61,307 bases of DNA from Prevotellaceae bacterium (GTDB lineage Bacteria; Bacteroidota; Bacteroidia; Bacteroidales; Bacteroidaceae): assembly GCA_030531085.1 (NCBI GenBank), contig JAUNOM010000011.1, forward strand, positions 1 through 61,307, given 5' to 3'. Shown in pieces: positions 1 through 61,307 of the stretch (the stretch's first letter is position 1; each line of letters begins with the position of its first letter). A program made the position numbers and the translations under genes. The notes beneath the pieces were generated by a model. The model was not told where the DNA came from. It saw only the letters and a program-made list of their open reading frames with translations, and did not search any database.

Positions 1-34
1 AAGGAGAACGTGCCGTGCGGAGGAGTAGCCTGTG

Positions 35-80
35 AGCCTATATATAATATATGTACGCGTACATATATTATATATAGGCT
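35..80. repeat. 46-bp perfect palindrome
   Basis: Every base pairs with its partner about the centre between positions 57 and 58. The core is an ACGCGT hexamer flanked by alternating AT-rich arms and closed by AGCC/GGCT ends. No T-run follows on either strand, so it is not a classical intrinsic terminator, although it would fold into a 23-bp hairpin in RNA or a cruciform in DNA. It lies just after GC-rich sequence that may be the end of an upstream gene, and 53 bp before the promoter of the aminotransferase gene. Confidence 0.95.
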
Positions 81-132
81 GTCCGTTCATGGGCCTTATT
101 TCGCCGGTTCCCGTAAATTCTACGCTATTTAT

Positions 133-163
133 TTTGTCAATCAAATAAAAATAAGTAATTTTG
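133..163 (+). promoter_or_regulatory. Bacteroidetes-type promoter of the aminotransferase cluster
   Basis: TTTG, a 19-bp spacer and TAATTTTG match the Bacteroidetes primary sigma consensus (TTTG, about 19-20 bp, TAnnTTTG). Initiation should fall near 170, leaving a leader of about 35 nt before the ATG at 207. It marks the aminotransferase gene as the first gene of its transcription unit. Confidence 0.75.
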
Positions 164-206
164 CAAATCACAAAAAACAACCAGCAATAACAAATATAAA
201 ATAAAG

Positions 207-1247
207 ATGATTTATCTTGACAGAAACGAGTTTAACTTTAAGCCTTCGCAGAAGGTGATTGACGCGATAAAGGGTTTCGACCCCGAGACCCTGTGCTTCT
301 ACACGCGCATCTATGACGAGGGCAAGAAGAGTGTGGTATCAGTGCGTCTGAGCGAGATTTACGGCATTCCGGAACAGCAGGTACTCATAGGCTATGGCGG
401 TGAGGACATACTGAAGAACGCCGTGCACTACTACCTGTCCACGGGCGGCAACAACGTCATCATGATTCCAGAATTCTCATGGTGGTACTACAACCGCATA
501 GCTGGCGAGTGTGGCGGCGCATTCGAGATGTATCCGCTTCACGAGACGGGCGACACCTTCGCATACGACATCGACGAGGTCATAGAGTACACCAACCGCA
601 TACATCCGCGTATGCTGCTGCTCGCATCGCCCAACAATCCTACGGGCAACAGCCTCACACCCGAGGAGATAGGCCGCATCATGGAGAACATACCCGATGA
701 CACGATGGTGCTCATCGACGAGGCGTACGCCTCATTCATCACCAATGACACTTCATACGTGGCTCCGCTGGTAGCAAAGTACTCCAACCTCATCATCTCA
801 CGCACGCTGTCCAAGTTCTACGGCCTGCCGGGACTAAGAATGGGCTTCGGCTTCATAGGCAAGGGACACGAGGGCTTCCTCAACTACGCCAACAAATATC
901 TTGGATACAACCGTTTCAGCGAGACGGTGGCTCTCGCCGCTCTGGAGAGTGACGATCACTACCGCAAGGTGGCCGAGGACATGGAATGGGACCGTCAGCT
1001 GTTCAAGAAGGAGCTGGGCTCTCTGCCGGGCTTCAAGGTTTACAAGAGCGTGGCGAACTTCATTCTAATAAAGTATCCTGTAGCCATAAAGGAGGCGCTG
1101 CAGAAGTCTCTCGCGGAGCAGGAGTACAAAATAAAGTTCATGGGTGACAAGGGTCTGGAGGACTGCCTGCGCATCACCCTCGGACAGCCAAAGCAGATAG
1201 AGACGGTAGTGAACGCCATAAAGGAGGCGTATAAAAAGAACGCGTAA
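207..1247 (+). CDS. PLP-dependent class I/II aminotransferase (HisC/PntC-type)
   Basis: 346 aa, fold-type I PLP enzyme. The SPNNPTG motif (residues 141-147), the cofactor-contacting D171/Y174 pair in LIDEAY, the Schiff-base lysine in SRTLSKFYG (about K203) and the downstream GLRMGFG arginine motif are all present, so it should be catalytically competent. The sequence style is that of histidinol-phosphate aminotransferases, but no his gene is nearby. Its stop overlaps by one base (TAATG) the start of a nucleotidyltransferase gene. The same two activities are fused in PntC of phosphonate pathways, so an aminoethylphosphonate-forming transaminase is my preferred guess. A CobD-like phosphoserine or phosphothreonine decarboxylase is an alternative, because that activity also evolved on this scaffold. 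Class is certain; substrate is inferred. Confidence 0.85.
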   Translation: MIYLDRNEFNFKPSQKVIDAIKGFDPETLCFYTRIYDEGKKSVVSVRLSEIYGIPEQQVLIGYGGEDILKNAVHYYLSTGGNNVIMIPEFSWWYYNRIAGECGGAFEMYPLHETGDTFAYDIDEVIEYTNRIHPRMLLLASPNNPTGNSLTPEEIGRIMENIPDDTMVLIDEAYASFITNDTSYVAPLVAKYSNLIISRTLSKFYGLPGLRMGFGFIGKGHEGFLNYANKYLGYNRFSETVALAALESDDHYRKVAEDMEWDRQLFKKELGSLPGFKVYKSVANFILIKYPVAIKEALQKSLAEQEYKIKFMGDKGLEDCLRITLGQPKQIETVVNAIKEAYKKNA

Positions 1248-1981
1248 TGAAGGCCGTCATCCTTGCGGCCGGTATGGCGTCACGCCTGCGGCCGCTTACT
1301 CTGAAAACTCCTAAGTGTCTGCTGAACATAGGCAGCCGTCCTTTGCTGCAACGCTCCATGGACGCAATCATATCTGCCGGCATCAGCGATTTTGTCATTG
1401 TAACGGGTTACCTGCACGGCATGATTGAGCAGTTTGTGCAGGACACTTACGGCGACAGCGTCACCGTACAGTTCATTCACAATGATGTTTACGACTCCAC
1501 GAACAATATATATTCCCTGTGGCTGGCCCGTCAGGCCGTGGACGGTGAGCCTTTCATGCTGCTGGACAGCGATCTGCTCTATGATCCGCAGATTGTGGCG
1601 CAGGTTGTGGGGGATGCGGCGGACAATGTGCTGACCCTTATAAAGCATCCCCTCGGCGAGGAGGAGATGAAGGTGGTGACGGAGGACAACGGCTCCATAC
1701 TCGAGATTAGCAAGACGTGCTCTCCGGCGGCGGCCGCGGGCGAGAGTCTCGGCATAGAGCGCTTTGGAGCGGCATACTCCACGGCGCTGTTCAGGGAGCT
1801 GGAGGTTATGATGAACAGCGAGCATCTCGAGAATAAATTCTATGAGCTGGCCTTTGAGCGCCTCATACCGCAGGGACATACATTCAAGGTCCTTGACGTC
1901 ACCACACTGTTCTCTTGCGAGCTGGACACCGTGGAGGATTTCCAGAATGCAAAAGACAACATTCCATCATATTTGTTTTAA
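1247..1981 (+). CDS. Sugar/alcohol-phosphate nucleotidyltransferase (LicC/PntC-like)
   Basis: 244 aa, a full-length NTP-transferase domain. It opens with the nucleotide-binding loop LAAGMASRLRPLT (residues 6-18) and TPKCLL, then LLDSDLLYDP (about residues 105-114), which carries the metal-binding aspartates. The family activates phosphocholine, inositol phosphate, aminoethylphosphonate or sugar phosphates with CTP or another NTP. It overlaps the aminotransferase stop by one base and is followed after 5 bp by a CDP-alcohol phosphotransferase. This argues that it makes a CDP- or CMP-activated headgroup consumed by the next enzyme. The nucleotide and the alcohol cannot be read from the sequence. 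Confidence 0.82.
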   Translation: MKAVILAAGMASRLRPLTLKTPKCLLNIGSRPLLQRSMDAIISAGISDFVIVTGYLHGMIEQFVQDTYGDSVTVQFIHNDVYDSTNNIYSLWLARQAVDGEPFMLLDSDLLYDPQIVAQVVGDAADNVLTLIKHPLGEEEMKVVTEDNGSILEISKTCSPAAAAGESLGIERFGAAYSTALFRELEVMMNSEHLENKFYELAFERLIPQGHTFKVLDVTTLFSCELDTVEDFQNAKDNIPSYLF

Positions 1982-1986
1982 AAAAA

Positions 1987-2973
1987 ATGAACGAGAAAAT
2001 AAAGAAGACCCTGAAGTCCTCAGAGACGGAAGACTGGCTTGACTATCGCGTGGTCCGTCCGCTGAGCTACTTCTGGGCATTGTTGTTCGCGCGCCTCGGC
2101 GTGCATCCGAACACCGTCACCATCCTTTCAATGTTCATAGGTGCCGGCAGTTGTTTTTTCTATGCGCACGGAAGCTATTATTATGAGGGTATGCATGGCC
2201 TCATGCTGAATATTATCGCCGTACTGCTGCTTTTATGGGCGGATATCTACGACTGCACGGACGGACAGCTGGCGCGCATGACTGGCAAGAAGAGCCAGAT
2301 GGGGCGCATACTGGACGGAGCGGCGGGCTTTGCGTGGTTTGTGCCTATTTATGTGGCGCTGGTGTGGCGCTTCTACAAGTATCACGACATCGAGTTCGGC
2401 TGGCTTGGCATAGAGAACACGGAGCAGAATGCCGTCATCGCGGCAGTCGTGGTCTTTGTGCTGGCTCTCGTCTCCGGATTTGTGGGCATGGGCGGACAGC
2501 AGCGCCTTGCGGACTACTATATACAGATACACCTTTTCTTCCTGAAAGGCAGAAAAGGCAGCGAGCTTGACAATTCCGTGAAGCAGAAGCAGATATACGA
2601 CGAGACACCATGGAAGGGAAACCTGGTGTGGAAGACATTCCTGCACTCATACGTGGGCTACACGCGCAAGCAGGAGGCGAAGACACCGCAGTTCCAGAAC
2701 CTTATGGCGAAGATAAGGCAGAAGTACGGCAGCGCGGACAATATGCCGGAAGAGATACGCAGCGAGTTCCACCGGCACTCGAAGGCCATCATGGGATGGA
2801 ACGCCATGCTCACCTTCAACTTCCGCGCAGGTATGTTCTTCATCTTCTGTCTCGCGGACATCCCTGCCATGAACTTTGTCTTTGAGATAGTGGCCATGTC
2901 CCTGCTCACCGTATATATTAACCACAGGCACGAGAGATTCTGCAAAAGGATAGCGGACAGCATCATCATATAA
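1987..2973 (+). CDS. CDP-alcohol phosphatidyltransferase family protein, active-site variant
   Basis: 328 aa integral membrane protein. I start it at the ATG 5 bp after the preceding stop; a longer reading frame exists but its extra 24 residues overlap the upstream gene and look non-coding. The family motif D-x2-DG-x2-AR-x8-G-x3-D-x3-D is present as DCTDGQLAR, then GRILD, but the fourth aspartate, expected four residues after the third, is glycine (DGAAG). That aspartate is the presumed general base of the family. Several hydrophobic segments flank the motif, and the protein is longer than PgsA/PssA-type enzymes (about 180-240 aa) owing to a hydrophilic insert around residues 200-275. Likely role: transfer of the activated headgroup to a lipid or glycan alcohol. 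Confidence 0.8.
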   Translation: MNEKIKKTLKSSETEDWLDYRVVRPLSYFWALLFARLGVHPNTVTILSMFIGAGSCFFYAHGSYYYEGMHGLMLNIIAVLLLLWADIYDCTDGQLARMTGKKSQMGRILDGAAGFAWFVPIYVALVWRFYKYHDIEFGWLGIENTEQNAVIAAVVVFVLALVSGFVGMGGQQRLADYYIQIHLFFLKGRKGSELDNSVKQKQIYDETPWKGNLVWKTFLHSYVGYTRKQEAKTPQFQNLMAKIRQKYGSADNMPEEIRSEFHRHSKAIMGWNAMLTFNFRAGMFFIFCLADIPAMNFVFEIVAMSLLTVYINHRHERFCKRIADSIII

Positions 2974-2981
2974 AGCACCCA

Positions 2982-4016
2982 ATGACCAAGAAACGTCTGA
3001 ACAACATATTCTTCTTCCTTGGCATAGCCGCCGTGGTAGTGATGCTCCTGACATTTGACGTGAGTTTCGCTGAATTATGGCAGCATCTGTGCCGCACGGG
3101 CTACTGGCTCATCCCCATCATCGGAATATGGCTTGTGATATACGGCATCAATGCGCTTGCATGGCAGTGCACCATCAGGGGATGCACCAACGACGAGGAG
3201 CACGTGGGCTTCTGGCGCATCATGCGCCTCACCGTCACGGGCTACGCCCTTAACTACGCCACTCCTGTGGGCGGTCTGGGCGGCGAGCCGTACCGCATTA
3301 TGGAGCTGTCGAAGGACATCAGCAAGCAGCACGCGGCGTCCTCGGTGATACTCTATGCCATGATGCACGTCTTTGCCCACTTCCTGTTCTGGTTCTCGTC
3401 GGTGTTTCTGTACCTGATCCTTGCCGCCATGGGCGATGTGCCGCTGACTACGGTTGTGGGGAGCACGCTGGCAGTGATAACGCTGTTCTGCATTGCCGCC
3501 ATATACCTCTTCTCCAAGGGTTACCGCAACGGACTCGTGGTGAAGGTGATAAGGCTGATAGGCAAGATACCGGGCCTGAAGGGATGGAGCGGCCGCTTTC
3601 AGGAGCGCCATGCCGAGGCGCTGCGTAACATAGACGCGCAGATTGCCGCTCTGCACCAGCAGGACAAGAGAAATTTCTATTACAGTCTTTCCCTGGAGTA
3701 TCTCTCACGCATTGTGCAGAGTCTGGAGATAATGTTTATGCTGCTGTTGTTCGGCATAGACTGCGGCGGTGGCTTCAACGGTATGCTGCTCACATTCCTG
3801 CACTCCATCCTCATCCTTGCCTTCACCACCCTGTTCGCAAATCTGATAGGTTTCCTGCCTATGCAGATAGGCGTGCAGGAGGGAGGCTTCGTATTATCCA
3901 TAGCCGCCCTCGGCCTGTCCGCCGCCCTCGGCATCTTCGTCAGCATAATATGCCGCGTCCGCGAGATAATATGGATACTGATAGGCATCCTGTTGATGAA
4001 GATTGACAGGGAGTAG
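2982..4016 (+). CDS. Lysylphosphatidylglycerol synthase TM-domain / flippase-like membrane protein
   Basis: 344 aa, with multiple hydrophobic segments throughout and the family hallmark GGLGGEPYR (about residues 103-111). It has only the membrane part found in MprF and YbhN-type proteins, with no aminoacyl-transferase domain, so it is probably a lipid flippase or translocase rather than an LPG synthase. It follows the CDP-alcohol enzyme by 8 bp and would fit as the exporter of the lipid made by the cluster. Its last 13 codons (ILIGILLMKIDRE) recur 1.5 kb downstream, which shows that the two genes after it were inserted at its 3' end. It ends with tandem TAG codons. Confidence 0.8.
   Translation: MTKKRLNNIFFFLGIAAVVVMLLTFDVSFAELWQHLCRTGYWLIPIIGIWLVIYGINALAWQCTIRGCTNDEEHVGFWRIMRLTVTGYALNYATPVGGLGGEPYRIMELSKDISKQHAASSVILYAMMHVFAHFLFWFSSVFLYLILAAMGDVPLTTVVGSTLAVITLFCIAAIYLFSKGYRNGLVVKVIRLIGKIPGLKGWSGRFQERHAEALRNIDAQIAALHQQDKRNFYYSLSLEYLSRIVQSLEIMFMLLLFGIDCGGGFNGMLLTFLHSILILAFTTLFANLIGFLPMQIGVQEGGFVLSIAALGLSAALGIFVSIICRVREIIWILIGILLMKIDRE
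3975..4015 (+). repeat. Direct repeat, left copy (3' end of flippase gene)
   Basis: 41 bp covering the final codons of the flippase gene, matching 5504-5544 at 39 of 41 positions. Both differences are CTG/TTG leucine changes, so both copies encode ILIGILLMKIDRE followed by a stop (TAG here, TAA in the right copy). Confidence 0.95.
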
Positions 4017-4040
4017 TAGCATTTGAAACAAGCTATCATT

Positions 4041-4664
4041 ATGAATTTGGACATTTTGACGGACATACGAAGAGAACGCTTTGGAGAAATCGCAAATAAG
4101 CTGATGAATAACTATTGCATACTCAAGAAAGATTCGAGAGACAATAGCGATGTCATCTATCGGTTTGCCGAAATAGAGTTCTATCTATATAGTTTGGATA
4201 CTCCTGACGAGGATATTGACACATACTATCGTGACTGCAACTGTGTGGAATGGTTCTTCCATGGCAGCGGTGTGGACATTGCTTTTAAAACAGTGCGCGA
4301 TGGTGATGAATTGACACAGTTTGGCGGAATACTTGTACGCGGCGTAGAGATTTACAAGGAGAACGCATCTGGAGAATGGGAGCTTACTGGAGTCGCAGGC
4401 GGTCCACGAGTGTCCATGTACGAGATATTCAACCACAGTATCGGGATGCCGGATGTTGTTCCTATTCATGATACATTGAAGAATGATAGAAAAATCAATA
4501 AAACCACACGCATAGGCATTAAGGATAAGGCCTTGCAGCGTTTCGTTTTTGCAGATATTGACTGGAATGTGCCTACCGAAAGAATTATAGAACGGAAAGA
4601 GAAAGACGGCCTATATCATGTGAGGTTGAAAAAGACACCAAGAAAATATAATCCCACAGTATGA
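4041..4664 (+). CDS. Hypothetical protein, faint 3-methyladenine DNA glycosylase resemblance
   Basis: 207 aa from the ATG at 4041; a TTG six codons upstream is possible but less likely. No signal peptide or membrane segment. Three short stretches recall the Mpg/AAG alkyladenine glycosylase order: FAEIEFYLYS (like the ExEAY catalytic-Glu segment), FGGILVRGVEI (like the VLIRAxEP strand) and GGPRVSMYEIF (like the nGPGxL motif). The match is by eye and weak, so I leave the function open. The gene is much more AT-rich than the four genes before it and overlaps the next gene's original start (ATGA). It sits inside a segment bounded by the duplicated flippase tail, so it is probably acquired cargo. 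Confidence 0.6.
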   Translation: MNLDILTDIRRERFGEIANKLMNNYCILKKDSRDNSDVIYRFAEIEFYLYSLDTPDEDIDTYYRDCNCVEWFFHGSGVDIAFKTVRDGDELTQFGGILVRGVEIYKENASGEWELTGVAGGPRVSMYEIFNHSIGMPDVVPIHDTLKNDRKINKTTRIGIKDKALQRFVFADIDWNVPTERIIERKEKDGLYHVRLKKTPRKYNPTV

Positions 4665-4711
4665 TTACGGACTTTCAATGTAATACGGTCTATTTCTCGT
4701 CATTGTTATAA
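4661..4711 (+). pseudogene. Severed N-terminal codons of the agmatine-deiminase-like gene
   Basis: The ATG overlaps the stop of the preceding gene (ATGA) and encodes MITDFQCNTVYFSSLL, then TAA. The same frame continues without a gap into the deiminase-like protein (EKSPNTYAYLITALER). A single stop at codon 17 therefore separates the natural start from the rest of the gene. Confidence 0.75.
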
Positions 4712-4738
4712 GAGAAATCACCTAATACGTATGCCTAT

Positions 4739-5500
4739 TTGATTACTGCGCTTGAAAGGCATGGCGTGAATTATCGTTTCCTCAACAATACAAATGATAT
4801 TTGGTGCAGGGACTATATGCCTGTACAAGTTGCAAAGGATGTTTTCTGCGGCTATACTTATGATTCCGACTATCTGCACGACACAGAAGAGCTGCTTGCA
4901 ACACGGACGGACGGCAATCAAGTTTGCAGTGAACATGGTTTCAAAGTGAAAGTCCCCGAAAAACCTTTGGTTATTGATGGCGGAAATGTTATCCGTTGTG
5001 GTGAAGACAAAATCATCATGATAGAAAAGATTTTCAGTGAGAATAATTACGAAAAAGGGAAACTGACAAAAATCATTGAAGAGCATTTTATGGCGGAATT
5101 GATTGTCTTGCCATGGGATACATATGAACTTTTTGGCCATGCGGATGGGTTAGTGAGGTATATTGGCAATGACAGCGTTCTGATAACCAACTATGACAAG
5201 TACGATAAGTATTTCACGCGCGAAGTTGTCGATATTCTGAAACGTCACTTCAAGAATGTGGAGAAATTGGAGTATCATGTAAAACGTCAGCACAAACATA
5301 ATTGGGCTTACATCAATTGGCTGCAAACCGACAAGGCTTTATTCATTCCCGCTTTTGGTTATGACGAAGATGAGCAGGCCTTTGAACAGATAACATCGCT
5401 TATGCCAATGTATCGAGGCCATGCGGAGATGATTGACGCACGAGATTTAATCCGCCACGAGGGCTGTCTGAACTGTGCAAGTTGGACAATACAGTCCTAA
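4739..5500 (+). CDS. Agmatine deiminase / peptidyl-arginine deiminase (PAD_porph) family protein, 5'-disrupted
   Basis: 253 codons from a TTG, or 279 if the in-frame TAA upstream is ignored. Guanidine-modifying family motifs are preserved: NDIWCRDYMPVQ (residues 19-30), IDGGNV (79-84), GHADGLVRYI (133-142, containing the catalytic His) and the C-terminal GCLNCASW with the presumed nucleophile Cys about 246. The core catalytic set is therefore intact and only the first strand is compromised. It either restarts at this TTG at low efficiency, tolerates the stop, or is a young pseudogene; a sequencing error at the stop is also possible. If active it would hydrolyse agmatine or an arginine-like guanidino group, releasing ammonia. 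It shares the AT-rich inserted segment with the gene before it. Confidence 0.7.
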   Translation: MITALERHGVNYRFLNNTNDIWCRDYMPVQVAKDVFCGYTYDSDYLHDTEELLATRTDGNQVCSEHGFKVKVPEKPLVIDGGNVIRCGEDKIIMIEKIFSENNYEKGKLTKIIEEHFMAELIVLPWDTYELFGHADGLVRYIGNDSVLITNYDKYDKYFTREVVDILKRHFKNVEKLEYHVKRQHKHNWAYINWLQTDKALFIPAFGYDEDEQAFEQITSLMPMYRGHAEMIDARDLIRHEGCLNCASWTIQS

Positions 5501-5503
5501 AGC

Positions 5504-5544
5504 ATATTGATAGGCATCCTGCTGATGAAGATTGACAGGGAGTA
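5504..5544 (+). repeat. Direct repeat, right copy (remnant flippase tail)
   Basis: Second copy of the flippase C-terminal codons (39 of 41 bp identical, both differences synonymous), starting 3 bp after the deiminase-like stop and running straight into the terminator that presumably once served the flippase gene. Confidence 0.95.
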
Positions 5545-5555
5545 AAACGGAGAGA

Positions 5556-5600
5556 ATATAAAAAAGGTCCAGAAACGTTGACGTCTCTGGACCTTTTTTA
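5556..5600. terminator. Bidirectional intrinsic terminator between flippase/cargo unit and dnaB
   Basis: Inverted repeat GGTCCAGA/TCTGGACC with an A-run before and a T-run after, giving a symmetrical hairpin that can terminate on both strands. It separates convergent transcription units and abuts the dnaB stop. Confidence 0.9.
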
Positions 5601-7133
5601 TTAATACGGAACATCATTATATACCGCTCCACCGCCTAATGGGTCGCCATTGTCCACGGGTAAGTTCAAGTTGGAGCTTCGGAAAGAGTTCTCCTCCGTT
5701 GTGTCGCCCTGTGGAACACCATCGTACGAGTCGTACTCATCGGGATTGGCAAAGCGTGTGTATTCTCCCTTGAACGACAATATCACATCCTTTGTCGCAC
5801 CTTTACGGTGTTTGGCTATGCAGATATAGGCCATGCCCTTGAGATTATTGCCATTTGAATCCTCAAATATCTTATAATACTCCGGACGGTGCACGAACAG
5901 CACCATATCCGCATCCTGCTCTATGGCACCGGACTCACGAAGGTCTGACAGCTGCGGACGTTTACCATCCTCGCCGGGGCGCTGCTCCACCGCACGCGAC
6001 AGCTGTGACAGTGCAATGATAGGGATGTCAAGCTCCTTTGCAAGGCCTTTAAGCGAGCGTGATATGGTTGACACCTCCTCCTGACGGCTGTTGAACTTCA
6101 TTCCATTGGCATTCATCAGCTGAAGGTAGTCTATCATTATGACCTTGACACCCTTCTCGCGCACCAGACGCCGTGCCTTGGTGCGCAGTTCAAAGACAGA
6201 CAGACCGGGAGTGTCGTCCACATACAGCGGAGCGCCCATCAGCCGTCCGATGTTATTGTCGAAACGCTTCCATTCATCCTGTGTGAGCTGGCCGTTCATG
6301 ATCTTGCTGCCTGGAACGGAGCAGACATTCGAGATAAGGCGGTTGACAAGCTGCACGTTGTTCATCTCAAGGGAGAAGAAGGCAACGGGATCATGGTTGT
6401 CTATGGCGATATTCTTTGCCAGTGACAGTGCGAAAGACGTCTTGCCCATCGCCGGACGGCCCGCTATGATGATGAGGTCGGAGGCCTGCCATCCCGAGGT
6501 TATCTTGTCGAACTCCGTGTATCCCGTAGGCACGCCTGTTATACCGCCAGTATTGTTCGCGGCTTTCAGAATAAGCTCACGCGCCTGGGTTACGACAGGG
6601 TCAATCTGTGTATAGTCCTGCCGCATATTTTTTTGGGATATCTCAAACAGGGAACCTTCCGCCTCCTGCATCAGCTCGTCGATGTCCTGCGCCTCGTCGA
6701 AGGCCTTTGTCTCCACATTTGAGGCGTATGAGATGAGCTGCCGCGCAATATGCTTCTGTGCAAGAATATGCGCGTGGTACTCAACATTGGCGGAAGAAGC
6801 GACAAGCTGCGTGAGGTCGACAATATATGTGGGCGCTCCGACTTCCTCAAACGTCCCCTCGTGCTTGAGTTCCTCGCATACAGTCATCATGTCCACAGGC
6901 CGTTCCTTCATGTTAAGGGTCTGTATGGCCCGGAATATCTTCTGGTGACGTGGCTCATAGAATGTTTCGGGATGCAACAGTTCGGAAACAATAGAGAAGG
7001 CATCGGTGTCAATCATCAGTGCGCCAAGCACAGCCTTCTCCATGTCCACTGCCTGTGGGGGCATGTGTCCAAGAGAGATGTCTATCTCCTTTTTCGCCGT
7101 GCGGCGGCGTGTAGTGTTATTTGCTGCTGGCAT
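5601..7133 (-). CDS. dnaB: Replicative DNA helicase DnaB
   Basis: 510 aa, normal length for Bacteroidetes DnaB. N-terminal helicase-loader/primase-interaction domain (about residues 25-130), then the RecA-like ATPase with Walker A GRPAMGKT (225-232), FFSLEM, a Walker B region ending VIMIDYLQLM and the RPxxSDLRESGAIEQDAD segment. It forms the hexameric replicative helicase that unwinds DNA ahead of the fork and recruits primase. It is the last gene of a long minus-strand run, starting 11 bp after the ispE stop, and ends at a shared bidirectional terminator. No intein is present in the Walker A or C-terminal insertion sites. Confidence 0.97.
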   Translation of the reverse strand: MPAANNTTRRRTAKKEIDISLGHMPPQAVDMEKAVLGALMIDTDAFSIVSELLHPETFYEPRHQKIFRAIQTLNMKERPVDMMTVCEELKHEGTFEEVGAPTYIVDLTQLVASSANVEYHAHILAQKHIARQLISYASNVETKAFDEAQDIDELMQEAEGSLFEISQKNMRQDYTQIDPVVTQARELILKAANNTGGITGVPTGYTEFDKITSGWQASDLIIIAGRPAMGKTSFALSLAKNIAIDNHDPVAFFSLEMNNVQLVNRLISNVCSVPGSKIMNGQLTQDEWKRFDNNIGRLMGAPLYVDDTPGLSVFELRTKARRLVREKGVKVIMIDYLQLMNANGMKFNSRQEEVSTISRSLKGLAKELDIPIIALSQLSRAVEQRPGEDGKRPQLSDLRESGAIEQDADMVLFVHRPEYYKIFEDSNGNNLKGMAYICIAKHRKGATKDVILSFKGEYTRFANPDEYDSYDGVPQGDTTEENSFRSSNLNLPVDNGDPLGGGAVYNDVPY

Positions 7134-7143
7134 AAAAACTATT

Positions 7144-7992
7144 TTATAACTTGAACTTAGCTGTGAACGTGTCGCTTATCTCTGGCAATTGCGGCTCCTC
7201 ATCAAAAATGCCGAATACTGTACTGCCGCTGCCTGACATGGCCGCGTATATTGCGCCGTTGTCATAGAGCGTTTCCTTGACCTGCGAGAGTAAGGGCAGC
7301 TTTTGGAATATACTCTGCTCGAAATCATTGGTAAGTTCGTCCCTCCATGTGGGGACGGGCTGCATGATTATATCCTTGCAGCACTTTGACGGATTGCGCG
7401 GTGTGATGCCCGCGTATGCCTCCGCAGTGGACACCGCAACATTTGGCTTTACCAGAGCAATCCATTTGCCGTCCAGTATATGCCAAGGCTCATTAAAGGG
7501 CTGAAGAATATCACCTATACCCGTGGCATACACGGGTTGCGGATTATTCAATGAAGCCGTGGTGAAGAATGCGCAGTCCGCTCCAAGACACGCCGCATAC
7601 TCTTGCAGTTTCTTTGGAGACAGTCCAAGGGAAAACTGCTCATTCAGTATTCGTAACATGAAGGCGGCATCACTGGAACCACCTCCCATGCCTGCCTGTG
7701 ACGGGATGTCCTTGTGCAAATGCGCATACACTCGCGGCAAAGTGAAATCCTTAGCCAGAAGATCGTATGCCTTTACTACAAGATTCTTGCGTTCGTCACA
7801 CAACTCCTTAACTCCTGTAACCTTCAGACTACAGGAGACATTAAGAGGAAAGGCCTCTGACATGGTATGCACTTCAAGGGCATCCGTTATAGGGATGGGA
7901 TAAAATACTGTCTCTATGTTGTGATACCCGTCTTGTCTACGTTCTACAACGTTAAGGCCAAGGTTTATCTTGGCAAAAGGGAAAAGAAGCAT
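7144..7992 (-). CDS. ispE: 4-diphosphocytidyl-2-C-methyl-D-erythritol kinase
   Basis: 282 aa GHMP kinase. It phosphorylates CDP-methylerythritol in the MEP isoprenoid pathway. Diagnostic features are the N-terminal AKINLGLNV, the ATP-binding GHMP loop PSQAGMGGGSSDAAF (about residues 93-107) and the C-terminal MSGSGSTVFGIF. The gene lies between nadE (28-bp gap) and dnaB (11-bp gap) on the same strand and is probably cotranscribed with both. No other MEP-pathway genes are in the window. Confidence 0.96.
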   Translation of the reverse strand: MLLFPFAKINLGLNVVERRQDGYHNIETVFYPIPITDALEVHTMSEAFPLNVSCSLKVTGVKELCDERKNLVVKAYDLLAKDFTLPRVYAHLHKDIPSQAGMGGGSSDAAFMLRILNEQFSLGLSPKKLQEYAACLGADCAFFTTASLNNPQPVYATGIGDILQPFNEPWHILDGKWIALVKPNVAVSTAEAYAGITPRNPSKCCKDIIMQPVPTWRDELTNDFEQSIFQKLPLLSQVKETLYDNGAIYAAMSGSGSTVFGIFDEEPQLPEISDTFTAKFKL

Positions 7993-8020
7993 ATTCTTAT
8001 GCTGGTTTTAGTTATGTTTT

Positions 8021-9958
8021 CTATATTTCTTTCAGCCACAGCGCACTGCTGGCATCACTCGGCATACGCCAGTCACCGCGAGGAGACAGTGATACAGAGC
8101 CAACTTTAGGGCCGTCCGGCAGACATGAGCGCTTAAACTGCTGGGCAAAAAAGCGTTTAAGGAAGGTTTTGAGCCATTTGCGTATCGTATCCTCGTCAAA
8201 GGGGTGCTGGCTGGCCGGGCCGAAAGCATGACACGCCAGCATATATATCTTTGAGGGACGGAAACCGCAACGCAGCATATAGTACAGGAAGAAGTCGTGA
8301 AGGATATACGGCCCCACAAGGTCCTCTGTCTTCTGCGCTATATTGCCATCCTCATCGGCAGGGATGAGCTCTGGTGATATTGGGGTTGCAATAATGTCCA
8401 TAAGGGTGGCGCTTGAGTCCTTGTCGATGCAAGTCTCCGCCACATACTGCACCAGATATCGTATCAAAGTCTTAGGAATGGACACATTAACCCCGTACAT
8501 GGACATATGATCGCCGTTATATGTGGCCCATCCAAGGGCAAGCTCGGAAAGATCCCCCGTTCCTATAACCATTCCATTGTACTTATTGCTAAGGTCCATG
8601 AGTATCTGGGTTCGCTCACGTGCCTGACTGTTCTCGTATGTCACATCATGATTCTCGATATTATGCTCTATGTCCTCAAAATGCTGGATGCAGGCCTTGC
8701 TGATGGATATCTCCTTTACAGTAACACCAAGCGAGTGCATAAGGTTTACGGCATTTGTATACGTACGGTCTGTCGTGCCGAACCCTGGCATGGTAACGCC
8801 AATAATGCCCGTACGTGGATATTTAAGTTTGTCAAAAGTCTTTGCGCACACAAGGAGGGCGAGTGTAGAGTCAAGACCGCCGCTGACACCAATAACAACG
8901 GTGTTACAGTTAGTATGCACCAGACGCTTGGCAAGACCTGCCACCTGTATATTAAATATTTCCTCACACGATGTCCGCATATCGACCGCCTCGGGAATGA
9001 AAGGCGTAGGGTTCACATCACGGACCAACACAAAGTCATCAAGAGTAACCGAATGACAATCAATGAAACGTATCTCGTCATGCCTATAGCCCGTTCTCTG
9101 TGCATTTACAAATGTAGTATTATTACGGCGCTCTGCACGTAACTTCTCATAATCTATCTGAGTCACCACCATCTGCGGCTCAAACGAAAAACGCTCGCTC
9201 TGCGCAAGACACAGACCATTCTCATATATAAGCGCATTGCCGCCATAGACAACATCCTGACTGCTCTCGCCGAAACCACAGCCTGCATACACATAGCCGC
9301 TCATGGTGCGTGCACTCTGCTGAGAGAGCAGCTGCAGCAAATAGGCATGCTTGCCTATCAGTTCGTCTGAAGCTGACAGATTGAAGATGATATCAGCGCC
9401 CGCGAGGGTCAGCTTGGTTGATGGAGGCTCAGGAGCCCAGACATCCTCACACAGCTCTACTGCGAAGTTCGCGCCTGTATATGTATGGAAGATTGTGGGC
9501 TGAGATGAAACAAAGGTCTTGCTTCCTGCATAGATAATCTCTGTAGGATGCAGATCCTGTGCGGAAGCAAACCAGCGCTTCTCATAAAACTCGCCATAAT
9601 TGGGGAGGTATGTCTTAGGCACGATGGCAAGTATTTCTCCCTTCTGTATGACAATGGCGCAGTTAAGCAGAATGGTTCCAACCTGTACGGGAGCGCCTAT
9701 TATCGTTACTATATCCAACTGGCGCGTGAAGTCCAGAAGCATAAGCACAGACTGCTCCACCACATCAAGCAGCAACTGCTGACGGAAGAGGTCCTGGCAG
9801 GTATAACCTGTTACAGAAAGTTCGGGAAAGACCATCACTTCTACCCCCTGCCCCTCGGCACGCACTATCATCTGTTCTATCTGCTGTAGATTAAACTGGC
9901 AATCGCCAACCTTAACGCTTGGAATGGCAGAAGCAACTTTTATATATCCGTAATTCAT
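8021..9958 (-). CDS. nadE: Glutamine-dependent NAD(+) synthetase
   Basis: 645 aa, the long two-domain form. The N-terminal nitrilase-fold amidase (about residues 1-280) has ELSVTGY and the nucleophile-containing ELCEDVW. It supplies ammonia to the C-terminal ATP-dependent synthetase, which carries the P-loop-like VIGVSGGLDSTLALL (about residues 358-372) and the GTGDLSELALGW segment. It converts deamido-NAD to NAD. The length and presence of both active sites mean the cell can use glutamine as the nitrogen donor. It sits downstream of queA with a 27-bp gap. Confidence 0.97.
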   Translation of the reverse strand: MNYGYIKVASAIPSVKVGDCQFNLQQIEQMIVRAEGQGVEVMVFPELSVTGYTCQDLFRQQLLLDVVEQSVLMLLDFTRQLDIVTIIGAPVQVGTILLNCAIVIQKGEILAIVPKTYLPNYGEFYEKRWFASAQDLHPTEIIYAGSKTFVSSQPTIFHTYTGANFAVELCEDVWAPEPPSTKLTLAGADIIFNLSASDELIGKHAYLLQLLSQQSARTMSGYVYAGCGFGESSQDVVYGGNALIYENGLCLAQSERFSFEPQMVVTQIDYEKLRAERRNNTTFVNAQRTGYRHDEIRFIDCHSVTLDDFVLVRDVNPTPFIPEAVDMRTSCEEIFNIQVAGLAKRLVHTNCNTVVIGVSGGLDSTLALLVCAKTFDKLKYPRTGIIGVTMPGFGTTDRTYTNAVNLMHSLGVTVKEISISKACIQHFEDIEHNIENHDVTYENSQARERTQILMDLSNKYNGMVIGTGDLSELALGWATYNGDHMSMYGVNVSIPKTLIRYLVQYVAETCIDKDSSATLMDIIATPISPELIPADEDGNIAQKTEDLVGPYILHDFFLYYMLRCGFRPSKIYMLACHAFGPASQHPFDEDTIRKWLKTFLKRFFAQQFKRSCLPDGPKVGSVSLSPRGDWRMPSDASSALWLKEI

Positions 9959-9985
9959 AGTCTTGAAAATTTTTATGGAATTTAT

Positions 9986-11239
9986 TTAGGAGTTAGGTAT
10001 TAGCAGTGAGGAGTCACCGTAACTCAAGAATCTAAAGTCGTGAGATAAGGCATAGTCATACACCTTGTGCCAGTCATTGCCAATGAATGCGCTGACCAGC
10101 AGTAAAAGTGTGGACTGCGGCTGATGGAAATTGGTTATCAGCATCTCAACTATATGATACTTGTACCCGGGAGCTATTATTATCTTTGTTACAGAATGCA
10201 GTGTTTGCAGACCATTACGGTCAAGCCAGTCGAGGATACACTTCAGCGCCTGCACTGCTGGTATGTCACATGGAGTATCATACGGCTCCCATTGTTCCAC
10301 GCCAAGCTGCTGTTCTGTAAGCATGGGATTACGGTAAAGACGGCAGCCAATATAATATAGACTCTCCAGAGTGCGCACACTTGTTGTCCCAACGGCAACG
10401 GCTTTTCCTCCATGAGCTATGATGCGTTCTATTGTATGACGTTTTACAGCTATATATTCCTGATGCATTTCGTGACCCTCTATACGTTCAGCCTTAACAG
10501 GCTTGAATGTTCCGGCACCTACATGAAGTGTTACTTCCTCACGTTCTATTCCATGCGCATCCAAGTCCTGCAATACAGCGTTAGTGAAATGCAAGCCTGC
10601 CGTAGGAGCGGCGACAGAACCTTTAATCTTTGAATAGACTGTCTGATATGTAACTTTATCACTTTCCTCTGTCTTGCGGTTAAGATATGGCGGTATGGGC
10701 AGTTCGCCTACAGCCTCAAGGATATCAGCGAATGAAACATCATTCATATCCCATTCAAAATTAACGATATGTCCAGTATGCTCCTCCGCTCCAAGAGTTA
10801 CAGACAATGTTACCTCACGCTCTCCTACTGTAATCTTGCGGCTAAGGGTCTCACGTCCTGTTTGGATATTATCAGATGTCACCGTACGCCATTTCTTCAG
10901 ATTTCCTATCATGCACACCCATGCACAATGATCATGTGCATGAAACACTTGCTCATAATCGCGCGGAGAGTATGGTTCAAGAAGGAATACCTCTATAAGC
11001 GCTCCCGTCTTCTTACGGAAATGCAAACGAGCCTGTATCACCCGGGTATTGTTATATATCAGCAATGCACCTTGCTGCAAATGATTTGTGATATTCTTGA
11101 AAACATCATGACTCACATCACCTTTATTATATATAAGGAGTTTACTCTCGTCACGCTTTTCCATTGGGAACTTGGCTATCCGTTCCTCTGGTAATGAATA
11201 ATTATATTCTTGAATTTGAATATCCTTTGGAGACAACAT
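9986..11239 (-). CDS. queA: tRNA S-adenosylmethionine ribosyltransferase-isomerase
   Basis: 417 aa. QueA transfers the ribosyl moiety of SAM to preQ1 in tRNA during queuosine synthesis. Recognisable segments are the N-terminal YSLPEERIAKFPMEKRDESKLL, IYNNTRVIQARL, VAAPTAGLHF, EEVTLHVGAGTFKPV, VGTTSVRTLES and the C-terminal LITNFHQPQSTLLLLVSAF. It is longer than the E. coli enzyme (about 356 aa), as usual for Bacteroidetes versions. It lies between the PAP2 gene (17-bp gap) and nadE (27-bp gap) in the same orientation. Confidence 0.96.
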   Translation of the reverse strand: MLSPKDIQIQEYNYSLPEERIAKFPMEKRDESKLLIYNKGDVSHDVFKNITNHLQQGALLIYNNTRVIQARLHFRKKTGALIEVFLLEPYSPRDYEQVFHAHDHCAWVCMIGNLKKWRTVTSDNIQTGRETLSRKITVGEREVTLSVTLGAEEHTGHIVNFEWDMNDVSFADILEAVGELPIPPYLNRKTEESDKVTYQTVYSKIKGSVAAPTAGLHFTNAVLQDLDAHGIEREEVTLHVGAGTFKPVKAERIEGHEMHQEYIAVKRHTIERIIAHGGKAVAVGTTSVRTLESLYYIGCRLYRNPMLTEQQLGVEQWEPYDTPCDIPAVQALKCILDWLDRNGLQTLHSVTKIIIAPGYKYHIVEMLITNFHQPQSTLLLLVSAFIGNDWHKVYDYALSHDFRFLSYGDSSLLIPNS

Positions 11240-11256
11240 ATATCTTTATTGGAATT

Positions 11257-11925
11257 TTAATAAACAAATGCCACCATTATCGTGATTACAAACACGGAGA
11301 CCACCACATCAACGTCCAACTGTGAGTATCCACTCTTGGTATATTGAGAGGACACATATTTATATGAACGTGAAATGTGATGAAATACTTTTCTGAAAAT
11401 AAAATATGATAACGCTCCTGCTATTAGTCCCCATGCTATGCCTACCATTATATCGGTAAGATAATGCTGCCCGAGATACAGACGTGTCCAACAATTAGTT
11501 AAAGACCAAACAAAAAGAGTCACGGTAAGCAGACGGCTTTTGACAAGAAGTGCAAAGAAGAGCGCAAGGGACATTGTATTTGCCGCGTGCGAGGAGAAGA
11601 AACTGTAATCTTTACTGTGCATATCGCCAGCTATCTGCGCTAAATATTTTACCTCAAGTGTGTTACAGGGCCTCGGGCGCTCCACTATGGGTTTCACTAC
11701 AACATTTGCCATAATTGACGCTATTGCAACGCAGAGCAGCGCAAAGCCAAAGCACATACAGATCTGCTGCATATTATCATTATTCTTGATAATAAGAAAC
11801 AGCAGGGCTATATATAGAGGAGCCCATGTCCATGCATCCGTTAACATCAGTGCCACATTATCGAGTATAGCACTGTTGCTACCGAAACAGTACTGTAAGC
11901 CCCAAATGTCAATACTATTCAACAT
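11257..11925 (-). CDS. PAP2-superfamily membrane phosphatase
   Basis: 222 aa integral membrane protein with the three-part PAP2 signature: KPIVERPRP (KX6RP, about residues 77-85), a second motif reading FSSHAAN (the usual PSGH is shifted to SSHA), and TRLYLGQHYLTD (SRX5HX3D with Thr for Ser). Hydrophobic segments before and between the motifs place the active site at the periplasmic face. Such enzymes dephosphorylate undecaprenyl pyrophosphate, phosphatidate or lipid A, and the sequence does not separate these. It follows BatE after 9 bp and probably belongs to the same transcript. Confidence 0.88.
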   Translation of the reverse strand: MLNSIDIWGLQYCFGSNSAILDNVALMLTDAWTWAPLYIALLFLIIKNNDNMQQICMCFGFALLCVAIASIMANVVVKPIVERPRPCNTLEVKYLAQIAGDMHSKDYSFFSSHAANTMSLALFFALLVKSRLLTVTLFVWSLTNCWTRLYLGQHYLTDIMVGIAWGLIAGALSYFIFRKVFHHISRSYKYVSSQYTKSGYSQLDVDVVVSVFVITIMVAFVY

Positions 11926-11934
11926 ATATCTACG

Positions 11935-12696
11935 TTATATTTCTTTTACGTTCCGTTTGTATATCCAGCCTTCCCTGCCATCAGAAAGACGTATGCCAAG
12001 CCAACCTTCCATATCTGTATCTGTTATATGTACCTTACTTCCCTCATGAAGAAGAAAAGCCTCGGCCGCCTTTGCGGTTGGAGACACTTTCACAGATGCA
12101 GTCTCACTTATTACAATAGCGGCGTCATGTGAACTAAGAACACTCTTACGCTGCCATGCACATATATTGGCAAAAATGAAAACAAACAGTGAAAGCAAGG
12201 AGAAATAGAAAGAACAGCGCCTCACAAACATATTATCCATGAATAAATATGCAAGGAACAGCAAAAGTGATATAACCAATGCGCATAAAGCCGTATTAGC
12301 CCACGCGTCTATAGGCAGAACACTTTGCATATATTTATACCACTGCACAATAAAAAACTCTGATTCAGGAGGTAACTTATCTATTGTCTTGCTACGGGCA
12401 ATATCTATATTATGCACAATATCCGCATTGAGAGGAGACAGGCGTGCAGCTTTTTCATAATAAAGAATAGCCATAGGTATATTCTCTATGCGATAATAGG
12501 AATTACCGAGATTATAATACACCTCCACTGATGGGGCTGTCTTTAATATTCGCTCATATAACTGTACCGCCTTTTGATAATCTGCAGCACGATACGCCGC
12601 ATTAGCTTTTGCCATATCATTCTCCAATGGCGACGCTTTCACAACAAACGCCATGACAAGAAATATAGCTATGGATAAATATCGTAATGGTCTCAT
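11935..12696 (-). CDS. batE: BatE: TPR and SH3-like domain protein
   Basis: 253 aa. Signal peptide, then TPR-like helices (about residues 25-110, with NLGNSYYRIENIPMAILYYEKA), one or two membrane segments (about 125-175) and a C-terminal bacterial SH3-like domain ending GWLGIRLSDGREGWIYKRNVKEI. This is the architecture of the last Bat gene of Bacteroides, a cluster linked to aerotolerance and envelope stress. Its start overlaps the BatD stop by 4 bp (ATGA), so the two are translationally coupled. Confidence 0.88.
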   Translation of the reverse strand: MRPLRYLSIAIFLVMAFVVKASPLENDMAKANAAYRAADYQKAVQLYERILKTAPSVEVYYNLGNSYYRIENIPMAILYYEKAARLSPLNADIVHNIDIARSKTIDKLPPESEFFIVQWYKYMQSVLPIDAWANTALCALVISLLLFLAYLFMDNMFVRRCSFYFSLLSLFVFIFANICAWQRKSVLSSHDAAIVISETASVKVSPTAKAAEAFLLHEGSKVHITDTDMEGWLGIRLSDGREGWIYKRNVKEI

Positions 12697-14513
12697 TTTA
12701 TGTTCTTCTCTATAGTTGTTATTGCAAGTGTCGCCTTGTCGTATGTCTTGTACATATTACCAGAAGCGTCTCCCGGTGCATAACGGGCGTATTCACATTC
12801 GTCTATTGCCTCAATGAAACTTCTGATGATATTCTCCTGTACTCCACACTTGGTAAGTTTCTCCGAGATATTGTCACGCAGCAACTGCTCCACGGGCATT
12901 GCGAATTTATCACCAACATATCCCCACAATGCCCTAAGCACTTCATCATAATATTCAGAATCCTTGCCTTGTGCCATAAGCTGTGCCGCTTTCTTTAATC
13001 TTTTAACTGCAACTTTGTTAGCCTTACGCTCACGCATTGTCGTTATGTCAGCTAACGCAAGTGCACGTTTCCTGAATATAGCTACAAGGGTGATAAATAC
13101 TACAAGTATAACAGCATTTAACACAATGTATAATGTGGATGCAAAGAATGTTCTGTCTGGAGTCTCCACGTGCGGCCCATTATTCATGATATCATGAATG
13201 TCATTATCTGCACGCTGTGAATAATCCATCATTCCACCACCCTTGCCGTCACCTTTCTCTACAGTCAAATCTATAGGCTTGGTGGTCTGTGTCCGGTACG
13301 TCTTAGTGTTTGTATCAAAATACACGAACTCCATAGCAGGTATTTGATATCGTCCCATATTCCGTGGCACGATAAGCATATCATACACCATACTTCCCGT
13401 AACACCAGCAGATGTCAGTTTTGTTTTATCTGTGACCTTTGCGTCATACTTGTCAAAGTCTTTTGGCAGTTGAGGTTCCGGTTGTTTTATCAACTTCATA
13501 TTACCGGTTCCATTTATAATGAAACGCAAATTCACAGGGTCACCCGCCTTTACTACATTCTTGTCAAGTGTTGCAGACACTGTGAATTGTCCAACACCAC
13601 CAGAGAAGTTTGCGGGTTTTACTGGTAACGGGTCCACTTGTATTTCTACAGAAGGAGCCTTAATCTCCTTTTTCACTTCTATATATCCAGAACCACCATT
13701 AAAGAATGCCTCGAATGGATCTATCGCAGGGTTCTGCTGTACAACAATGCCTTTAAAGGTTATGGACGGTATTTCTAATTTTCCAGACACTTGCGGAAAC
13801 ATTACATACTGGCACCATGTCACGCACTTATATGCCCTTCCGTTAACTGTCTCTATATGGAATGTCTTTTGCTGTGGTAATGGTATTTCCTGGGTGTGAA
13901 AACCATTGAGGTCAGGCATTTTTCCTTCAAGCTGTGTCAGTTCTAACTGTGTATACACCTTATACGTCAACAATACCGGTTCCTGTTCATACACACGCTT
14001 TTTATTGGCTGTCACTTTTATAAACAAATCCTTACCTTGGATTTTTGTTCCTGCTCTATCAACACGGTTAACACTTCGTTGCTGCTGTGTGCCACCTTGC
14101 TGTTGATTGGATTGCGCTTTTCCTGAAACCTTTATTCTAAATGCTTGAGAAACGGTAGCTTTACCGTCTACTGTTGCACGTGCTGATGGAATAACAAACG
14201 TTCCATTCTTGGTAGCCATCAACACGTATGTATAAGTGACGGATGACGTATGCGTAGTCTTACCATTAACCATGGAAAAACTTTGTTGGGTGCTGGTACT
14301 CGGGCCCATAAGAACCTCCAAAGCATCAGGTATATTCCCAAGACGGAAGCCACTTACATCTGTTGTACCTACAACATATCGCAGATAAAACTGCTCACCG
14401 GCGGCTACCTGTGACGGTCCCTGTACCGTAATCTGTGCCGCCGTTACCTTTCCACCACAAATTAGTGTTATAAATAACACGGCTAAGATAGATATGATAT
14501 ATTGTTTCTTCAT
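12693..14513 (-). CDS. batD: BatD: oxygen-tolerance (BatD) family membrane protein
   Basis: 606 aa from the ATG at 14513. The frame extends 19 codons further upstream, but only this start gives a clean signal peptide (MKKQYIISILAVLFITL). A large extracytoplasmic beta-rich BatD domain follows, then one transmembrane helix (about residues 455-480, TLYIVLNAVILVVFITLVAIF) and a cytoplasmic helical tail. It is thought to scaffold the VWA proteins BatA and BatB. It overlaps batE by 4 bp and follows the batB-batC fusion by 50 bp. Confidence 0.9.
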   Translation of the reverse strand: MKKQYIISILAVLFITLICGGKVTAAQITVQGPSQVAAGEQFYLRYVVGTTDVSGFRLGNIPDALEVLMGPSTSTQQSFSMVNGKTTHTSSVTYTYVLMATKNGTFVIPSARATVDGKATVSQAFRIKVSGKAQSNQQQGGTQQQRSVNRVDRAGTKIQGKDLFIKVTANKKRVYEQEPVLLTYKVYTQLELTQLEGKMPDLNGFHTQEIPLPQQKTFHIETVNGRAYKCVTWCQYVMFPQVSGKLEIPSITFKGIVVQQNPAIDPFEAFFNGGSGYIEVKKEIKAPSVEIQVDPLPVKPANFSGGVGQFTVSATLDKNVVKAGDPVNLRFIINGTGNMKLIKQPEPQLPKDFDKYDAKVTDKTKLTSAGVTGSMVYDMLIVPRNMGRYQIPAMEFVYFDTNTKTYRTQTTKPIDLTVEKGDGKGGGMMDYSQRADNDIHDIMNNGPHVETPDRTFFASTLYIVLNAVILVVFITLVAIFRKRALALADITTMRERKANKVAVKRLKKAAQLMAQGKDSEYYDEVLRALWGYVGDKFAMPVEQLLRDNISEKLTKCGVQENIIRSFIEAIDECEYARYAPGDASGNMYKTYDKATLAITTIEKNIK

Positions 14514-14563
14514 TGTAAAGATATAAATATAATTCATGTCAAATTGTCTTCTCCAAAAGTACT

Positions 14564-16267
14564 TTACCAATTCTTCTGGAGATTCCGTTTCTGGGATCTG
14601 CCGGCAGCTTTCTTCATGCGCTGCTGTGTAGCCTTTTCATTTTGCATTGCAGCTTCAAGCAGACGTTCTGCGTTCTCTTTACTCATCTGCCCTTCCTGTT
14701 GCTGCGGCTGCTTTTCTTGATTATTTTTATTATTCTTGTCGTTTTGATTATTCTTTGAGTTCTTATTGTTCTTATTATTGTTGGAGTTATTATTAGAATT
14801 ATTCTTGTTATTGTCTGGACTATTCTTTTGCTGTCTCTGACACAATACCAGATTGTATCTGGTTTCATTATCATGAGGTTTCAATCTTAAAGCCTTCTTG
14901 TATTGCTCTATGGCAGCTCCATACTGTCGTTGTCCCTGTAATATCACTCCTGCATTATGATAGCACATTGCACGCCGTTCTTTACTTGTCTCTATGTTCG
15001 CCGCTTTGCCAAACATATCTATGGCTGCAGAATCTTTCTTCTGTGCCATAAGGGCACATCCAAGATTATACAAAGCCTGTGGATTGGCAGAATTTGCAGA
15101 CAAGGCCTTACGGTATTTTATCTCAGCCTTCGTTGGCGCGTCTTCTGCTCCACCACACATATCTCTATTTCCTGAACGTATAAAACGCCTGTCACTCTGC
15201 GCACTTGCCGATATAGCTCCTACACCTAACATTAAAGCTATTACCGCAATATGTCTGCGAAATATGCGGATTCTCTTGAAGAAGGGATTTACAGCCTCGC
15301 TGATACACACCTCTATGATAATAAGTATCAAGGCAATGATTCCAAATACCTGGAATTGTTCGTTATACTCGGAATATACAACTGACTCCATTTCTCCCTT
15401 CTGCATCTTGGATATCTCATTATTCAACATTTCTTGAGCAGCAGACGTATTGTCAACATGAATATATGTACCGCTGCCTGCTGCCGCTATATCACGACAC
15501 ATCTGCTCATTTAATGCAGTCATAACAGTATTTCCAGTATTGTCCTGCATATATCCTCCACCTACTACAGGTATAGGTGCACCTGTGGTGTTACCTATAC
15601 CAAGTATGAAGACTTTAAAGCCTTTCTCTTTAGCAGCTTTGGCTGCTTCCATCGCTCCTCCCTCATGGTCTTCACCATCGGTAATAACAATGATGGCTTT
15701 GCCTATATTCTTTTGTTTTGTGAAACTGTTAGCTGCAAGGTTTATGGCTTGTGCAATATCAGTACCTTGAGTAGGTATTAGTGAAGGGTCTATATTCTGA
15801 AGAAACATCTTGGCGGAAACATAATCGCTGGTTATAGGCAATTGAACAAATGCATCTCCTGCAAATACAATCATGCCAACTTTATCTTTTGTAAAATTAT
15901 CCACCAAATTCTCTATCAGCATCTTACTCTTCTGAAGTCTACTTGGCGTGACATCCTCTGCCAACATAGAATTTGAGATATCAAGAGCTATTATAGCCTC
16001 TATGCCATTACGTTTCTCATGCGATACCTTGGTTCCCATCTGCGGTCTGGCAATCATTAACACAAGAACAGCGACTACAGCCTGTGTAATTGCGAACTTT
16101 ATCCACCTGCGCTGTGCAGAGGCATCCGGAATCAAATGCCTCACCAGATGTGCATCACCTAATTTACGTAACAATTTACGACGATGCAGTTCCGCCCATA
16201 CCATCAATAAGGTAAATATGGGTATTATGCTAAGCATCCATAAATATATACTATTCTCAAATCTCAT
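14564..16267 (-). CDS. BatB-BatC fusion: VWA domain membrane protein with C-terminal TPR domain
   Basis: 567 aa. Residues 1-335 are BatB: two N-terminal membrane helices (about 8-25 and 56-73), a VWA domain with MIDAS DISNS (D96, S98, S100) and a third helix (307-324). A basic turn KRIRIFRR and a fourth helix (339-357) ending ASAQ follow; this looks like the retained signal peptide of a once-separate BatC. TPR repeats (about 380-475) and an Asn/Lys-rich linker (about 481-525) complete it. In Bacteroides BatB and BatC are normally separate genes. The positive-inside pattern puts both VWA and TPR domains on the periplasmic side, so the fusion would keep both parts where they normally act. Confidence 0.88.
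   Translation of the reverse strand: MRFENSIYLWMLSIIPIFTLLMVWAELHRRKLLRKLGDAHLVRHLIPDASAQRRWIKFAITQAVVAVLVLMIARPQMGTKVSHEKRNGIEAIIALDISNSMLAEDVTPSRLQKSKMLIENLVDNFTKDKVGMIVFAGDAFVQLPITSDYVSAKMFLQNIDPSLIPTQGTDIAQAINLAANSFTKQKNIGKAIIVITDGEDHEGGAMEAAKAAKEKGFKVFILGIGNTTGAPIPVVGGGYMQDNTGNTVMTALNEQMCRDIAAAGSGTYIHVDNTSAAQEMLNNEISKMQKGEMESVVYSEYNEQFQVFGIIALILIIIEVCISEAVNPFFKRIRIFRRHIAVIALMLGVGAISASAQSDRRFIRSGNRDMCGGAEDAPTKAEIKYRKALSANSANPQALYNLGCALMAQKKDSAAIDMFGKAANIETSKERRAMCYHNAGVILQGQRQYGAAIEQYKKALRLKPHDNETRYNLVLCQRQQKNSPDNNKNNSNNNSNNNKNNKNSKNNQNDKNNKNNQEKQPQQQEGQMSKENAERLLEAAMQNEKATQQRMKKAAGRSQKRNLQKNW
14690..14830 (-). repeat. Asn/Lys-coding trinucleotide-rich tract
   Basis: Within the BatB-BatC fusion, a run of AAT/AAC/AAA codons (minus strand) encodes an Asn-Lys-Ser-Gln low-complexity linker of about 45 residues between the TPR domain and the C-terminal tail. 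Such tracts are prone to in-frame slippage and length polymorphism. Confidence 0.8.
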
Positions 16268-16270
16268 ATT

Positions 16271-17278
16271 CTAATTTCTTCTTAGAACAGTTAGTCTTAA
16301 CAGTATCTCAAACACCAAAATGAGTAACGCTGCCAGTGCGAATGGCTGATAAGCCTCATAACGTTTGGAGAATTTCTTTACATTCAGGCGTGACTTTTCC
16401 AACTTATCAATATCCTTATATATACGTCTCAACTCCTTCGTGTTTGTTGCGCGGTAGAAATGTCCGTCACTGACAGCTGCTATACTTCTCAATGTTTTGG
16501 TGTCTATCTCTACTGGAATATTGACATACTGCACTCCGCCTGCCACAGGCATAGGATAACGTGCCACCTTGTTTGTACCAACTCCTATGGTATATACACG
16601 TATCCCCAAACTCTTTGCAATCTGTGCGGCAGTCATTGGGGATATATCACCCATATTATTAGAACCGTCAGTCAGCAAAATCACCACACGACTCTTGGCT
16701 TTTGCCCCCTTTAGCCTTGATACAGCATTTGCCAATCCCATACCAATAGCTGTGCCATCACTTATAAGTCCTTGTGCCGCGATATCGGTACGGACATTAC
16801 GTAACAGGTTCAGCAATGAGGCATGGTCGGTTGTCATGGGGCATTGCGTGAAAGCCTCTCCAGCAAAAACAGTCAAGCCGATATTATCATTGGGTCTGTC
16901 TTGTACAAACTCTGCCGCCACTTGTTTTGCCGCCTCTATGCGATTAGGTGTCAAATCTTCCGCCAGCATACTTGTAGAGACATCCATAGCGAGCATAATG
17001 TCAATTCCCTCAACGGTACGCTCATCCCATGCATTGTATGTCTGCGGACGCGCCATTGCCATGACAATAAGTGCAAAAGCCAAACACCTCATTACCATTG
17101 GCAGGTGTATGAACCTGACACGCATACTCATAGGCGCACGACGATAGGCAAAAGCATCACTAAAGGTTACGGATGCCTCCATTTTACGCTTTCCGCTGTT
17201 TCTAAACTGCACATACCATATTACATACGGTATTAGCAACAGTAAAAGCAGAAAATATATTGGTTGTGTAAATTCCAT
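16271..17278 (-). CDS. batA: BatA: VWA domain membrane protein
   Basis: 335 aa. N-terminal membrane helix (about residues 7-24), a second helix (about 60-77), a VWA domain with MIDAS DVSTS (D99, S101, S103) and a downstream LLTDGSNN loop, and a C-terminal helix (about 312-330). The order and spacing match BatA of the Bacteroides aerotolerance operon. It resembles the BatB part of the next gene (shared SMLAEDLTP/SMLAEDVTP after the MIDAS), so the two VWA proteins are paralogues likely to act as a pair. The gap to the next gene is 3 bp. Confidence 0.9.
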   Translation of the reverse strand: MEFTQPIYFLLLLLLIPYVIWYVQFRNSGKRKMEASVTFSDAFAYRRAPMSMRVRFIHLPMVMRCLAFALIVMAMARPQTYNAWDERTVEGIDIMLAMDVSTSMLAEDLTPNRIEAAKQVAAEFVQDRPNDNIGLTVFAGEAFTQCPMTTDHASLLNLLRNVRTDIAAQGLISDGTAIGMGLANAVSRLKGAKAKSRVVILLTDGSNNMGDISPMTAAQIAKSLGIRVYTIGVGTNKVARYPMPVAGGVQYVNIPVEIDTKTLRSIAAVSDGHFYRATNTKELRRIYKDIDKLEKSRLNVKKFSKRYEAYQPFALAALLILVFEILLRLTVLRRN

Positions 17279-17294
17279 ATAGTTCGATATACAA

Positions 17295-18371
17295 TTACAT
17301 TCTTAGCTCATATACCAGCCATGATATATATACCACCAAGGCTATCACAGCCATTATCATTATAGCCATAGCCCATTTCAATGACAATCTCATACGCATG
17401 GTCTGTTTTTCCTGCTCTGTAGCCTGTGGATGCACCTTTTCCTCTGTCGGCACATTATCCTGTTTGGTTGTGTTTATGAAATCTACTGCAGAGACAAGAT
17501 TGCGGTCATTCTCGCTCATACCAACAGTATGCTTTGCAAACTTCACAAGATCCGCTGTCTCAAAAAGCATCGTAAGTTCCTGTATTTTCTGCTGGTCACT
17601 GCTCTTTTTTAGCCGCTCGATAATCTCCGAGCTTGTCATCTCCATGGCATTGAAGCCGAAACGCTCCTCTATATACTTACGCAAAGCATCTGTGAGTTTT
17701 GTATAATAAGCTTTTTCGTCCGTAACGGTTACAGTATCCTTTATGCTGTCAATGGTATTCAAGGCTTTTTGATGTGGAGGTATTCTCTTTATGATGCGTA
17801 CCTTCAGACGTATCGGCTTGTTGCTCTTCAAACGTATATATGCAAGGAAACACAGTATATACATTATCATCGCCAACAAGCTCATCCATACGACAAACTC
17901 CCACTCTCCCCATTGATATGGGTTATCCTGAACATCATTCGCTCCATAGTACTGATCCGTCTTCAGCGTATCAACTAGTATTGTTACGACCTTTAAAGCC
18001 AGGCTTTTAGACTCATACAGTTTATTATTAACTTTAACTTTCTGCGCAGGAATATAATATAGTGAATCCTCAAAAGATGTAAGCACTATATGCTGTGTTA
18101 CCTTTACATATCCATCACCAACATCCATTGTGTCCACTGTAGGTGCCTCCACTACCTCAACACCGTGAGTCAGCATCTCCAGCGGTTTCCACTGATGGAA
18201 CACAACCTGCTGTCCTCTTTCCATTGTTGCCGAAACGTGCATCATTGTCTGTTCGCCAACAACCATCTGTGTGGAGTCAATCATCACCTCCACGTTCACT
18301 CGCGAGGCTACCGCTGTAATCATTGGCAGCACAATGGCAAGCAGTGTATATTTTAATCTTTTCTCTATCAT
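17295..18371 (-). CDS. Bat-cluster membrane protein (signal peptide, two TM helices)
   Basis: 358 aa from ATG 18371; a TTG five codons earlier is less likely. An N-terminal signal sequence (MIEKRLKYTLLAIVLPMITA) is followed by an extracytoplasmic beta-rich region (to about residue 155), a transmembrane helix (WEFVVWMSLLAMIMYILCF), a cytoplasmic helical segment with DALRKYIEERFGFNAMEMTSSEIIERL, and a final C-terminal helix. The domain plan resembles a reduced BatD. A gene at this place, between the DUF58 protein and BatA, is a regular member of Bacteroidetes moxR-bat clusters, usually annotated as hypothetical. Its biochemical role is unknown. Confidence 0.82.
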   Translation of the reverse strand: MIEKRLKYTLLAIVLPMITAVASRVNVEVMIDSTQMVVGEQTMMHVSATMERGQQVVFHQWKPLEMLTHGVEVVEAPTVDTMDVGDGYVKVTQHIVLTSFEDSLYYIPAQKVKVNNKLYESKSLALKVVTILVDTLKTDQYYGANDVQDNPYQWGEWEFVVWMSLLAMIMYILCFLAYIRLKSNKPIRLKVRIIKRIPPHQKALNTIDSIKDTVTVTDEKAYYTKLTDALRKYIEERFGFNAMEMTSSEIIERLKKSSDQQKIQELTMLFETADLVKFAKHTVGMSENDRNLVSAVDFINTTKQDNVPTEEKVHPQATEQEKQTMRMRLSLKWAMAIMIMAVIALVVYISWLVYELRM

Positions 18372-18395
18372 AGGGTCTGTCAACAATTCTACTCC

Positions 18396-19271
18396 CTAAC
18401 TTCTGATTGCAAACATTTGCCTAAGAGCCTTAACGAAATCACCATCTGTAGCAACAGAGACAAAGTCCACAGCATTCTTCTGAAACAAATGCCGCAATGT
18501 GTCCATACGCTCATTCCAATACCGTTCGTGTTCTCTGCGTACTGCCTTGCTTGAAGTGTCTATATACATCTCGCGCTCTGTTTCCGCATCCCTTATTCGC
18601 AACAATCCCACATCCGGCAAGCGTCTCATCAGTGGATCATATATTTGTATTCCAACCACATCATGTCGTGAACGGCATACCTGCAATTGTTTGTCAAAGT
18701 CCTTACGGTCATAGAAATCACTCATCACAAAGGCGGTGCATCTGCGTTTCTGCATTCTGCCAAGATATTCCAGCGCCGCACCTATATCTGTCTTTTTTGA
18801 TACCGGATGGAAATCAAGCATCTCACGTATTATATAAAGAATGTGCCTGCGTCCCTTTTTCGGAGGGATATACTTCTCTATTCTGTCCGAGAAGAAAATC
18901 ACTCCTATCTTATCGTTATTCTGTATGGCGCTAAAGGCAAGAGTAGCCGCCATAAGAGTCGCCATTTCGCTTTTTGTCTGCACCTTTGTTCCGAAGTCCA
19001 ATGAACCGGACACGTCCACAAGCAGCATAACGGTCAGTTCCCTTTCCTCCTCGAACACCTTCACATAGGGGCGATGAAAACGTGCGGTGACATTCCAGTC
19101 AATGTCACGTATGTCGTCTCCATACTGGTACTCCCTTACCTCAGCAAAAGCCATTCCTCTGCCTTTAAATGCAGAATGATATTGGCCCGCAAACATATTA
19201 CTGCTCAGTCCGCGGGTCTTTATCTCTATTCTCCTGACCTTACTGAAGATATCAGTTTCCTCACGCATCAT
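18396..19271 (-). CDS. DUF58 domain protein of the MoxR-Bat cluster
   Basis: 291 aa soluble protein. The DUF58 core is clear: AFKGRGMAFAEVREYQYGDD and DIRDIDWNVTARFHRPYVK (about residues 35-75), then a VWA-like strand LLVDVSGSLDFG. DUF58 proteins accompany MoxR ATPases and VWA proteins and are thought to link the ATPase to its membrane partners. Its start overlaps the moxR stop by 4 bp (ATGA), which implies translational coupling and a matched dose of the two proteins. Confidence 0.92.
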   Translation of the reverse strand: MMREETDIFSKVRRIEIKTRGLSSNMFAGQYHSAFKGRGMAFAEVREYQYGDDIRDIDWNVTARFHRPYVKVFEEERELTVMLLVDVSGSLDFGTKVQTKSEMATLMAATLAFSAIQNNDKIGVIFFSDRIEKYIPPKKGRRHILYIIREMLDFHPVSKKTDIGAALEYLGRMQKRRCTAFVMSDFYDRKDFDKQLQVCRSRHDVVGIQIYDPLMRRLPDVGLLRIRDAETEREMYIDTSSKAVRREHERYWNERMDTLRHLFQKNAVDFVSVATDGDFVKALRQMFAIRS

Positions 19272-20263
19272 GGCACCTCTACCTTATTTATTATCTTGCT
19301 TACAATCTCCTCTGCTGTCACATTGCTGGCCTCCGCCTCGTATGAAAGACCAAGACGGTGACGTAGCACATCATGTGCCACAGTCCTAACGTCTTCAGGC
19401 ACCACATATCCTCTGCGCTTGATGAAGGCATACGCTCTCGCCGCCTTAGCAAGATTGATAGAAGCTCGCGGACTACCACCAAATGTTATCATCTCCTTCA
19501 ATTCTCCAAGACCATACTGTTCCGGATAACGTGTTGCAAACACCATGTCAGCAATATACTGCTCTATCTTTTCATCGACATATACTTGTCTTACCACATC
19601 ACGTGCCTTCAAAATCTCCTGTTCAGAGCTAACAGGCAGGACTTCAGGCAGTGAGCCTGCAAGATTCTCACGCATTATACGCTTCTCCTCCTCTATCGTC
19701 GGATAGTCTATCACCACTTTAAGCATAAAACGATCCATCTGTGCCTCTGGCAGCGGATATGTGCCCTCCTGTTCCACCGGGTTCTGGGTTGCCATTACCA
19801 AGAATGGCCTTGGCAGTGCAAATGTGTCATCACCGATGGTTACCTGATGCTCCTGCATGGCTTCCAGCAAAGCGGACTGCACTTTAGCCGGTGCACGGTT
19901 AATCTCATCTGCCAATACAAAGTTGGCAAACACAGGTCCTTTCTTCACCATGAATTTCTCATCTTTCTGTGAATAGATCATGGTTCCCACAACATCAGCA
20001 GGCATTAGGTCTGGAGTAAACTGTATTCGGCTGAACTGTCCGTCTATAAGACTGGACAAAGTCTTTATAGCAAGAGTCTTTGCAAGTCCCGGTACACCTT
20101 CTAACAGTATATGACCGTCACTTAACAAACCTATAAGCAGTGATTCTACAAGGTGTTTCTGCCCAACAATCACACGGTCCATTCCCGTCACCAGATTCGT
20201 TACAAAATTACTGTTTTGTTCTATCAGAGCATTTAATTCTCTTATATCTACCGACTGACTCAT
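19268..20263 (-). CDS. MoxR-family AAA+ ATPase
   Basis: 331 aa. AAA_3-type ATPase with Walker A GVPGLAKT (residues 56-63), Walker B FVLADEINRA, sensor-1 region VMATQNPVEQEGTYPLPEAQMDRF and the AAA lid domain at the C terminus. MoxR ATPases are chaperone-like factors that activate or assemble VWA-domain partners, here the DUF58 protein and BatA/BatB. It is the first gene of the minus-strand run and has its own good promoter about 60 bp upstream. In this position it is often called batR or moxR. Confidence 0.94.
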   Translation of the reverse strand: MSQSVDIRELNALIEQNSNFVTNLVTGMDRVIVGQKHLVESLLIGLLSDGHILLEGVPGLAKTLAIKTLSSLIDGQFSRIQFTPDLMPADVVGTMIYSQKDEKFMVKKGPVFANFVLADEINRAPAKVQSALLEAMQEHQVTIGDDTFALPRPFLVMATQNPVEQEGTYPLPEAQMDRFMLKVVIDYPTIEEEKRIMRENLAGSLPEVLPVSSEQEILKARDVVRQVYVDEKIEQYIADMVFATRYPEQYGLGELKEMITFGGSPRASINLAKAARAYAFIKRRGYVVPEDVRTVAHDVLRHRLGLSYEAEASNVTAEEIVSKIINKVEVP

Positions 20264-20319
20264 AATATGTTATGTGTTTTTTGAATATTTTACTTGTGTT
20301 TAATCGTTCGAATAGAGTA

Positions 20320-20351
20320 CAAAGTTACACATTTTTCCGTATCAATGCAAG
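20320..20351 (-). promoter_or_regulatory. Promoter of the moxR-bat operon
   Basis: On the minus strand CTTG, a 20-bp spacer and TAACTTTG. Initiation would fall near 20313, giving a leader of about 50 nt. No further good promoter is visible within the tight gene run down to dnaB, so a very long transcript is possible. Confidence 0.65.
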
Positions 20352-20444
20352 AACAAGCAAAGAAAAACTATAATTTAAGGATTAATTAACGTGCATTTCA
20401 TACTTCATAAATTCTATTGGACACGACAGGCTTTAACATCTCTG

Positions 20445-21263
20445 TCATATCCGCATCTTATCACCACAACTCATATATACAATAGCATCACACATCCTGT
20501 CTTTCATCATTTCGTATTGTCCTATTCCTGTACAATGCATGGTTACATACTTGCTGTTCGGATGTTCCATCAGTCTGTCAGCCAGAGCACAAACGAAATC
20601 TCGTTCCTCTTTTTCTTCAAGTCCGCTCTTCACTAAATGCATTCCTGCAAAAATATGTGTCATACGTTTTCCTACTACTCTTTCTGCCTGGTGTATTATA
20701 TTGACTATACCAGCATGGGCACATCCTGCAAACAATACTGTTTTGTCATCTTCCTCTATAACCATGCTTTGTTCATGACGGAAATCATCATGGACTCTAT
20801 TCACAGGCCCATACAACAGCCTGTTACCTCTTGGATAGAAACTGTCACCATGCACCCCAGAGAAGAGCGTAATGCCACCATCAAGTGTCTGCAGATTATC
20901 ACAATACACCAGCCTGTCATTGGAAGACAATTCCGAAGACAGACCTATATTCTTCATACCTGTGTCACGCAGGGAGAAATGTGGTTCAAAGGCATACCTG
21001 CTCATATAAACTTTAGCCTTATCGTTATTTTCAAGAAACACGCGTAATCCTCCTCCATGATCATAATGTCCATGTGACACCACGGCCATGTCCACATCCT
21101 TCACACTTATTCCTAACCGTTCTGCATTCTCCATGAACAGCCTACCCTGTCCCATATCAAACAGTATCCGGCGGCCATCATTCAAGTGCATGTGCAGGCT
21201 TAGGCCATGCTCTGTGGCCATACCTTTCATACTTATATTGTCAATCAACGAGGTTATAATCAT
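20445..21263 (-). CDS. MBL-fold metallo-hydrolase
   Basis: 272 aa cytoplasmic metallo-beta-lactamase-fold protein. The metal site SHGHYDHGGG (about residues 63-72), the FAGCAHAG loop and the late His in MHCTGIGQY are all present. The pattern resembles the small MBL hydrolases annotated as 7,8-dihydropterin-6-methyl-4-(beta-D-ribofuranosyl)aminobenzene-5'-phosphate synthase-like, but the actual substrate is unknown. It follows a lipoprotein rhodanese gene by 4 bp. The pairing of rhodanese and MBL domains is common in sulfur-metabolising enzymes such as persulfide dioxygenases, so a sulfur-related role is possible but not shown. Confidence 0.85.
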   Translation of the reverse strand: MIITSLIDNISMKGMATEHGLSLHMHLNDGRRILFDMGQGRLFMENAERLGISVKDVDMAVVSHGHYDHGGGLRVFLENNDKAKVYMSRYAFEPHFSLRDTGMKNIGLSSELSSNDRLVYCDNLQTLDGGITLFSGVHGDSFYPRGNRLLYGPVNRVHDDFRHEQSMVIEEDDKTVLFAGCAHAGIVNIIHQAERVVGKRMTHIFAGMHLVKSGLEEKEERDFVCALADRLMEHPNSKYVTMHCTGIGQYEMMKDRMCDAIVYMSCGDKMRI

Positions 21264-21267
21264 AATA

Positions 21268-21657
21268 TCATTCTATTACAAGAGGCATTCCCAAGGCTTT
21301 CCATTGCAATACCCCACCCTTCATGTCAAACACCCTGTACCCTGCTTCCTGCATTCTTATTGCCGCTGCATTACTGCGGCGTCCACTACGGCAATAGATG
21401 TAGTATGTATGCTTCTTGTCTATCGACAACAATCCTTCATTGAAACGTGCACTGTCAAGCCAGTCAAGGTTTACGGCATTCTTGATATGCCCTTCCGCAT
21501 ACTCTGACGGTCTGCGCACATCAAGCAATACAGCCATAGAGTCACCTTGCATAGCGGTAATAAACTCCTCTGGTTCTAACACAACAACGGTCTTATGGGT
21601 TTTGCATCCACTCACAAGACCACATACGGACAATAGCGATAATATTAATTTTCTCAT
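21268..21657 (-). CDS. Rhodanese-like lipoprotein
   Basis: 129 aa from the ATG at 21657. An in-frame ATG six codons upstream exists, but the promoter just upstream would leave almost no leader for it. A lipoprotein signal MRKLILSLLSVCGLVSGC ends in a lipobox cysteine, so the domain is anchored outside the cytoplasm. The rhodanese domain keeps LLDVRRPSEYAEGHIKNAVNL and the active-site loop YCRSGRRS with its catalytic cysteine, so sulfur transfer chemistry is feasible. Cotranscribed with the MBL hydrolase gene 4 bp downstream. Confidence 0.85.
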   Translation of the reverse strand: MRKLILSLLSVCGLVSGCKTHKTVVVLEPEEFITAMQGDSMAVLLDVRRPSEYAEGHIKNAVNLDWLDSARFNEGLLSIDKKHTYYIYCRSGRRSNAAAIRMQEAGYRVFDMKGGVLQWKALGMPLVIE

Positions 21658-21690
21658 CACTTTTATATATTTCATGCGTTAAAGTGATGA

Positions 21691-21721
21691 CAAAGTTACT
21701 GTTTTTTTCTGTATTGACAAG
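21691..21721 (-). promoter_or_regulatory. Promoter of the rhodanese-MBL pair
   Basis: Minus-strand CTTG, 19-bp spacer and TAACTTTG. Predicted initiation near 21684 supports the start codon at 21657 rather than the one at 21675. Confidence 0.6.
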
Positions 21722-22271
21722 CCCTACATCTATTATTTTTAGAATATTTATATTAGATACCATTTGGAAACATCATTACAGATTACAACAAATCTAAATG
21801 AGGCACATATACAAAATGGATAAATATGATAAAGAAAAGGACATTATATCCAAGTGCCTTTTTCACCTGTATTTTGACAAAACGTTACTTTTGGGGCTGT
21901 TTTTGTGACATTTTGCTTTTTTGAAAGTGTCACGACAACATCGCATTCTGGAGAGAAAGAGCAACACTTTATATCTATCTTGAACGCAAAAAACATCAGT
22001 ACGGTCGCAATCTCTATCAAATTGCAGTGTGATTTGATAGTTATTACAACGTGATTTGATAGAGATTGCAGTGTAATTAGATAGAGATTGCAATACAAAC
22101 TCTATCTAATTGGAACTATATATATGCAAAAAACAGAGTTTTCATATTCTATATGCTGGTCAATTCCTGCTAATTTACAGTATTTCAACACCTTATACAA
22201 GCCTTTCAAAACTGCGCTGTACGTGCCCACGGATAAATAATTTTGAAACGCAGGCATTCTCAGAGAGTGTG
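21722..22271. other. Gene-free spacer with dispersed-type repeats
   Basis: No convincing gene. The frames that open here read through repeats and lack any family signature. Contents are the 22-bp tandem repeat array (22006-22111), a GTGACA/TGTCAC inverted pair near 21906-21934, and otherwise AT-rich sequence. The adjoining terminator hairpin belongs to the DUF4421 gene. Confidence 0.6.
22006..22111. repeat. 22-bp tandem repeat array with inverted flanks
   Basis: Three direct 22-bp units (22031, 22053 and 22075), each of the form GATTTGATAGAGATTGCAGTGT with substitutions. They are flanked by inverted partial copies at 22006-22023 (CGCAATCTCTATCAAATT) and 22100-22111 (CTCTATCTAATT). The array has no spacers, so it is not a CRISPR. 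A related array with the same period occurs at 50277. Confidence 0.85.
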
Positions 22272-22313
22272 AAAAATCAAAGTGTCAGAAATAAAGGCAT
22301 TTTTCTGACACTT
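22272..22313 (-). terminator. Intrinsic terminator of the DUF4421 gene
   Basis: 12-bp inverted repeat AAGTGTCAGAAA/TTTCTGACACTT with a 10-nt loop, followed on the minus strand by TGATTTTTC. It lies about 70 bp past the stop codon. Confidence 0.65.
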
Positions 22314-22381
22314 CGCAAAATGAATATTTTTCCAAATATGCTGTATTGTAATCCTGATATATGATACAGCACAAATACAAT

Positions 22382-23503
22382 TCAGAAATTACAACCTACA
22401 TAAAAATATACAGACCCGAGAAGATTCTGGGTCATCACAGCCCCGTTGCCGTATCTATAATAAAACATTACCGCCTGTGTTCCTGCAAACCAAGGTCCAT
22501 TATTATACAGCAACGCCACGCGCATATTTCCATTAAAGGCTATGTTCTTTTTATAAAAAGTCTCTATCTGCGCGAACATATCACCCGGCTTCGAGTCTGA
22601 TTCTACATCTGAATGATGCAGAAGGTAACCCAATCCTCCTGTCATCTCTGCTGCAGCAAGCCAATTCTTAGCAAAAACCCAGTTATATGCATAACCACCA
22701 GTAACAGAGAACTCGTCATTCTTCATTGTCTGAAACACCTTCGGAGGCTCATAACCCTCATTGGCATTATTCATCATTGAAGCAAGTTTCTCCCAATTAA
22801 GTGAGGCACGGTTATGCGCATACGACACTCCTGCGACAGGGCTGCCAGCAGAACGCAACTGCCTGTTGGTCTGACTGAACGCCGCCTGATGAGAATAATG
22901 CTTATAATTAAATACGTAATAGAAACTGATACGCGTCATTCCCGTATGTATGCCATCATACGCCCGGCCATGTAAGAGGTCACTATAATCCTTGTCACCA
23001 ACAACAAGCCGGCGAATCTTATAGTTTCCTCCTACTCGTCGGTAAAACAAATCTATGCCGAATGCCGCAGAATAGACGGAACCTCCAAGATCTGTATCGT
23101 CACTATTTATAAATATGGACTTCAAGTCAAAGTTATACCCCAGAAAAGCCCAGCGCCAGCCAAAGAAAGGACCTATCCTCGTGCGCATTGCCGGTGAGAC
23201 TTCAATATTAAATCCTGAACCGTCAATCTCATATAGCTCAAAACGTGAAGTAAGCTGTGCCTCCGCACACCAGTTATAGTTCTGCACATCAATATAGGCG
23301 CTGTCCCTTGGAGGGGACAGCACCTTATCCATAAACTGGTAAGCACGGACAAACCAGTTCTTTTTCTTTGTATGTAACGGGCTGTTCTCTGGCACATAGC
23401 GCATTACATCCTGCGCAGTGTCAGTATCGCACACCACACTTATAGTATCAGCCTGTACAGACAGTGTCAGTGAAAGATATATAATCAGAAAACCAATTCT
23501 CAT
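22382..23503 (-). CDS. DUF4421 family protein, probable outer-membrane/periplasmic
   Basis: 373 aa with an N-terminal signal peptide (MRIGFLIIYLSLTLSVQA). The body is rich in alternating aromatic and polar residues (for example FGWRWAFLGYNFDLKSIF, GGNYKIRRL, GGLGYLLHH) and ends in a short beta-like segment with a terminal Phe, all typical of outer-membrane barrels. The opening WFVRAYQFMDKVLSPPRDSAYI recalls Bacteroidetes DUF4421 proteins, whose function is unknown. Its ATG overlaps the stop of the Gfo/Idh gene by one base. Confidence 0.75.
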   Translation of the reverse strand: MRIGFLIIYLSLTLSVQADTISVVCDTDTAQDVMRYVPENSPLHTKKKNWFVRAYQFMDKVLSPPRDSAYIDVQNYNWCAEAQLTSRFELYEIDGSGFNIEVSPAMRTRIGPFFGWRWAFLGYNFDLKSIFINSDDTDLGGSVYSAAFGIDLFYRRVGGNYKIRRLVVGDKDYSDLLHGRAYDGIHTGMTRISFYYVFNYKHYSHQAAFSQTNRQLRSAGSPVAGVSYAHNRASLNWEKLASMMNNANEGYEPPKVFQTMKNDEFSVTGGYAYNWVFAKNWLAAAEMTGGLGYLLHHSDVESDSKPGDMFAQIETFYKKNIAFNGNMRVALLYNNGPWFAGTQAVMFYYRYGNGAVMTQNLLGSVYFYVGCNF

Positions 23504-24486
23504 TAAAATTTTCTTAGAATCTTATCCATCACCCAATTGGTAGGAGTAGCGCTAAGTGCCGTACACTGGCAGTCACCACGTCCCTGCAGTGTCTCCACAA
23601 CAGCCTGAATTAGTGGTTGTTGCACATAACGCGGATTTTCAACTTCGAACATCTCCACTCCGTTGGAAGAGTGTAATGCTATAGGGTCATAGTCAAACAC
23701 AGAGAAACACAGAATGCCCTCTTCGCCAATCAGCTCTATACGGTCCTCACGTCCGGACTCATGTCCTGCAAAACACCATGAGCCACTGCCCGGTAGCCCA
23801 TTCTCAAAGCTGAAGCAGGCGCTAACTGTGTCCTCTGCCTGGTAAAGACCGCCAATATTTGCACTATAGCCCTCTGCATGAACTATAACCCCAAAGAACT
23901 GCTGAAGCATATCAAGCTGATGCGGAGCCAAGTCGTAGAAGTATCCGCCTCCGGCTATATCCGGCTGTATACGCCATGGTCTTTCTTCGGGAGCATTATA
24001 GTCTACCTGACGTGGAGGACAGGCAAAACGTATCTGTACATTTAGCACCTTACCGATACGTCCTTGATCAAGCAGTTCCTTGACTTTCAAAAAATATGGG
24101 AGATAGCGTCTGTAATATGCCACGAAACATGGCACGTGTGTCTCTGTCGAGACTCGGTTTACCCTCGCGCAGTCATCATAACTGGCAGCCAACGGCTTCT
24201 CCACATACACAGGTTTACCTGCTCTCATGGACATAATGGCATAAGTAGCATGACTTGACGGTGGTGTTGCTATATAGACAGCATCCACATCAGGATCGTC
24301 AATAAGCGCCTGAGCATCAGTATACCATTTGGGTACACCATGCCGCTCCGCATACGACCGCGCACGATCACCGTTACGACTCATAACGGCAACGATACTT
24401 GAACCTTCTACCTGATTGAAAGCTGGACCGCTTTTCTTTTCGGTCACTTCACCACAGCCAATGAATCCCCAATGGATTTCTTTCAT
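23503..24486 (-). CDS. Gfo/Idh/MocA-family oxidoreductase
   Basis: 327 aa. N-terminal NAD(P)-binding Rossmann domain with GFIGCGEVTEKKSG (residues 7-20), the EKPLA catalytic-lysine motif (about residues 94-98) and the C-terminal alpha/beta domain containing GGGYFYDLAPHQLDML, where the conserved GGGxxxDxxxHxxD pattern supplies a catalytic His. There is no signal peptide, so it acts in the cytoplasm on a sugar or cyclitol derivative that cannot be specified. It is followed with one-base overlap by the DUF4421 gene. Confidence 0.9.
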   Translation of the reverse strand: MKEIHWGFIGCGEVTEKKSGPAFNQVEGSSIVAVMSRNGDRARSYAERHGVPKWYTDAQALIDDPDVDAVYIATPPSSHATYAIMSMRAGKPVYVEKPLAASYDDCARVNRVSTETHVPCFVAYYRRYLPYFLKVKELLDQGRIGKVLNVQIRFACPPRQVDYNAPEERPWRIQPDIAGGGYFYDLAPHQLDMLQQFFGVIVHAEGYSANIGGLYQAEDTVSACFSFENGLPGSGSWCFAGHESGREDRIELIGEEGILCFSVFDYDPIALHSSNGVEMFEVENPRYVQQPLIQAVVETLQGRGDCQCTALSATPTNWVMDKILRKF

Positions 24487-24571
24487 AATTCACATAGTTT
24501 TAATGGGATATTTAAGCACAGTGAATTTTAGATGGAAGTGGAAATCGTCCTATGATGTCCCAAGAAGCCTT

Positions 24572-25171
24572 TTACTTCTTTGTGACGCTGCCTTTCTTAT
24601 AAGCCTTATTCAAGCCTGCAACCACCTCTGCAGTGATGTCCACCCCTTTATCTGCATACAGAATATTGTCACCAGACTTTGAAAGTATCATGGTGTACTT
24701 CTTATTCTTGTTGTACTTAGCTATAAAATGCTGGACGGAATCATGCAGAGCCTGATTGTACTTGTTTGTCTCCTCCTGTATTTCTGCTCCAAGACGCTGC
24801 TGAAGAGCCTCAAGGTCAGAATTCTGTTTCTGAAGAGCGGCCTGCATTCTCTCTGCTGTGGCACGGTCTAAAGCGTTCTGCTGCAGCTTCTGCTGGAAGT
24901 TAGTGGCATCCGACTGCAATTTCTGGCCTTTCTGCTGCAATGTGCTCTGTATGTTACGGCTCTTCTTCTCTAATATCTGAGTATATTCCTTACAAAACTC
25001 ATATTGGGTAATGAGGGAGTCAACTTCAACAAAAGCTATCTTCAACTCTTGTGAAGCCTTCGGCTGTGTTGCAGAATCTGTTTCCGCCTTTGGCGAATTA
25101 TCACAAGAACCAAACATAGCAACGGCCATAGCACCGACTGTTATGGCGCTGAATAAATTTTTCTTTGTCAT
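24572..25171 (-). CDS. OmpH/Skp-family lipoprotein
   Basis: 199 aa. Lipoprotein signal with lipobox MFGSC (about residues 19-23), then an OmpH-like domain: AFVEVDSLITQYEF, a long coiled coil (about residues 65-140, rich in Gln, Leu and Ala) and the typical C-terminal ILSKSGDNILYADKGVDIT. Skp/OmpH proteins are periplasmic chaperones for outer-membrane proteins; here the protein is membrane-tethered. It is a single gene or the head of the Gfo/Idh-DUF4421 unit (85-bp gap). A TACCTTTG -7 element at 25291-25284 is a possible but incomplete promoter. Confidence 0.87.
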   Translation of the reverse strand: MTKKNLFSAITVGAMAVAMFGSCDNSPKAETDSATQPKASQELKIAFVEVDSLITQYEFCKEYTQILEKKSRNIQSTLQQKGQKLQSDATNFQQKLQQNALDRATAERMQAALQKQNSDLEALQQRLGAEIQEETNKYNQALHDSVQHFIAKYNKNKKYTMILSKSGDNILYADKGVDITAEVVAGLNKAYKKGSVTKK

Positions 25172-25185
25172 TTTATTATTATATT

Positions 25186-25217
25186 ATTGTTCGTTCTCTA
25201 TATTTTTTGTAACTTTG
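25186..25217 (+). promoter_or_regulatory. Candidate promoter of pepD-pyrKD
   Basis: ATTG, 20-bp spacer and TAACTTTG on the plus strand. Initiation near 25224 implies a leader of about 108 nt before pepD, longer than usual here. The divergent ompH-like gene begins close by. Confidence 0.5.
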
Positions 25218-25331
25218 CAAAAGCAAGTACACAACACCATATCACATATCATCTAATTGATATATGAAAAAGTGTTGCGATTGCAAAGGTAACAAGAAAA
25301 ATCCGAAACCATACTATAAAAAAGTTTAATT

Positions 25332-26798
25332 ATGACAAAAAAAGACTTAAAGCCTGAAAGTGTATTCCGCTTTTTTCATGAAATAAACAACATTCCACGT
25401 CCATCCAAACATGAGGAGAAGATGATAGACTATCTTGTAAAGTTTGGAAAAGACAGAGGTTTGGAGACTGTTGTGGACGGGACAGGAAATGTTCTTATCA
25501 GAAAAAACGCATCTAAAGGTTACGAGAATCGTAAGGCGATTATACTACAGAGTCACTTTGACATGGTATGTGACAAAATATCTGGACATGAAATAGACTT
25601 CTTTAAAGATTCTATCAAGACATACGTTGATGGGGAATGGATGCACGCAGAGGGAACGACACTCGGTGCAGACGATGGCATAGGATGCGCAATGGAACTG
25701 GCAGTACTGGATGACGACACATTAGAGCACGGACCTATAGAATGTCTGTTCACACGGGACGAGGAAACAGGACTGACAGGAGCGCATGGACTGGACGGCA
25801 ATATGTTAAAGGGGGCTTATTTGATAAATCTTGACTCCGAAGACGAGGGGCTTTTCTATGTGTCATGTGCAGGAGGCATGACTACTACAGCCACTTTTGA
25901 ATTCACTCCAGAACAGGCTCCAGAAGGTTTCTTCTTCATGCGTGCCTCTATAAAAGGGCTGACAGGTGGACATTCTGGAGAGGACATAAACAAGAAACGG
26001 GCTAATGCTATAAAAATTCTTGCACGCTTTCTATATAAGGAGCAAAGCAAGATGCCGCTCCGCATTGCAGCATTCAATGCGGGAAAATTGCACAACGCCA
26101 TTACCCGTGAGGGGGAGATTGTATTTGCCGTGCCTAATGTGGAGAAAGAAACTGTACGTGTGGACTGGAACATATTCTGCTGTGAGGTGGAAGAAGAGTT
26201 TAATGTTACAGAAAAGAACATACAATGGCACATGGAGAGTACGGAACCGACAATGGTTATGCCGGAAAGTTGTGGCAACAAAATCATCCAAGCTCTTCAG
26301 GCTGTGCATAATGGGGTATACTCCATCTGTCAGGATCCATCACTAAATGGAATGACAGAAACGTCATCAAACACCGCCGTGATATATACTGTATACAATA
26401 GTGATAAGGGACAATGTTGTATAACCTGCAGCCAGCGTTCAAACTTGATGAGTAACCTGACGAACATTGTAAATACTGTAAGTGCAGTATTTCAATTGGC
26501 GGGTGCCACCTCCATAACACATAATGACGGTTATCCTGCATGGATGATGAATCCTCACAGTCATCTGCGGGCAACTGCTGAAATGTGCTACAAGCGTTTG
26601 TTTAATGCCTCACCGACCATAACAAGCATACACGCAGGATTGGAATGCGGACTGTTCGCAAAAAAATATCCGCTTCTTGATATGCTTTCCATTGGGCCTA
26701 CAATGCGTGACGTACATTCACCGGACGAAAGACTGCATATCCCGTCCGTGGAGAAAGTATGGAGGCTGCTGATTGAGATTATAAAAGAGTGTGATTAA
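25332..26798 (+). CDS. pepD: Aminoacyl-histidine dipeptidase (M20)
   Basis: 488 aa, the usual length of PepD. Metal and catalytic motifs of the M20 family are in order: ILQSHFDMVCDK (about residues 76-87), LGADDGIGCAMEL (about 115-127), FTRDEETGLTGAHGLD (about 143-158) and a late HAGLECG with the final metal-binding His. It cleaves Xaa-His dipeptides such as carnosine in the cytoplasm. It is followed at 36 bp by pyrK and may be cotranscribed with the pyrimidine genes. Confidence 0.94.
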   Translation: MTKKDLKPESVFRFFHEINNIPRPSKHEEKMIDYLVKFGKDRGLETVVDGTGNVLIRKNASKGYENRKAIILQSHFDMVCDKISGHEIDFFKDSIKTYVDGEWMHAEGTTLGADDGIGCAMELAVLDDDTLEHGPIECLFTRDEETGLTGAHGLDGNMLKGAYLINLDSEDEGLFYVSCAGGMTTTATFEFTPEQAPEGFFFMRASIKGLTGGHSGEDINKKRANAIKILARFLYKEQSKMPLRIAAFNAGKLHNAITREGEIVFAVPNVEKETVRVDWNIFCCEVEEEFNVTEKNIQWHMESTEPTMVMPESCGNKIIQALQAVHNGVYSICQDPSLNGMTETSSNTAVIYTVYNSDKGQCCITCSQRSNLMSNLTNIVNTVSAVFQLAGATSITHNDGYPAWMMNPHSHLRATAEMCYKRLFNASPTITSIHAGLECGLFAKKYPLLDMLSIGPTMRDVHSPDERLHIPSVEKVWRLLIEIIKECD

Positions 26799-26834
26799 TA
26801 TAAACAGGAACACAAGACATAAATATCTGTTATA

Positions 26835-27608
26835 ATGAAAAAATGTATTGACATGACGGTTACTGCCGTCAAGCATATTAATGAAAAGTATGTGCTGTTG
26901 AAGCTGACACATAATGAGCCATTACCTCACATGATACCTGGGCAATTCGTTGAAGTCAGGGTTGACGGTTCTTCTACAACCTTTCTGCGTCGTCCTATAT
27001 CCATTAATAATGTGGATGTCATAAAAAATGAGCTACACTTGCTTATCGCTGCAATCGGTGACGGTACACGAAGACTGGCACAACTGCATTCTGGAGATAA
27101 TCTAAATGTCATGCTTCCATTAGGAAACGGATTCACCTTACCTGCAACTCCAGAGAAGCGTCATATTCTCATTGGTGGCGGTGTGGGAGTGGCACCATTG
27201 TTATACCTTGGAAAGGCTATTAAGGATATGGGTGGAGAGGCTACTTTCCTGCTTGGTGCACGTACAAAGACTGACCTGTTGATGATTGAGGAGTTTAAAA
27301 AGATTGGACGGGTATTTATCACTACAGAAGACGGATCTGAAGGAGAGAAAGGATTTGTTACAAACCACAGCATATTAACAAGAGAAGACTTTGACATGGT
27401 TTCCACTTGTGGCCCCAAACCGATGATGATAGCAGTGGCACGGTATGCGGAAAAGGCTGGAATAGAATGTGAGGTGAGTCTGGAGAACAAGATGGCGTGT
27501 GGACTTGGAGCCTGCCTGTGCTGCGTGGAGAAGACAAATGATAAAGGAAATATATGTATATGTACAGAAGGCCCTGTTATAAACGCAAAAAGACTGCAAT
27601 GGGCATAG
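26835..27608 (+). CDS. pyrK: Dihydroorotate dehydrogenase electron-transfer subunit
   Basis: 257 aa iron-sulfur flavoprotein. The FAD domain has FLRRPISINNVD (about residues 49-60), the NAD(H) domain has LIGGGVGVAPLLYLGK, and the C-terminal [2Fe-2S] site reads MACGLGACLCCVEK, with a fourth cysteine in ICICTEGPV. It passes electrons from the PyrD catalytic subunit to NAD. Directly upstream of pyrD (27-bp gap), which makes this the class 1B heterotetrameric enzyme. Confidence 0.95.
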   Translation: MKKCIDMTVTAVKHINEKYVLLKLTHNEPLPHMIPGQFVEVRVDGSSTTFLRRPISINNVDVIKNELHLLIAAIGDGTRRLAQLHSGDNLNVMLPLGNGFTLPATPEKRHILIGGGVGVAPLLYLGKAIKDMGGEATFLLGARTKTDLLMIEEFKKIGRVFITTEDGSEGEKGFVTNHSILTREDFDMVSTCGPKPMMIAVARYAEKAGIECEVSLENKMACGLGACLCCVEKTNDKGNICICTEGPVINAKRLQWA

Positions 27609-27635
27609 ATGTAAGTTTAACACTTTAATAAAGAA

Positions 27636-28541
27636 ATGGCAAATCTAAATGTAAATATAGGCGGATTGGAGTTAAAGAATCCCGTTATGACCGCATCCGG
27701 TACTTTTGGCTATGGTGTTGAGTTCCAAGATTTCGTACCACTGAACGAAATTGGTGGCATCATTGTAAAGGGAACGACTTTGAAACACCGTGAGGGTAAC
27801 GATTACCCGAGAATGGCGGAAACAGCCAGCGGTATGCTTAATTGTGTAGGATTACAGAACAAGGGAGTAGAGTATTTCATAAATTCCATATATCCAACCA
27901 TAAAGGATATAGACACAAACATGATTGTCAATGTCAGTGGCTCATGTATTGAGGATTATGGAGAATGTGCGGCGCGTATCAATGAACTGGAACGCATTCC
28001 GGCTATAGAACTAAACATCTCCTGTCCTAATGTAAAACATGGTGGTATGGCTTTTGGCACAACTACAGAAGGAGCGGCCAGTGTAGTAAAAGAGGTGAGA
28101 AAACGATATAATAAAACTCTAATCGTTAAGTTGTCACCAAATGTTACAGACATAGCAGAAATAGCAAAAGCTGTTGAAGCAGAAGGTGCAGACAGTGTAT
28201 CTCTTATTAATACACTTATGGGGATGGCCATAGATATAGAACATCGTAAATCTCTATTATCTATCGGTACTGGCGGTTTATCAGGCCCTGCCGTTAAACC
28301 TGTAGCAGTACGTATGGTGCACCAAGTGGCTAAGGCTATTAAAGTTCCTGTAATTGGTTTGGGCGGCATATCAACAGCTGAGGATGCTATTGAGTTTTTC
28401 ATGGCGGGTGCTACAGCCATACAAATAGGTACAGCAAACTTCTTGGATCCATCAACTACAATAAAGGTACGTGATGGAATAAATCTATGGTTGGACAAAC
28501 ATGGCTGTTCAAGTGTAAAGGAAATTATAGGAATTGTATAA
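27636..28541 (+). CDS. pyrD: Dihydroorotate dehydrogenase, catalytic subunit (class 1B)
   Basis: 301 aa TIM-barrel flavoprotein. [13 protein letters not shown] near the N terminus, the active-site cysteine in [12 protein letters not shown] (about C131), which marks class 1B enzymes, and the FMN phosphate-binding [14 protein letters not shown] near the C terminus are present. It oxidises dihydroorotate to orotate in pyrimidine synthesis, using PyrK to reach NAD. It ends at a strong bidirectional terminator. Confidence 0.96.
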
Positions 28542-28553
28542 ATTAAACCAATA

Positions 28554-28603
28554 AAAATGTAATAGGCTGTCAATATCATGATATTGACGGCCTATTACAT
28601 TTT
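28554..28603. terminator. Bidirectional terminator between pyrD and rpiB
   Basis: Near-perfect 50-bp inverted repeat: AAAATGTAATAGGC and GTCAATATCA on the left match the right arm with a single interior mismatch. A-run and T-run at the two ends let it work for both convergent genes. Confidence 0.85.
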
Positions 28604-28619
28604 ATGTTATAAAAGAAAA

Positions 28620-29051
28620 TTACATCTTATCTATACGTAATTGATGGCGACCTGCCTCAAAAGGAGTTTTAAAGAATTCATCAAGCATAACAGCAGCTTC
28701 GCGATTTGTTATAAAACGCCCTGGTAACACAATACAATTAGCATTATTGTGCTGACGAATCAAATGTGCTACCTCTACATTCCATACAAGACCGGCACGC
28801 ACACCATGATGCTTATTGAGTGTCATCGCCATACCCTCACCAGAACCACAGATGCCTATACCACATGAAACAACACCAGACTCTATATCTTCTGCAAGTG
28901 GATGGGCAAAATCTGGATAGTCACATGAACGGTCGCTATATGTACCATAGTCCTTATATTCTATTCCTTTTTCCTCCAGATACTGGAGTACATACTGTTT
29001 TAATGGAAAACCAGCATGATCGCTGGCGACACCAATAATCTTGTTAGCCAT
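28620..29051 (-). CDS. rpiB: Ribose-5-phosphate isomerase B
   Basis: 143 aa, the RpiB/LacAB fold. ASDHAGFPLK at the N terminus, the catalytic Cys region GIGICGSGEGMAMTLNKHHGVRAGL (about residues 65-89) and VLPGRFI are diagnostic. It interconverts ribose-5-P and ribulose-5-P. As the last gene downstream of transketolase and the arabinose genes it completes the non-oxidative pentose phosphate link for arabinose carbon. Confidence 0.95.
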   Translation of the reverse strand: MANKIIGVASDHAGFPLKQYVLQYLEEKGIEYKDYGTYSDRSCDYPDFAHPLAEDIESGVVSCGIGICGSGEGMAMTLNKHHGVRAGLVWNVEVAHLIRQHNNANCIVLPGRFITNREAAVMLDEFFKTPFEAGRHQLRIDKM

Positions 29052-29145
29052 AGTTTTTTGATTTTCAAAGTAAATAATAAAATATAAAACTGCTTATGAC
29101 TATCTATTGTAGACTGTCGTTAGCGTGTTTAGGATTGAGAATATA

Positions 29146-29214
29146 GGGATAGTTAAAAACTTACCAATCAATGGAGTCATATACTCTTTATTACAGTAAA
29201 TCATTAACTATCCC
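29146..29214 (-). other. Inverted repeat in tkt-rpiB spacer
   Basis: GGGATAGTTAA pairs perfectly with TTAACTATCCC across a 47-nt loop in the 171-bp spacer. No T-run follows, so a terminator is unlikely; it may be an RNA processing or stability structure before rpiB. Confidence 0.45.
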
Positions 29215-29222
29215 ATATATAA

Positions 29223-31247
29223 TTACAGCATTTCCTTTACTTGATTGTAAACATTCTCAGAGGTGTAACCGAGTTTTTCATCAAGAACTTTATATGGAGC
29301 GGAGAAACCAAAGCTCTCAAGTCCCCAAATCTTTGATTCTATAGCTGCACCGATAAGGAATCCCTGAAGATTTACAGGCAGACCAGCTGTCATACCAAAG
29401 ATTTTAGAACCAGCAGGAATTACACACTGCTGATATTCCTTTGATTGCTGACGGAAGAGACCCTCTGAAGGAACACTGACAATACGTACCTTCACACCAT
29501 CCTTACGAAGAAGTTCTGCACCACCAACAAGTGTTGAAACCTCGGAACCAGAAGCAACGAGAATAACATCAGGATTCTCATCGCTGCCAGCAACTACATA
29601 AGCGCCCTTTGCTGCTTCTGAATAATCATTGCCATCAGGAAGGTTGTTGATGTTCTGACGAGAAAGTATAAGAGCTGTAGGTGTTGTTGTATTATTCATA
29701 GCAAGGGCCCATGCCTCTGTTGTCTCCTTTGCATCAGCAGGACGTAACACAAGAACGGAAGGCTTTCCTGAATGATTCTTCAACTTCTCCATAAGACGTA
29801 TCTGTGCCTCTTGCTCCACAGGTTCATGGGTTGGTCCATCCTCACCTACACGGAACGCATCATGAGTCCAGATGAACTTCACAGGGAGTTCCATAAGTGC
29901 AGCCATACGTACAGCAGGCTTCATGTAGTCTGAGAATACGAAGAATGTACCACAAGCAGGAATTACACCTCCATGCAATGCCATACCAATGCAGCAACAA
30001 GCCATGGTAAGCTCTGCTACACCTGCCTGGAAGAAAGCACCGCTGAAGTCATCCTTTGTCAAAGCATGTGTCTTTTTCAAGAAACCATCAGTCTTATCTG
30101 AATTAGACAGATCGGCGGAAGCGCATATCATATTTGGCACCTGCTCTGCAAGAGCGCTAAGACAAGTAGCGGAAGCGGAACGTGTGGCATCATTGTCCTT
30201 CTGTAAAACCTTAGTCCAGTCTATCTCTGGCGCCTTACCACTGAACCAATCAGCCTGCTGAGCTGCTTTCTCTGGATTAGCATCAGCCCATGCCTTCTCT
30301 TCTGCATACCTCTCTGCGCATATAGCCTCCAGTTCCTTTGCACGATTTGCATAAAGTTCCTTAACATCATCAAAAATCTTGAAAGGATTCTCTGGATCTC
30401 CACCAAGATTCTTCACTGTGTTTATAAAAGCATCGCCACCAAGTGGTGCACCATGTGTCTTGCAATTTGCCTCGTATGAAGAACCGTCAGCTTTTATTGC
30501 ACCCTTACCCATTACACATTTGCCAATAATAAGGGTTGGCTGTCCTTTTACAGCCTTCGCCTCCTCTATGGCTTTACGGATCTGTGCTGCATCATTACCA
30601 TTAATCTCTATTACATACCAACCTAACGCACGATACTTGGCCGCTGTATCTTCATTTAAAACTTCCTTAGTTTCGGTGGAAAGTTGGATGTCATTAGAGT
30701 CATAGAACATTATAAGATTATCAAGTCCTAAAACAGAAGCAACACGTGCACCGCCTTGTGATATTTCTTCCTCGATACCACCATCAGAGATGTAAGCATA
30801 AATAGTCTCTTTCTCAAATGTTGGGTTACCTGTATGAGCAGCGAGAAACTTGGCAGCAATAGCCGCACCGATAGCAAAAACGTGACCTTGCCCCAGAGGA
30901 CCAGACGTATTCTCTACACCACGTGCTATCTCAAATTCTGGATGTCCCGTTGTAGGTGAGCCCCACTGACGCAGTTGTGCCAGTTCATCAAGAGTGTATT
31001 TACCTGCAAGACAGAGTTGAGAATATAGCATAGGGGCCATATGTCCAGGATCAAGGAAGAAACGGTCACGTCCCACCCACTCTGGATTCTTTGGATCATA
31101 TTGAAGATACTCAGAATAAAGTACATTGATGAAATCGGCACCACCCATAGCACCACCAGGATGTCCAGACTTCGCCTTCTCTACTGCTGCTGCTGCAAGA
31201 ATACGTATATTGTCCGCAGCATGATTCAAAACTTTAATGTCATTCAT
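29223..31247 (-). CDS. tkt: Transketolase
   Basis: 674 aa, full length. The N-terminal thiamine diphosphate domain has KSGHPGGAMGGADF (about residues 26-39), GPLGQGHVFAIGAA and a metal-binding region YISDGGIEEE (the usual GDG is SDG). The central pyrimidine-binding domain has THDAFRVGEDGPTHEPVEQ and the C-terminal domain ends the protein. It transfers two-carbon units between pentose and hexose phosphates and consumes the xylulose-5-P made by the upstream arabinose enzymes. It lies 87 bp after araB. Confidence 0.96.
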   Translation of the reverse strand: MNDIKVLNHAADNIRILAAAAVEKAKSGHPGGAMGGADFINVLYSEYLQYDPKNPEWVGRDRFFLDPGHMAPMLYSQLCLAGKYTLDELAQLRQWGSPTTGHPEFEIARGVENTSGPLGQGHVFAIGAAIAAKFLAAHTGNPTFEKETIYAYISDGGIEEEISQGGARVASVLGLDNLIMFYDSNDIQLSTETKEVLNEDTAAKYRALGWYVIEINGNDAAQIRKAIEEAKAVKGQPTLIIGKCVMGKGAIKADGSSYEANCKTHGAPLGGDAFINTVKNLGGDPENPFKIFDDVKELYANRAKELEAICAERYAEEKAWADANPEKAAQQADWFSGKAPEIDWTKVLQKDNDATRSASATCLSALAEQVPNMICASADLSNSDKTDGFLKKTHALTKDDFSGAFFQAGVAELTMACCCIGMALHGGVIPACGTFFVFSDYMKPAVRMAALMELPVKFIWTHDAFRVGEDGPTHEPVEQEAQIRLMEKLKNHSGKPSVLVLRPADAKETTEAWALAMNNTTTPTALILSRQNINNLPDGNDYSEAAKGAYVVAGSDENPDVILVASGSEVSTLVGGAELLRKDGVKVRIVSVPSEGLFRQQSKEYQQCVIPAGSKIFGMTAGLPVNLQGFLIGAAIESKIWGLESFGFSAPYKVLDEKLGYTSENVYNQVKEML

Positions 31248-31334
31248 AATTTTTTAATATTTATAAGGGTTATATATTTGTTATGATTGGTAAAATTCTT
31301 TTTTGTTATTATGTACTATAAGACTAATTAAATA

Positions 31335-33014
31335 TTAATGAAAAAGTTCTTTTTCTGTAAATTCGCCTATCTTTACGTATCGCTTGTATAACTTGTCGTA
31401 AATATCTACATTTGCAGCTATGGGATGATACTCTTTGGCAAACCCGTTATTCATCACCTGCATCGCATCTTCCACTTTAGAATAGCATCCTGCTGCTGTT
31501 GCCGCAAAAATAGCAGCGCCAAGAGCACAAGCATGATCTGTATTTGAGATCTTGATAGGCTTATTAATAACATCACACATGGTTTGCATAACAAACGGTG
31601 TCATTAATAAGAAACTACCGATACTTATGACTTCGTCTATCCTTATTCCCTCTGACTCAAATCTGTCTACAATAGCTTTTGTACCATAAGCCGTTGCCTC
31701 TACAATAGCACGAAAAATCTGAGGAGCATTTGTATCTAATGTAAAACCACACATGGTACCTTTTAAAGAAGGATTGGCATCAGGACTACGTCTGCCATTT
31801 ATCCAATCTGTGGCCATTATGGTACTTTCTGAAGCAGGAATCTTTTCTGCCTCTTTTGTAAGATTAACGATTATATTGCTACAAGCATCATCTATTATTT
31901 TTGTTATTTCATGTTGTGTAAGTTTGTCACATAAAACTTTGGGTAATATATGAGTTAAAGGAAACTCTAATACACGACGAAACATAGCATAAACATCTCC
32001 AAAACAAGATTGTCCTGCTTCCAGTCCTAACATTCCAGGAATAACACTGCCGTCAACTTGTCCACAAATTCCATTAACACATTTATCTCCTATTTGCTCG
32101 TACGGTGCAACCATGACATCACAAGTAGAATTTATAATGACTCTAACAAGCGTGTTGGGTTTTACACCTGCACCAACAGCTCCCATATGGCAATCATACG
32201 CACCTCCTGCAACAACGACATCAGTTGAAAGTCCAAGTCTTTCTGCCCATTCTATACATAATGTTCCTACTGGCTTTTCTGCTGTTTCTGCTTTCGTTGT
32301 TAATAATCTACTGCGCAATGTTGCAAGTCGTGGATCCAAGACAACAAAGAAGTCCTCCGAGGGCAATCCTCCCCACTCCTTATTCCACATAGCTTTATGA
32401 CCATAGGCACAACGACTGTGTACTACATTCTTAGCATCATTAACACCAGTAAGAACAGCCGGTAACCATTCACAACACTCCACTATTGAGTAAGCCTTTG
32501 TTGCAACAGAGTCGTCTTCACGTAATACATGCATTGCCTTAGCCCAAAACCACTCTGCATTATATTTTCCACCAACATACTTAGAATAATCCACAGACCA
32601 TTTCTTACAAAGAATATTAATCTCTTCTGCTTCCATTATAGCTGTATGATCTTTCCATAGCATGAACATTGCGTTAGGATTATCAGAAAACTCAGGGAGC
32701 ATGGCAAGAGGCGTTCCGGTTTCATCGGTAAAAGCTGGTGTAGAACCAGTTGTTCCAAAAGCTATCCCTACCACCTCTTCTGAAACACCTGATGCACATT
32801 GTGATAAAACTTCTTTTACACTTTCTTCAAGAGCATCAAGGTAGTCTTTAGGATGTTGGCGCCACTGGTTTATTTTAGGATTACAGTATAGTCCTTTCTT
32901 CCAGCGTGAAAAATATTTCACACTGGTAGCTACACATTCTCCCGTATCAGCGTTTACAACAAGCGTTGATACACAATCTGTACCGTAATCAAGTCCGATA
33001 ACGTATCTTGCCAT
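31335..33014 (-). CDS. araB: L-ribulokinase
   Basis: 559 aa FGGY-family kinase of AraB length. It starts MARYVIGLDYGTDCVSTLVV, where the phosphate-loop reads GTD as in ribulokinases. The GTTGSTPAF segment, the catalytic aspartate in VAGGAYDCHMGAVG and the C-terminal IGSFLLMTPFVMQTMCDV follow. It phosphorylates L-ribulose from AraA to L-ribulose-5-P for AraD. A second FGGY kinase gene lies directly upstream, separated by a spacer with a 12-bp hairpin. Confidence 0.9.
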   Translation of the reverse strand: MARYVIGLDYGTDCVSTLVVNADTGECVATSVKYFSRWKKGLYCNPKINQWRQHPKDYLDALEESVKEVLSQCASGVSEEVVGIAFGTTGSTPAFTDETGTPLAMLPEFSDNPNAMFMLWKDHTAIMEAEEINILCKKWSVDYSKYVGGKYNAEWFWAKAMHVLREDDSVATKAYSIVECCEWLPAVLTGVNDAKNVVHSRCAYGHKAMWNKEWGGLPSEDFFVVLDPRLATLRSRLLTTKAETAEKPVGTLCIEWAERLGLSTDVVVAGGAYDCHMGAVGAGVKPNTLVRVIINSTCDVMVAPYEQIGDKCVNGICGQVDGSVIPGMLGLEAGQSCFGDVYAMFRRVLEFPLTHILPKVLCDKLTQHEITKIIDDACSNIIVNLTKEAEKIPASESTIMATDWINGRRSPDANPSLKGTMCGFTLDTNAPQIFRAIVEATAYGTKAIVDRFESEGIRIDEVISIGSFLLMTPFVMQTMCDVINKPIKISNTDHACALGAAIFAATAAGCYSKVEDAMQVMNNGFAKEYHPIAANVDIYDKLYKRYVKIGEFTEKELFH

Positions 33015-33034
33015 CTTCTTAATATTCTTTATTA

Positions 33035-33063
33035 TTGTACAGCATTAACAAAATGCTGTACAA
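33035..33063 (-). other. Perfect 12-bp hairpin between the two FGGY kinase genes
   Basis: TTGTACAGCATT and AATGCTGTACAA flank a 5-nt loop in the 69-bp spacer. No T-run follows on the minus strand, so it is more likely an RNA stability, processing or protein-binding element than a terminator. Confidence 0.7.
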
Positions 33064-33083
33064 CAAAATGTTTCAAATATAAA

Positions 33084-34676
33084 CTATCTTTTATAATCAA
33101 CAGCAGATTTCTCTATTGCTAATCCAGCCTTATAGGTTTCAATATATCGATTGAACCCTTCCACATCTTCCTTGTCAGGAGCTATTTCCACACCAGTATT
33201 ACCTTCAAAGACAACTTCTTCAAGATAGTCAGCAAGGTTTCTGCCATATTTATTATTTACCACATATCCTGCAAGAATAGCAATTCCCCATGCACCTCCT
33301 TCACCTGCTGTTTCCATTACAGATATAGGAGAGTTAAGTGCAGCGGCAAGTACTCTTTGGCCCACTCCTTTAGTTTTAAATAGTCCGCCGTGTCCAGTTA
33401 TGCGGTCCACTTTGACCTTCTCTTCTTTAAACAAAATATCATTGCCTAATTTAAGAACCGCTACAGTCGCATACAGGTTTGAACGTATGAAGTTAGCAAG
33501 ATTAAACTTATCATTTGCAGAACGTACAATGAGAGGACGTCCTTCCTGCAATCCTGTAACAGGTTCTCCAGATATATAATTGTATGCTAAGATACCACCA
33601 CAGTCTGCATCACCTGTTAGAGCATTATTATACAACTTTGCATAAATCTCATTCATATCAACAGGAACACCTAAAAGTTCCTGATATTCCTTGAAGAGTT
33701 TAACCCATGCATTAATATCAGATGTACAGTTGTTGCAATGCACCATTGCCACGAGAGAACCGTCAGGAGTTGTTACCATGTCTATCATTTCTGAAGGCTT
33801 GGAAAGTTCCTTTTCCAGAACAATCATAGAGAAAGACGAAGTACCTGCAGAAACATTACCTGTACGTTGTTTTACTGCATTTGTTGCAACCATTCCTGTA
33901 CCAGCATCACCCTCTGGTGGACACAATGGTATACCACCTTTTAAACGACCCGATACATCAAGACGTTTTGCGCCCTCGTCTGTCAAGAAGCCTGCATTCT
34001 CACCTGCTACAAGAACCTTCGGTAAAATATCCAGAAGTTTCCAAGGATATCCCTTAGGAGCAATTAGCTCATCAAACTTCTGAACCATCATAGCATTATA
34101 ATTTTTTGTGTCTGGATCAATAGGCAACATTCCAGAAGCATCCCCCACTCCAAGAACTTTTTCTCCAGTTAACTGCCAATGAATGAAGCCAGCAAGAGTT
34201 GTAAGGAACTTGATATTCTTTACATGATCATTATCCTCTATTATACACTGGTAAAGATGCGAAATACTCCACCTAAGGGGTATATTATATACAAACAATT
34301 CAGAAAGTGCAGCTGCTGCAGAACCAGTATTAGTATTTCTCCATGTACGGAAAGGAACAAGGATTTTGTCATTCTCATCAAAAGCCATATAGCCATGCAT
34401 CATTGCAGAAATACCTATGGCAGCAAGCGACTCTATGGTACAGTCATACTGCGCTTTCACATCTTTCAGCATATCTGCATAGCAATCCTGTAAACCAAAC
34501 CATATTTCCTCAACACTATAAGTCCATAGTCCATCTATTAGAGAATTCTCCCATTCATGACTGCCTTGTGCTATAGGGTTATTCTGTTGGTCTATAAGAA
34601 CAGCCTTTATACGGGTAGAGCCAAACTCGATACCGAGAATGGCTTTACCTGCTTGTATTGTTTCTTTTGCGTTCAT
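33084..34676 (-). CDS. FGGY-family carbohydrate kinase (xylulokinase-like)
   Basis: 530 aa. FGGY N-terminal domain with LGIEFGSTRIKAVLID (about residues 13-28) and the ISAMMHGYMAFD segment; the C-terminal domain has the nucleotide-binding ITGHGGLFKTKGVGQRVLAAAL. The segment GDAGTGMVATNAV probably holds the catalytic Asp. It is distinct from the adjacent AraB, so the operon encodes two sugar kinases. In an arabinose operon it could phosphorylate xylulose, or ribulose of the other configuration, but the sequence does not decide. It starts 42 bp after araA. Confidence 0.85.
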   Translation of the reverse strand: MNAKETIQAGKAILGIEFGSTRIKAVLIDQQNNPIAQGSHEWENSLIDGLWTYSVEEIWFGLQDCYADMLKDVKAQYDCTIESLAAIGISAMMHGYMAFDENDKILVPFRTWRNTNTGSAAAALSELFVYNIPLRWSISHLYQCIIEDNDHVKNIKFLTTLAGFIHWQLTGEKVLGVGDASGMLPIDPDTKNYNAMMVQKFDELIAPKGYPWKLLDILPKVLVAGENAGFLTDEGAKRLDVSGRLKGGIPLCPPEGDAGTGMVATNAVKQRTGNVSAGTSSFSMIVLEKELSKPSEMIDMVTTPDGSLVAMVHCNNCTSDINAWVKLFKEYQELLGVPVDMNEIYAKLYNNALTGDADCGGILAYNYISGEPVTGLQEGRPLIVRSANDKFNLANFIRSNLYATVAVLKLGNDILFKEEKVKVDRITGHGGLFKTKGVGQRVLAAALNSPISVMETAGEGGAWGIAILAGYVVNNKYGRNLADYLEEVVFEGNTGVEIAPDKEDVEGFNRYIETYKAGLAIEKSAVDYKR

Positions 34677-34718
34677 CTTGTATATTTTATAAAGCGCATT
34701 TATAAATATGGAAGGATT

Positions 34719-36263
34719 CTACATCATCAATGCACGATTGAACATATAGTATACCTCATTATTACGAAGTTGCTGTTTAAAGTTTGCTATCGTGGTATCT
34801 TTATCTATTCGTATCATTTCTATGCCTGCGATTTCTGCATAATCTTCCCAATACTCCGGAGTGATATCGTATGACATACATGAATGATGCGTACCACCAG
34901 CAAGAATCCACGCTGTTGCTCCTATTTCAAAAGATGGTTGCGGAATCCACAATGCGTTGGCAACTGGGAGTTTTGGAAGTGGTTTCGGCTCAATACAATT
35001 AACATCATTAACTATAAGACGGAAACGATTTCCTAAATCAACAATGGTTGCTGTGATACCATCACCAGTTTTAGAATCAAACACGAGACGAGCTGTCTGA
35101 CTCTTACGAATACCAATTCCAAGGAAATGTACCTCAAGACGTGGTTTATTTGCTGCGATGAGTGGACAAACCTCCAGCATATGTGACTGAAGTATTGCAG
35201 AATTAGCACCATCAAAATTAAGAGTATAATCCTCAAGGAATGATGCACCCTTAGGAAGACCTTGTGTCATGAACCATAATGTACGATATAAGGCTGCGGA
35301 CTTCCAGTCTCCTTCTGCTCCAAAACCATATCCTTCAGCCATAAGGCGCTGAGATGCAAGACCTGGAATTTGATCAAATCCAAGGAAGTTAGGATCATCT
35401 ACATCTGCACCTCCTAAGTCATCAAAGTTCGTAGTAAAGCCTTTTGCTCCCTCTGCTTCCAGTACTCTACGGATAGCAATCTCTGCTTTTGCTGCATTTT
35501 TAACTTTCTCCCAATAAACATCCTCTCCGGCCTCGCATGGAACAATTGTATAAAGTTTCTTATATTCCTCTACCAAAGCGTCTGCCTCTGCACTTGTCAC
35601 CTTCTTATAGTACTCCATAAGTGATGACACTGGATAATAGTCAACATGATATCCAAGACGAACCTCAGCCTCTACTTTATCACCATCTGTAACGGCGACA
35701 TTGTTCATCTGATCACCAAAACGCAAAATTCGCATATCCCTTGAATCTGCCCATGCTGCACAAACTCTCATCCATACTGCAATCTGTTGCTGTGGCTTTT
35801 CATCCTTCCAATATCCTGATACGACCTTACGTGGTTTACGTAGATGCGCACATATATGTCCAAATTCGCGATCACCATGTGCAGACTGATTAAGATTCAT
35901 AAAATCCATATCCATTGTATCCCATGGAATCTGCTCATTATACTGTGTATGGAAATGTAACAAAGGTTTCTGCAAAGCCTGCATACCTTTTATCCACATT
36001 TTAGCAGGAGAGAATGTATGCATCCATGTGATAACGCCAACGCAATTCTCTGCATTATTTGCAGCTTTCATGACATCTTCAACTTCTTTTGAAGAGTTGG
36101 CTGTACCTTTATATACAATCTGTATCGGCAGGATACCGGATTCATTGAGTCCATTCACCATCTCATTTGAATGTGCATCAACTGCGACTACAGCGTCACC
36201 TCCATAAAGGAGCTGAGCACCAGTTACCCACCATACTTCAAGATTCTTAAATGCTTTAATCAT
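34719..36263 (-). CDS. araA: L-arabinose isomerase
   Basis: 514 aa, close to the usual 500. It begins with LEVWWVTGAQLLYGGD, followed by VITWMHTFSPAKMWIKG, where the family's substrate-contacting residues lie, and LHFHTQYNEQIPW; the C-terminal region has HHSCMSYD. It isomerises L-arabinose to L-ribulose in the cytoplasm with a divalent metal. It lies between araD (82-bp gap) and the FGGY kinase gene. Confidence 0.96.
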   Translation of the reverse strand: MIKAFKNLEVWWVTGAQLLYGGDAVVAVDAHSNEMVNGLNESGILPIQIVYKGTANSSKEVEDVMKAANNAENCVGVITWMHTFSPAKMWIKGMQALQKPLLHFHTQYNEQIPWDTMDMDFMNLNQSAHGDREFGHICAHLRKPRKVVSGYWKDEKPQQQIAVWMRVCAAWADSRDMRILRFGDQMNNVAVTDGDKVEAEVRLGYHVDYYPVSSLMEYYKKVTSAEADALVEEYKKLYTIVPCEAGEDVYWEKVKNAAKAEIAIRRVLEAEGAKGFTTNFDDLGGADVDDPNFLGFDQIPGLASQRLMAEGYGFGAEGDWKSAALYRTLWFMTQGLPKGASFLEDYTLNFDGANSAILQSHMLEVCPLIAANKPRLEVHFLGIGIRKSQTARLVFDSKTGDGITATIVDLGNRFRLIVNDVNCIEPKPLPKLPVANALWIPQPSFEIGATAWILAGGTHHSCMSYDITPEYWEDYAEIAGIEMIRIDKDTTIANFKQQLRNNEVYYMFNRALMM

Positions 36264-36345
36264 AGTTTTATAGATTTAAAATTAAAAAGGATTGTATCAA
36301 TTATTATAAATTATGAATGTGCAACAACAAATATTTTACATTCAA

Positions 36346-37056
36346 TTAATGTTGTTGACCTTTTTGCCCATAATATGCATTGGGCCCATGCTTACGCATA
36401 TAATGCTTCTCGACTAATAAAGGATTCATTGTCAATTGGGGATTTACAGAGAACGCCACAAATGCCATTTTTGCACACTGCTCCATCACCTTTGCATTGT
36501 AAACCGCATTGTCAGGAGATGTTCCCCATGAGAAAGGACCATGATTCTTTACAAGGACTGCTGGAGTATGATCTGGATTTATCTTACGAATATTAAGGAT
36601 CTCATCTACTATAACATTACCTGTCTCAAGCTCATAGGCACCCTTAACCTCTGCCTCTGTCATATCTCTTGTACATGGAATATCCTTATAAAAATAATCA
36701 GCATGTGTTGTACCTATATTAGGAATGTCTTTACCAGCCTGTGCAAAAGCTGTTGCGTATGTAGAATGTGTATGTACTACTCCTTGTATATTGGGGAATG
36801 CTTTATAAAGAACAAGATGAGTAGGTGTATCTGATGATGGATTCAAATCACCCTCTACAACATTTCCTGTCTCCAAATCTACAACTACCATATCCCCAAC
36901 CTTCATTTCGTCATAACTAACACCAGAAGGTTTTATAACAACAAGGCCTTGTTCACGGTCTATGCCAGACACATTACCCCATGTAAAAATCACTAAGCCT
37001 TGTTTAACAAGATCCAAATTAGCTTTAAAAACTTTTTGTTTGAGTTCTTCTAACAT
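36346..37056 (-). CDS. araD: L-ribulose-5-phosphate 4-epimerase
   Basis: 236 aa class II aldolase-fold enzyme. TWGNVSGID, the zinc-binding [16 protein letters not shown] and GTTHADYF, and [12 protein letters not shown] are typical AraD motifs. It converts L-ribulose-5-P to D-xylulose-5-P. It is the second enzyme gene after the symporter in transcription order; in several Bacteroides the regulator gene araR lies at this junction, but here there is only a 128-bp spacer containing a hairpin. Confidence 0.95.
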
Positions 37057-37094
37057 AATATATAATTGTGTTTTTTACATTATTTAATTATTAT

Positions 37095-37157
37095 AGGTTT
37101 TAGATTGTATAAAGGATAGATGTATCAAACATAAACCTACTCTACAATCTAAAACCT
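37095..37157 (-). other. 15-bp inverted repeat in the symporter-araD spacer
   Basis: AGGTTTTAGATTGTA and TACAATCTAAAACCT form a perfect 15-bp stem with a 33-nt loop between the symporter stop and the araD start. With no T-run it is not a simple terminator. It could set relative expression of transporter and enzymes by processing, or be an operator. Confidence 0.6.
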
Positions 37158-37184
37158 TAAATTCTCTCACCCTTACATTATCCT

Positions 37185-39137
37185 TTACCAAAGGATAGTA
37201 TAAAGGATTACAAGAATGATAATCACTCCTGCTGCTCCAATATTAAATGCACGGTCTGTTTTGAAAATCTTGATATCTATACCAATGGATTTTACATCTT
37301 CAACCGTATCTTTTGCATTGTTATACAAATAAATATATAAAGAGAACATCATAGCAGACAGGAAGAAAAATGCCTCAAATCCAAGATTCTTCAGATCTTC
37401 ATTGAAGAAACACTGTGATCCAAGTAATAAGCAAGCTACAGCAAATCCTAATGTTATATGAGCCCACTTGAACAATGTACGCTTCGTCTTCTCTGGTACC
37501 TCCTCGGAAGGCCTGGTATTCTTTGACATAAATGATATACCAAAGAAAAGGACAACCAAACATATAAAGACATATCCCATACGTAATAAGAATGGAACTT
37601 CGGGCAACAAGAACTTAAAGAGAATGGAGAATGCAAAAGTACCTATAGCTACAACTACAGCTGCTGCACCGCTTGCACGCTTCCACAATAAACCTAATCC
37701 GAAGATTACAACAATACCTGGATATACAAATCCAGAATATTCCTGAATAACTTGGAAAGCCTGATCGGCACCACCCATAATCGGATAAACAGCTATCAAA
37801 GCCATGACAAGAGCACATACAGAAGTTATACGTCCTACAGTCACCAACTTCTTCTCTGATGCATTTTTGTTCAAATACTGCTTATATATATCCATTGTAA
37901 AGATAGTAGAAGTAGAGTTAAACATAGATGCCAAAGAAGATATCACAGCCGCAGCAAGAGCCGCAAATGAAAGTCCTTTTACAAATACAGGGGTAAAATT
38001 GCGGATTAAGTACGGATACGCATCGTCAGAACGCTCTATAGAACCAGCAAGTTTGTCACCCAAAAGCTCTATAACGGGAACACCTTCATAAGAACCTTTC
38101 ATTATATAGAATGCACAAACACCAGGAATACAAACAATAAAAGGTATCAATATTTTCAGGAATGCAGCAAAAATCATACCTTTCTTTGCCTCGTCAAGTG
38201 ATTTTGCAGCAAGACCTTTCTGAATTATATACTGGTTAAAGCCCCAGTAGCCCAAATTGGTAAGCCAAAGGGCACCTACAATCACGACAATACCAGGAAT
38301 ATCAAAATATGGATCATCTGTAATATTCGGAATATTGGTATTACGTGTTACAACCAAATTAAAATGCTTATCTCCTTCTATGCTGCCTAAATGACTATAA
38401 ATCTCAGCAAAAGCTCCAAAAGCACCACCATCAATGTTTAGTTCAGAACCTATGACATCAAGAGCAGCATAAGCTGTTATCAAGCCTCCACCAACAAGGA
38501 ATGTAACCTGCATAACATCGGTCCATGCAACAGATGCGAGACCTCCATATATAGAATAGAGACCAGCAACAAGGAACAGAATCAATATTATTGTCAGAAG
38601 GGTGAAATCAACCTGCATTCCTGCCATGCTTCCCATAATTGCAGGCAATCCTAGTATCTGCTTAATAGCCAAAGCTCCAAGCCATGCAACTGAAGTCAGA
38701 TTTATAAACACATATAGGAAAAGCCAGAAGATAGAGAATGAAAGGCCTACACCATCGTTATAACGATCACGCAAAAACTGTGGAATAGTGAAAACCTTTT
38801 TCTCAATCATCAGTGGTAGTAAGAACTTACCCACTACAAGAAGGGTAGCCGCTGCCATCAACTCATACGCTGCCATTGCTATACCAGAATTAAAGGCAGA
38901 ACCAGACATACCAATAAACTGCTCCGCAGAAATGTTTGCAGCAATCAGTGAGGCACCAACAGCCCACCATGTCAATGTGTTACCGGCAAGAAAATAGTCG
39001 GTAGATGATTTCTCCTCACCCTTCTTTCCGCGGCTGAGGAACACTCCAAGACCAACAAGGATAATAATGTAGACCACGAATACTGCATAGTCCACAGTTT
39101 GAAATCCATTGTTTCTTAACGCTTCTAATACGCTCAT
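37185..39137 (-). CDS. Sodium/solute symporter (SSS family), probable arabinose transporter
   Basis: 650 aa with about 14 hydrophobic segments. The SSS signature starts with DYFLAGNTLTWWAVGASLIAANISAEQFIGMSG (about residues 47-79), the sodium-site region of SGLT-type transporters, and GLYSIYGGLASVAWTDVMQ follows. It imports a sugar with Na+ across the inner membrane. Its position between galM and araD in the arabinose operon points to L-arabinose as substrate. Confidence 0.9.
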   Translation of the reverse strand: MSVLEALRNNGFQTVDYAVFVVYIIILVGLGVFLSRGKKGEEKSSTDYFLAGNTLTWWAVGASLIAANISAEQFIGMSGSAFNSGIAMAAYELMAAATLLVVGKFLLPLMIEKKVFTIPQFLRDRYNDGVGLSFSIFWLFLYVFINLTSVAWLGALAIKQILGLPAIMGSMAGMQVDFTLLTIILILFLVAGLYSIYGGLASVAWTDVMQVTFLVGGGLITAYAALDVIGSELNIDGGAFGAFAEIYSHLGSIEGDKHFNLVVTRNTNIPNITDDPYFDIPGIVVIVGALWLTNLGYWGFNQYIIQKGLAAKSLDEAKKGMIFAAFLKILIPFIVCIPGVCAFYIMKGSYEGVPVIELLGDKLAGSIERSDDAYPYLIRNFTPVFVKGLSFAALAAAVISSLASMFNSTSTIFTMDIYKQYLNKNASEKKLVTVGRITSVCALVMALIAVYPIMGGADQAFQVIQEYSGFVYPGIVVIFGLGLLWKRASGAAAVVVAIGTFAFSILFKFLLPEVPFLLRMGYVFICLVVLFFGISFMSKNTRPSEEVPEKTKRTLFKWAHITLGFAVACLLLGSQCFFNEDLKNLGFEAFFFLSAMMFSLYIYLYNNAKDTVEDVKSIGIDIKIFKTDRAFNIGAAGVIIILVILYTILW

Positions 39138-39189
39138 TTCTATTTTTTATTTAGGTTTATTATATTATCACTATCATAGAGTACACCTA

Positions 39190-40365
39190 TTACTTCTTCA
39201 CACTAAAAGCATACACAAGGTGACTGTTATATTTCTCGTCTTTCTTCAAAACAGGAGATACCCACTGCTTCTTATTTGGAGAGTCTGGATATTTTTGGCT
39301 CTCAAGACAAATTCCGGATCTCTGCGGATACTTTATACCTTTCTTTCCTACAACCTTGCCTTCCAAGAAATTGCCAGTATAAACTTGAATGCCCGGCTCT
39401 GATGTGTAAACAGTTAATTCTATACCTGTAGTCGGACAGAAGACCTTTGCACATGGTTTAGTATCATCACCTTTACCATCCTTATATGTCAGGAGACACC
39501 AGTTATGATCATATCCATTTGCATTTTTCAATTGAAGGAACGTAGTGTCATTGATTTGCTCACCGATAGCGTGCTGATTAGTAAAATCCATTGGAGTGTC
39601 CTTTACAGAAACCTCTTCACCTGTTGTCATATAAGTATCATCAGATTGAGTAAACTTATCAGCATTTATCCATAACTCTTGGTCAAGCACTGTTGTTGTA
39701 GGATCTCCACTCAAATTAAAATAAGAATGGTTTGTCATGTTGATAATCGTTGTCTTGTCTGTTGTTCCTTCAAATGCTATGTCAAGAGCATTATTACTTG
39801 TAAGAGTATAAGTAACTGTAGCCTTTACATTGCCAGGGAAACCATTATCACCATCTGGAGAATCTATGCTCATCTTCAGAACACTGTCATTGCTCTCCAC
39901 AACATCGTACACCTGATACTGCCATCCAGAAGGGCCACCATGCAAACAGTGTCCAAAATTATTTGTAGCTAACTGATACTTGACACCATCAAGTTCTATT
40001 TTTCCTTTATTGATACGATTTGCATATCGTCCTATAGCCGCTCCAAAATCACTTGGTGAGTTAACAGAATCAGCATACTGTGCAACATTATCATATCCCA
40101 AAACAACATCTTGGAAATTACCTTCTTTGTCAGGTACCATGATAGAAACTACACGACCTCCAAAATTAGTAATATCCACTTCCATACCGTTTGCATTACG
40201 CAAAGTATAAAGTTTTACTTGTTTTTTGTTAATCACAGTGTCAAAAGCCGTTGGATTTAGTCCTGATTTTAATCCCTCCATGTCATGAGTCGCCTTTTGA
40301 TCACAGGCCGTTAAGACGCAGGCAGCTACAGCTGCACAGCCAACAATTGATTTAAGATTAATCAT
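39190..40365 (-). CDS. galM: Aldose 1-epimerase, lipoprotein form
   Basis: 391 aa from the ATG at 40365. The frame is open 14 codons further, but this start gives the lipoprotein signal MINLKSIVGCAAVAACVLTAC. The mutarotase domain has NRINKGKIEL, the catalytic-type LHGG, TNHSYFNLSG and a late conserved Glu in YTSEPGIQVYTGNFL. Being exported and lipid-anchored, it interconverts sugar anomers before uptake by the adjacent symporter. First gene of the arabinose operon. Confidence 0.92.
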   Translation of the reverse strand: MINLKSIVGCAAVAACVLTACDQKATHDMEGLKSGLNPTAFDTVINKKQVKLYTLRNANGMEVDITNFGGRVVSIMVPDKEGNFQDVVLGYDNVAQYADSVNSPSDFGAAIGRYANRINKGKIELDGVKYQLATNNFGHCLHGGPSGWQYQVYDVVESNDSVLKMSIDSPDGDNGFPGNVKATVTYTLTSNNALDIAFEGTTDKTTIINMTNHSYFNLSGDPTTTVLDQELWINADKFTQSDDTYMTTGEEVSVKDTPMDFTNQHAIGEQINDTTFLQLKNANGYDHNWCLLTYKDGKGDDTKPCAKVFCPTTGIELTVYTSEPGIQVYTGNFLEGKVVGKKGIKYPQRSGICLESQKYPDSPNKKQWVSPVLKKDEKYNSHLVYAFSVKK

Positions 40366-40404
40366 ATAAATTGTTTTTTGGTTAGTGTCTAATATGGAAT
40401 AGGA

Positions 40405-40435
40405 CAAGGACTATATTATAGGAATAATTTAGCAA
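40405..40435 (-). promoter_or_regulatory. Tentative promoter of the arabinose operon
   Basis: On the minus strand TTG, 19-bp spacer and TAGTCCTTG, an imperfect -7 element. Its location gives a leader of about 30 nt before galM. The weakness would suit a promoter that needs an activator, but no operator can be assigned. The rest of the 250-bp spacer upstream is AT-rich without recognisable signals. Confidence 0.3.
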
Positions 40436-40615
40436 TTCACCTGTCCATACAACCACCATTATGAGTTTTTCGGTGTAAAATTAATATTTTTTTTTCAGTT
40501 AACAATATTTTTTCTGTTTTTTTTTATAATCCCAGTCTATTTTCTTCGATTTTGTTGTTGAAACTGTAAATTTCCGATATATAAAAACGAATAGCCAGAT
40601 GTTATATAACAACCT

Positions 40616-41464
40616 TCAATGTGTAATAAAGTCCTTAATCAATGGCATCATCTGTCGGGCTTTCATCACTCCCATTGAATATACTGTTCTCATCTTATTT
40701 TCATTCAACTCGGTTCTTCCTATTTTTAAAGTTTCCTCTGGATATATCAATAAGGTATTACCAGCTTTTTCCTGTTGCATAATATAATCAAGTTGCATAT
40801 TATACATTTCATGTCTTCTTGCCATACATTCGCCCACTTTAGGATATTTTCTCGTCATGAGTTTTATCAACCAATTTATCTTCATAGGTTTCTTATAATA
40901 ATTATTAGGCTGTGTCAACACTACAACGTTACGTTGAAAACCCATATTCTGAAAAGCCTGCAAAGGTATAGAATCTGTTATTCCACCGTCAAGCATGACT
41001 TTACCGTCCACATACACAGGAGTTGACACAACTGGCATAGAAGCAGAAGCCCTCATCCATTCCAATTCATGATGCGTAAAGTTTTCCATACGATGATACA
41101 CAGGCTTACCTGTTATGATGTCTGTACATACCATCCAAAACTCCATTGGATTACATTCAAATGCATTTATATCAAAACGATCTATCTCAAAAGGTACTAC
41201 ATGATATGAGAATTGTGGACTGACAATATTACCAGTTTTTATCAGTGGCCTTATTCCCATATATCTCGGGTCCTTCTTTAGTTGTATGTTATATCTTAAT
41301 GCCCGACCTTTCTGCTTAGACTTATAATTACATCCAAACAAAGCTCCAGCTGACACGCCAATAAGGCCATCAAAGGTAATACTTTCATCCATCATAGCAT
41401 CCATGACGCCAGCAGAGAACATACCCCGCAATCCTCCTCCTTCAAGTACCAATCCATGCTTCAT
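40616..41464 (-). CDS. Patatin-like phospholipase
   Basis: 282 aa soluble protein. The oxyanion-hole glycine run LEGGGLRGMF (residues 7-16), the nucleophile elbow GVSAGALFG (about residues 38-46) and the catalytic aspartate in LDGGITDSIP (about 156-165) make a complete Ser-Asp dyad. There is no signal peptide, so it would hydrolyse lipid acyl esters in the cytoplasm or at the inner membrane. It resembles the short YjjU-type bacterial patatins. It follows the GH28 gene by 52 bp. Confidence 0.9.
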   Translation of the reverse strand: MKHGLVLEGGGLRGMFSAGVMDAMMDESITFDGLIGVSAGALFGCNYKSKQKGRALRYNIQLKKDPRYMGIRPLIKTGNIVSPQFSYHVVPFEIDRFDINAFECNPMEFWMVCTDIITGKPVYHRMENFTHHELEWMRASASMPVVSTPVYVDGKVMLDGGITDSIPLQAFQNMGFQRNVVVLTQPNNYYKKPMKINWLIKLMTRKYPKVGECMARRHEMYNMQLDYIMQQEKAGNTLLIYPEETLKIGRTELNENKMRTVYSMGVMKARQMMPLIKDFITH

Positions 41465-41516
41465 ATATTTACCGTCTCATTCTCTGTTTTTTGCAATCAA
41501 AAGGACATGATAAACA

Positions 41517-42989
41517 TTACTTTTCCACAAGTCTATCGACATCAGTTTTCACGAGTCTTTGTCCCTTTGTATTCTTTATTGTTACATTTTCAAAAAGAAT
41601 ATTTTTAGCATAATGTAATTCCGCACCATTCTCGCATACAAATAGAGAATTTTTCAGTTGTAGATTATCAAGTGGCATTTCGGGTAATCCATTAAAATAA
41701 ATAGCACGTTTGGCTCCCTGACATATTATGTTTGAAATATATAGATTACGGAAACAAGGAGTCTCTTCCGTTACAGCAGGTATTACATCTTTTGCAGAAG
41801 TGTCAGCATCTGCCTTACCTACAGCGGGCTTATTCGCATAATATAAATCAAAAGTGAAAGCATCATCTTTTATATCCACCATATTTATATTGTTGATGTA
41901 TATATTTTCGACAACACCTCCTCTACCTCTGGTTGACTTTAATCGCAGCCCTGTATCTGTGCCATTAAAAAGACAATTGTTCACATAAATATTCTTTGCA
42001 CCACTTGACATCTCTGAACCTATGACAAATCCACCATGTCCATGTAATACTGTACATCCTTCGATTATAACATTCTGGCATGGCATTTTCCAATCACGTC
42101 CTTCCTTATTCTTACCACTTTTAATGCAAATTGCATCATCTCCTACATCAAATGTAGAGTTTTTCACGATCACGCGATTACAAGACTCTAAATCTAATCC
42201 ATCTCCATTCTGTGCATACCAGGGATTACGTATTGTCACATGATCAATCGTTACATCCTCACACTTTAAAGGATGAGTATTCCATGCAGGAGAATTACTA
42301 AAAGTTACATCTTTAAAAAGAATACGCTTACAAGACGTAAACTCCAACAACACCGGTCTCTGAGTGACCCTACGCATATCAGGCTTCAAAGGCTTTCCCG
42401 CTAATTCGTCATTCTTAGCATCAGGATACCATACATTCTTATACTCTACCCCCTTTCCAGATGTCAACTCACTCCATTGTGCTAAAGTGAATTTTCCTTT
42501 TTTTGATGGCCTCCATGCCTGGCCTTGAGCATCAAAGGCACCAGTTCCAGTTATTGCCACATCTGTTTTCTCATAAGCCCATAATGGCGCCATCTTCTTT
42601 TGAATCATGTTACCTTCATAAACCGTTTTCACAGTTGGATACGCATCAAAATCCGTAGTGAATAAAACAAGTGCTCCCTGCTCTACATGCAATTCTGTAT
42701 GATTCTGAAATTGGATAGGACCTGTAAGCCATATACCAGCAGGCACAACCAACTTTCCTCCACCTTTATTGGCAAGATGTCGCATAGCTTTGTCAAAAGC
42801 AGCAGTATTCATAGAACCTCCATCACCTATACCACCAAAGTCCTTTATATTGACAATATAGTCAGGAATCTGCGGCAAAGCTACTTCTGGCATATCAAAA
42901 GGATAATCACCTTTGGCACAAACACTCTGTGACAATGCCACAAATGCAAAAAGGCTAATAAAGAAGCCATATACACGATTAATATTCAT
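41517..42989 (-). CDS. Glycoside hydrolase family 28 (polygalacturonase-like)
   Basis: 490 aa from the ATG at 42989, which opens a signal peptide (MNINRVYGFFISLFAFVALSQSVCA); a longer frame adds 18 unlikely residues. The GH28 beta-helix follows, with conserved sites in order: NGDGLDLESC (usual NTD region), VGDDAICIKSG, GHGGFVIGSEMSSG and RLKSTRGRGG. The catalytic aspartates and His are thus present. It is exported and should hydrolyse galacturonan or a related pectic backbone. It has its own promoter and no SusC/SusD pair nearby. Confidence 0.92.
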   Translation of the reverse strand: MNINRVYGFFISLFAFVALSQSVCAKGDYPFDMPEVALPQIPDYIVNIKDFGGIGDGGSMNTAAFDKAMRHLANKGGGKLVVPAGIWLTGPIQFQNHTELHVEQGALVLFTTDFDAYPTVKTVYEGNMIQKKMAPLWAYEKTDVAITGTGAFDAQGQAWRPSKKGKFTLAQWSELTSGKGVEYKNVWYPDAKNDELAGKPLKPDMRRVTQRPVLLEFTSCKRILFKDVTFSNSPAWNTHPLKCEDVTIDHVTIRNPWYAQNGDGLDLESCNRVIVKNSTFDVGDDAICIKSGKNKEGRDWKMPCQNVIIEGCTVLHGHGGFVIGSEMSSGAKNIYVNNCLFNGTDTGLRLKSTRGRGGVVENIYINNINMVDIKDDAFTFDLYYANKPAVGKADADTSAKDVIPAVTEETPCFRNLYISNIICQGAKRAIYFNGLPEMPLDNLQLKNSLFVCENGAELHYAKNILFENVTIKNTKGQRLVKTDVDRLVEK

Positions 42990-43040
42990 AAAGATATTGT
43001 TTGGGTTAATTATTTGAAATTCGTTTTTATTATCATGCCG

Positions 43041-43070
43041 CAAATTTACAAAAAAAAAACGAAAGCCAAA
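43041..43070 (-). promoter_or_regulatory. Promoter of the GH28-patatin unit
   Basis: Minus-strand TTTG, 18-bp spacer and TAAATTTG; expected leader about 45 nt to the GH28 ATG. Confidence 0.65.
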
Positions 43071-43108
43071 TGTCGTTTTGAAAAAAACTCAAAATAAAAT
43101 AATTATAT

Positions 43109-43140
43109 ATTGTAGATTTGAACAAAAATTACTACCTTTG
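43109..43140 (+). promoter_or_regulatory. Promoter of ftsK
   Basis: ATTG, 20-bp spacer and a full TACCTTTG -7 element; initiation near 43147, 28 nt before the ATG at 43175. This excludes the alternative start at 43118, which would precede the transcript. Confidence 0.6.
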
Positions 43141-43174
43141 TGCACTATTAATAAAAAGAAGTAACTATAACAAG

Positions 43175-45649
43175 ATGGTAAAAAAGAAACAAAATAAAAA
43201 CTTCAAGAAAGTATCATATCGTGAATCCATAGGCCTGACTTCTATTTTCGCTAACGAAAAAGCGAACTTCACAGTTGGCATAATCCTTCTTTTAATATCT
43301 ATTCTACTTTTCGTCTGCTTTATCTCATATTTCACAACAGGAGCTGACGATCAAAGTTTCGTTCTTCATCCTATAGCTGGCGACTTGATGAATACAGGTC
43401 GTGAATTTCACAACTCATGTGGATCATGGGGGGCATACACCTCACATTTTTTCATAGCTATCTGTTTTGGAATACCAGCATTCATAATTCCTGTATTTAC
43501 ATCATTATGTTCATTGTCTATGATGGGTGTTTACAAATTGGATTTATGGAAATGGTTCTTTTCCCTTGCAATCATAATGATATGGAGCAGCATAACTGCA
43601 GCAAAGTTCATTAATCCATTATTTACGGACCAAGTGTTCAATGCTGGTGGAGGACACGGAGAACTTGTATGCCATACATTAGAGGGCATAGTTGGGACTC
43701 CAGGCCTAACGGCCATCCTTGTCCTAACAGCCATATTGTTTCTTACATACCTGTCATCTGAAACCATAATTGTAATCCGTAAAATACTTAACCCTATAGG
43801 ATACATTACAAGCCGTGTTACTTTCAAAGTAACGAACATTGGCCCTAACGGAGAAGTTCTTGAGCCAGAAGAAAAGACATCTGTCATAGATGACAATAAA
43901 GGTTCTTTAGATTCGTCAAAATCTGATGAAGATCCAACAAGTCAGACCGTTGTATTTGATGTAAACGGTAATGAGGCTTCACTGATACTCCAAGAAGATA
44001 CAGAAGTAGCTCCTCCACATACACAAAACAATACGGAAAAAGAAATGGAGATGGAGATAAGTCAAGGTGTACAAGAAGAGACCGCAAATGGCACTGTCAT
44101 GGCTTCTTCAGAAAATACTGTTACACCTTACGATCCTAAAGCTACCTTATCTCGCTATAAATATCCCACACTTGATTTATTAAAGAAATATGATAACGAC
44201 AACCGCTCCTTCATTGATATGGAAGAGCAGAAAGCTAACAAAGACCGTATAGTACAGGTACTGGGCAACTTTGGTGTTGTAGTGAACAGCATCAAAGCAA
44301 CAGTAGGACCAACCATTACATTATATGAAATAACACTTGCCGCAGGCATAAAGATTTCCAAAGTCAGTTCTTTGGAAGATGACATAGCATTATCACTTGC
44401 AGCCCTTGGTATACGTATAATAGCACCTATCTTGGGTAAGGGGACCATAGGTATAGAGGTTCCAAATGTCAATCCACAAATAGTAAGTATGGAGAGTGTC
44501 CTAAATTCCAAAAAGTTCAAAGAATCCAAGATGACATTGCCTTTAGCTTTAGGAAAGACCATATCCAATGAAATATATATGGTAGATCTTGCCGAAATAC
44601 CACACCTCCTTGTAGCAGGAGCTACTGGTCAGGGAAAATCCGTTGGACTAAATGCCATCATCACATCCTTATTATATAAGAAGCATCCATCTGAACTAAA
44701 GTTTGTACTTGTAGACCCCAAAATGGTAGAGTTATCCATATACAAACCGCTCATCAATCATTTCCTTGCACAACTACCTCCTGAAAATGATGCAGATGAG
44801 CCAATAATCACAGATGTATCAAAGGTTGTCAAGACACTGAACTCTGTCTGTCAAGAGATGGATGACAGATACACATTACTAAAATGTGCAAATGTACGAA
44901 AGATAAAGGAGTATAACGAAAAGTTCCTTAACCATCAACTCAATCCGGAAAACGGTAATCGTTATCTGCCATACATTGTTGTGATAATAGACGAATACGG
45001 TGACCTAATCATGACTGCCGGTAAGGAAATAGAACTACCTATTTCACGTATCGCACAAAAAGCGCGCGCTGTAGGTATTCACATGATTATTGCAACACAA
45101 CGTCCTACCACCAACATTATCACAGGAACAATAAAAGCCAATTTCCCAGGCCGTATGGCTTTCAAAGTTATGTCCCAGATAGATTCGCGTACTATCCTTG
45201 ACTGTTCTGGAGCCAACCAGCTAATAGGCCGTGGCGATATGCTCATTCTCGACAAAGGAATACCTGTACGAGTACAATGTGCATTTGTAGACACTCCTGA
45301 GGTCATTGCTATAAATGAATTTATAGGAAAGCAATTAGGATATGAAGGACCGTATGAACTGCCAGAACCTATATCTGCAGATGAAGGAGGAACAGGCAAT
45401 GCGGAAGACCTTGGTAATCTTGACCAACTGTTCGGAGACGCAGCGCGTGTCATCGTCATGTCACAGCAGGGTAGCACTTCACTTATCCAGAGGAAATTCG
45501 CAATAGGTTACAACCGTGCCGGACGCCTTATGGACCAACTTGAAAAAGCTGGAGTTGTTGGTGCAGCTCATGGTTCCAAGCCACGCGAAGTACTCATACA
45601 GGATGAAAACACCCTACAATCATTATTGAACACATTAAACATAAACTAA
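43175..45649 (+). CDS. ftsK: DNA translocase FtsK/SpoIIIE
   Basis: 824 aa. Four hydrophobic segments in the N-terminal 180 residues anchor it at the division septum, followed by an acidic linker of about 100 residues. The motor has Walker A AGATGQGKS, Walker B VVIIDEYGDLI and the ATQRPTTNIITG sensor region. A C-terminal winged-helix gamma domain (STSLIQRKFAIGYNRAGRLMDQLE) reads KOPS-type DNA polarity signals. It pumps chromosome dimers and termini to XerCD/dif during division. The linker is much shorter than in E. coli FtsK (over 1300 aa), as in most Bacteroidetes. Confidence 0.95.
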   Translation: MVKKKQNKNFKKVSYRESIGLTSIFANEKANFTVGIILLLISILLFVCFISYFTTGADDQSFVLHPIAGDLMNTGREFHNSCGSWGAYTSHFFIAICFGIPAFIIPVFTSLCSLSMMGVYKLDLWKWFFSLAIIMIWSSITAAKFINPLFTDQVFNAGGGHGELVCHTLEGIVGTPGLTAILVLTAILFLTYLSSETIIVIRKILNPIGYITSRVTFKVTNIGPNGEVLEPEEKTSVIDDNKGSLDSSKSDEDPTSQTVVFDVNGNEASLILQEDTEVAPPHTQNNTEKEMEMEISQGVQEETANGTVMASSENTVTPYDPKATLSRYKYPTLDLLKKYDNDNRSFIDMEEQKANKDRIVQVLGNFGVVVNSIKATVGPTITLYEITLAAGIKISKVSSLEDDIALSLAALGIRIIAPILGKGTIGIEVPNVNPQIVSMESVLNSKKFKESKMTLPLALGKTISNEIYMVDLAEIPHLLVAGATGQGKSVGLNAIITSLLYKKHPSELKFVLVDPKMVELSIYKPLINHFLAQLPPENDADEPIITDVSKVVKTLNSVCQEMDDRYTLLKCANVRKIKEYNEKFLNHQLNPENGNRYLPYIVVIIDEYGDLIMTAGKEIELPISRIAQKARAVGIHMIIATQRPTTNIITGTIKANFPGRMAFKVMSQIDSRTILDCSGANQLIGRGDMLILDKGIPVRVQCAFVDTPEVIAINEFIGKQLGYEGPYELPEPISADEGGTGNAEDLGNLDQLFGDAARVIVMSQQGSTSLIQRKFAIGYNRAGRLMDQLEKAGVVGAAHGSKPREVLIQDENTLQSLLNTLNIN

Positions 45650-45668
45650 AATATCTTATTATATTTAT

Positions 45669-46283
45669 ATGAGAAAACTGATTTTGATAATAGTATCAAT
45701 ACTGTTCACATCATTATTGACAAATGCCGCCTCCAGTACTACCCAAGCACGTAAAACTCTTGACAAGGCGGCAAATAAGGTAGCATTATCCAAAGGAGCC
45801 AGCGCACAATTTACTATATCTGGAAACTCTTTCGGTAAACAAAGTGGGACAATAGCTGTAAAAGGCAACAAATTCAATGCTCGCACAGACAAGGCAATAG
45901 TATGGTATGATGGAAAAACACAATGGTTGTACAACAAGAAAAACGATGAGGTCAACATTTCCACTCCTTCTGCCACACAACAACAGACTATGAACCCATA
46001 TCACGTATTAAGCCTATACAAAAAAGGATATAACATGACATTGTCCAATACTGCAAACGGTTATCAGGTACATCTTACTGCCCAAAGTAAGAATGGCAGA
46101 AATATTAAGGAGATGTATATACTTATTGACAAACAGTACAATTTGAAACAAGTAAAGATGAAACAAAAAGAACAATGGATAACCATTACTGTATCGGCAC
46201 TAAAGCAACAACAGTTTAGCGACAACAGTTTTCGATTCAATGCCAAGGATTACCCAAAAGCAGAGATTATAGATCTTAGATAA
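45669..46283 (+). CDS. lolA: Outer-membrane lipoprotein carrier LolA-like protein
   Basis: 204 aa with a signal peptide (MRKLILIIVSILFTSLLTNA). The LolA-like half-barrel is visible as SAQFTISGNSFGKQSGTIAVKGNKFNA, VWYDGKTQWLYNKKNDEVNIS and a C-terminal DNSFRFNAKDYPKAEIIDLR. It should shuttle lipoproteins through the periplasm. It sits 19 bp after ftsK, an arrangement shared by many bacteria and supporting the call. A short ACTTAAT/ATTAAGT hairpin follows the stop. Confidence 0.88.
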   Translation: MRKLILIIVSILFTSLLTNAASSTTQARKTLDKAANKVALSKGASAQFTISGNSFGKQSGTIAVKGNKFNARTDKAIVWYDGKTQWLYNKKNDEVNISTPSATQQQTMNPYHVLSLYKKGYNMTLSNTANGYQVHLTAQSKNGRNIKEMYILIDKQYNLKQVKMKQKEQWITITVSALKQQQFSDNSFRFNAKDYPKAEIIDLR

Positions 46284-46342
46284 AGAGAACTTAATTTCCA
46301 TTAAGTATAATTCCACCTTATTTATAAATAAAGATAAATATT

Positions 46343-47257
46343 ATGCAACCTTTCAAAGTCCATATACTCGGATGTGGCTCTGCATTACCGACAAGACACC
46401 ACCATCCATCATCGCAGATTATCGACATCCGCGGAAAACTCTTCATGGTGGATTGTGGAGAAGGTACTCAATCACAAATAAGACGCTCACGTCTCAATTT
46501 CTCAAAACTCTACGCGGTCTTTATCAGCCACCTGCATGGAGATCATGTTCTTGGTCTTATTGGCATGATCAGTACATTTGGATTGCAGGGACGCACTTCC
46601 CCACTCCATATATACGCTCCGAAAGAGTATGACACATTATTTAAATTGGAATTACAGACTTTCTGCTCCACTCTTGACTATGATGTCATATTTCATCCTA
46701 TTGACACCTCTAAACATGAAATCATATATGAAGACCGTTCAATGACAGTAGAGACCATACCTCTACACCACCGTATGCCATGCAGTGGATTCATCTTTAG
46801 GGAAAAGCAAGGACAACGGCATATAAAACCTGATATGTTGAAGTTCTATGATATACCTCTTTCACAAATAAACAATCTACGTGCAGGATTAGACTGGACT
46901 TCACCTGAAGGAGAAGTTATCCCTAATGAGCGTCTTACCACACAGGCGGATCCTATACGTGCATACGCATACTGTTCTGACACACGTTATATGCCCCAAC
47001 TAAAAAAGTACTTGCACGGTGTGACGACTCTATATCATGAGGCCACATACGGAGAGGACATGAAAGATAAGGCTATAAAGTATCTTCACTCTACTGCACA
47101 TGAAGCAGCACTCACAGCTTATGAGTCTGGTGTACAGAAACTAATAATAGGACATTTCAGCCAACGCTACACTGATGAGACCCCATTACTAAATGAGGCG
47201 AAAGCTGTATTTGAGAATACAGTGCTTGCTAACGAAGGAAAAGAATACAATGTATAG
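46343..47257 (+). CDS. rnz: Ribonuclease Z
   Basis: 304 aa MBL-fold endonuclease. GCGSALPTRHHHPSSQ at the N terminus, the metal motif SHLHGDHVLGL (about residues 63-73), HHRMPCSGF, YCSDTRY and the late HFSQRY all match tRNase Z. It removes the 3' trailer of pre-tRNAs. It lies 59 bp after lolA, in the same direction. Confidence 0.95.
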   Translation: MQPFKVHILGCGSALPTRHHHPSSQIIDIRGKLFMVDCGEGTQSQIRRSRLNFSKLYAVFISHLHGDHVLGLIGMISTFGLQGRTSPLHIYAPKEYDTLFKLELQTFCSTLDYDVIFHPIDTSKHEIIYEDRSMTVETIPLHHRMPCSGFIFREKQGQRHIKPDMLKFYDIPLSQINNLRAGLDWTSPEGEVIPNERLTTQADPIRAYAYCSDTRYMPQLKKYLHGVTTLYHEATYGEDMKDKAIKYLHSTAHEAALTAYESGVQKLIIGHFSQRYTDETPLLNEAKAVFENTVLANEGKEYNV

Positions 47258-47275
47258 AATATCTGTTAACGGGCA

Positions 47276-47300
47276 CAAAAAAAGGGCTCCGCTGAGCCCC
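47276..47300 (-). terminator. Intrinsic terminator acting on the minus strand
   Basis: GGGCTC, loop and GAGCCC form a 6-bp GC stem; on the minus strand it is followed by seven Ts. On the plus strand the A-run comes first and no T-run follows, so it cannot serve rnz well. No minus-strand gene lies upstream of it other than the candidate small RNA. Confidence 0.8.
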
Positions 47301-47338
47301 AATCTTTGTTAACCTTAAATCTAATACTATGAAAAACA
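47276..47338 (-). ncRNA. Candidate small RNA, about 60 nt
   Basis: On the minus strand a good promoter (ATTG, 19-bp spacer, TAACTTTG at 47374-47344) is followed by about 40 nt of AT-rich sequence and a perfect intrinsic terminator. Both neighbouring genes are on the plus strand, so promoter and terminator have no other purpose. I do not recognise it as 6S RNA, tmRNA, RNase P or SRP RNA. The central stretch GTATTAGATTTAAGGTTAAC feels like one that recurs in Prevotella spacers, but I cannot verify that here. Start point is approximate. Confidence 0.5.
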
Positions 47339-47343
47339 CAGTG

Positions 47344-47374
47344 CAAAGTTACTTAATTTTTCACAATCTACAAT
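47344..47374 (-). promoter_or_regulatory. Promoter of the candidate small RNA
   Basis: Minus-strand ATTG, 19-bp spacer and TAACTTTG, matching the Bacteroidetes consensus at the -7 box and three of four bases at -33. Confidence 0.6.
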
Positions 47375-47514
47375 ATTTCTTGCTTGTTTTTATATTATAC
47401 GCACCTCTTTTTTGACTAAAATCAACAGATTTCAGCGAATAGATCTATAAAAGATAAGTTTTCTATAAAGAAAATCAAAAAAAGAACATTATAAAAACAT
47501 TAAAAGAGAACTAT

Positions 47515-48309
47515 ATGGCTTGGTCAAAGAATTTTGATTGGTCTGTATTTTACAGTATTCCAAAAGGTTTAAGATACTGTTATTTGGAAAAATTAGATTT
47601 GGAAGTAGAACCGCCTACAAAGGATTATCTGGACAAGCTGGTAAAAGCACATTTATGTAAGATACCGTTTGAAAACCTTGCCATTACCCTTTGGAACGAA
47701 TCTGTGAACATTGAACCTCAAAGGTTAATGGATAAACTATTGTATAAAAAGAGAGGCGGATATTGTTTTGAATTGAACGGATTGTTTCACCTGTTGCTTC
47801 GCACACTTGGATTTGATGCATGGATGTGTCCTTGCAGACAACTCAGACATCTCGAACCTTTCCCTGTCCCGGCAACCCATTGCGCAATAATAGTCAATTT
47901 AGATGGGAAACGGCTTTTTTGCGATGTGGGTTACGGTGGCCCGATTCCGCATGGAAGCATAGAATGGGAAACCGAGCGCATCCAGACTGTTGATAATCAG
48001 GCTTTCTATTTCACGGAGCAACAATCAGGCTGGTTTTCACTGGTCAAAAAAGGTGAAAAAGATATGCCGCTACTTCAGGCGGCACGATTGAACTGTCATT
48101 TGAGTGATTTTTATGGCCCGAACTTGCTCCGCTCAACAGGTAATTCTGCATATAGCGAACTTCATGTGTCGCGCCTAACCTCGGATGGGTATATGGATTT
48201 AACCGGGAATAAGTTTGTGATAAAACAAGGCTCTATACATCAAGAAAGAATAGTCGATGAGAAAGAATTGGATAGTGTTCTGCTCGATTACTTTAGCATT
48301 GAAAGATAG
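47515..48309 (+). CDS. nat: Arylamine N-acetyltransferase
   Basis: 264 aa. The Cys-His-Asp triad is complete: C84 in RGGYCFELN, H122 in ATHCAIIV and D137 in FCDVGYGG, and KIPFENLAI near residue 50 matches the family. The enzyme transfers acetyl from acetyl-CoA to aromatic amines, hydrazines or hydroxylamines in the cytoplasm. It stands alone, with a 257-bp spacer before it and a 253-bp spacer after, unlike the compact genes upstream, so local acquisition is possible. No strong promoter is seen directly upstream. Confidence 0.93.
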   Translation: MAWSKNFDWSVFYSIPKGLRYCYLEKLDLEVEPPTKDYLDKLVKAHLCKIPFENLAITLWNESVNIEPQRLMDKLLYKKRGGYCFELNGLFHLLLRTLGFDAWMCPCRQLRHLEPFPVPATHCAIIVNLDGKRLFCDVGYGGPIPHGSIEWETERIQTVDNQAFYFTEQQSGWFSLVKKGEKDMPLLQAARLNCHLSDFYGPNLLRSTGNSAYSELHVSRLTSDGYMDLTGNKFVIKQGSIHQERIVDEKELDSVLLDYFSIER

Positions 48310-48480
48310 TTGTCAAGGAATTATTATCCCCCACTGATAATCAGTAGCGAATTATTCCATTTGGGTAACAACGTAATGTACAAATGGACAAAATTATCAT
48401 TATCAATATCTCGAATGTTACTTATTACCATGCAAATATAGAAAAGTCCCTCAAATCTAATATTTATCAAAGAAATTTAG

Positions 48481-48488
48481 TAATTTTG
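48481..48488 (+). promoter_or_regulatory. -7 promoter element of the GH43 gene
   Basis: TAATTTTG matches the Bacteroidetes -7 box, but no TTG lies at the right distance upstream, so only half of a promoter is supported. The rest of the 253-bp spacer shows no other signal. Confidence 0.4.
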
Positions 48489-48562
48489 CGTCTGATTTAA
48501 CCTCTATACTCTCTTCCTATTCTCATATTATACTCAGAATACAAACTCAATAAATAGAAGCA

Positions 48563-50047
48563 ATGAAAAGACTTATTATTTCAATGATGCTGGCCGTCAT
48601 TTGTATGGTAGCTCATTCGCAAAGTTATCCTCGCTGCATCCTTGCCGGTGATTATGCAGACCCCACCATACTTCGCGATGGTAAGGATTTTTACATGACC
48701 CACTCCATGTTCCAGTATACACCGGGGTTTCTGATCTGGCACTCCCAGGATTTAGTGAACTGGGAACCGGTTACCCATGTTGTAACCAAAGGCGTCAATT
48801 GTCCTCTAGCACCAGATTTACATAAGCATAATGGGAAATACTATCTTTATTTTCCTGATAGAAAAACGACTTTTGTATGTATTGCCGACAAAATCGAGGG
48901 ACCATGGACAGAACCTATCGAGGTTAAAGGAGCCAGAGGCATAGACCCCGGGCATATCGTTGACGTAAAAACCGGCAAGCGTTATTTGTTCACAGACAAA
49001 GGTCTGATGGCTCCTCTTAATGATGAGGGAACAGCCTTGACGGAACCAATGAAGACAGTATATTCCGGTTGGGATATTCCAAAGGATTGGGTTACGGAGG
49101 GTAAATGGCCGGAGAAATATCTTGAATCACCCAAATTACTATTTCTTAACGGATATTATTATCTGACTTCAGCTGAGGGTGGCACAGCAGGCCCTCCAAC
49201 AAGCCACATGGTAGTAACGGCACGGTCAAAAAGCCTTGAAGGCCCTTGGGAAGAATCTCCCTACAATCCAGTCATCCATACTTGGACAGCTGATGACCAA
49301 TGGTGGTCAAAAGGCCATGGAACAATATTTGATGATGCCAATGGAAACTGGTGGATTGTATACCATGCCTATCCTAATGGTTTTCATACATTGGGTCGCT
49401 ACACGTTGCTTGAGCCTTTGGAATATACGGAAGACGGATGGTTCCGAACCAAGAAAGAGCAACCACTGCCTGTCGCCTCAAAGAAAATCAAACATGGTCT
49501 TGATTTGAGTGATGATTTCTCAGGTGAGAAGTTAGGGGTTCAATGGACTATTTTCAAGGATTTTGATTATGATGCCATAACCCTCAGTAATAAAAAACTG
49601 ACATTGAAAGGCCGCGGAGCCAGTGTTGCCAAAGGCAGGGTTCTCACTGTCATTGCACGTGATAAATCTTATGACGTAAAAGTAAGAGTACAAAATAACA
49701 CGCAAGAGTCGGGACTGTGTCTTTTCTATGACGAGAGAGCCTTTTCGGGAATAACCTCTGACGGTAATACATTAAAAGTCTATGACCATTGCAAACTGAT
49801 TAAGACTGTTCCATATAAATCTGCTGCGAACTGTTGGCTACGTTTGCGTAATCAGGAGAACATACTCGTTATTGAAGCAAGTAAAAATGGCAGAAAATGG
49901 AAAGTCATCGCCACAGGGCTTGAATTGTCGGATATGAACCACAACAATCTAAGTTGGTTCAGGTCACTGCGTCCTGCTTTAATTTCTGTGGGTAATGGAA
50001 CAGCCGATTTCTATGATTTCCAGTATATAGCACGTAGTGATAGTTAA
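48563..50047 (+). CDS. Glycoside hydrolase family 43 with C-terminal beta-sandwich
   Basis: 494 aa with a signal peptide (about residues 1-19). The five-bladed propeller (about 25-310) carries the GH43 catalytic set: D33 in YADPTILRDG, D128 in GIDPGH and E188 in YLESPKL. A C-terminal lectin-like or DUF1349-type beta-sandwich follows (about 315-490). Likely activity is on arabinose- or xylose-containing polysaccharides, which would supply the arabinose operon 10 kb away, although the specificity cannot be read. No SusC/D or GH partner adjoins it. Confidence 0.93.
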   Translation: MKRLIISMMLAVICMVAHSQSYPRCILAGDYADPTILRDGKDFYMTHSMFQYTPGFLIWHSQDLVNWEPVTHVVTKGVNCPLAPDLHKHNGKYYLYFPDRKTTFVCIADKIEGPWTEPIEVKGARGIDPGHIVDVKTGKRYLFTDKGLMAPLNDEGTALTEPMKTVYSGWDIPKDWVTEGKWPEKYLESPKLLFLNGYYYLTSAEGGTAGPPTSHMVVTARSKSLEGPWEESPYNPVIHTWTADDQWWSKGHGTIFDDANGNWWIVYHAYPNGFHTLGRYTLLEPLEYTEDGWFRTKKEQPLPVASKKIKHGLDLSDDFSGEKLGVQWTIFKDFDYDAITLSNKKLTLKGRGASVAKGRVLTVIARDKSYDVKVRVQNNTQESGLCLFYDERAFSGITSDGNTLKVYDHCKLIKTVPYKSAANCWLRLRNQENILVIEASKNGRKWKVIATGLELSDMNHNNLSWFRSLRPALISVGNGTADFYDFQYIARSDS

Positions 50048-50093
50048 GCTAAATATATCCGCTAACATATAGAAAGGGGAAACTCTGTTCCAA

Positions 50094-50246
50094 TTACAGG
50101 CTTATGCCTCTTCTACCTCTCTCAATCTTCCAATCATACCGATCTTCCGCGACATCGCCAACCTCCTTGAGTGTATGGCGATGTTTGATTTCATCAAAGA
50201 AATATCGGTATTCCGCATAGTCTCTGAGCCATGCACTAACAATCAT
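50094..50246 (-). CDS. Small open reading frame, 50 aa, unknown
   Basis: Begins MIVSAWLRDYAEYRYFF and ends in an Arg/Gly-rich tail. The composition (charged, aromatic) is more coding-like than the AT-rich surroundings, and an in-frame TAA lies three codons before the ATG. It matches no family I recognise. It could be a small protein or a remnant of a larger gene. Confidence 0.25.
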   Translation of the reverse strand: MIVSAWLRDYAEYRYFFDEIKHRHTLKEVGDVAEDRYDWKIERGRRGISL

Positions 50247-50276
50247 AACAGCTTAATAAACAGCAAGATAAAAATA

Positions 50277-50376
50277 ACGTTGCAAAAGCTATCAAATTAC
50301 CTTGTAAAAGCATTGAGATTACAGTGTAAAAGCATAGAGATTGCGAGGTAATCTGATAGCTATTGCAACGGGGTTA
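50277..50376. repeat. 22-bp tandem repeat array
   Basis: Four to five head-to-tail 22-bp units starting at 50277, 50299, 50321, 50343 and, more degenerate, 50365. The third reads ACAGTGTAAAAGCATAGAGATT. The TAGAGATT-GCAGTGT theme and the 22-bp period match the array at 22006, which makes this a repeat family rather than two unrelated arrays. Confidence 0.8.
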
Positions 50377-50461
50377 AATACATATAGATTTCATAGTGAA
50401 TTTCATCAGTTTCTATTCATTGGCAATTCTTATAAAAGAGCAATAATAAAGTGTCAATAAT

Positions 50462-50492
50462 TTTGCAATTTAAAATATTATTGCTACCTTTG
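50462..50492 (+). promoter_or_regulatory. Promoter of the anti-sigma/STAS pair
   Basis: Exact consensus: TTTG, 19-bp spacer, TACCTTTG. Initiation near 50499 gives a leader of about 32 nt. Confidence 0.8.
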
Positions 50493-50530
50493 CCCTTGAC
50501 TTGTTAGACTAAAACATTTTAAGTAAGGAT

Positions 50531-50974
50531 ATGCAAAAAAGCCTGTCACTAATAAATGATATCTCTCAAGTGACAGTCTTGGCAGAATGGGTGTCACTTA
50601 TGGGAAAGGAGTTATTCTTACCTATGCATACCATATTCCAACTAAATCTCGCCCTTGAGGAGGCTGTTGTGAATGTGATGAATTATGCCTATCCTGGTAA
50701 AAAAGGACAATATGTAACCCTTACTGCTAAAACCGTAAAGAACATAGATGGCAGTGAACACATTATATTTGTACTTAAAGACAACGGAATACCATTTGAT
50801 CCGACACAAGCCCCAAAGCCTGACACAACACTGACTGCAGAAAAACGGAATATAGGCGGACTGGGCATTTTCCTTGTGCAACACCTTATGGAGAGTGTCA
50901 CATACGAAAGAAGGGAGGAGAACAATATTCTGACTATGAAATACAGATTACCCCAAAATACACCCATGTTATAA
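50531..50974 (+). CDS. Anti-sigma regulatory factor (RsbW/SpoIIAB-type serine kinase)
   Basis: 147 aa HATPase_c_2 domain. The N box LALEEAVVNVMNYAYP (about residues 41-56), LKDNGIPFDP (G1 region) and the glycine-rich lid GGLGIFLVQHLMESV are intact, so ATP binding is expected. Such kinases bind a sigma factor or output protein and phosphorylate a STAS antagonist. The STAS partner is the next gene, 26 bp on. No PP2C phosphatase or sigma factor is adjacent, so the switch's input and target lie elsewhere. Confidence 0.88.
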   Translation: MQKSLSLINDISQVTVLAEWVSLMGKELFLPMHTIFQLNLALEEAVVNVMNYAYPGKKGQYVTLTAKTVKNIDGSEHIIFVLKDNGIPFDPTQAPKPDTTLTAEKRNIGGLGIFLVQHLMESVTYERREENNILTMKYRLPQNTPML

Positions 50975-51000
50975 AACCGAAACACCTAAAAGAGAATAAT

Positions 51001-51303
51001 ATGACATTAGAAATACAACAAGACAAAGATACCATTACGGGAAGACTCGAAGGAAGACTCGATACAGCCACATCTCAGCAATTTGCGGCAGAGATGTCAC
51101 CGCTTCTCAATAATGCGGACAAACATATTGTACTGGACTGTTCAAGATTAGAATTCATATCATCATCAGGTCTCAGACTGTTCCTTTCACTACGTAAGGC
51201 TACCATAGCCAAGGGAGGAGATGTCACAATAACCGGTATCACAGATGAAATAAAACAAGTTTTCACAATCACAGGATTTTACTCTCTTTTCAACTTCAAA
51301 TAA
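51001..51303 (+). CDS. STAS-domain anti-sigma factor antagonist
   Basis: 100 aa, a complete STAS domain. The phosphorylation loop reads LEFISSSGLRLFL, where S55 (or S54) corresponds to SpoIIAA Ser58, and the usual preceding Asp is replaced by Ser. Together with the upstream kinase it forms a partner-switching module. Confidence 0.88.
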   Translation: MTLEIQQDKDTITGRLEGRLDTATSQQFAAEMSPLLNNADKHIVLDCSRLEFISSSGLRLFLSLRKATIAKGGDVTITGITDEIKQVFTITGFYSLFNFK

Positions 51304-51424
51304 GTATGCAGTTTTTTCACACAACACGGTGAATATTTAATCAAAAAATGTACAAGAAAAATCTTTTGCTTCATACTTACATTGTAATAGTTTGGAAATA
51401 TAGATATTACAGATAAAGAACGTG

Positions 51425-51455
51425 AAAAGACTCCGCAAAAAGTAAGTCTTTTTAT
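51425..51455 (+). terminator. Possible terminator after the STAS gene
   Basis: AAAAGACT/AGTCTTTT stem (8 bp, 12-nt loop) running into a T-rich stretch, about 120 bp past the STAS stop and just ahead of the nrdD promoter. Confidence 0.4.
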
Positions 51456-51465
51456 TTATTGAATA

Positions 51466-51497
51466 TTTGGTGGAACGAAAGAAAAGTAGTATCTTTG
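51466..51497 (+). promoter_or_regulatory. Promoter of nrdD-nrdG
   Basis: TTTG, 20-bp spacer and TATCTTTG; initiation near 51504 leaves a leader of about 90 nt containing a strong hairpin. Confidence 0.75.
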
Positions 51498-51537
51498 CAT
51501 CCACAAATAAGAAAACAAACAGCATCACGTTTTTTAG

Positions 51538-51564
51538 AAAAGTTTTCCAAAACGGAAAACTTTT
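51538..51564 (+). promoter_or_regulatory. Hairpin in the nrdD leader
   Basis: Perfect 11-bp stem AAAAGTTTTCC/GGAAAACTTTT with loop AAAAC, between the promoter and the start codon. The AT-rich stem ends in Ts but no further T-run follows, so it may be a weak attenuator or a transcript-stabilising structure rather than a full terminator. Confidence 0.55.
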
Positions 51565-51594
51565 ACAATAAACTGATTTTAAAAATTTCCAAAA

Positions 51595-53700
51595 ATGGAG
51601 TCTAAGAAATTCACTATCACCAAGCGTGACGGTTCAAGGGACGAGTTCTCACTTGACAAAATCATGAACGCTATAATGAAAGCGTTTGACGCAGTAGAAG
51701 AGCCTGTTAATGTTTCCATTATATCCAAGATTATCAGCCACTTGGATATAACAGAGAATGTTACGGTAGAGGACATTCAGAACCAAGTAGAGGTAGCCTT
51801 GATGAAGGAGGGACACTACAAGGTTGCCAAGTGTTTCATGCTATACCGTCAAAGTCATACAGAGGACCGCGAGACCCTTGACAAGTTGAACTTTTTGACA
51901 GCCTATATGGAAGCTGCGAATGCTGCTACTGGTTCAAAATTTGACGCCAACGCCAATGTGGAGCACAAAAATATTGCGACACTCATAGGTGAATTGCCTA
52001 AGTCTAACTTCATACGTCTAAACCGCAGGCTTCTTACAGACCGCATAAAGAAAATGTATGGAAAAGAACTTGCCGACAAATATATAGACCTGCTGACACA
52101 TCATTTTATATATAAGAATGATGAGACATCAATCGCTCCATATTGCGCATCTATCACCATGTATCCATGGCTCATCAATGGCACAATGGGGATAGGCGGC
52201 AACTCTACCGCACCTACCAATCTGAAATCTTTCTGTGGTGGTTTTGTCAATATGGTATTCATCGTGAGCTCCATGTTATCTGGTGCGTGCGCCACTCCTG
52301 AATTCCTGATGTACTTAAACTACTTTATTGAAAAGGAGTATGGTGAGGACTATTATCAGCACGCTGACAAGGTCGTGGATCTATCCAAGCGCCAGCGCAC
52401 GATTGACAAGATTATCACAGACTGTTTTGAACAAATAGTATATTCCATAAACCAGCCTACGGGTGCAAGAAACTTCCAGGCGGTGTTCTGGAACATTGCA
52501 TATTACGACAAGTTCTATTTTGAGTCACTCTTTGGTAATTTCTATTTCCCTGATGGCTCGCAGCCACATTGGACAAGCCTGTCATGGCTACAAAAGAGGT
52601 TTATGAAGTGGTTCAATAAAGAACGCACAAAGACTGTACTCACATTCCCTGTGGAGACAATGGCACTGCTGGCAGACAACGGCGAGTGTCGTGATCCAGA
52701 ATGGGGAGAGTTTACAGCCGAGATGTACTCCGAGGGACATTCCTTCTTCACATACATGAGTGACAACGCCGACTCCCTATCCTCATGCTGCCGTCTGCGC
52801 AATGAGATACAGGACAACGGTTTCTCATACACACTTGGAGCGGGAGGCGTAAGCACCGGTTCCAAATCAGTGTTGACAATAAACCTGAACCGCTGTGTAC
52901 AGTATGCCGTAAACAATGGCCGTGACTACAAGGAGTTCCTTGAAGAAGTCATAGACCTGTGTCACAAGGTACAGTTGGCATATAATGAAAATCTGAAGGA
53001 ACTGCAGGAACACGGCATGCTGCCTCTGTTCGATGCTGGATACATCAATATGGGCAGACAGTACCTGACGATTGGCGTTAACGGCCTTGTGGAAGCGGCA
53101 GAGTTCATGGGACTGAAGATAACTCCTAATGACCGTTACAAGGAGTTTGTGCAGGGCATACTGTCCATTATAGAGAAACTCAACAAGGCATACCGCACAA
53201 AGGACGTTCTGTTTAATTGCGAGATGATCCCTGCGGAGAATGTCGGTGTGAAGCACGCTAAATGGGACAGAGAGGATGGATATATTGTACCACGTGACTG
53301 TTACAATTCATATTTCTATATTGTAGAGGACCAGTCACTGAACATTATAGACAAGTTCAAGCTGCATGGTGCACCATATATAGAACACCTCACAGGCGGC
53401 TCTGCCCTGCACATGAACCTTGAGGAGCATCTGTCAAAGGAACAGTACAGACAGTTGTTGAAGGTGGCGGCACAAGAAGGATGCAACTATTTCACATTCA
53501 ATATTCCAAACACTATCTGTAATAATTGTGGGCACATAGACAAGAGATACCTGCACGAATGCCCATCATGCCACTCTAATAACATAGACTACATGACACG
53601 CATCATCGGATACCTAAAGCGCGTCAGCAACTTCTCACAGGCACGCCAGAAAGAAGCTGCGAAACGCTATTATGCAGGCTCAAACAAAATGACGGAATAA
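51595..53700 (+). CDS. nrdD: Anaerobic (class III) ribonucleoside-triphosphate reductase
   Basis: 701 aa. An N-terminal ATP-cone (about residues 3-90, KFTITKRDGSRDEFSLDKI) gives allosteric control. The central barrel contains the SLSSCCRLRN cysteine region. The C terminus has the four-Cys zinc site CNNC and CPSC and the glycyl-radical motif RIIGYL (Gly about 672). It reduces ribonucleotides to deoxyribonucleotides under anaerobiosis after activation by NrdG, encoded 7 bp downstream. It suits a strict or facultative anaerobe. Confidence 0.97.
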   Translation: MESKKFTITKRDGSRDEFSLDKIMNAIMKAFDAVEEPVNVSIISKIISHLDITENVTVEDIQNQVEVALMKEGHYKVAKCFMLYRQSHTEDRETLDKLNFLTAYMEAANAATGSKFDANANVEHKNIATLIGELPKSNFIRLNRRLLTDRIKKMYGKELADKYIDLLTHHFIYKNDETSIAPYCASITMYPWLINGTMGIGGNSTAPTNLKSFCGGFVNMVFIVSSMLSGACATPEFLMYLNYFIEKEYGEDYYQHADKVVDLSKRQRTIDKIITDCFEQIVYSINQPTGARNFQAVFWNIAYYDKFYFESLFGNFYFPDGSQPHWTSLSWLQKRFMKWFNKERTKTVLTFPVETMALLADNGECRDPEWGEFTAEMYSEGHSFFTYMSDNADSLSSCCRLRNEIQDNGFSYTLGAGGVSTGSKSVLTINLNRCVQYAVNNGRDYKEFLEEVIDLCHKVQLAYNENLKELQEHGMLPLFDAGYINMGRQYLTIGVNGLVEAAEFMGLKITPNDRYKEFVQGILSIIEKLNKAYRTKDVLFNCEMIPAENVGVKHAKWDREDGYIVPRDCYNSYFYIVEDQSLNIIDKFKLHGAPYIEHLTGGSALHMNLEEHLSKEQYRQLLKVAAQEGCNYFTFNIPNTICNNCGHIDKRYLHECPSCHSNNIDYMTRIIGYLKRVSNFSQARQKEAAKRYYAGSNKMTE

Positions 53701-53707
53701 CTTTTAT

Positions 53708-54172
53708 ATGAAGTATGTAAATACGGGCGTGGTCTTTCAGGAAATTCCTGATGAGGTCACGCTCTCTATAAATATATCAAACTGTCCTTGTCACTGTCAG
53801 GGATGCCACAGTCAATATTTATGGGAAGATATAGGCAACCCTCTAACAGCCATGTCACTAAACAGGATGATAGAGCAATATGGCACAGACATCACCTGTA
53901 TATGTTTTATGGGGGGAGACGCTGAGACCGCCACGGTGAACAGTCTGGCGCAATGGATGAAATCCGCACACCCGGAGATGCACATAGGATGGTATTCCGG
54001 GCGCACGAAGATGGCATCAAACATCAATCTCGAGAATTTTGACTATATAAAACTTGGCCCTTACATAAAGGACAAGGGAGGCCTTGACAAAGAGACTACC
54101 AATCAGAGGCTATATAAAATCGCTGATGGTGAAATGACTGACATCACAAGCAGATTCTGGAAGAAACACTGA
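53708..54172 (+). CDS. nrdG: Anaerobic ribonucleotide reductase activating protein
   Basis: 154 aa radical-SAM enzyme. The CX3CX2C cluster ligands are C26, C30 and C33 in NCPCHCQGCHS, and ICFMGGDAE supplies the SAM-contacting glycines. It generates the glycyl radical on NrdD, whose gene lies 7 bp upstream. Confidence 0.96.
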   Translation: MKYVNTGVVFQEIPDEVTLSINISNCPCHCQGCHSQYLWEDIGNPLTAMSLNRMIEQYGTDITCICFMGGDAETATVNSLAQWMKSAHPEMHIGWYSGRTKMASNINLENFDYIKLGPYIKDKGGLDKETTNQRLYKIADGEMTDITSRFWKKH

Positions 54173-54182
54173 GCAAATCATT

Positions 54183-54980
54183 ATGACAGAAAGCATATTC
54201 ATAGCAGGACCATGCGTAATTGAGTCCGCAGAGCTACTCGACACCGTTGCCGAACGCATAGCGTGCATAAACAACCGACTAAAAAACGATATCATATTCA
54301 AGGCTTCATTTGACAAAGCTAACCGGACAAGTATAAAATCTTTTCGCGGTCCAGGTCTCGAGCGCGGACTGCAGATGCTGGCGGACGTAAAGGAGAAGTA
54401 CGGGCTTAGGCTACTGACCGACATACACGAGGCTTGGCAGGCCAAGCCCGCCGCAGAAGTTGTAGATGTATTGCAGATACCGGCGTTCCTTTGCAGACAG
54501 ACAGACCTGCTCGTGGCTGCGGCACGGACTGGTAAGACTGTGAATATAAAGAAGGCGCAATTCCTGTCAGGACAGGATATGCGCTATCCTGTGCAGAAGG
54601 TTATCGACACTGTGGAAGCCGAAAATGTGACAATGGCCAATGGAGACTCTATTATAAATAATGTGTGGCTTACGGAACGTGGGAATTGCTTTGGCTACAA
54701 CAATCTCGTGGTGGACTTCCGCAACATTCCCGATATGCTGGAGATAACTCCACGAGTTATAATGGACTGCACGCACAGCGTGCAACGGCCCGGCGGCGGC
54801 AACGGATGCACGGCTGGTGACCGACGGTTTGTCCCTGCGATGGCAAAGGCCGCCAAGGCATTCGGAGCCAACGGCTTTTTCTTTGAAGTGCATCCAGACC
54901 CGGACCACGCAAAGAGCGATGGGCCAAATATGCTGCATTTAGACGACCTTGAAGCGCTGATAAAGGATTTAAAGGCTTAA
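54183..54980 (+). CDS. kdsA: 3-deoxy-8-phosphooctulonate synthase
   Basis: 265 aa, DAHP-synthase-like barrel. FIAGPCVIES at the N terminus, FKASFDKANRTS, the PEP-contacting GPGLERGL and the late DCTHSVQRPGGGNGCTAGDR are KdsA hallmarks. It condenses arabinose-5-P with PEP to form Kdo-8-P for lipopolysaccharide. The partner that makes arabinose-5-P is the next gene. Confidence 0.97.
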   Translation: MTESIFIAGPCVIESAELLDTVAERIACINNRLKNDIIFKASFDKANRTSIKSFRGPGLERGLQMLADVKEKYGLRLLTDIHEAWQAKPAAEVVDVLQIPAFLCRQTDLLVAAARTGKTVNIKKAQFLSGQDMRYPVQKVIDTVEAENVTMANGDSIINNVWLTERGNCFGYNNLVVDFRNIPDMLEITPRVIMDCTHSVQRPGGGNGCTAGDRRFVPAMAKAAKAFGANGFFFEVHPDPDHAKSDGPNMLHLDDLEALIKDLKA

Positions 54981-55008
54981 AGAAGAACCATATTATTGTT
55001 CATGACTT

Positions 55009-55962
55009 ATGAAGAAAATTCGCGACATTGCAATAAAAGCCCTACAGGAGGAGGCACAGGCCGTGCTTGATCTCATCGAACTGCTGGACGATGAATTTGA
55101 CAAGGCGGTTCACCTGATGAAAAACTGCAAGGGAAAAATCATCGTCACAGGAGTTGGAAAAAGCGGCAACATCGGCGCTAAGATAGCGGCGACACTATCA
55201 AGTACCGGCACGCCCGCCGTATTCGTAAACCCACTTGACGTCTACCATGGTGACCTCGGCGTGATAACAGAGGACGACGTCGTTCTTGCAATATCCAACA
55301 GCGGACAGACGGATGAGCTGCTCCGTTTCGTCCCTATGATCCTGCACATGAACACTCCCATCATAGGCATGAGCGGAAATCCACACTCATTGCTGGCGAA
55401 GTACTCCACACACCATATCAACGTACGTGTGAAGAAAGAGGCGTGCCCTCTGAACCTGGCACCGACCAGCAGCACCACAGCAGAGTTAGCCATGGGTGAC
55501 GCACTTGCCATCGCGCTAATGGAACAGCGCCATTTCATGCCACGCGACTTCGCACAGTTCCATCCCGGCGGCGAACTCGGCAAGCGGCTCCTCACTACGG
55601 CGGCGGATGTGATGCGCAGCGATGACCTGCCCATCATCCACGCCACCACACATCTCGGCGAGGCCATCATCCATGTCAGCGCAGGAAAGTTAGGACTGGG
55701 CATCTCGCTCAATGAGGACGGCACTGTGGCAGGACTGATAACGGACGGCGACATCAGACGCGCCATGGAGCGCTGGCAGGCGGACTTCTTCAACCACACC
55801 GTGGACGATATAATGACAAGAAGCCCGAAATGCGTGACGGCAACCACAAAGATTACGGAGATACAGTCCATCATGAACAAGAACAAGGTGCACACCGTAC
55901 TCGTACTTGACGACAAGAAACATCTCATCGGCGTAGTGGACCATTACTCATGTATGATATAA
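55009..55962 (+). CDS. kdsD: Arabinose-5-phosphate isomerase (KdsD/KpsF)
   Basis: 317 aa. SIS domain (about residues 30-180) with IIVTGVGKSGNIGAKIAATL and AISNSGQTDELL, followed by two CBS domains (about 205-317). It converts ribulose-5-P to arabinose-5-P, the substrate of KdsA, whose gene lies 28 bp upstream. The CBS pair suggests regulation by a nucleotide or CMP-Kdo-like ligand. Confidence 0.95.
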   Translation: MKKIRDIAIKALQEEAQAVLDLIELLDDEFDKAVHLMKNCKGKIIVTGVGKSGNIGAKIAATLSSTGTPAVFVNPLDVYHGDLGVITEDDVVLAISNSGQTDELLRFVPMILHMNTPIIGMSGNPHSLLAKYSTHHINVRVKKEACPLNLAPTSSTTAELAMGDALAIALMEQRHFMPRDFAQFHPGGELGKRLLTTAADVMRSDDLPIIHATTHLGEAIIHVSAGKLGLGISLNEDGTVAGLITDGDIRRAMERWQADFFNHTVDDIMTRSPKCVTATTKITEIQSIMNKNKVHTVLVLDDKKHLIGVVDHYSCMI

Positions 55963-55989
55963 GGCAAAAACATACACCTTATATATATA

Positions 55990-56036
55990 ATAAGCAGGCA
56001 GCACGGACAAACCATCCATGCTGCCTGCTTTCTTAT
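55990..56036. terminator. Bidirectional terminator between kdsD and the GH106 gene
   Basis: 12-bp perfect stem AAGCAGGCAGCA/TGCTGCCTGCTT extended by three pairs after one mismatch, with modest T-rich flanks on both sides. Lies between convergent genes. Confidence 0.75.
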
Positions 56037-56050
56037 GCAACAGTAAACTG

Positions 56051-58708
56051 TTATTCCTCCAGAGAATAAATCCTCACAGACGAGTTAAGGCCGGACGGCA
56101 TCGGCGCCCATGTGTCATACTTCGCCTTCTTGTACTTTATGTCCACCACATTTATCTCCTCGAACTTACGCCATTCCACGCCCTTGCGGTCCAAATCTGC
56201 TATACGGTTCGCCGGGAGGTTCGTAACCTCGATGCGAATGTCGTTTTTACCCTCATTCAGCACGGAACCATCAAACTGCAACACGTACGGAACGCTCCAC
56301 GCGCAGCCTACATAGTTACCGTTCACATACACGCGCGCACTCTCACGCACGTCGCCGAGGTCTATCGCCCATGTGCCGCCCATCTTCTGCGCCACGGCCT
56401 TAGCCTTCACGGCATTCCTCCTCCTTGCCACTTTTTGTCCTTGCGGTTTTGCAGATGGAATGTCAAACGTAGTCTCATAAACGCCGGTGCCCATTGTCAC
56501 CTTCGCGGAATCATTATCCAGAGTCTCCCACGTCTGCAGCTTGTCGATGTTGAAAGTCTCCCCTACCCTCGGGGCCTCCTCTATGAACGACAATTTCCAG
56601 CCCTTGTCTATATTTATGGAAGAGCCTTCCTTCTCCTTTGTCAGAACCTTTGACAATGCGACATCCTGAGTGTTGGAATACGGCGCGAGAATCATGGACT
56701 GCCCGGAGCGCAATGCTATACGCAGCCCCTGTTCACTGCATTCTGTGTCATACCACTTGTTCTCAAGCGGATTATACCACTTCGCTTTCTCCACGCTGAC
56801 GGCCAGCGGCACAAAGGCATCAACATCCTTCGGAGTCAGGTTGGCAATGAAATAACCATATCCACCCTTATACTTCCTGCGGATCATCTTCAGCCCGTAT
56901 TTCGTCTTCATCAGCTCCGGCTTCGCGGCCTTTGCCAGTGCGTTCACGTCATTTCCGTATATCACCTTCACGCCTTTAGCCTTCAGGTCCGCGATATGCG
57001 CCTTCACGTCCTCGGTCAATGTGCTGCCCTCGGGTATCAGCAAGGCCTTGTACGCCACTCCGGCGGCGGTCACAATATCACCGCCCTTGCCAACATTTGA
57101 GGTCAACAGATACTTATCCGATATATAGTCACAGTCATAGCCCAGGGAATCAAGCTCAAGGATGGAGTTCTTGAACTCCGGTGCCAGATGGCCAAGGTTA
57201 TGTATCGCGAACTGCATCAGCAGCTTCCTTGTATTCTTCAGCCAAAGGTCACGTACAGGGAAGTAAACGAGGACATCGTTGTCCGGCTCTCCGCTCTGCA
57301 GGAAGCTCTGGCAGCGCTGTATGTACTGCATCAGCTGCGGTGCGTCCCTCCAGATGCTGTTTGTAGGCGACATATCCACTGAAGCGTAGAAGCGCCAGCC
57401 CGGCCAGGCATCATTTCGCGGCGAATAGCAGGTGCCATGGAAGTACATGTGGTTCACGCCGGCGCAGAACATCAGGTCGATGTCCGGCTTCATCTGCGCC
57501 AGAGAAGTGCGGAAATGTTCTGTAAGCCATGTGAAGGTCTCGCTGCTCACGAGTTTCTTGCCTGTGATGTGCGCCGCAGACGGGGCATACTTCAACATGG
57601 AGTAGTCGGAGTCATTCAGCTTTGTCATTCCGGGGTCCACACGCAGACCCTTTATGCCAAACTCGGACAGTCCGAAGCCTTCTATCTCCGGTATGTCCAC
57701 GGCGGCATACACGTCAATGAGGTTTGCAGGCGAGCCATGCGCCTGATTACGCACCGTCATGCCATGCGAGTGCGCCCATGCCGCCCACTGGTCCGTGAAG
57801 TTCTCAAGCAGCATATCAGACAGCGTCTCCCTGTAGTCGCTGACCATCTTCGGGTCCCTGTCCACCAGCCTGTCGATGTTTTTCCTTAGGGAATAACCTC
57901 TGCGGCTCTCGAACTCTGCCGGCAGCGTGGGCGTCCAGTCCGCGCCGTACACCTCGTACGAGTCATTGAACATGGAATGCGGCCACGGCGTGTTGCTTTC
58001 CGCAAAAGCCTTGTCGAACCTGTCCAGATAATGCCTCACCGCCACCTTGTCAAAATGGTCTATGACATATCCCTGTCCGCCCGGCGCGGCGCGCTTCACC
58101 TGCTGCCGTGTGCGTCCAACGTGCACGGCGATAATACGCCAGTCCCCTTTCTTGGGAGTCTTCCACCGCAGGGTGCCGTCAGCACCCACAAAGGCCGTAA
58201 CGTCCACCGCCTCGCCCTTATATCCCTTGACGGCCTTCGGATACGCCATCACGAAATCAAGGCGCGAGTACTTCCGCTCCTTCTGCGGCACCTCTATCCT
58301 GTAGCCTGCCTTCAGCACAGAGCTGTTCAGCACGGAGTCCACCACCAGGACCTTGCACGCCGCCTCCTCAAGGGGCGTAGTAGGTCCGCCGAAAGGCCAT
58401 CCCGTACCATTGTTCATGTCAATCTGTATGCCGAGACGCTTGCCCTGCGCCTGCACATACTTCAGCATATCCATCCATTTGGGCGAGAGGTACTCGATAT
58501 TGTTGGCGCTGTTACCCTTAACGCCGTACAACGGCGTAATCTCGAGCGCCCCGATACCGTGCGAGGCGTACTGCTCCATGTTCCAGCGCACGTTGGCCGT
58601 GTCAAGGGCCGACCCCAGCCACCACCAGCGCGAGCCTGCCTTCGTCTCATCCGCATTTGCCGCACCTGCCATGGCGAGTGCCGACAATAATAGTGTCAGT
58701 TTTTTCAA
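56051..58708 (-). CDS. Glycoside hydrolase family 106-like (alpha-L-rhamnosidase)
   Basis: 885 aa. The start is a TTG: the in-frame codon giving the signal peptide (MKKLTLLLSALAMAGAANA) is TTG, and the first in-frame ATG falls inside that peptide. The exported enzyme has an N-terminal region with RWWWLGSALDTANVRWNMEQYASHGIGALEI, a central barrel (IQIDMNNGTGWPFGGP, SHGMTVRNQAHGSP) and a C-terminal beta-sandwich (about residues 760-885). The layout fits the GH106/GH2-like rhamnosidases that trim pectic or exopolysaccharide rhamnose. It follows rlmH by 62 bp on the same strand; no clear promoter of its own. Confidence 0.82.
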   Translation of the reverse strand: MKKLTLLLSALAMAGAANADETKAGSRWWWLGSALDTANVRWNMEQYASHGIGALEITPLYGVKGNSANNIEYLSPKWMDMLKYVQAQGKRLGIQIDMNNGTGWPFGGPTTPLEEAACKVLVVDSVLNSSVLKAGYRIEVPQKERKYSRLDFVMAYPKAVKGYKGEAVDVTAFVGADGTLRWKTPKKGDWRIIAVHVGRTRQQVKRAAPGGQGYVIDHFDKVAVRHYLDRFDKAFAESNTPWPHSMFNDSYEVYGADWTPTLPAEFESRRGYSLRKNIDRLVDRDPKMVSDYRETLSDMLLENFTDQWAAWAHSHGMTVRNQAHGSPANLIDVYAAVDIPEIEGFGLSEFGIKGLRVDPGMTKLNDSDYSMLKYAPSAAHITGKKLVSSETFTWLTEHFRTSLAQMKPDIDLMFCAGVNHMYFHGTCYSPRNDAWPGWRFYASVDMSPTNSIWRDAPQLMQYIQRCQSFLQSGEPDNDVLVYFPVRDLWLKNTRKLLMQFAIHNLGHLAPEFKNSILELDSLGYDCDYISDKYLLTSNVGKGGDIVTAAGVAYKALLIPEGSTLTEDVKAHIADLKAKGVKVIYGNDVNALAKAAKPELMKTKYGLKMIRRKYKGGYGYFIANLTPKDVDAFVPLAVSVEKAKWYNPLENKWYDTECSEQGLRIALRSGQSMILAPYSNTQDVALSKVLTKEKEGSSINIDKGWKLSFIEEAPRVGETFNIDKLQTWETLDNDSAKVTMGTGVYETTFDIPSAKPQGQKVARRRNAVKAKAVAQKMGGTWAIDLGDVRESARVYVNGNYVGCAWSVPYVLQFDGSVLNEGKNDIRIEVTNLPANRIADLDRKGVEWRKFEEINVVDIKYKKAKYDTWAPMPSGLNSSVRIYSLEE

Positions 58709-58770
58709 TTTGATTATGTTGTTTTGTTAGTTAATAGTATATTGTCAAAGTTTCAGCGTCCTGCCGCCCG

Positions 58771-59241
58771 TCATTCATGATGATAAGGCTCCCCCTTGAT
58801 GATTGTGCAGGCGCGGTACAGTGCCTCCGCGAACACCAGGCGCACCATCTGGTGCGAGAATGTCATCCTCGACAGGCTTATCCTGTCGTTCGCGCGTGCG
58901 TACACGTCCTGCGCGAAGCCGTAGGGCCCTCCTATGCAGAAGACAAGGCGGCGCGCCGTCTGCTGACGCTTCTCCAGCCATGCCGCAAACTCAACGGAAC
59001 GGAACTCGCTGCCGCGCTCGTCAAGAAGCACAAGGGTGTCAGAAGGCTGGAGACACTTCAGGATACACTCACCCTCACGCTCCTTCTGCTGTACCTCTGT
59101 CAGGGCCTTGGTGTTCTTCAATTCCGGAATAACAGTAACATGAAACTGCATATAATGCCCTATCCTGCCGATGTAGTCATCAATGGCGGCCTGAAAATTC
59201 CTGTTATTCGTCTTGCCCACAAGTAATAGTTCTGTTTTCAT
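58771..59241 (-). CDS. rlmH: 23S rRNA (pseudouridine1915-N3)-methyltransferase RlmH
   Basis: 156 aa from ATG 59241, the expected length (E. coli 155). The frame is open 43 codons further, but that portion overlaps the promoter. SPOUT fold with the trefoil-knot motifs LLDERGSEFRSVEFA, FCIGGPYGF and the C-terminal SLSRMTFSHQMVRLVFAEALYRA. It methylates pseudouridine 1915 in helix 69 of 23S rRNA. Confidence 0.96.
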   Translation of the reverse strand: MKTELLLVGKTNNRNFQAAIDDYIGRIGHYMQFHVTVIPELKNTKALTEVQQKEREGECILKCLQPSDTLVLLDERGSEFRSVEFAAWLEKRQQTARRLVFCIGGPYGFAQDVYARANDRISLSRMTFSHQMVRLVFAEALYRACTIIKGEPYHHE

Positions 59242-59246
59242 TGCCA

Positions 59247-59277
59247 CAAAATTAAACATTTTTTTGTGTCCGAACAA
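59247..59277 (-). promoter_or_regulatory. Promoter of rlmH
   Basis: Minus-strand CTTG, 20-bp spacer and TAATTTTG. The -7 box lies only a few bases before the rlmH ATG, so the message would have almost no leader. It overlaps the region of the divergent mutase promoter. Confidence 0.4.
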
Positions 59278-59314
59278 GTAAAACGCATCTTTTTTGACAA
59301 AAAACTTCATAAAG

Positions 59315-59347
59315 TTTGCATAAAATGATTTTTTTTGCTTAACTTTG
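59315..59347 (+). promoter_or_regulatory. Promoter of the phosphohexomutase gene
   Basis: TTTG, a 21-bp spacer (one base long) and TAACTTTG; initiation near 59354 leaves a leader of about 83 nt. Confidence 0.6.
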
Positions 59348-59436
59348 TGGCAAGAATTTATATCCGGCACTTATCCATAAAAGTGTAACCATAATATAAA
59401 TTGTTAACAATTAAAATCTACACAACAAAAAGAGCA

Positions 59437-61176
59437 ATGGAAAACAACGCACAGTTAATCGCACAATGCGAGGCAGTGGCCAAGCAATGGCTGTCACCGT
59501 CATTTGATGAAGAAACCCGCAAGGAAGTTCAGGCAATGCTCGACGCTGAGGACAAAACCGCCCTCATCGACGCGTTCTATCAGAACCTCGAGTTCGGCAC
59601 TGGCGGCCTGCGCGGCATAATGGGCGCAGGTACAAACCGTATGAACAAGTATGTGGTTGGCATGGCCACACAGGGATTCGCCAACTACATCCTGAAGGCC
59701 TTCCCGGGGAAGAAATGCTCTGTAGTGGTAGGACACGACTGCCGCAACAACGGACGTATGTACGCGGAGACCGTCGCAGCCATATTCTCCGCCAACGGCA
59801 TCAAGGCATATCTGTTCGAGAGCCTTCGCCCGACGCCGGAAATATCCTTCGCCATACGCCAGCTTGGAGCACAGGCCGGCGTGAACGTCACCGCATCGCA
59901 CAATCCTAAGGAATATAACGGCTACAAGGCATACTGGGACGACGGCGCGCAGGTGCTTGCACCGCATGACACGGGCATAATCGACGAGGTGAACAAGGTA
60001 ACCATCGACGACGTGAAGTTCGAGGCCAACCCTGACCTTATACAGATCATCGGCGGCGAGATGGACTACGACTATATGGTAGCCGTAAAGGAGGGAATGG
60101 TCGACCAAGACGTCATCCTGCGTCAGAAGGACCTCAACATAGTTTATTCCGCCATGCACGGAACGGGCCGCCACATCGTGCCGATGTGCCTGCGCTCATG
60201 GGGCTTCCAGAACATCAACGTGGTGCCGGAGCAGATGGTCGTTGACGGTAATTTCCCCACCGTCGTGTCTCCAAACCCGGAGAACGCGGAGGCCATGACA
60301 CTCGGCATGAAGCTGGGAACGAAGCTCAACGCCGACCTCGTGGTGGCTACCGACCCTGACGCTGACCGTCTCGCCATTGTATGCCGCAACGCCAAGGGCG
60401 AGTGGCAGATTCTCAACGGAAACCAGACCGCCTGTATGTTCTACTGGTACACCATAAAGAACAAGAAGGCGCTGGGACAGCTGAAGGACTCCGACTTCAT
60501 GGTGAAGACCATCGTGACCTCCGAGCTCATCGCGAAGATTGCAAACGCAAACGGCGTGGAGTGCTTTGACGAGTACACTGGTTTCAAGTGGATAGCATAC
60601 AGAATACGTGTGAACGAGGGCAAGCGCAAGTACATAGGCGGTGGAGAGGAGTCCTTCGGATACCTGCCTTACGACAAGGTGCGCGACAAGGACGCTCCTG
60701 CGTCCATCTGTCTCATCTGCGAGATTGCGGCATGGGCAAAGGATCAGGGCAAGACACTGTTCGATCTGCTGCTTGACATATACAAGGAGTACGGTTTCCA
60801 GAAGGAAACGACCATCAACGTGGTGAAGCCGGGCAAGAGCGGAGCCGACGAGATAAAGAAAATGATGGAGGACTTCCGCGCCACACCTCCAACGGAGATA
60901 GCTGGCTCAAAAGTTGTCACGGTCAAGGACTACAAGACCTTGAAACAGGTGTCAAACGGTGTGGAGAGCGACCTCAATATGCCAACCACAAGCAATGTTC
61001 TGCAGTGGTTCACTGAGGATGGAATGAAGATCAGCGTCCGTCCGTCAGGAACAGAGCCAAAAATCAAGTTCTACTGCGAGGTGCCAGTGGCCGGTGAGTT
61101 TGACGGCGACTACAACGCAGCCACAGAAAAGGCCGACGCACGCGTAGAGGAGATAAAGAAGAGTCTCGGACTCTAA
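59437..61176 (+). CDS. Phosphoglucomutase/phosphomannomutase (alpha-D-phosphohexomutase)
   Basis: 579 aa from ATG 59437; a TTG 12 codons upstream is less likely. The four-domain mutase is complete: GTGGLRGIMG, the active-site phosphoserine in NVTASHNPKEYNGYK, the metal loop ATDPDADRLAIV, the sugar-binding GGGEESFGYLP, and the phosphate-binding VRPSGTEPKIKFY. Length and motifs fit the PgcA-type phosphoglucomutase of Firmicutes and Bacteroidetes. It interconverts hexose 1- and 6-phosphates, feeding glycogen and surface polysaccharide. Confidence 0.95.
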   Translation: MENNAQLIAQCEAVAKQWLSPSFDEETRKEVQAMLDAEDKTALIDAFYQNLEFGTGGLRGIMGAGTNRMNKYVVGMATQGFANYILKAFPGKKCSVVVGHDCRNNGRMYAETVAAIFSANGIKAYLFESLRPTPEISFAIRQLGAQAGVNVTASHNPKEYNGYKAYWDDGAQVLAPHDTGIIDEVNKVTIDDVKFEANPDLIQIIGGEMDYDYMVAVKEGMVDQDVILRQKDLNIVYSAMHGTGRHIVPMCLRSWGFQNINVVPEQMVVDGNFPTVVSPNPENAEAMTLGMKLGTKLNADLVVATDPDADRLAIVCRNAKGEWQILNGNQTACMFYWYTIKNKKALGQLKDSDFMVKTIVTSELIAKIANANGVECFDEYTGFKWIAYRIRVNEGKRKYIGGGEESFGYLPYDKVRDKDAPASICLICEIAAWAKDQGKTLFDLLLDIYKEYGFQKETTINVVKPGKSGADEIKKMMEDFRATPPTEIAGSKVVTVKDYKTLKQVSNGVESDLNMPTTSNVLQWFTEDGMKISVRPSGTEPKIKFYCEVPVAGEFDGDYNAATEKADARVEEIKKSLGL

Positions 61177-61202
61177 TTTCCACACCTCATACAGGTCATA
61201 AC

Positions 61203-61247
61203 AGCTCCGTCTGTCAGGATAAAAGTCTCTGACAGACGGAGTTTTTC
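61203..61247 (+). terminator. Intrinsic terminator of the mutase gene
   Basis: 13-bp perfect stem CTCCGTCTGTCAG/CTGACAGACGGAG with an 11-nt loop, followed by TTTTT, about 30 bp past the stop codon. Confidence 0.9.
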
Positions 61248-61307
61248 GTATATGAACGCCGCATGGAAAATTTTGGACGGCCTTTTTAAAAAAATCTACG
61301 GCCCTTT

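Follow-up and report, generated by a model that had tools for sequence, protein, structure and literature searches.

A four-gene operon of a Prevotellaceae bacterium proposed as a Kennedy-type route to an amino-alcohol-phosphoryl lipid

Which headgroup is made by an operon encoding a PLP-dependent enzyme (AT), a nucleotidyltransferase (NTP), a CDP-alcohol phosphotransferase (CDP-PT) and a membrane protein (FLIP), and to what is it attached? The operon opens the window, by which we mean the whole stretch of DNA analysed: the complete 61,307-base contig C9 of a Prevotellaceae genome that is 81% complete. Because the window is the entire contig, this assembly holds no DNA to its left. We confirmed that the four-gene operon is real and that its coordinates hold, as follows.

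133..163, + strand: promoter-like box TTTG-N19-TAATTTTG, upstream of the AT gene, the pattern being found once in positions 1-5700
207..1247, + strand: AT, HisC/CobD-like class I/II PLP enzyme, 346 aa; PF00155 at 134.6 bits
1247..1981, + strand: NTP, LicC/PntC-like cytidylyltransferase, 244 aa; PF00483/PF12804, NTP_transferase at 56.6 bits
1987..2973, + strand: CDP-PT, CDP-alcohol phosphotransferase, 328 aa; PF01066 (CDP-OH_P_transf) at 39.4 bits
2982..4016, + strand: FLIP, LPG_synthase_TM / HpnL-like integral membrane protein, 344 aa; PF03706 at 90.0 bits

By ORF reading all four genes lie on the + strand, in the order AT, NTP, CDP-PT, FLIP, with intergenic spacing of -1, 5 and 8 bases, which bears out the tight cluster (overlaps or gaps of at most 8 bp) described in the first-pass annotation. 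The matches to Aminotran_1_2, NTP_transferase, CDP-OH_P_transf and LPG_synthase_TM were all above Pfam cut-offs. For CDP-PT we used the ATG after the NTP stop, at 1987; a longer, TTG-started ORF begins at 1915. The box at 133-163 follows what we take to be the Bacteroidota promoter pattern, and points to AT as the first gene of the operon. A promoter and terminator scan gave 10 promoter-like sites (7.4 expected) and 10 terminator-like sites (3.9 expected); these sites play no part in the reading below.

One scan of named genomes yielded the 40 AT loci listed here (L180-L219; AT 56–86% identical), of which 21 carried CDP-PT of this kind, 20 of those 21 also carried FLIP, and 18 held all four genes, Segatella baroniae B14 (L183) among them. 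The order of the genes, whose conservation had been raised as a check, was shuffled into seven arrangements, but their content recurs as one set, and ten proteins encoded beside three of these loci were unrelated; a set met again, reordered, at 18 further loci is a grouping beyond chance. AT was found in 16 of 121 family genomes and the CDP-PT clade in five, all among those 16 (P = 2.2e-5, weaker CDP-PT matches having been placed in the tree only in part); with the query genome left out, the count was 4/4 within the 15 AT genomes of 120 (P ~1.7e-4). The four genes look like a self-contained, patchily inherited headgroup kit.

Elsewhere the AT-NTP pair keeps different company: LicD or PF04464 glycan transferases (families of CDP-alcohol users) in LPS/capsule-like loci with a Kdo-kinase-like protein and glycosyltransferases, or, in 7 of the 10 distant loci from other lineages, a second CDP-PT type. 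A LicD-type enzyme accepts CDP-ethanolamine in vitro (PMC11982090, excerpt). Since AT-NTP pairs with exchangeable transferases, we consider that it probably supplies a CDP-activated amino-alcohol, while the next gene sets the destination. Occurrence of the same genes in a capsule pathway had been named as contrary evidence; AT-NTP does sit in LPS/capsule-like loci, but in the LicD/PF04464 loci of the scan this CDP-PT was not beside it, except at L212, which has both. In genome G166, AT is near LicD and CDP-PT is on another contig. The earlier proposal of one pathway to make, CDP-activate and attach an amino headgroup thus gains from content conserved in shuffled orders and from the exchangeable transferases, its flipping step being retained only as a 'perhaps'.

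Our best reading, held with moderate confidence from sequence comparison, is that the operon encodes a Kennedy-type pathway whose product is a lipid with an ethanolamine-phosphoryl or similar headgroup, perhaps on dihydroceramide. Transfer of a CDP-activated amino-alcohol onto a lipid is quite likely; that this amino-alcohol is ethanolamine is an even call, and that the acceptor is ceramide rather than diacylglycerol or another lipid is put forward tentatively. AT would convert a central metabolite to a small amino-alcohol phosphate, most likely by decarboxylation of O-phospho-L-serine to phosphoethanolamine; NTP would form CDP-ethanolamine from CTP and phosphoethanolamine; CDP-PT would pass the phospho-amino-alcohol to a lipid hydroxyl, with dihydroceramide likelier than diacylglycerol; and FLIP would move the product across the inner membrane. 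The amino alcohol derived from phosphoserine, formerly a fallback, has become the best reading, with the AT chemistry that we infer.

AT reached 210.2 bits against the HisC model TIGR01141 (cut-off 276.55) and 115.7 bits against the CobD model TIGR01140 (cut-off 290.55), and was below cut-off for every NCBIfam model listed (best 25 of 63); its closest other match in its own genome by score was 27% identical (77.9 bits). Residues R6, K203, K310 and R322 were invariant in both alignments. K310 replaces an arginine of all five HisC chains listed, and the R6 position is A, A, S and T in the four HisC chains reaching so far (two of them nearly identical); these two residues do not tell a decarboxylase from a transaminase, and the kin of AT include transaminases. 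We propose AT as an O-phospho-L-serine decarboxylase or other enzyme forming an amino-alcohol phosphate. Counting against the best reading, AT falls short of both the HisC and the CobD cut-offs; and since Cj1437 makes serinol-phosphate, the amino-alcohol could be serinol or yet another one.

NTP was likewise below cut-off for every NCBIfam model listed (best 25 of 28), and its family profile matched the PDB entries of LicC (1jyk, 105.6 bits) and PntC (6pd1, 99.8 bits). D107 and E200, invariant in 44/44 aligned module NTPs, are acidic at the positions of PntC E104 and E196, which contact the primary amine (PMC6697681, excerpt). NTP is accordingly worded here as a putative CTP:phosphoethanolamine (amino-alcohol phosphate) cytidylyltransferase.

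CDP-PT clears the PF01066 cut-off of 22 bits, and its top PDB match was AF2299 (E = 3e-4). The CDP-alcohol phosphotransferase motif, printed as DX2DGX2AR...GX3DX3D (PMC9246714, excerpt), is incomplete: the first three Asp are kept, and the last is G in 27/27 rows of the CDP-PT clade (support 100/100), reading G-F or G-Y in 23/23 rows of alignment A4, while the second CDP-PT type keeps that Asp in 7/7 rows listed. The clade is nested among transferases of putative alternative inositol-lipid clusters; of 35 tree rows taken as inositol-type, the locus holds HAD in 31, an inositol-type NTP domain in 25 and MIPS in 17, and none of these in four (L042, L043, L048, L050). A related CDP-PT lies inside a ketosynthase/oxidoreductase (polyketide-like) cluster in two genomes. 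We propose CDP-PT as a CDP-amino-alcohol:lipid phosphotransferase with a non-canonical last motif position. Two observations count against the best reading: the missing canonical last aspartate, and the placing of the nearest kin in putative inositol-lipid or polyketide-like clusters, the acceptors of which are themselves putative. FLIP scored 69.8 bits against the HpnL model (cut-off 195.65), has homologues in many inositol-lipid-type clusters, and is proposed to be a lipid flippase or translocase.

As to the acceptor, serine palmitoyltransferase was over cut-off on another contig of the same genome (C19), which gives a sphingolipid backbone at gene level only. Bacteroides has EPC (PE-DHC) as one of its most abundant sphingolipids (PMC8791184 and PMC10626005, excerpts), and the step forming it looked open at that time because a BLAST search with the eukaryotic EPC synthase had no match in B. 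thetaiotaomicron (PMC8791184, excerpt); in excerpts of open-licence PMC literature we found no gene for the EPC/CPE-forming step. The operon cannot be the general EPC route, because so few of the family genomes have AT. In favour of the best reading, the AT-NTP set, with the second CDP-PT type, directly follows serine palmitoyltransferase and two GNAT-like-cluster genes in four genomes, all from a single other family. That this link to serine palmitoyltransferase occurs in one family only, with a different CDP-PT, and that the gene is on a separate contig in our own genome, count against it.

PS decarboxylase was present in 31 of the 35 AT genomes, including all 27 that are at least 90% complete, and in 30 of the 34 genomes from the AT-locus scan (some shared with the 35; completeness not stated). 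It was unmatched in our own genome, G166, G231 and G262, which are 81–87% complete, and in the scan genomes of L186 (Prevotellaceae), L225 and L228 (Krumholzibacteriia) and L226 (Aminicenantes). A role of the operon in replacing the PS decarboxylase route to PE is unsupported by these counts. Since the decarboxylase is usually present, the kit would be unneeded for ordinary PE, and its product is probably not ordinary PE.

These counts bear directly on the rival in which the acceptor is diacylglycerol (so that PE would also be made from CDP-ethanolamine) or some other lipid in place of ceramide. The genomes in which PS decarboxylase was unmatched would suit it, as would the nesting of CDP-PT among transferases whose clusters have diacylglycerol as their predicted substrate (PMC9246714, excerpt) and the related CDP-PT of the polyketide-like cluster; however, the 27/27 more complete genomes would have no need of another PE route, and the four AT genomes without a match are only partly complete. 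We regard this rival as possible, if on the unlikely side.

Alternatively, AT may act as a transaminase, converting DHAP to serinol-phosphate as Cj1437 does, with a serinol-phosphoryl lipid as the product. The HisC transaminase model gives AT a higher score than the CobD model does, and DHAP would require no extra enzyme; against this, no genetic or sequence feature of this analysis points to serinol. To our knowledge no serinol lipid is known in Bacteroidota. In Campylobacter jejuni, one capsule locus has both Cj1436, which decarboxylates serine-phosphate to ethanolamine phosphate, and Cj1437, which makes serinol-phosphate (PMC12409886, excerpt); Cj1436 is a precedent for the decarboxylation proposed for AT in the best reading. 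By described chemistry these PLP enzymes, which make their products for a surface polymer, resemble what we propose for AT, but those products are used as amides, whereas CDP esters are proposed here. We judge serinol unlikely.

Less probable still is a product other than a membrane phospholipid, with CDP-PT acting on a lipid-linked glycan or polyene or forming a soluble compound. The LPS/capsule-like surroundings of AT-NTP elsewhere and the near CDP-PT kin in a polyketide-like cluster lean that way, but the ten neighbouring proteins scanned at three four-gene loci included no glycosyltransferase, and CDP-PT and FLIP travel together.

It is very improbable that the operon is an additional inositol-lipid cluster, of the 'alternative' kind described for Bacteroides and Prevotella, itself putative and unconfirmed according to its authors (Heaver et al. 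2022, PMC9246714, excerpt). Such clusters share with the operon an NTP transferase, a CDP-alcohol phosphotransferase of the same family, an LPG_synthase homologue of the FLIP kind and a Kennedy-like logic, and CDP-PT is 52% identical to the copy adjoining MIPS on contig C39 of its own genome. The operon, however, has AT in place of MIPS and lacks HAD, its CDP-PT clade is distinct, and its NTP is of another subfamily: inositol-cluster NTPs have T for D107 and M for E200 in the 11 compared (13 rows minus L166 and L168, which contribute an extension only). The genome already has a MIPS cluster, on C39, and AT would have no role in a cluster of this kind.

The first-pass annotation had seen in AT and NTP the two halves of PntC, with PepM/Ppd perhaps nearby. 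This stands for NTP, whose LicC and PntC scores are nearly equal, and the PntC/Tde1415 fusion (PMC6697681, excerpt) likewise couples a cytidylyltransferase of this kind to a PLP enzyme making its amine substrate. It fails for AT, which has its own gene and matched PF00155 only (class I/II), whereas the aminotransferase half of PntC is class V (PMC6697681, excerpt; 6pd1 title); 6pd1 was not among the AT structure matches at E 1e-10 or 1e-20. The contig ends left of the operon, and PepM was over cut-off neither in its own genome (81% complete) nor in any of the 35 AT genomes, of which 27 reach 90% completeness or more (sub-cut-off matches in three of the 35, best 70.6 of 319.55 bits), while the model did score over cut-off in 7/149 genomes of the order; neither PepM nor Ppd was among the ten flanking proteins of three four-gene relatives. 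The difference between 0/35 and 7/149 is no significant avoidance, and shows only that PepM is not required by the module. From the PepM searches and the class of AT we rejected a phosphonate origin, and an AT making 2-aminoethylphosphonate for NTP to convert to CMP-AEP is scarcely credible.

Returning to the CDP-amino-alcohol route, we suggest more speculatively that AT-NTP could be a headgroup-supply module that gene exchange has joined to three acceptor machineries, with a CDP-OH transferase serving lipids and LicD and PF04464 serving glycans. In rumen Prevotellaceae the module would drive a CDP-ethanolamine (or CDP-serinol):ceramide route, the first in bacteria, by way of an enzyme derived from a CDP-inositol transferase and working without the canonical last aspartate. 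One scheme would then cover the pair in both lipid-type and LPS/capsule-like loci, and offer an annotation for AT and NTP, both below all cut-offs among the NCBIfam models listed. The operon provides concrete candidate genes for a CDP-activated headgroup route in some Bacteroidota, and addresses a gap, namely the way such headgroups join the sphingolipids of these bacteria.

The LicC-LicD pathway takes its phosphocholine headgroup from choline. The operon resembles it in its LicC-like NTP, and in the LicD of sister AT-NTP loci, but differs in the proposed de novo headgroup from AT, the CDP-OH transferase and a lipid as the likely acceptor. In the eukaryotic Kennedy pathway, CTP:phosphoethanolamine cytidylyltransferase is followed by EPT/CEPT. 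The operon differs in having no ethanolamine kinase, a headgroup proposed to come from phosphoserine and a non-canonical motif; it is alike in the proposed passage from CDP-alcohol to lipid hydroxyl, and among PDB entries CDP-PT matched cholinephosphotransferase 1 weakly (E = 0.07).

The four-gene operon proposed in the first-pass annotation was borne out: its open reading frames all lie on the + strand, spaced by -1, 5 and 8 bases, and each product matches a Pfam domain over cut-off.

Genes of the operon (window positions)
207-1247, + strand: AT, HisC/CobD-like PLP enzyme; Pfam Aminotran_1_2, over cut-off
1247-1981, + strand: NTP, LicC/PntC-like cytidylyltransferase; Pfam NTP_transferase, over cut-off
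1987-2973, + strand: CDP-PT, CDP-alcohol phosphotransferase; Pfam CDP-OH_P_transf, over cut-off
2982-4016, + strand: FLIP, membrane protein; Pfam LPG_synthase_TM, over cut-off

Set beside known CDP-alcohol headgroup pathways, the operon would be a putative variant of such a pathway. Because the window is contig C9 and starts at its base 1 (the genome comprises 2.37 Mb in 61 contigs and is 81% complete), there is no sequence to the left of the window. Positions 133-163 hold a TTTG-N19-TAATTTTG box, and to the left of this promoter-like element, near the contig end, is an AT-rich 46-base palindrome with the centre ACGCGT (35-80). The next two genes 3' of FLIP, a 213-aa ORF without a Pfam match and then a PAD_porph/agmatine-deiminase-like gene (4023-5500), had no tblastn matches in the relatives' loci L032-L051, L096-L127 and L180-L229, and we therefore take the gene set to end with FLIP. 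The downstream genes are in DNA of lower G+C (0.416 at 4001-5000 vs. 0.50-0.56 at 1-4000).

At E <= 1e-40, and counting the window's own genome, AT was found in 16 of the 121 family genomes and 20 of the 393 order genomes. Its identity reached 80-81% in some members of other families in the order search, yet it was absent from 5 of the 6 other same-genus genomes listed in the family search at that threshold, which together indicate a patchy spread. A scan of named genomes gave the best 80 AT loci (at least 80 exist), of which we mapped the first 50 (L180-L229), setting aside the last 30, at 26-31% identity; some are the same contigs as in the G-numbered genomes (e.g., L185 and G185), so that counts are not additive. 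Forty of these loci (L180-L219, AT identity 56-86%) bear titles from Prevotellaceae, Bacteroidales and kin, with L182 titled Fibrobacter. Among these 40 of the best 80, CDP-PT of the window type occurs in 21, FLIP in 20 of those 21 (L187 being the one without) and all four genes together in 18; NTP was not seen in L181 and L202, the latter on a contig that stops soon after AT. Conservation of the four-gene order thus held for gene content and failed for the order itself, which is shuffled.

Gene orders of the four-gene loci in L180-L219, among the best 80 AT loci (CDP, CDP-PT)
AT-NTP-CDP-FLIP: L219, same as the window
CDP-FLIP-AT-NTP: 8 loci
AT-CDP-FLIP-NTP: 4 loci
AT-CDP-FLIP, NTP reversed: 2 loci
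NTP-AT-CDP-FLIP: 1 locus
FLIP-CDP divergent from AT-NTP: 1 locus, Segatella baroniae B14
CDP-PT reversed before AT-NTP, second CDP-PT and FLIP further on: L212

Ten proteins flanking L219, L183 and L189 (RelA/SpoT, mannose isomerase, ABC transporters, GH43, trigger factor and others) bear no relation to one another or to this pathway.

AT-NTP is a module with an exchangeable transferase. The remaining 19 loci of L180-L219, again among the best 80, carry a LicD-like gene (10), a PF04464-like gene (5) or neither (5), one having both; four of these matches are at 29-33% identity only, and LicD was confirmed on one representative and PF04464 on two. Seven of the 10 distant loci among the best 80 (L220-L229; Desulfobacterales, Ignavibacteria, Krumholzibacteriia, Aminicenantes and other Bacteroidetes) have a second, distant type of CDP-PT, one has PF04464 and two have neither. 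In one genome (L103 7242-8717) NTP forms a single protein with a glycosyltransferase domain of family 2, consistent with the module's glycan branch.

CDP-PT of the window clade (at least 59% identity to the window protein, and by tree) was found in 5 of the 121 family genomes, namely the window's own (G000), G185, G217, G166 and G215, all of them among the 16 with AT (P = 2.2e-5); with the query genome left out, 4 of 4 fall within the 15 AT genomes of 120 (P about 1.7e-4, hand calculation). Any CDP-PT match was present in 83 of the 121; only some of the matches with 57% identity or lower entered the tree, and those that did were all outside the window clade. CDP-PT is on another contig than AT in G217, G166 and G215, and in G217 both genes start less than 150 bases from a contig end.

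Window-type CDP-PTs form one clade of 27 rows with support 100/100 (tree of 79 proteins, two rows identical), nested within 35 rows labelled inositol-type. The loci of these 35, with HAD at 31, an inositol-type NTP domain at 25, MIPS at 17 and none of the three at 4, would mostly represent the putative alternative cluster for inositol lipids that Heaver et al. describe as unconfirmed (PMC9246714). The window's genome has such a putative cluster on contig C39 (L032 6701-11303): MIPS, CDP-PT (52%), a 496-aa NTP and HAD. The second type is far off (15 rows, 100/99), on long branches flagged by the tree program. The canonical CDP-alcohol motif is DX2DGX2AR...GX3DX3D (PMC9246714). All 27 window-clade rows (window 1987-2973; L097, L160-L162, L181-L219) have G in place of its final D, so that loss of the acid is a trait of the whole clade rather than single-copy decay. 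The following residue is F or Y in the clade's 23 rows of the CDP-PT alignment A4. The 21 inositol-type rows compared have G at the last motif position (S in the C39 copy), followed by D in 14, N in 6 and E in 1, and the 7 second-type rows compared keep the D.

A ~280-aa protein without a Pfam match over cut-off, either a separate gene (L047 8995-9843, L033 7039-7860, L125 12559-13386) or an NTP fusion (C-terminal half of the L032 NTP), occurs in 30 of the 35 inositol-type loci; the available part of PMC9246714 makes no mention of it. In the stretches examined, CDP-PT loci L166-L170 have this protein and HAD but neither MIPS nor an NTP domain of the inositol type. Just outside the window clade are polyketide-type rows L163 and L165, CDP-PT kin (57% to the window) in a ketosynthase/FAD-oxidoreductase/SDR/thioesterase cluster (L163 403-8731, L165 1-7160), with FLIP beside CDP-PT in L163; their two genomes had no AT match at 1e-40.

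By family profile against the PDB, NTP is of the LicC/PntC kind (105.6 bits for LicC, 1jyk; 99.8 for Tde1415, a PntC, 6pd1), and to that extent suits the earlier proposal that AT and NTP are the split halves of PntC. The PLP half of PntC, however, is class V (6pd1 is titled 'aminotransferase, class V' in the PDB, and molecular replacement for the PntC structure used alanine-glyoxylate aminotransferase, PMC6697681), whereas AT has Pfam matches to class I/II only. Its PDB matches are mainly HisC enzymes, with threonine-phosphate-decarboxylase-like ones also; it scores below the curated cut-offs for HisC (210.2 vs. 276.55 bits needed) and CobD (115.7 vs. 290.55), and the best-scoring other match to it in its own genome has 27% identity. 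PepM (TIGR02320), a phosphonate-pathway enzyme, was over cut-off in none of 35 AT genomes, a set in which 27 have a completeness of 90% or more (sub-cut-off matches in three, best 70.6 vs. 319.55 bits), while the same model was positive in 7 of 149 genomes of the order. A PF13714 search of the window's genome (81% complete) gave one match, below cut-off. Given the class of AT and the PepM result, we reject a phosphonate pathway and headgroup; the amino-headgroup lipid part of the pathway reading is supported.

In PntC the amine of 2-aminoethylphosphonate is close to E104 and E196 (PMC6697681). These align with NTP D107 and E200, invariant in all 44 complete module NTPs (window and L180-L229, among the best 80; incomplete or over-long sequences left out); at these positions the 11 inositol-cluster NTPs compared carry T and M (two further rows excluded). 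All 44 have M or I at the position that we equate with a Trp in the choline box of LicC. The predicted pocket would be better suited to some primary amine than to choline or inositol. By analogy, AT could be modelled on either of two Campylobacter jejuni enzymes, Cj1436, which converts serine-phosphate to ethanolamine phosphate, or Cj1437, whose product is serinol-phosphate (PMC12409886). Where the HisC chains compared have an arginine, the AT family has K310; its R6 is invariant.

As product, ethanolamine-phosphoryl ceramide or another amino-lipid is a better guess than ordinary PE. PS decarboxylase was found in 31 of 35 AT genomes (27 of the 27 at least 90% complete), and in 30 of the 34 reached via the best 80 AT loci, so ordinary PE is seemingly made by a route other than the module; a search of the window's genome (81% complete) found none. 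Family f21 has four genomes (G134, G020, G349, G489) in which AT, second-type CDP-PT and NTP directly follow serine palmitoyltransferase and two further genes (one cluster, weakly GNAT-like where tested, L047), with an inositol-type cluster shortly downstream. Serine palmitoyltransferase was over cut-off in all four, and overall in 15 of the 17 AT genomes searched, the exceptions, G106 and G055, having LicD- or PF04464-type AT loci; in the window's genome it is on contig C19. Ethanolamine-phosphoryl ceramide (EPC) is abundant in Bacteroides (PMC8791184; PMC10626005), and PMC8791184 reports that BLAST with a eukaryotic EPC synthase gave no match in B. thetaiotaomicron. The module cannot be the general EPC route, since 105 of the 121 family genomes lack AT at E <= 1e-40.

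A second PS decarboxylase match with a longer frame (293-463 aa) occurs in G530, G531, G535, G012, G159, G349 and G489. No PS decarboxylase match was found in the genomes of L225 and L228 (Krumholzibacteriia) and L226 (Aminicenantes), where AT is present, with CDP-PT and NTP also in L225 and L226; given sufficient genome completeness, the module might be a PE route there.
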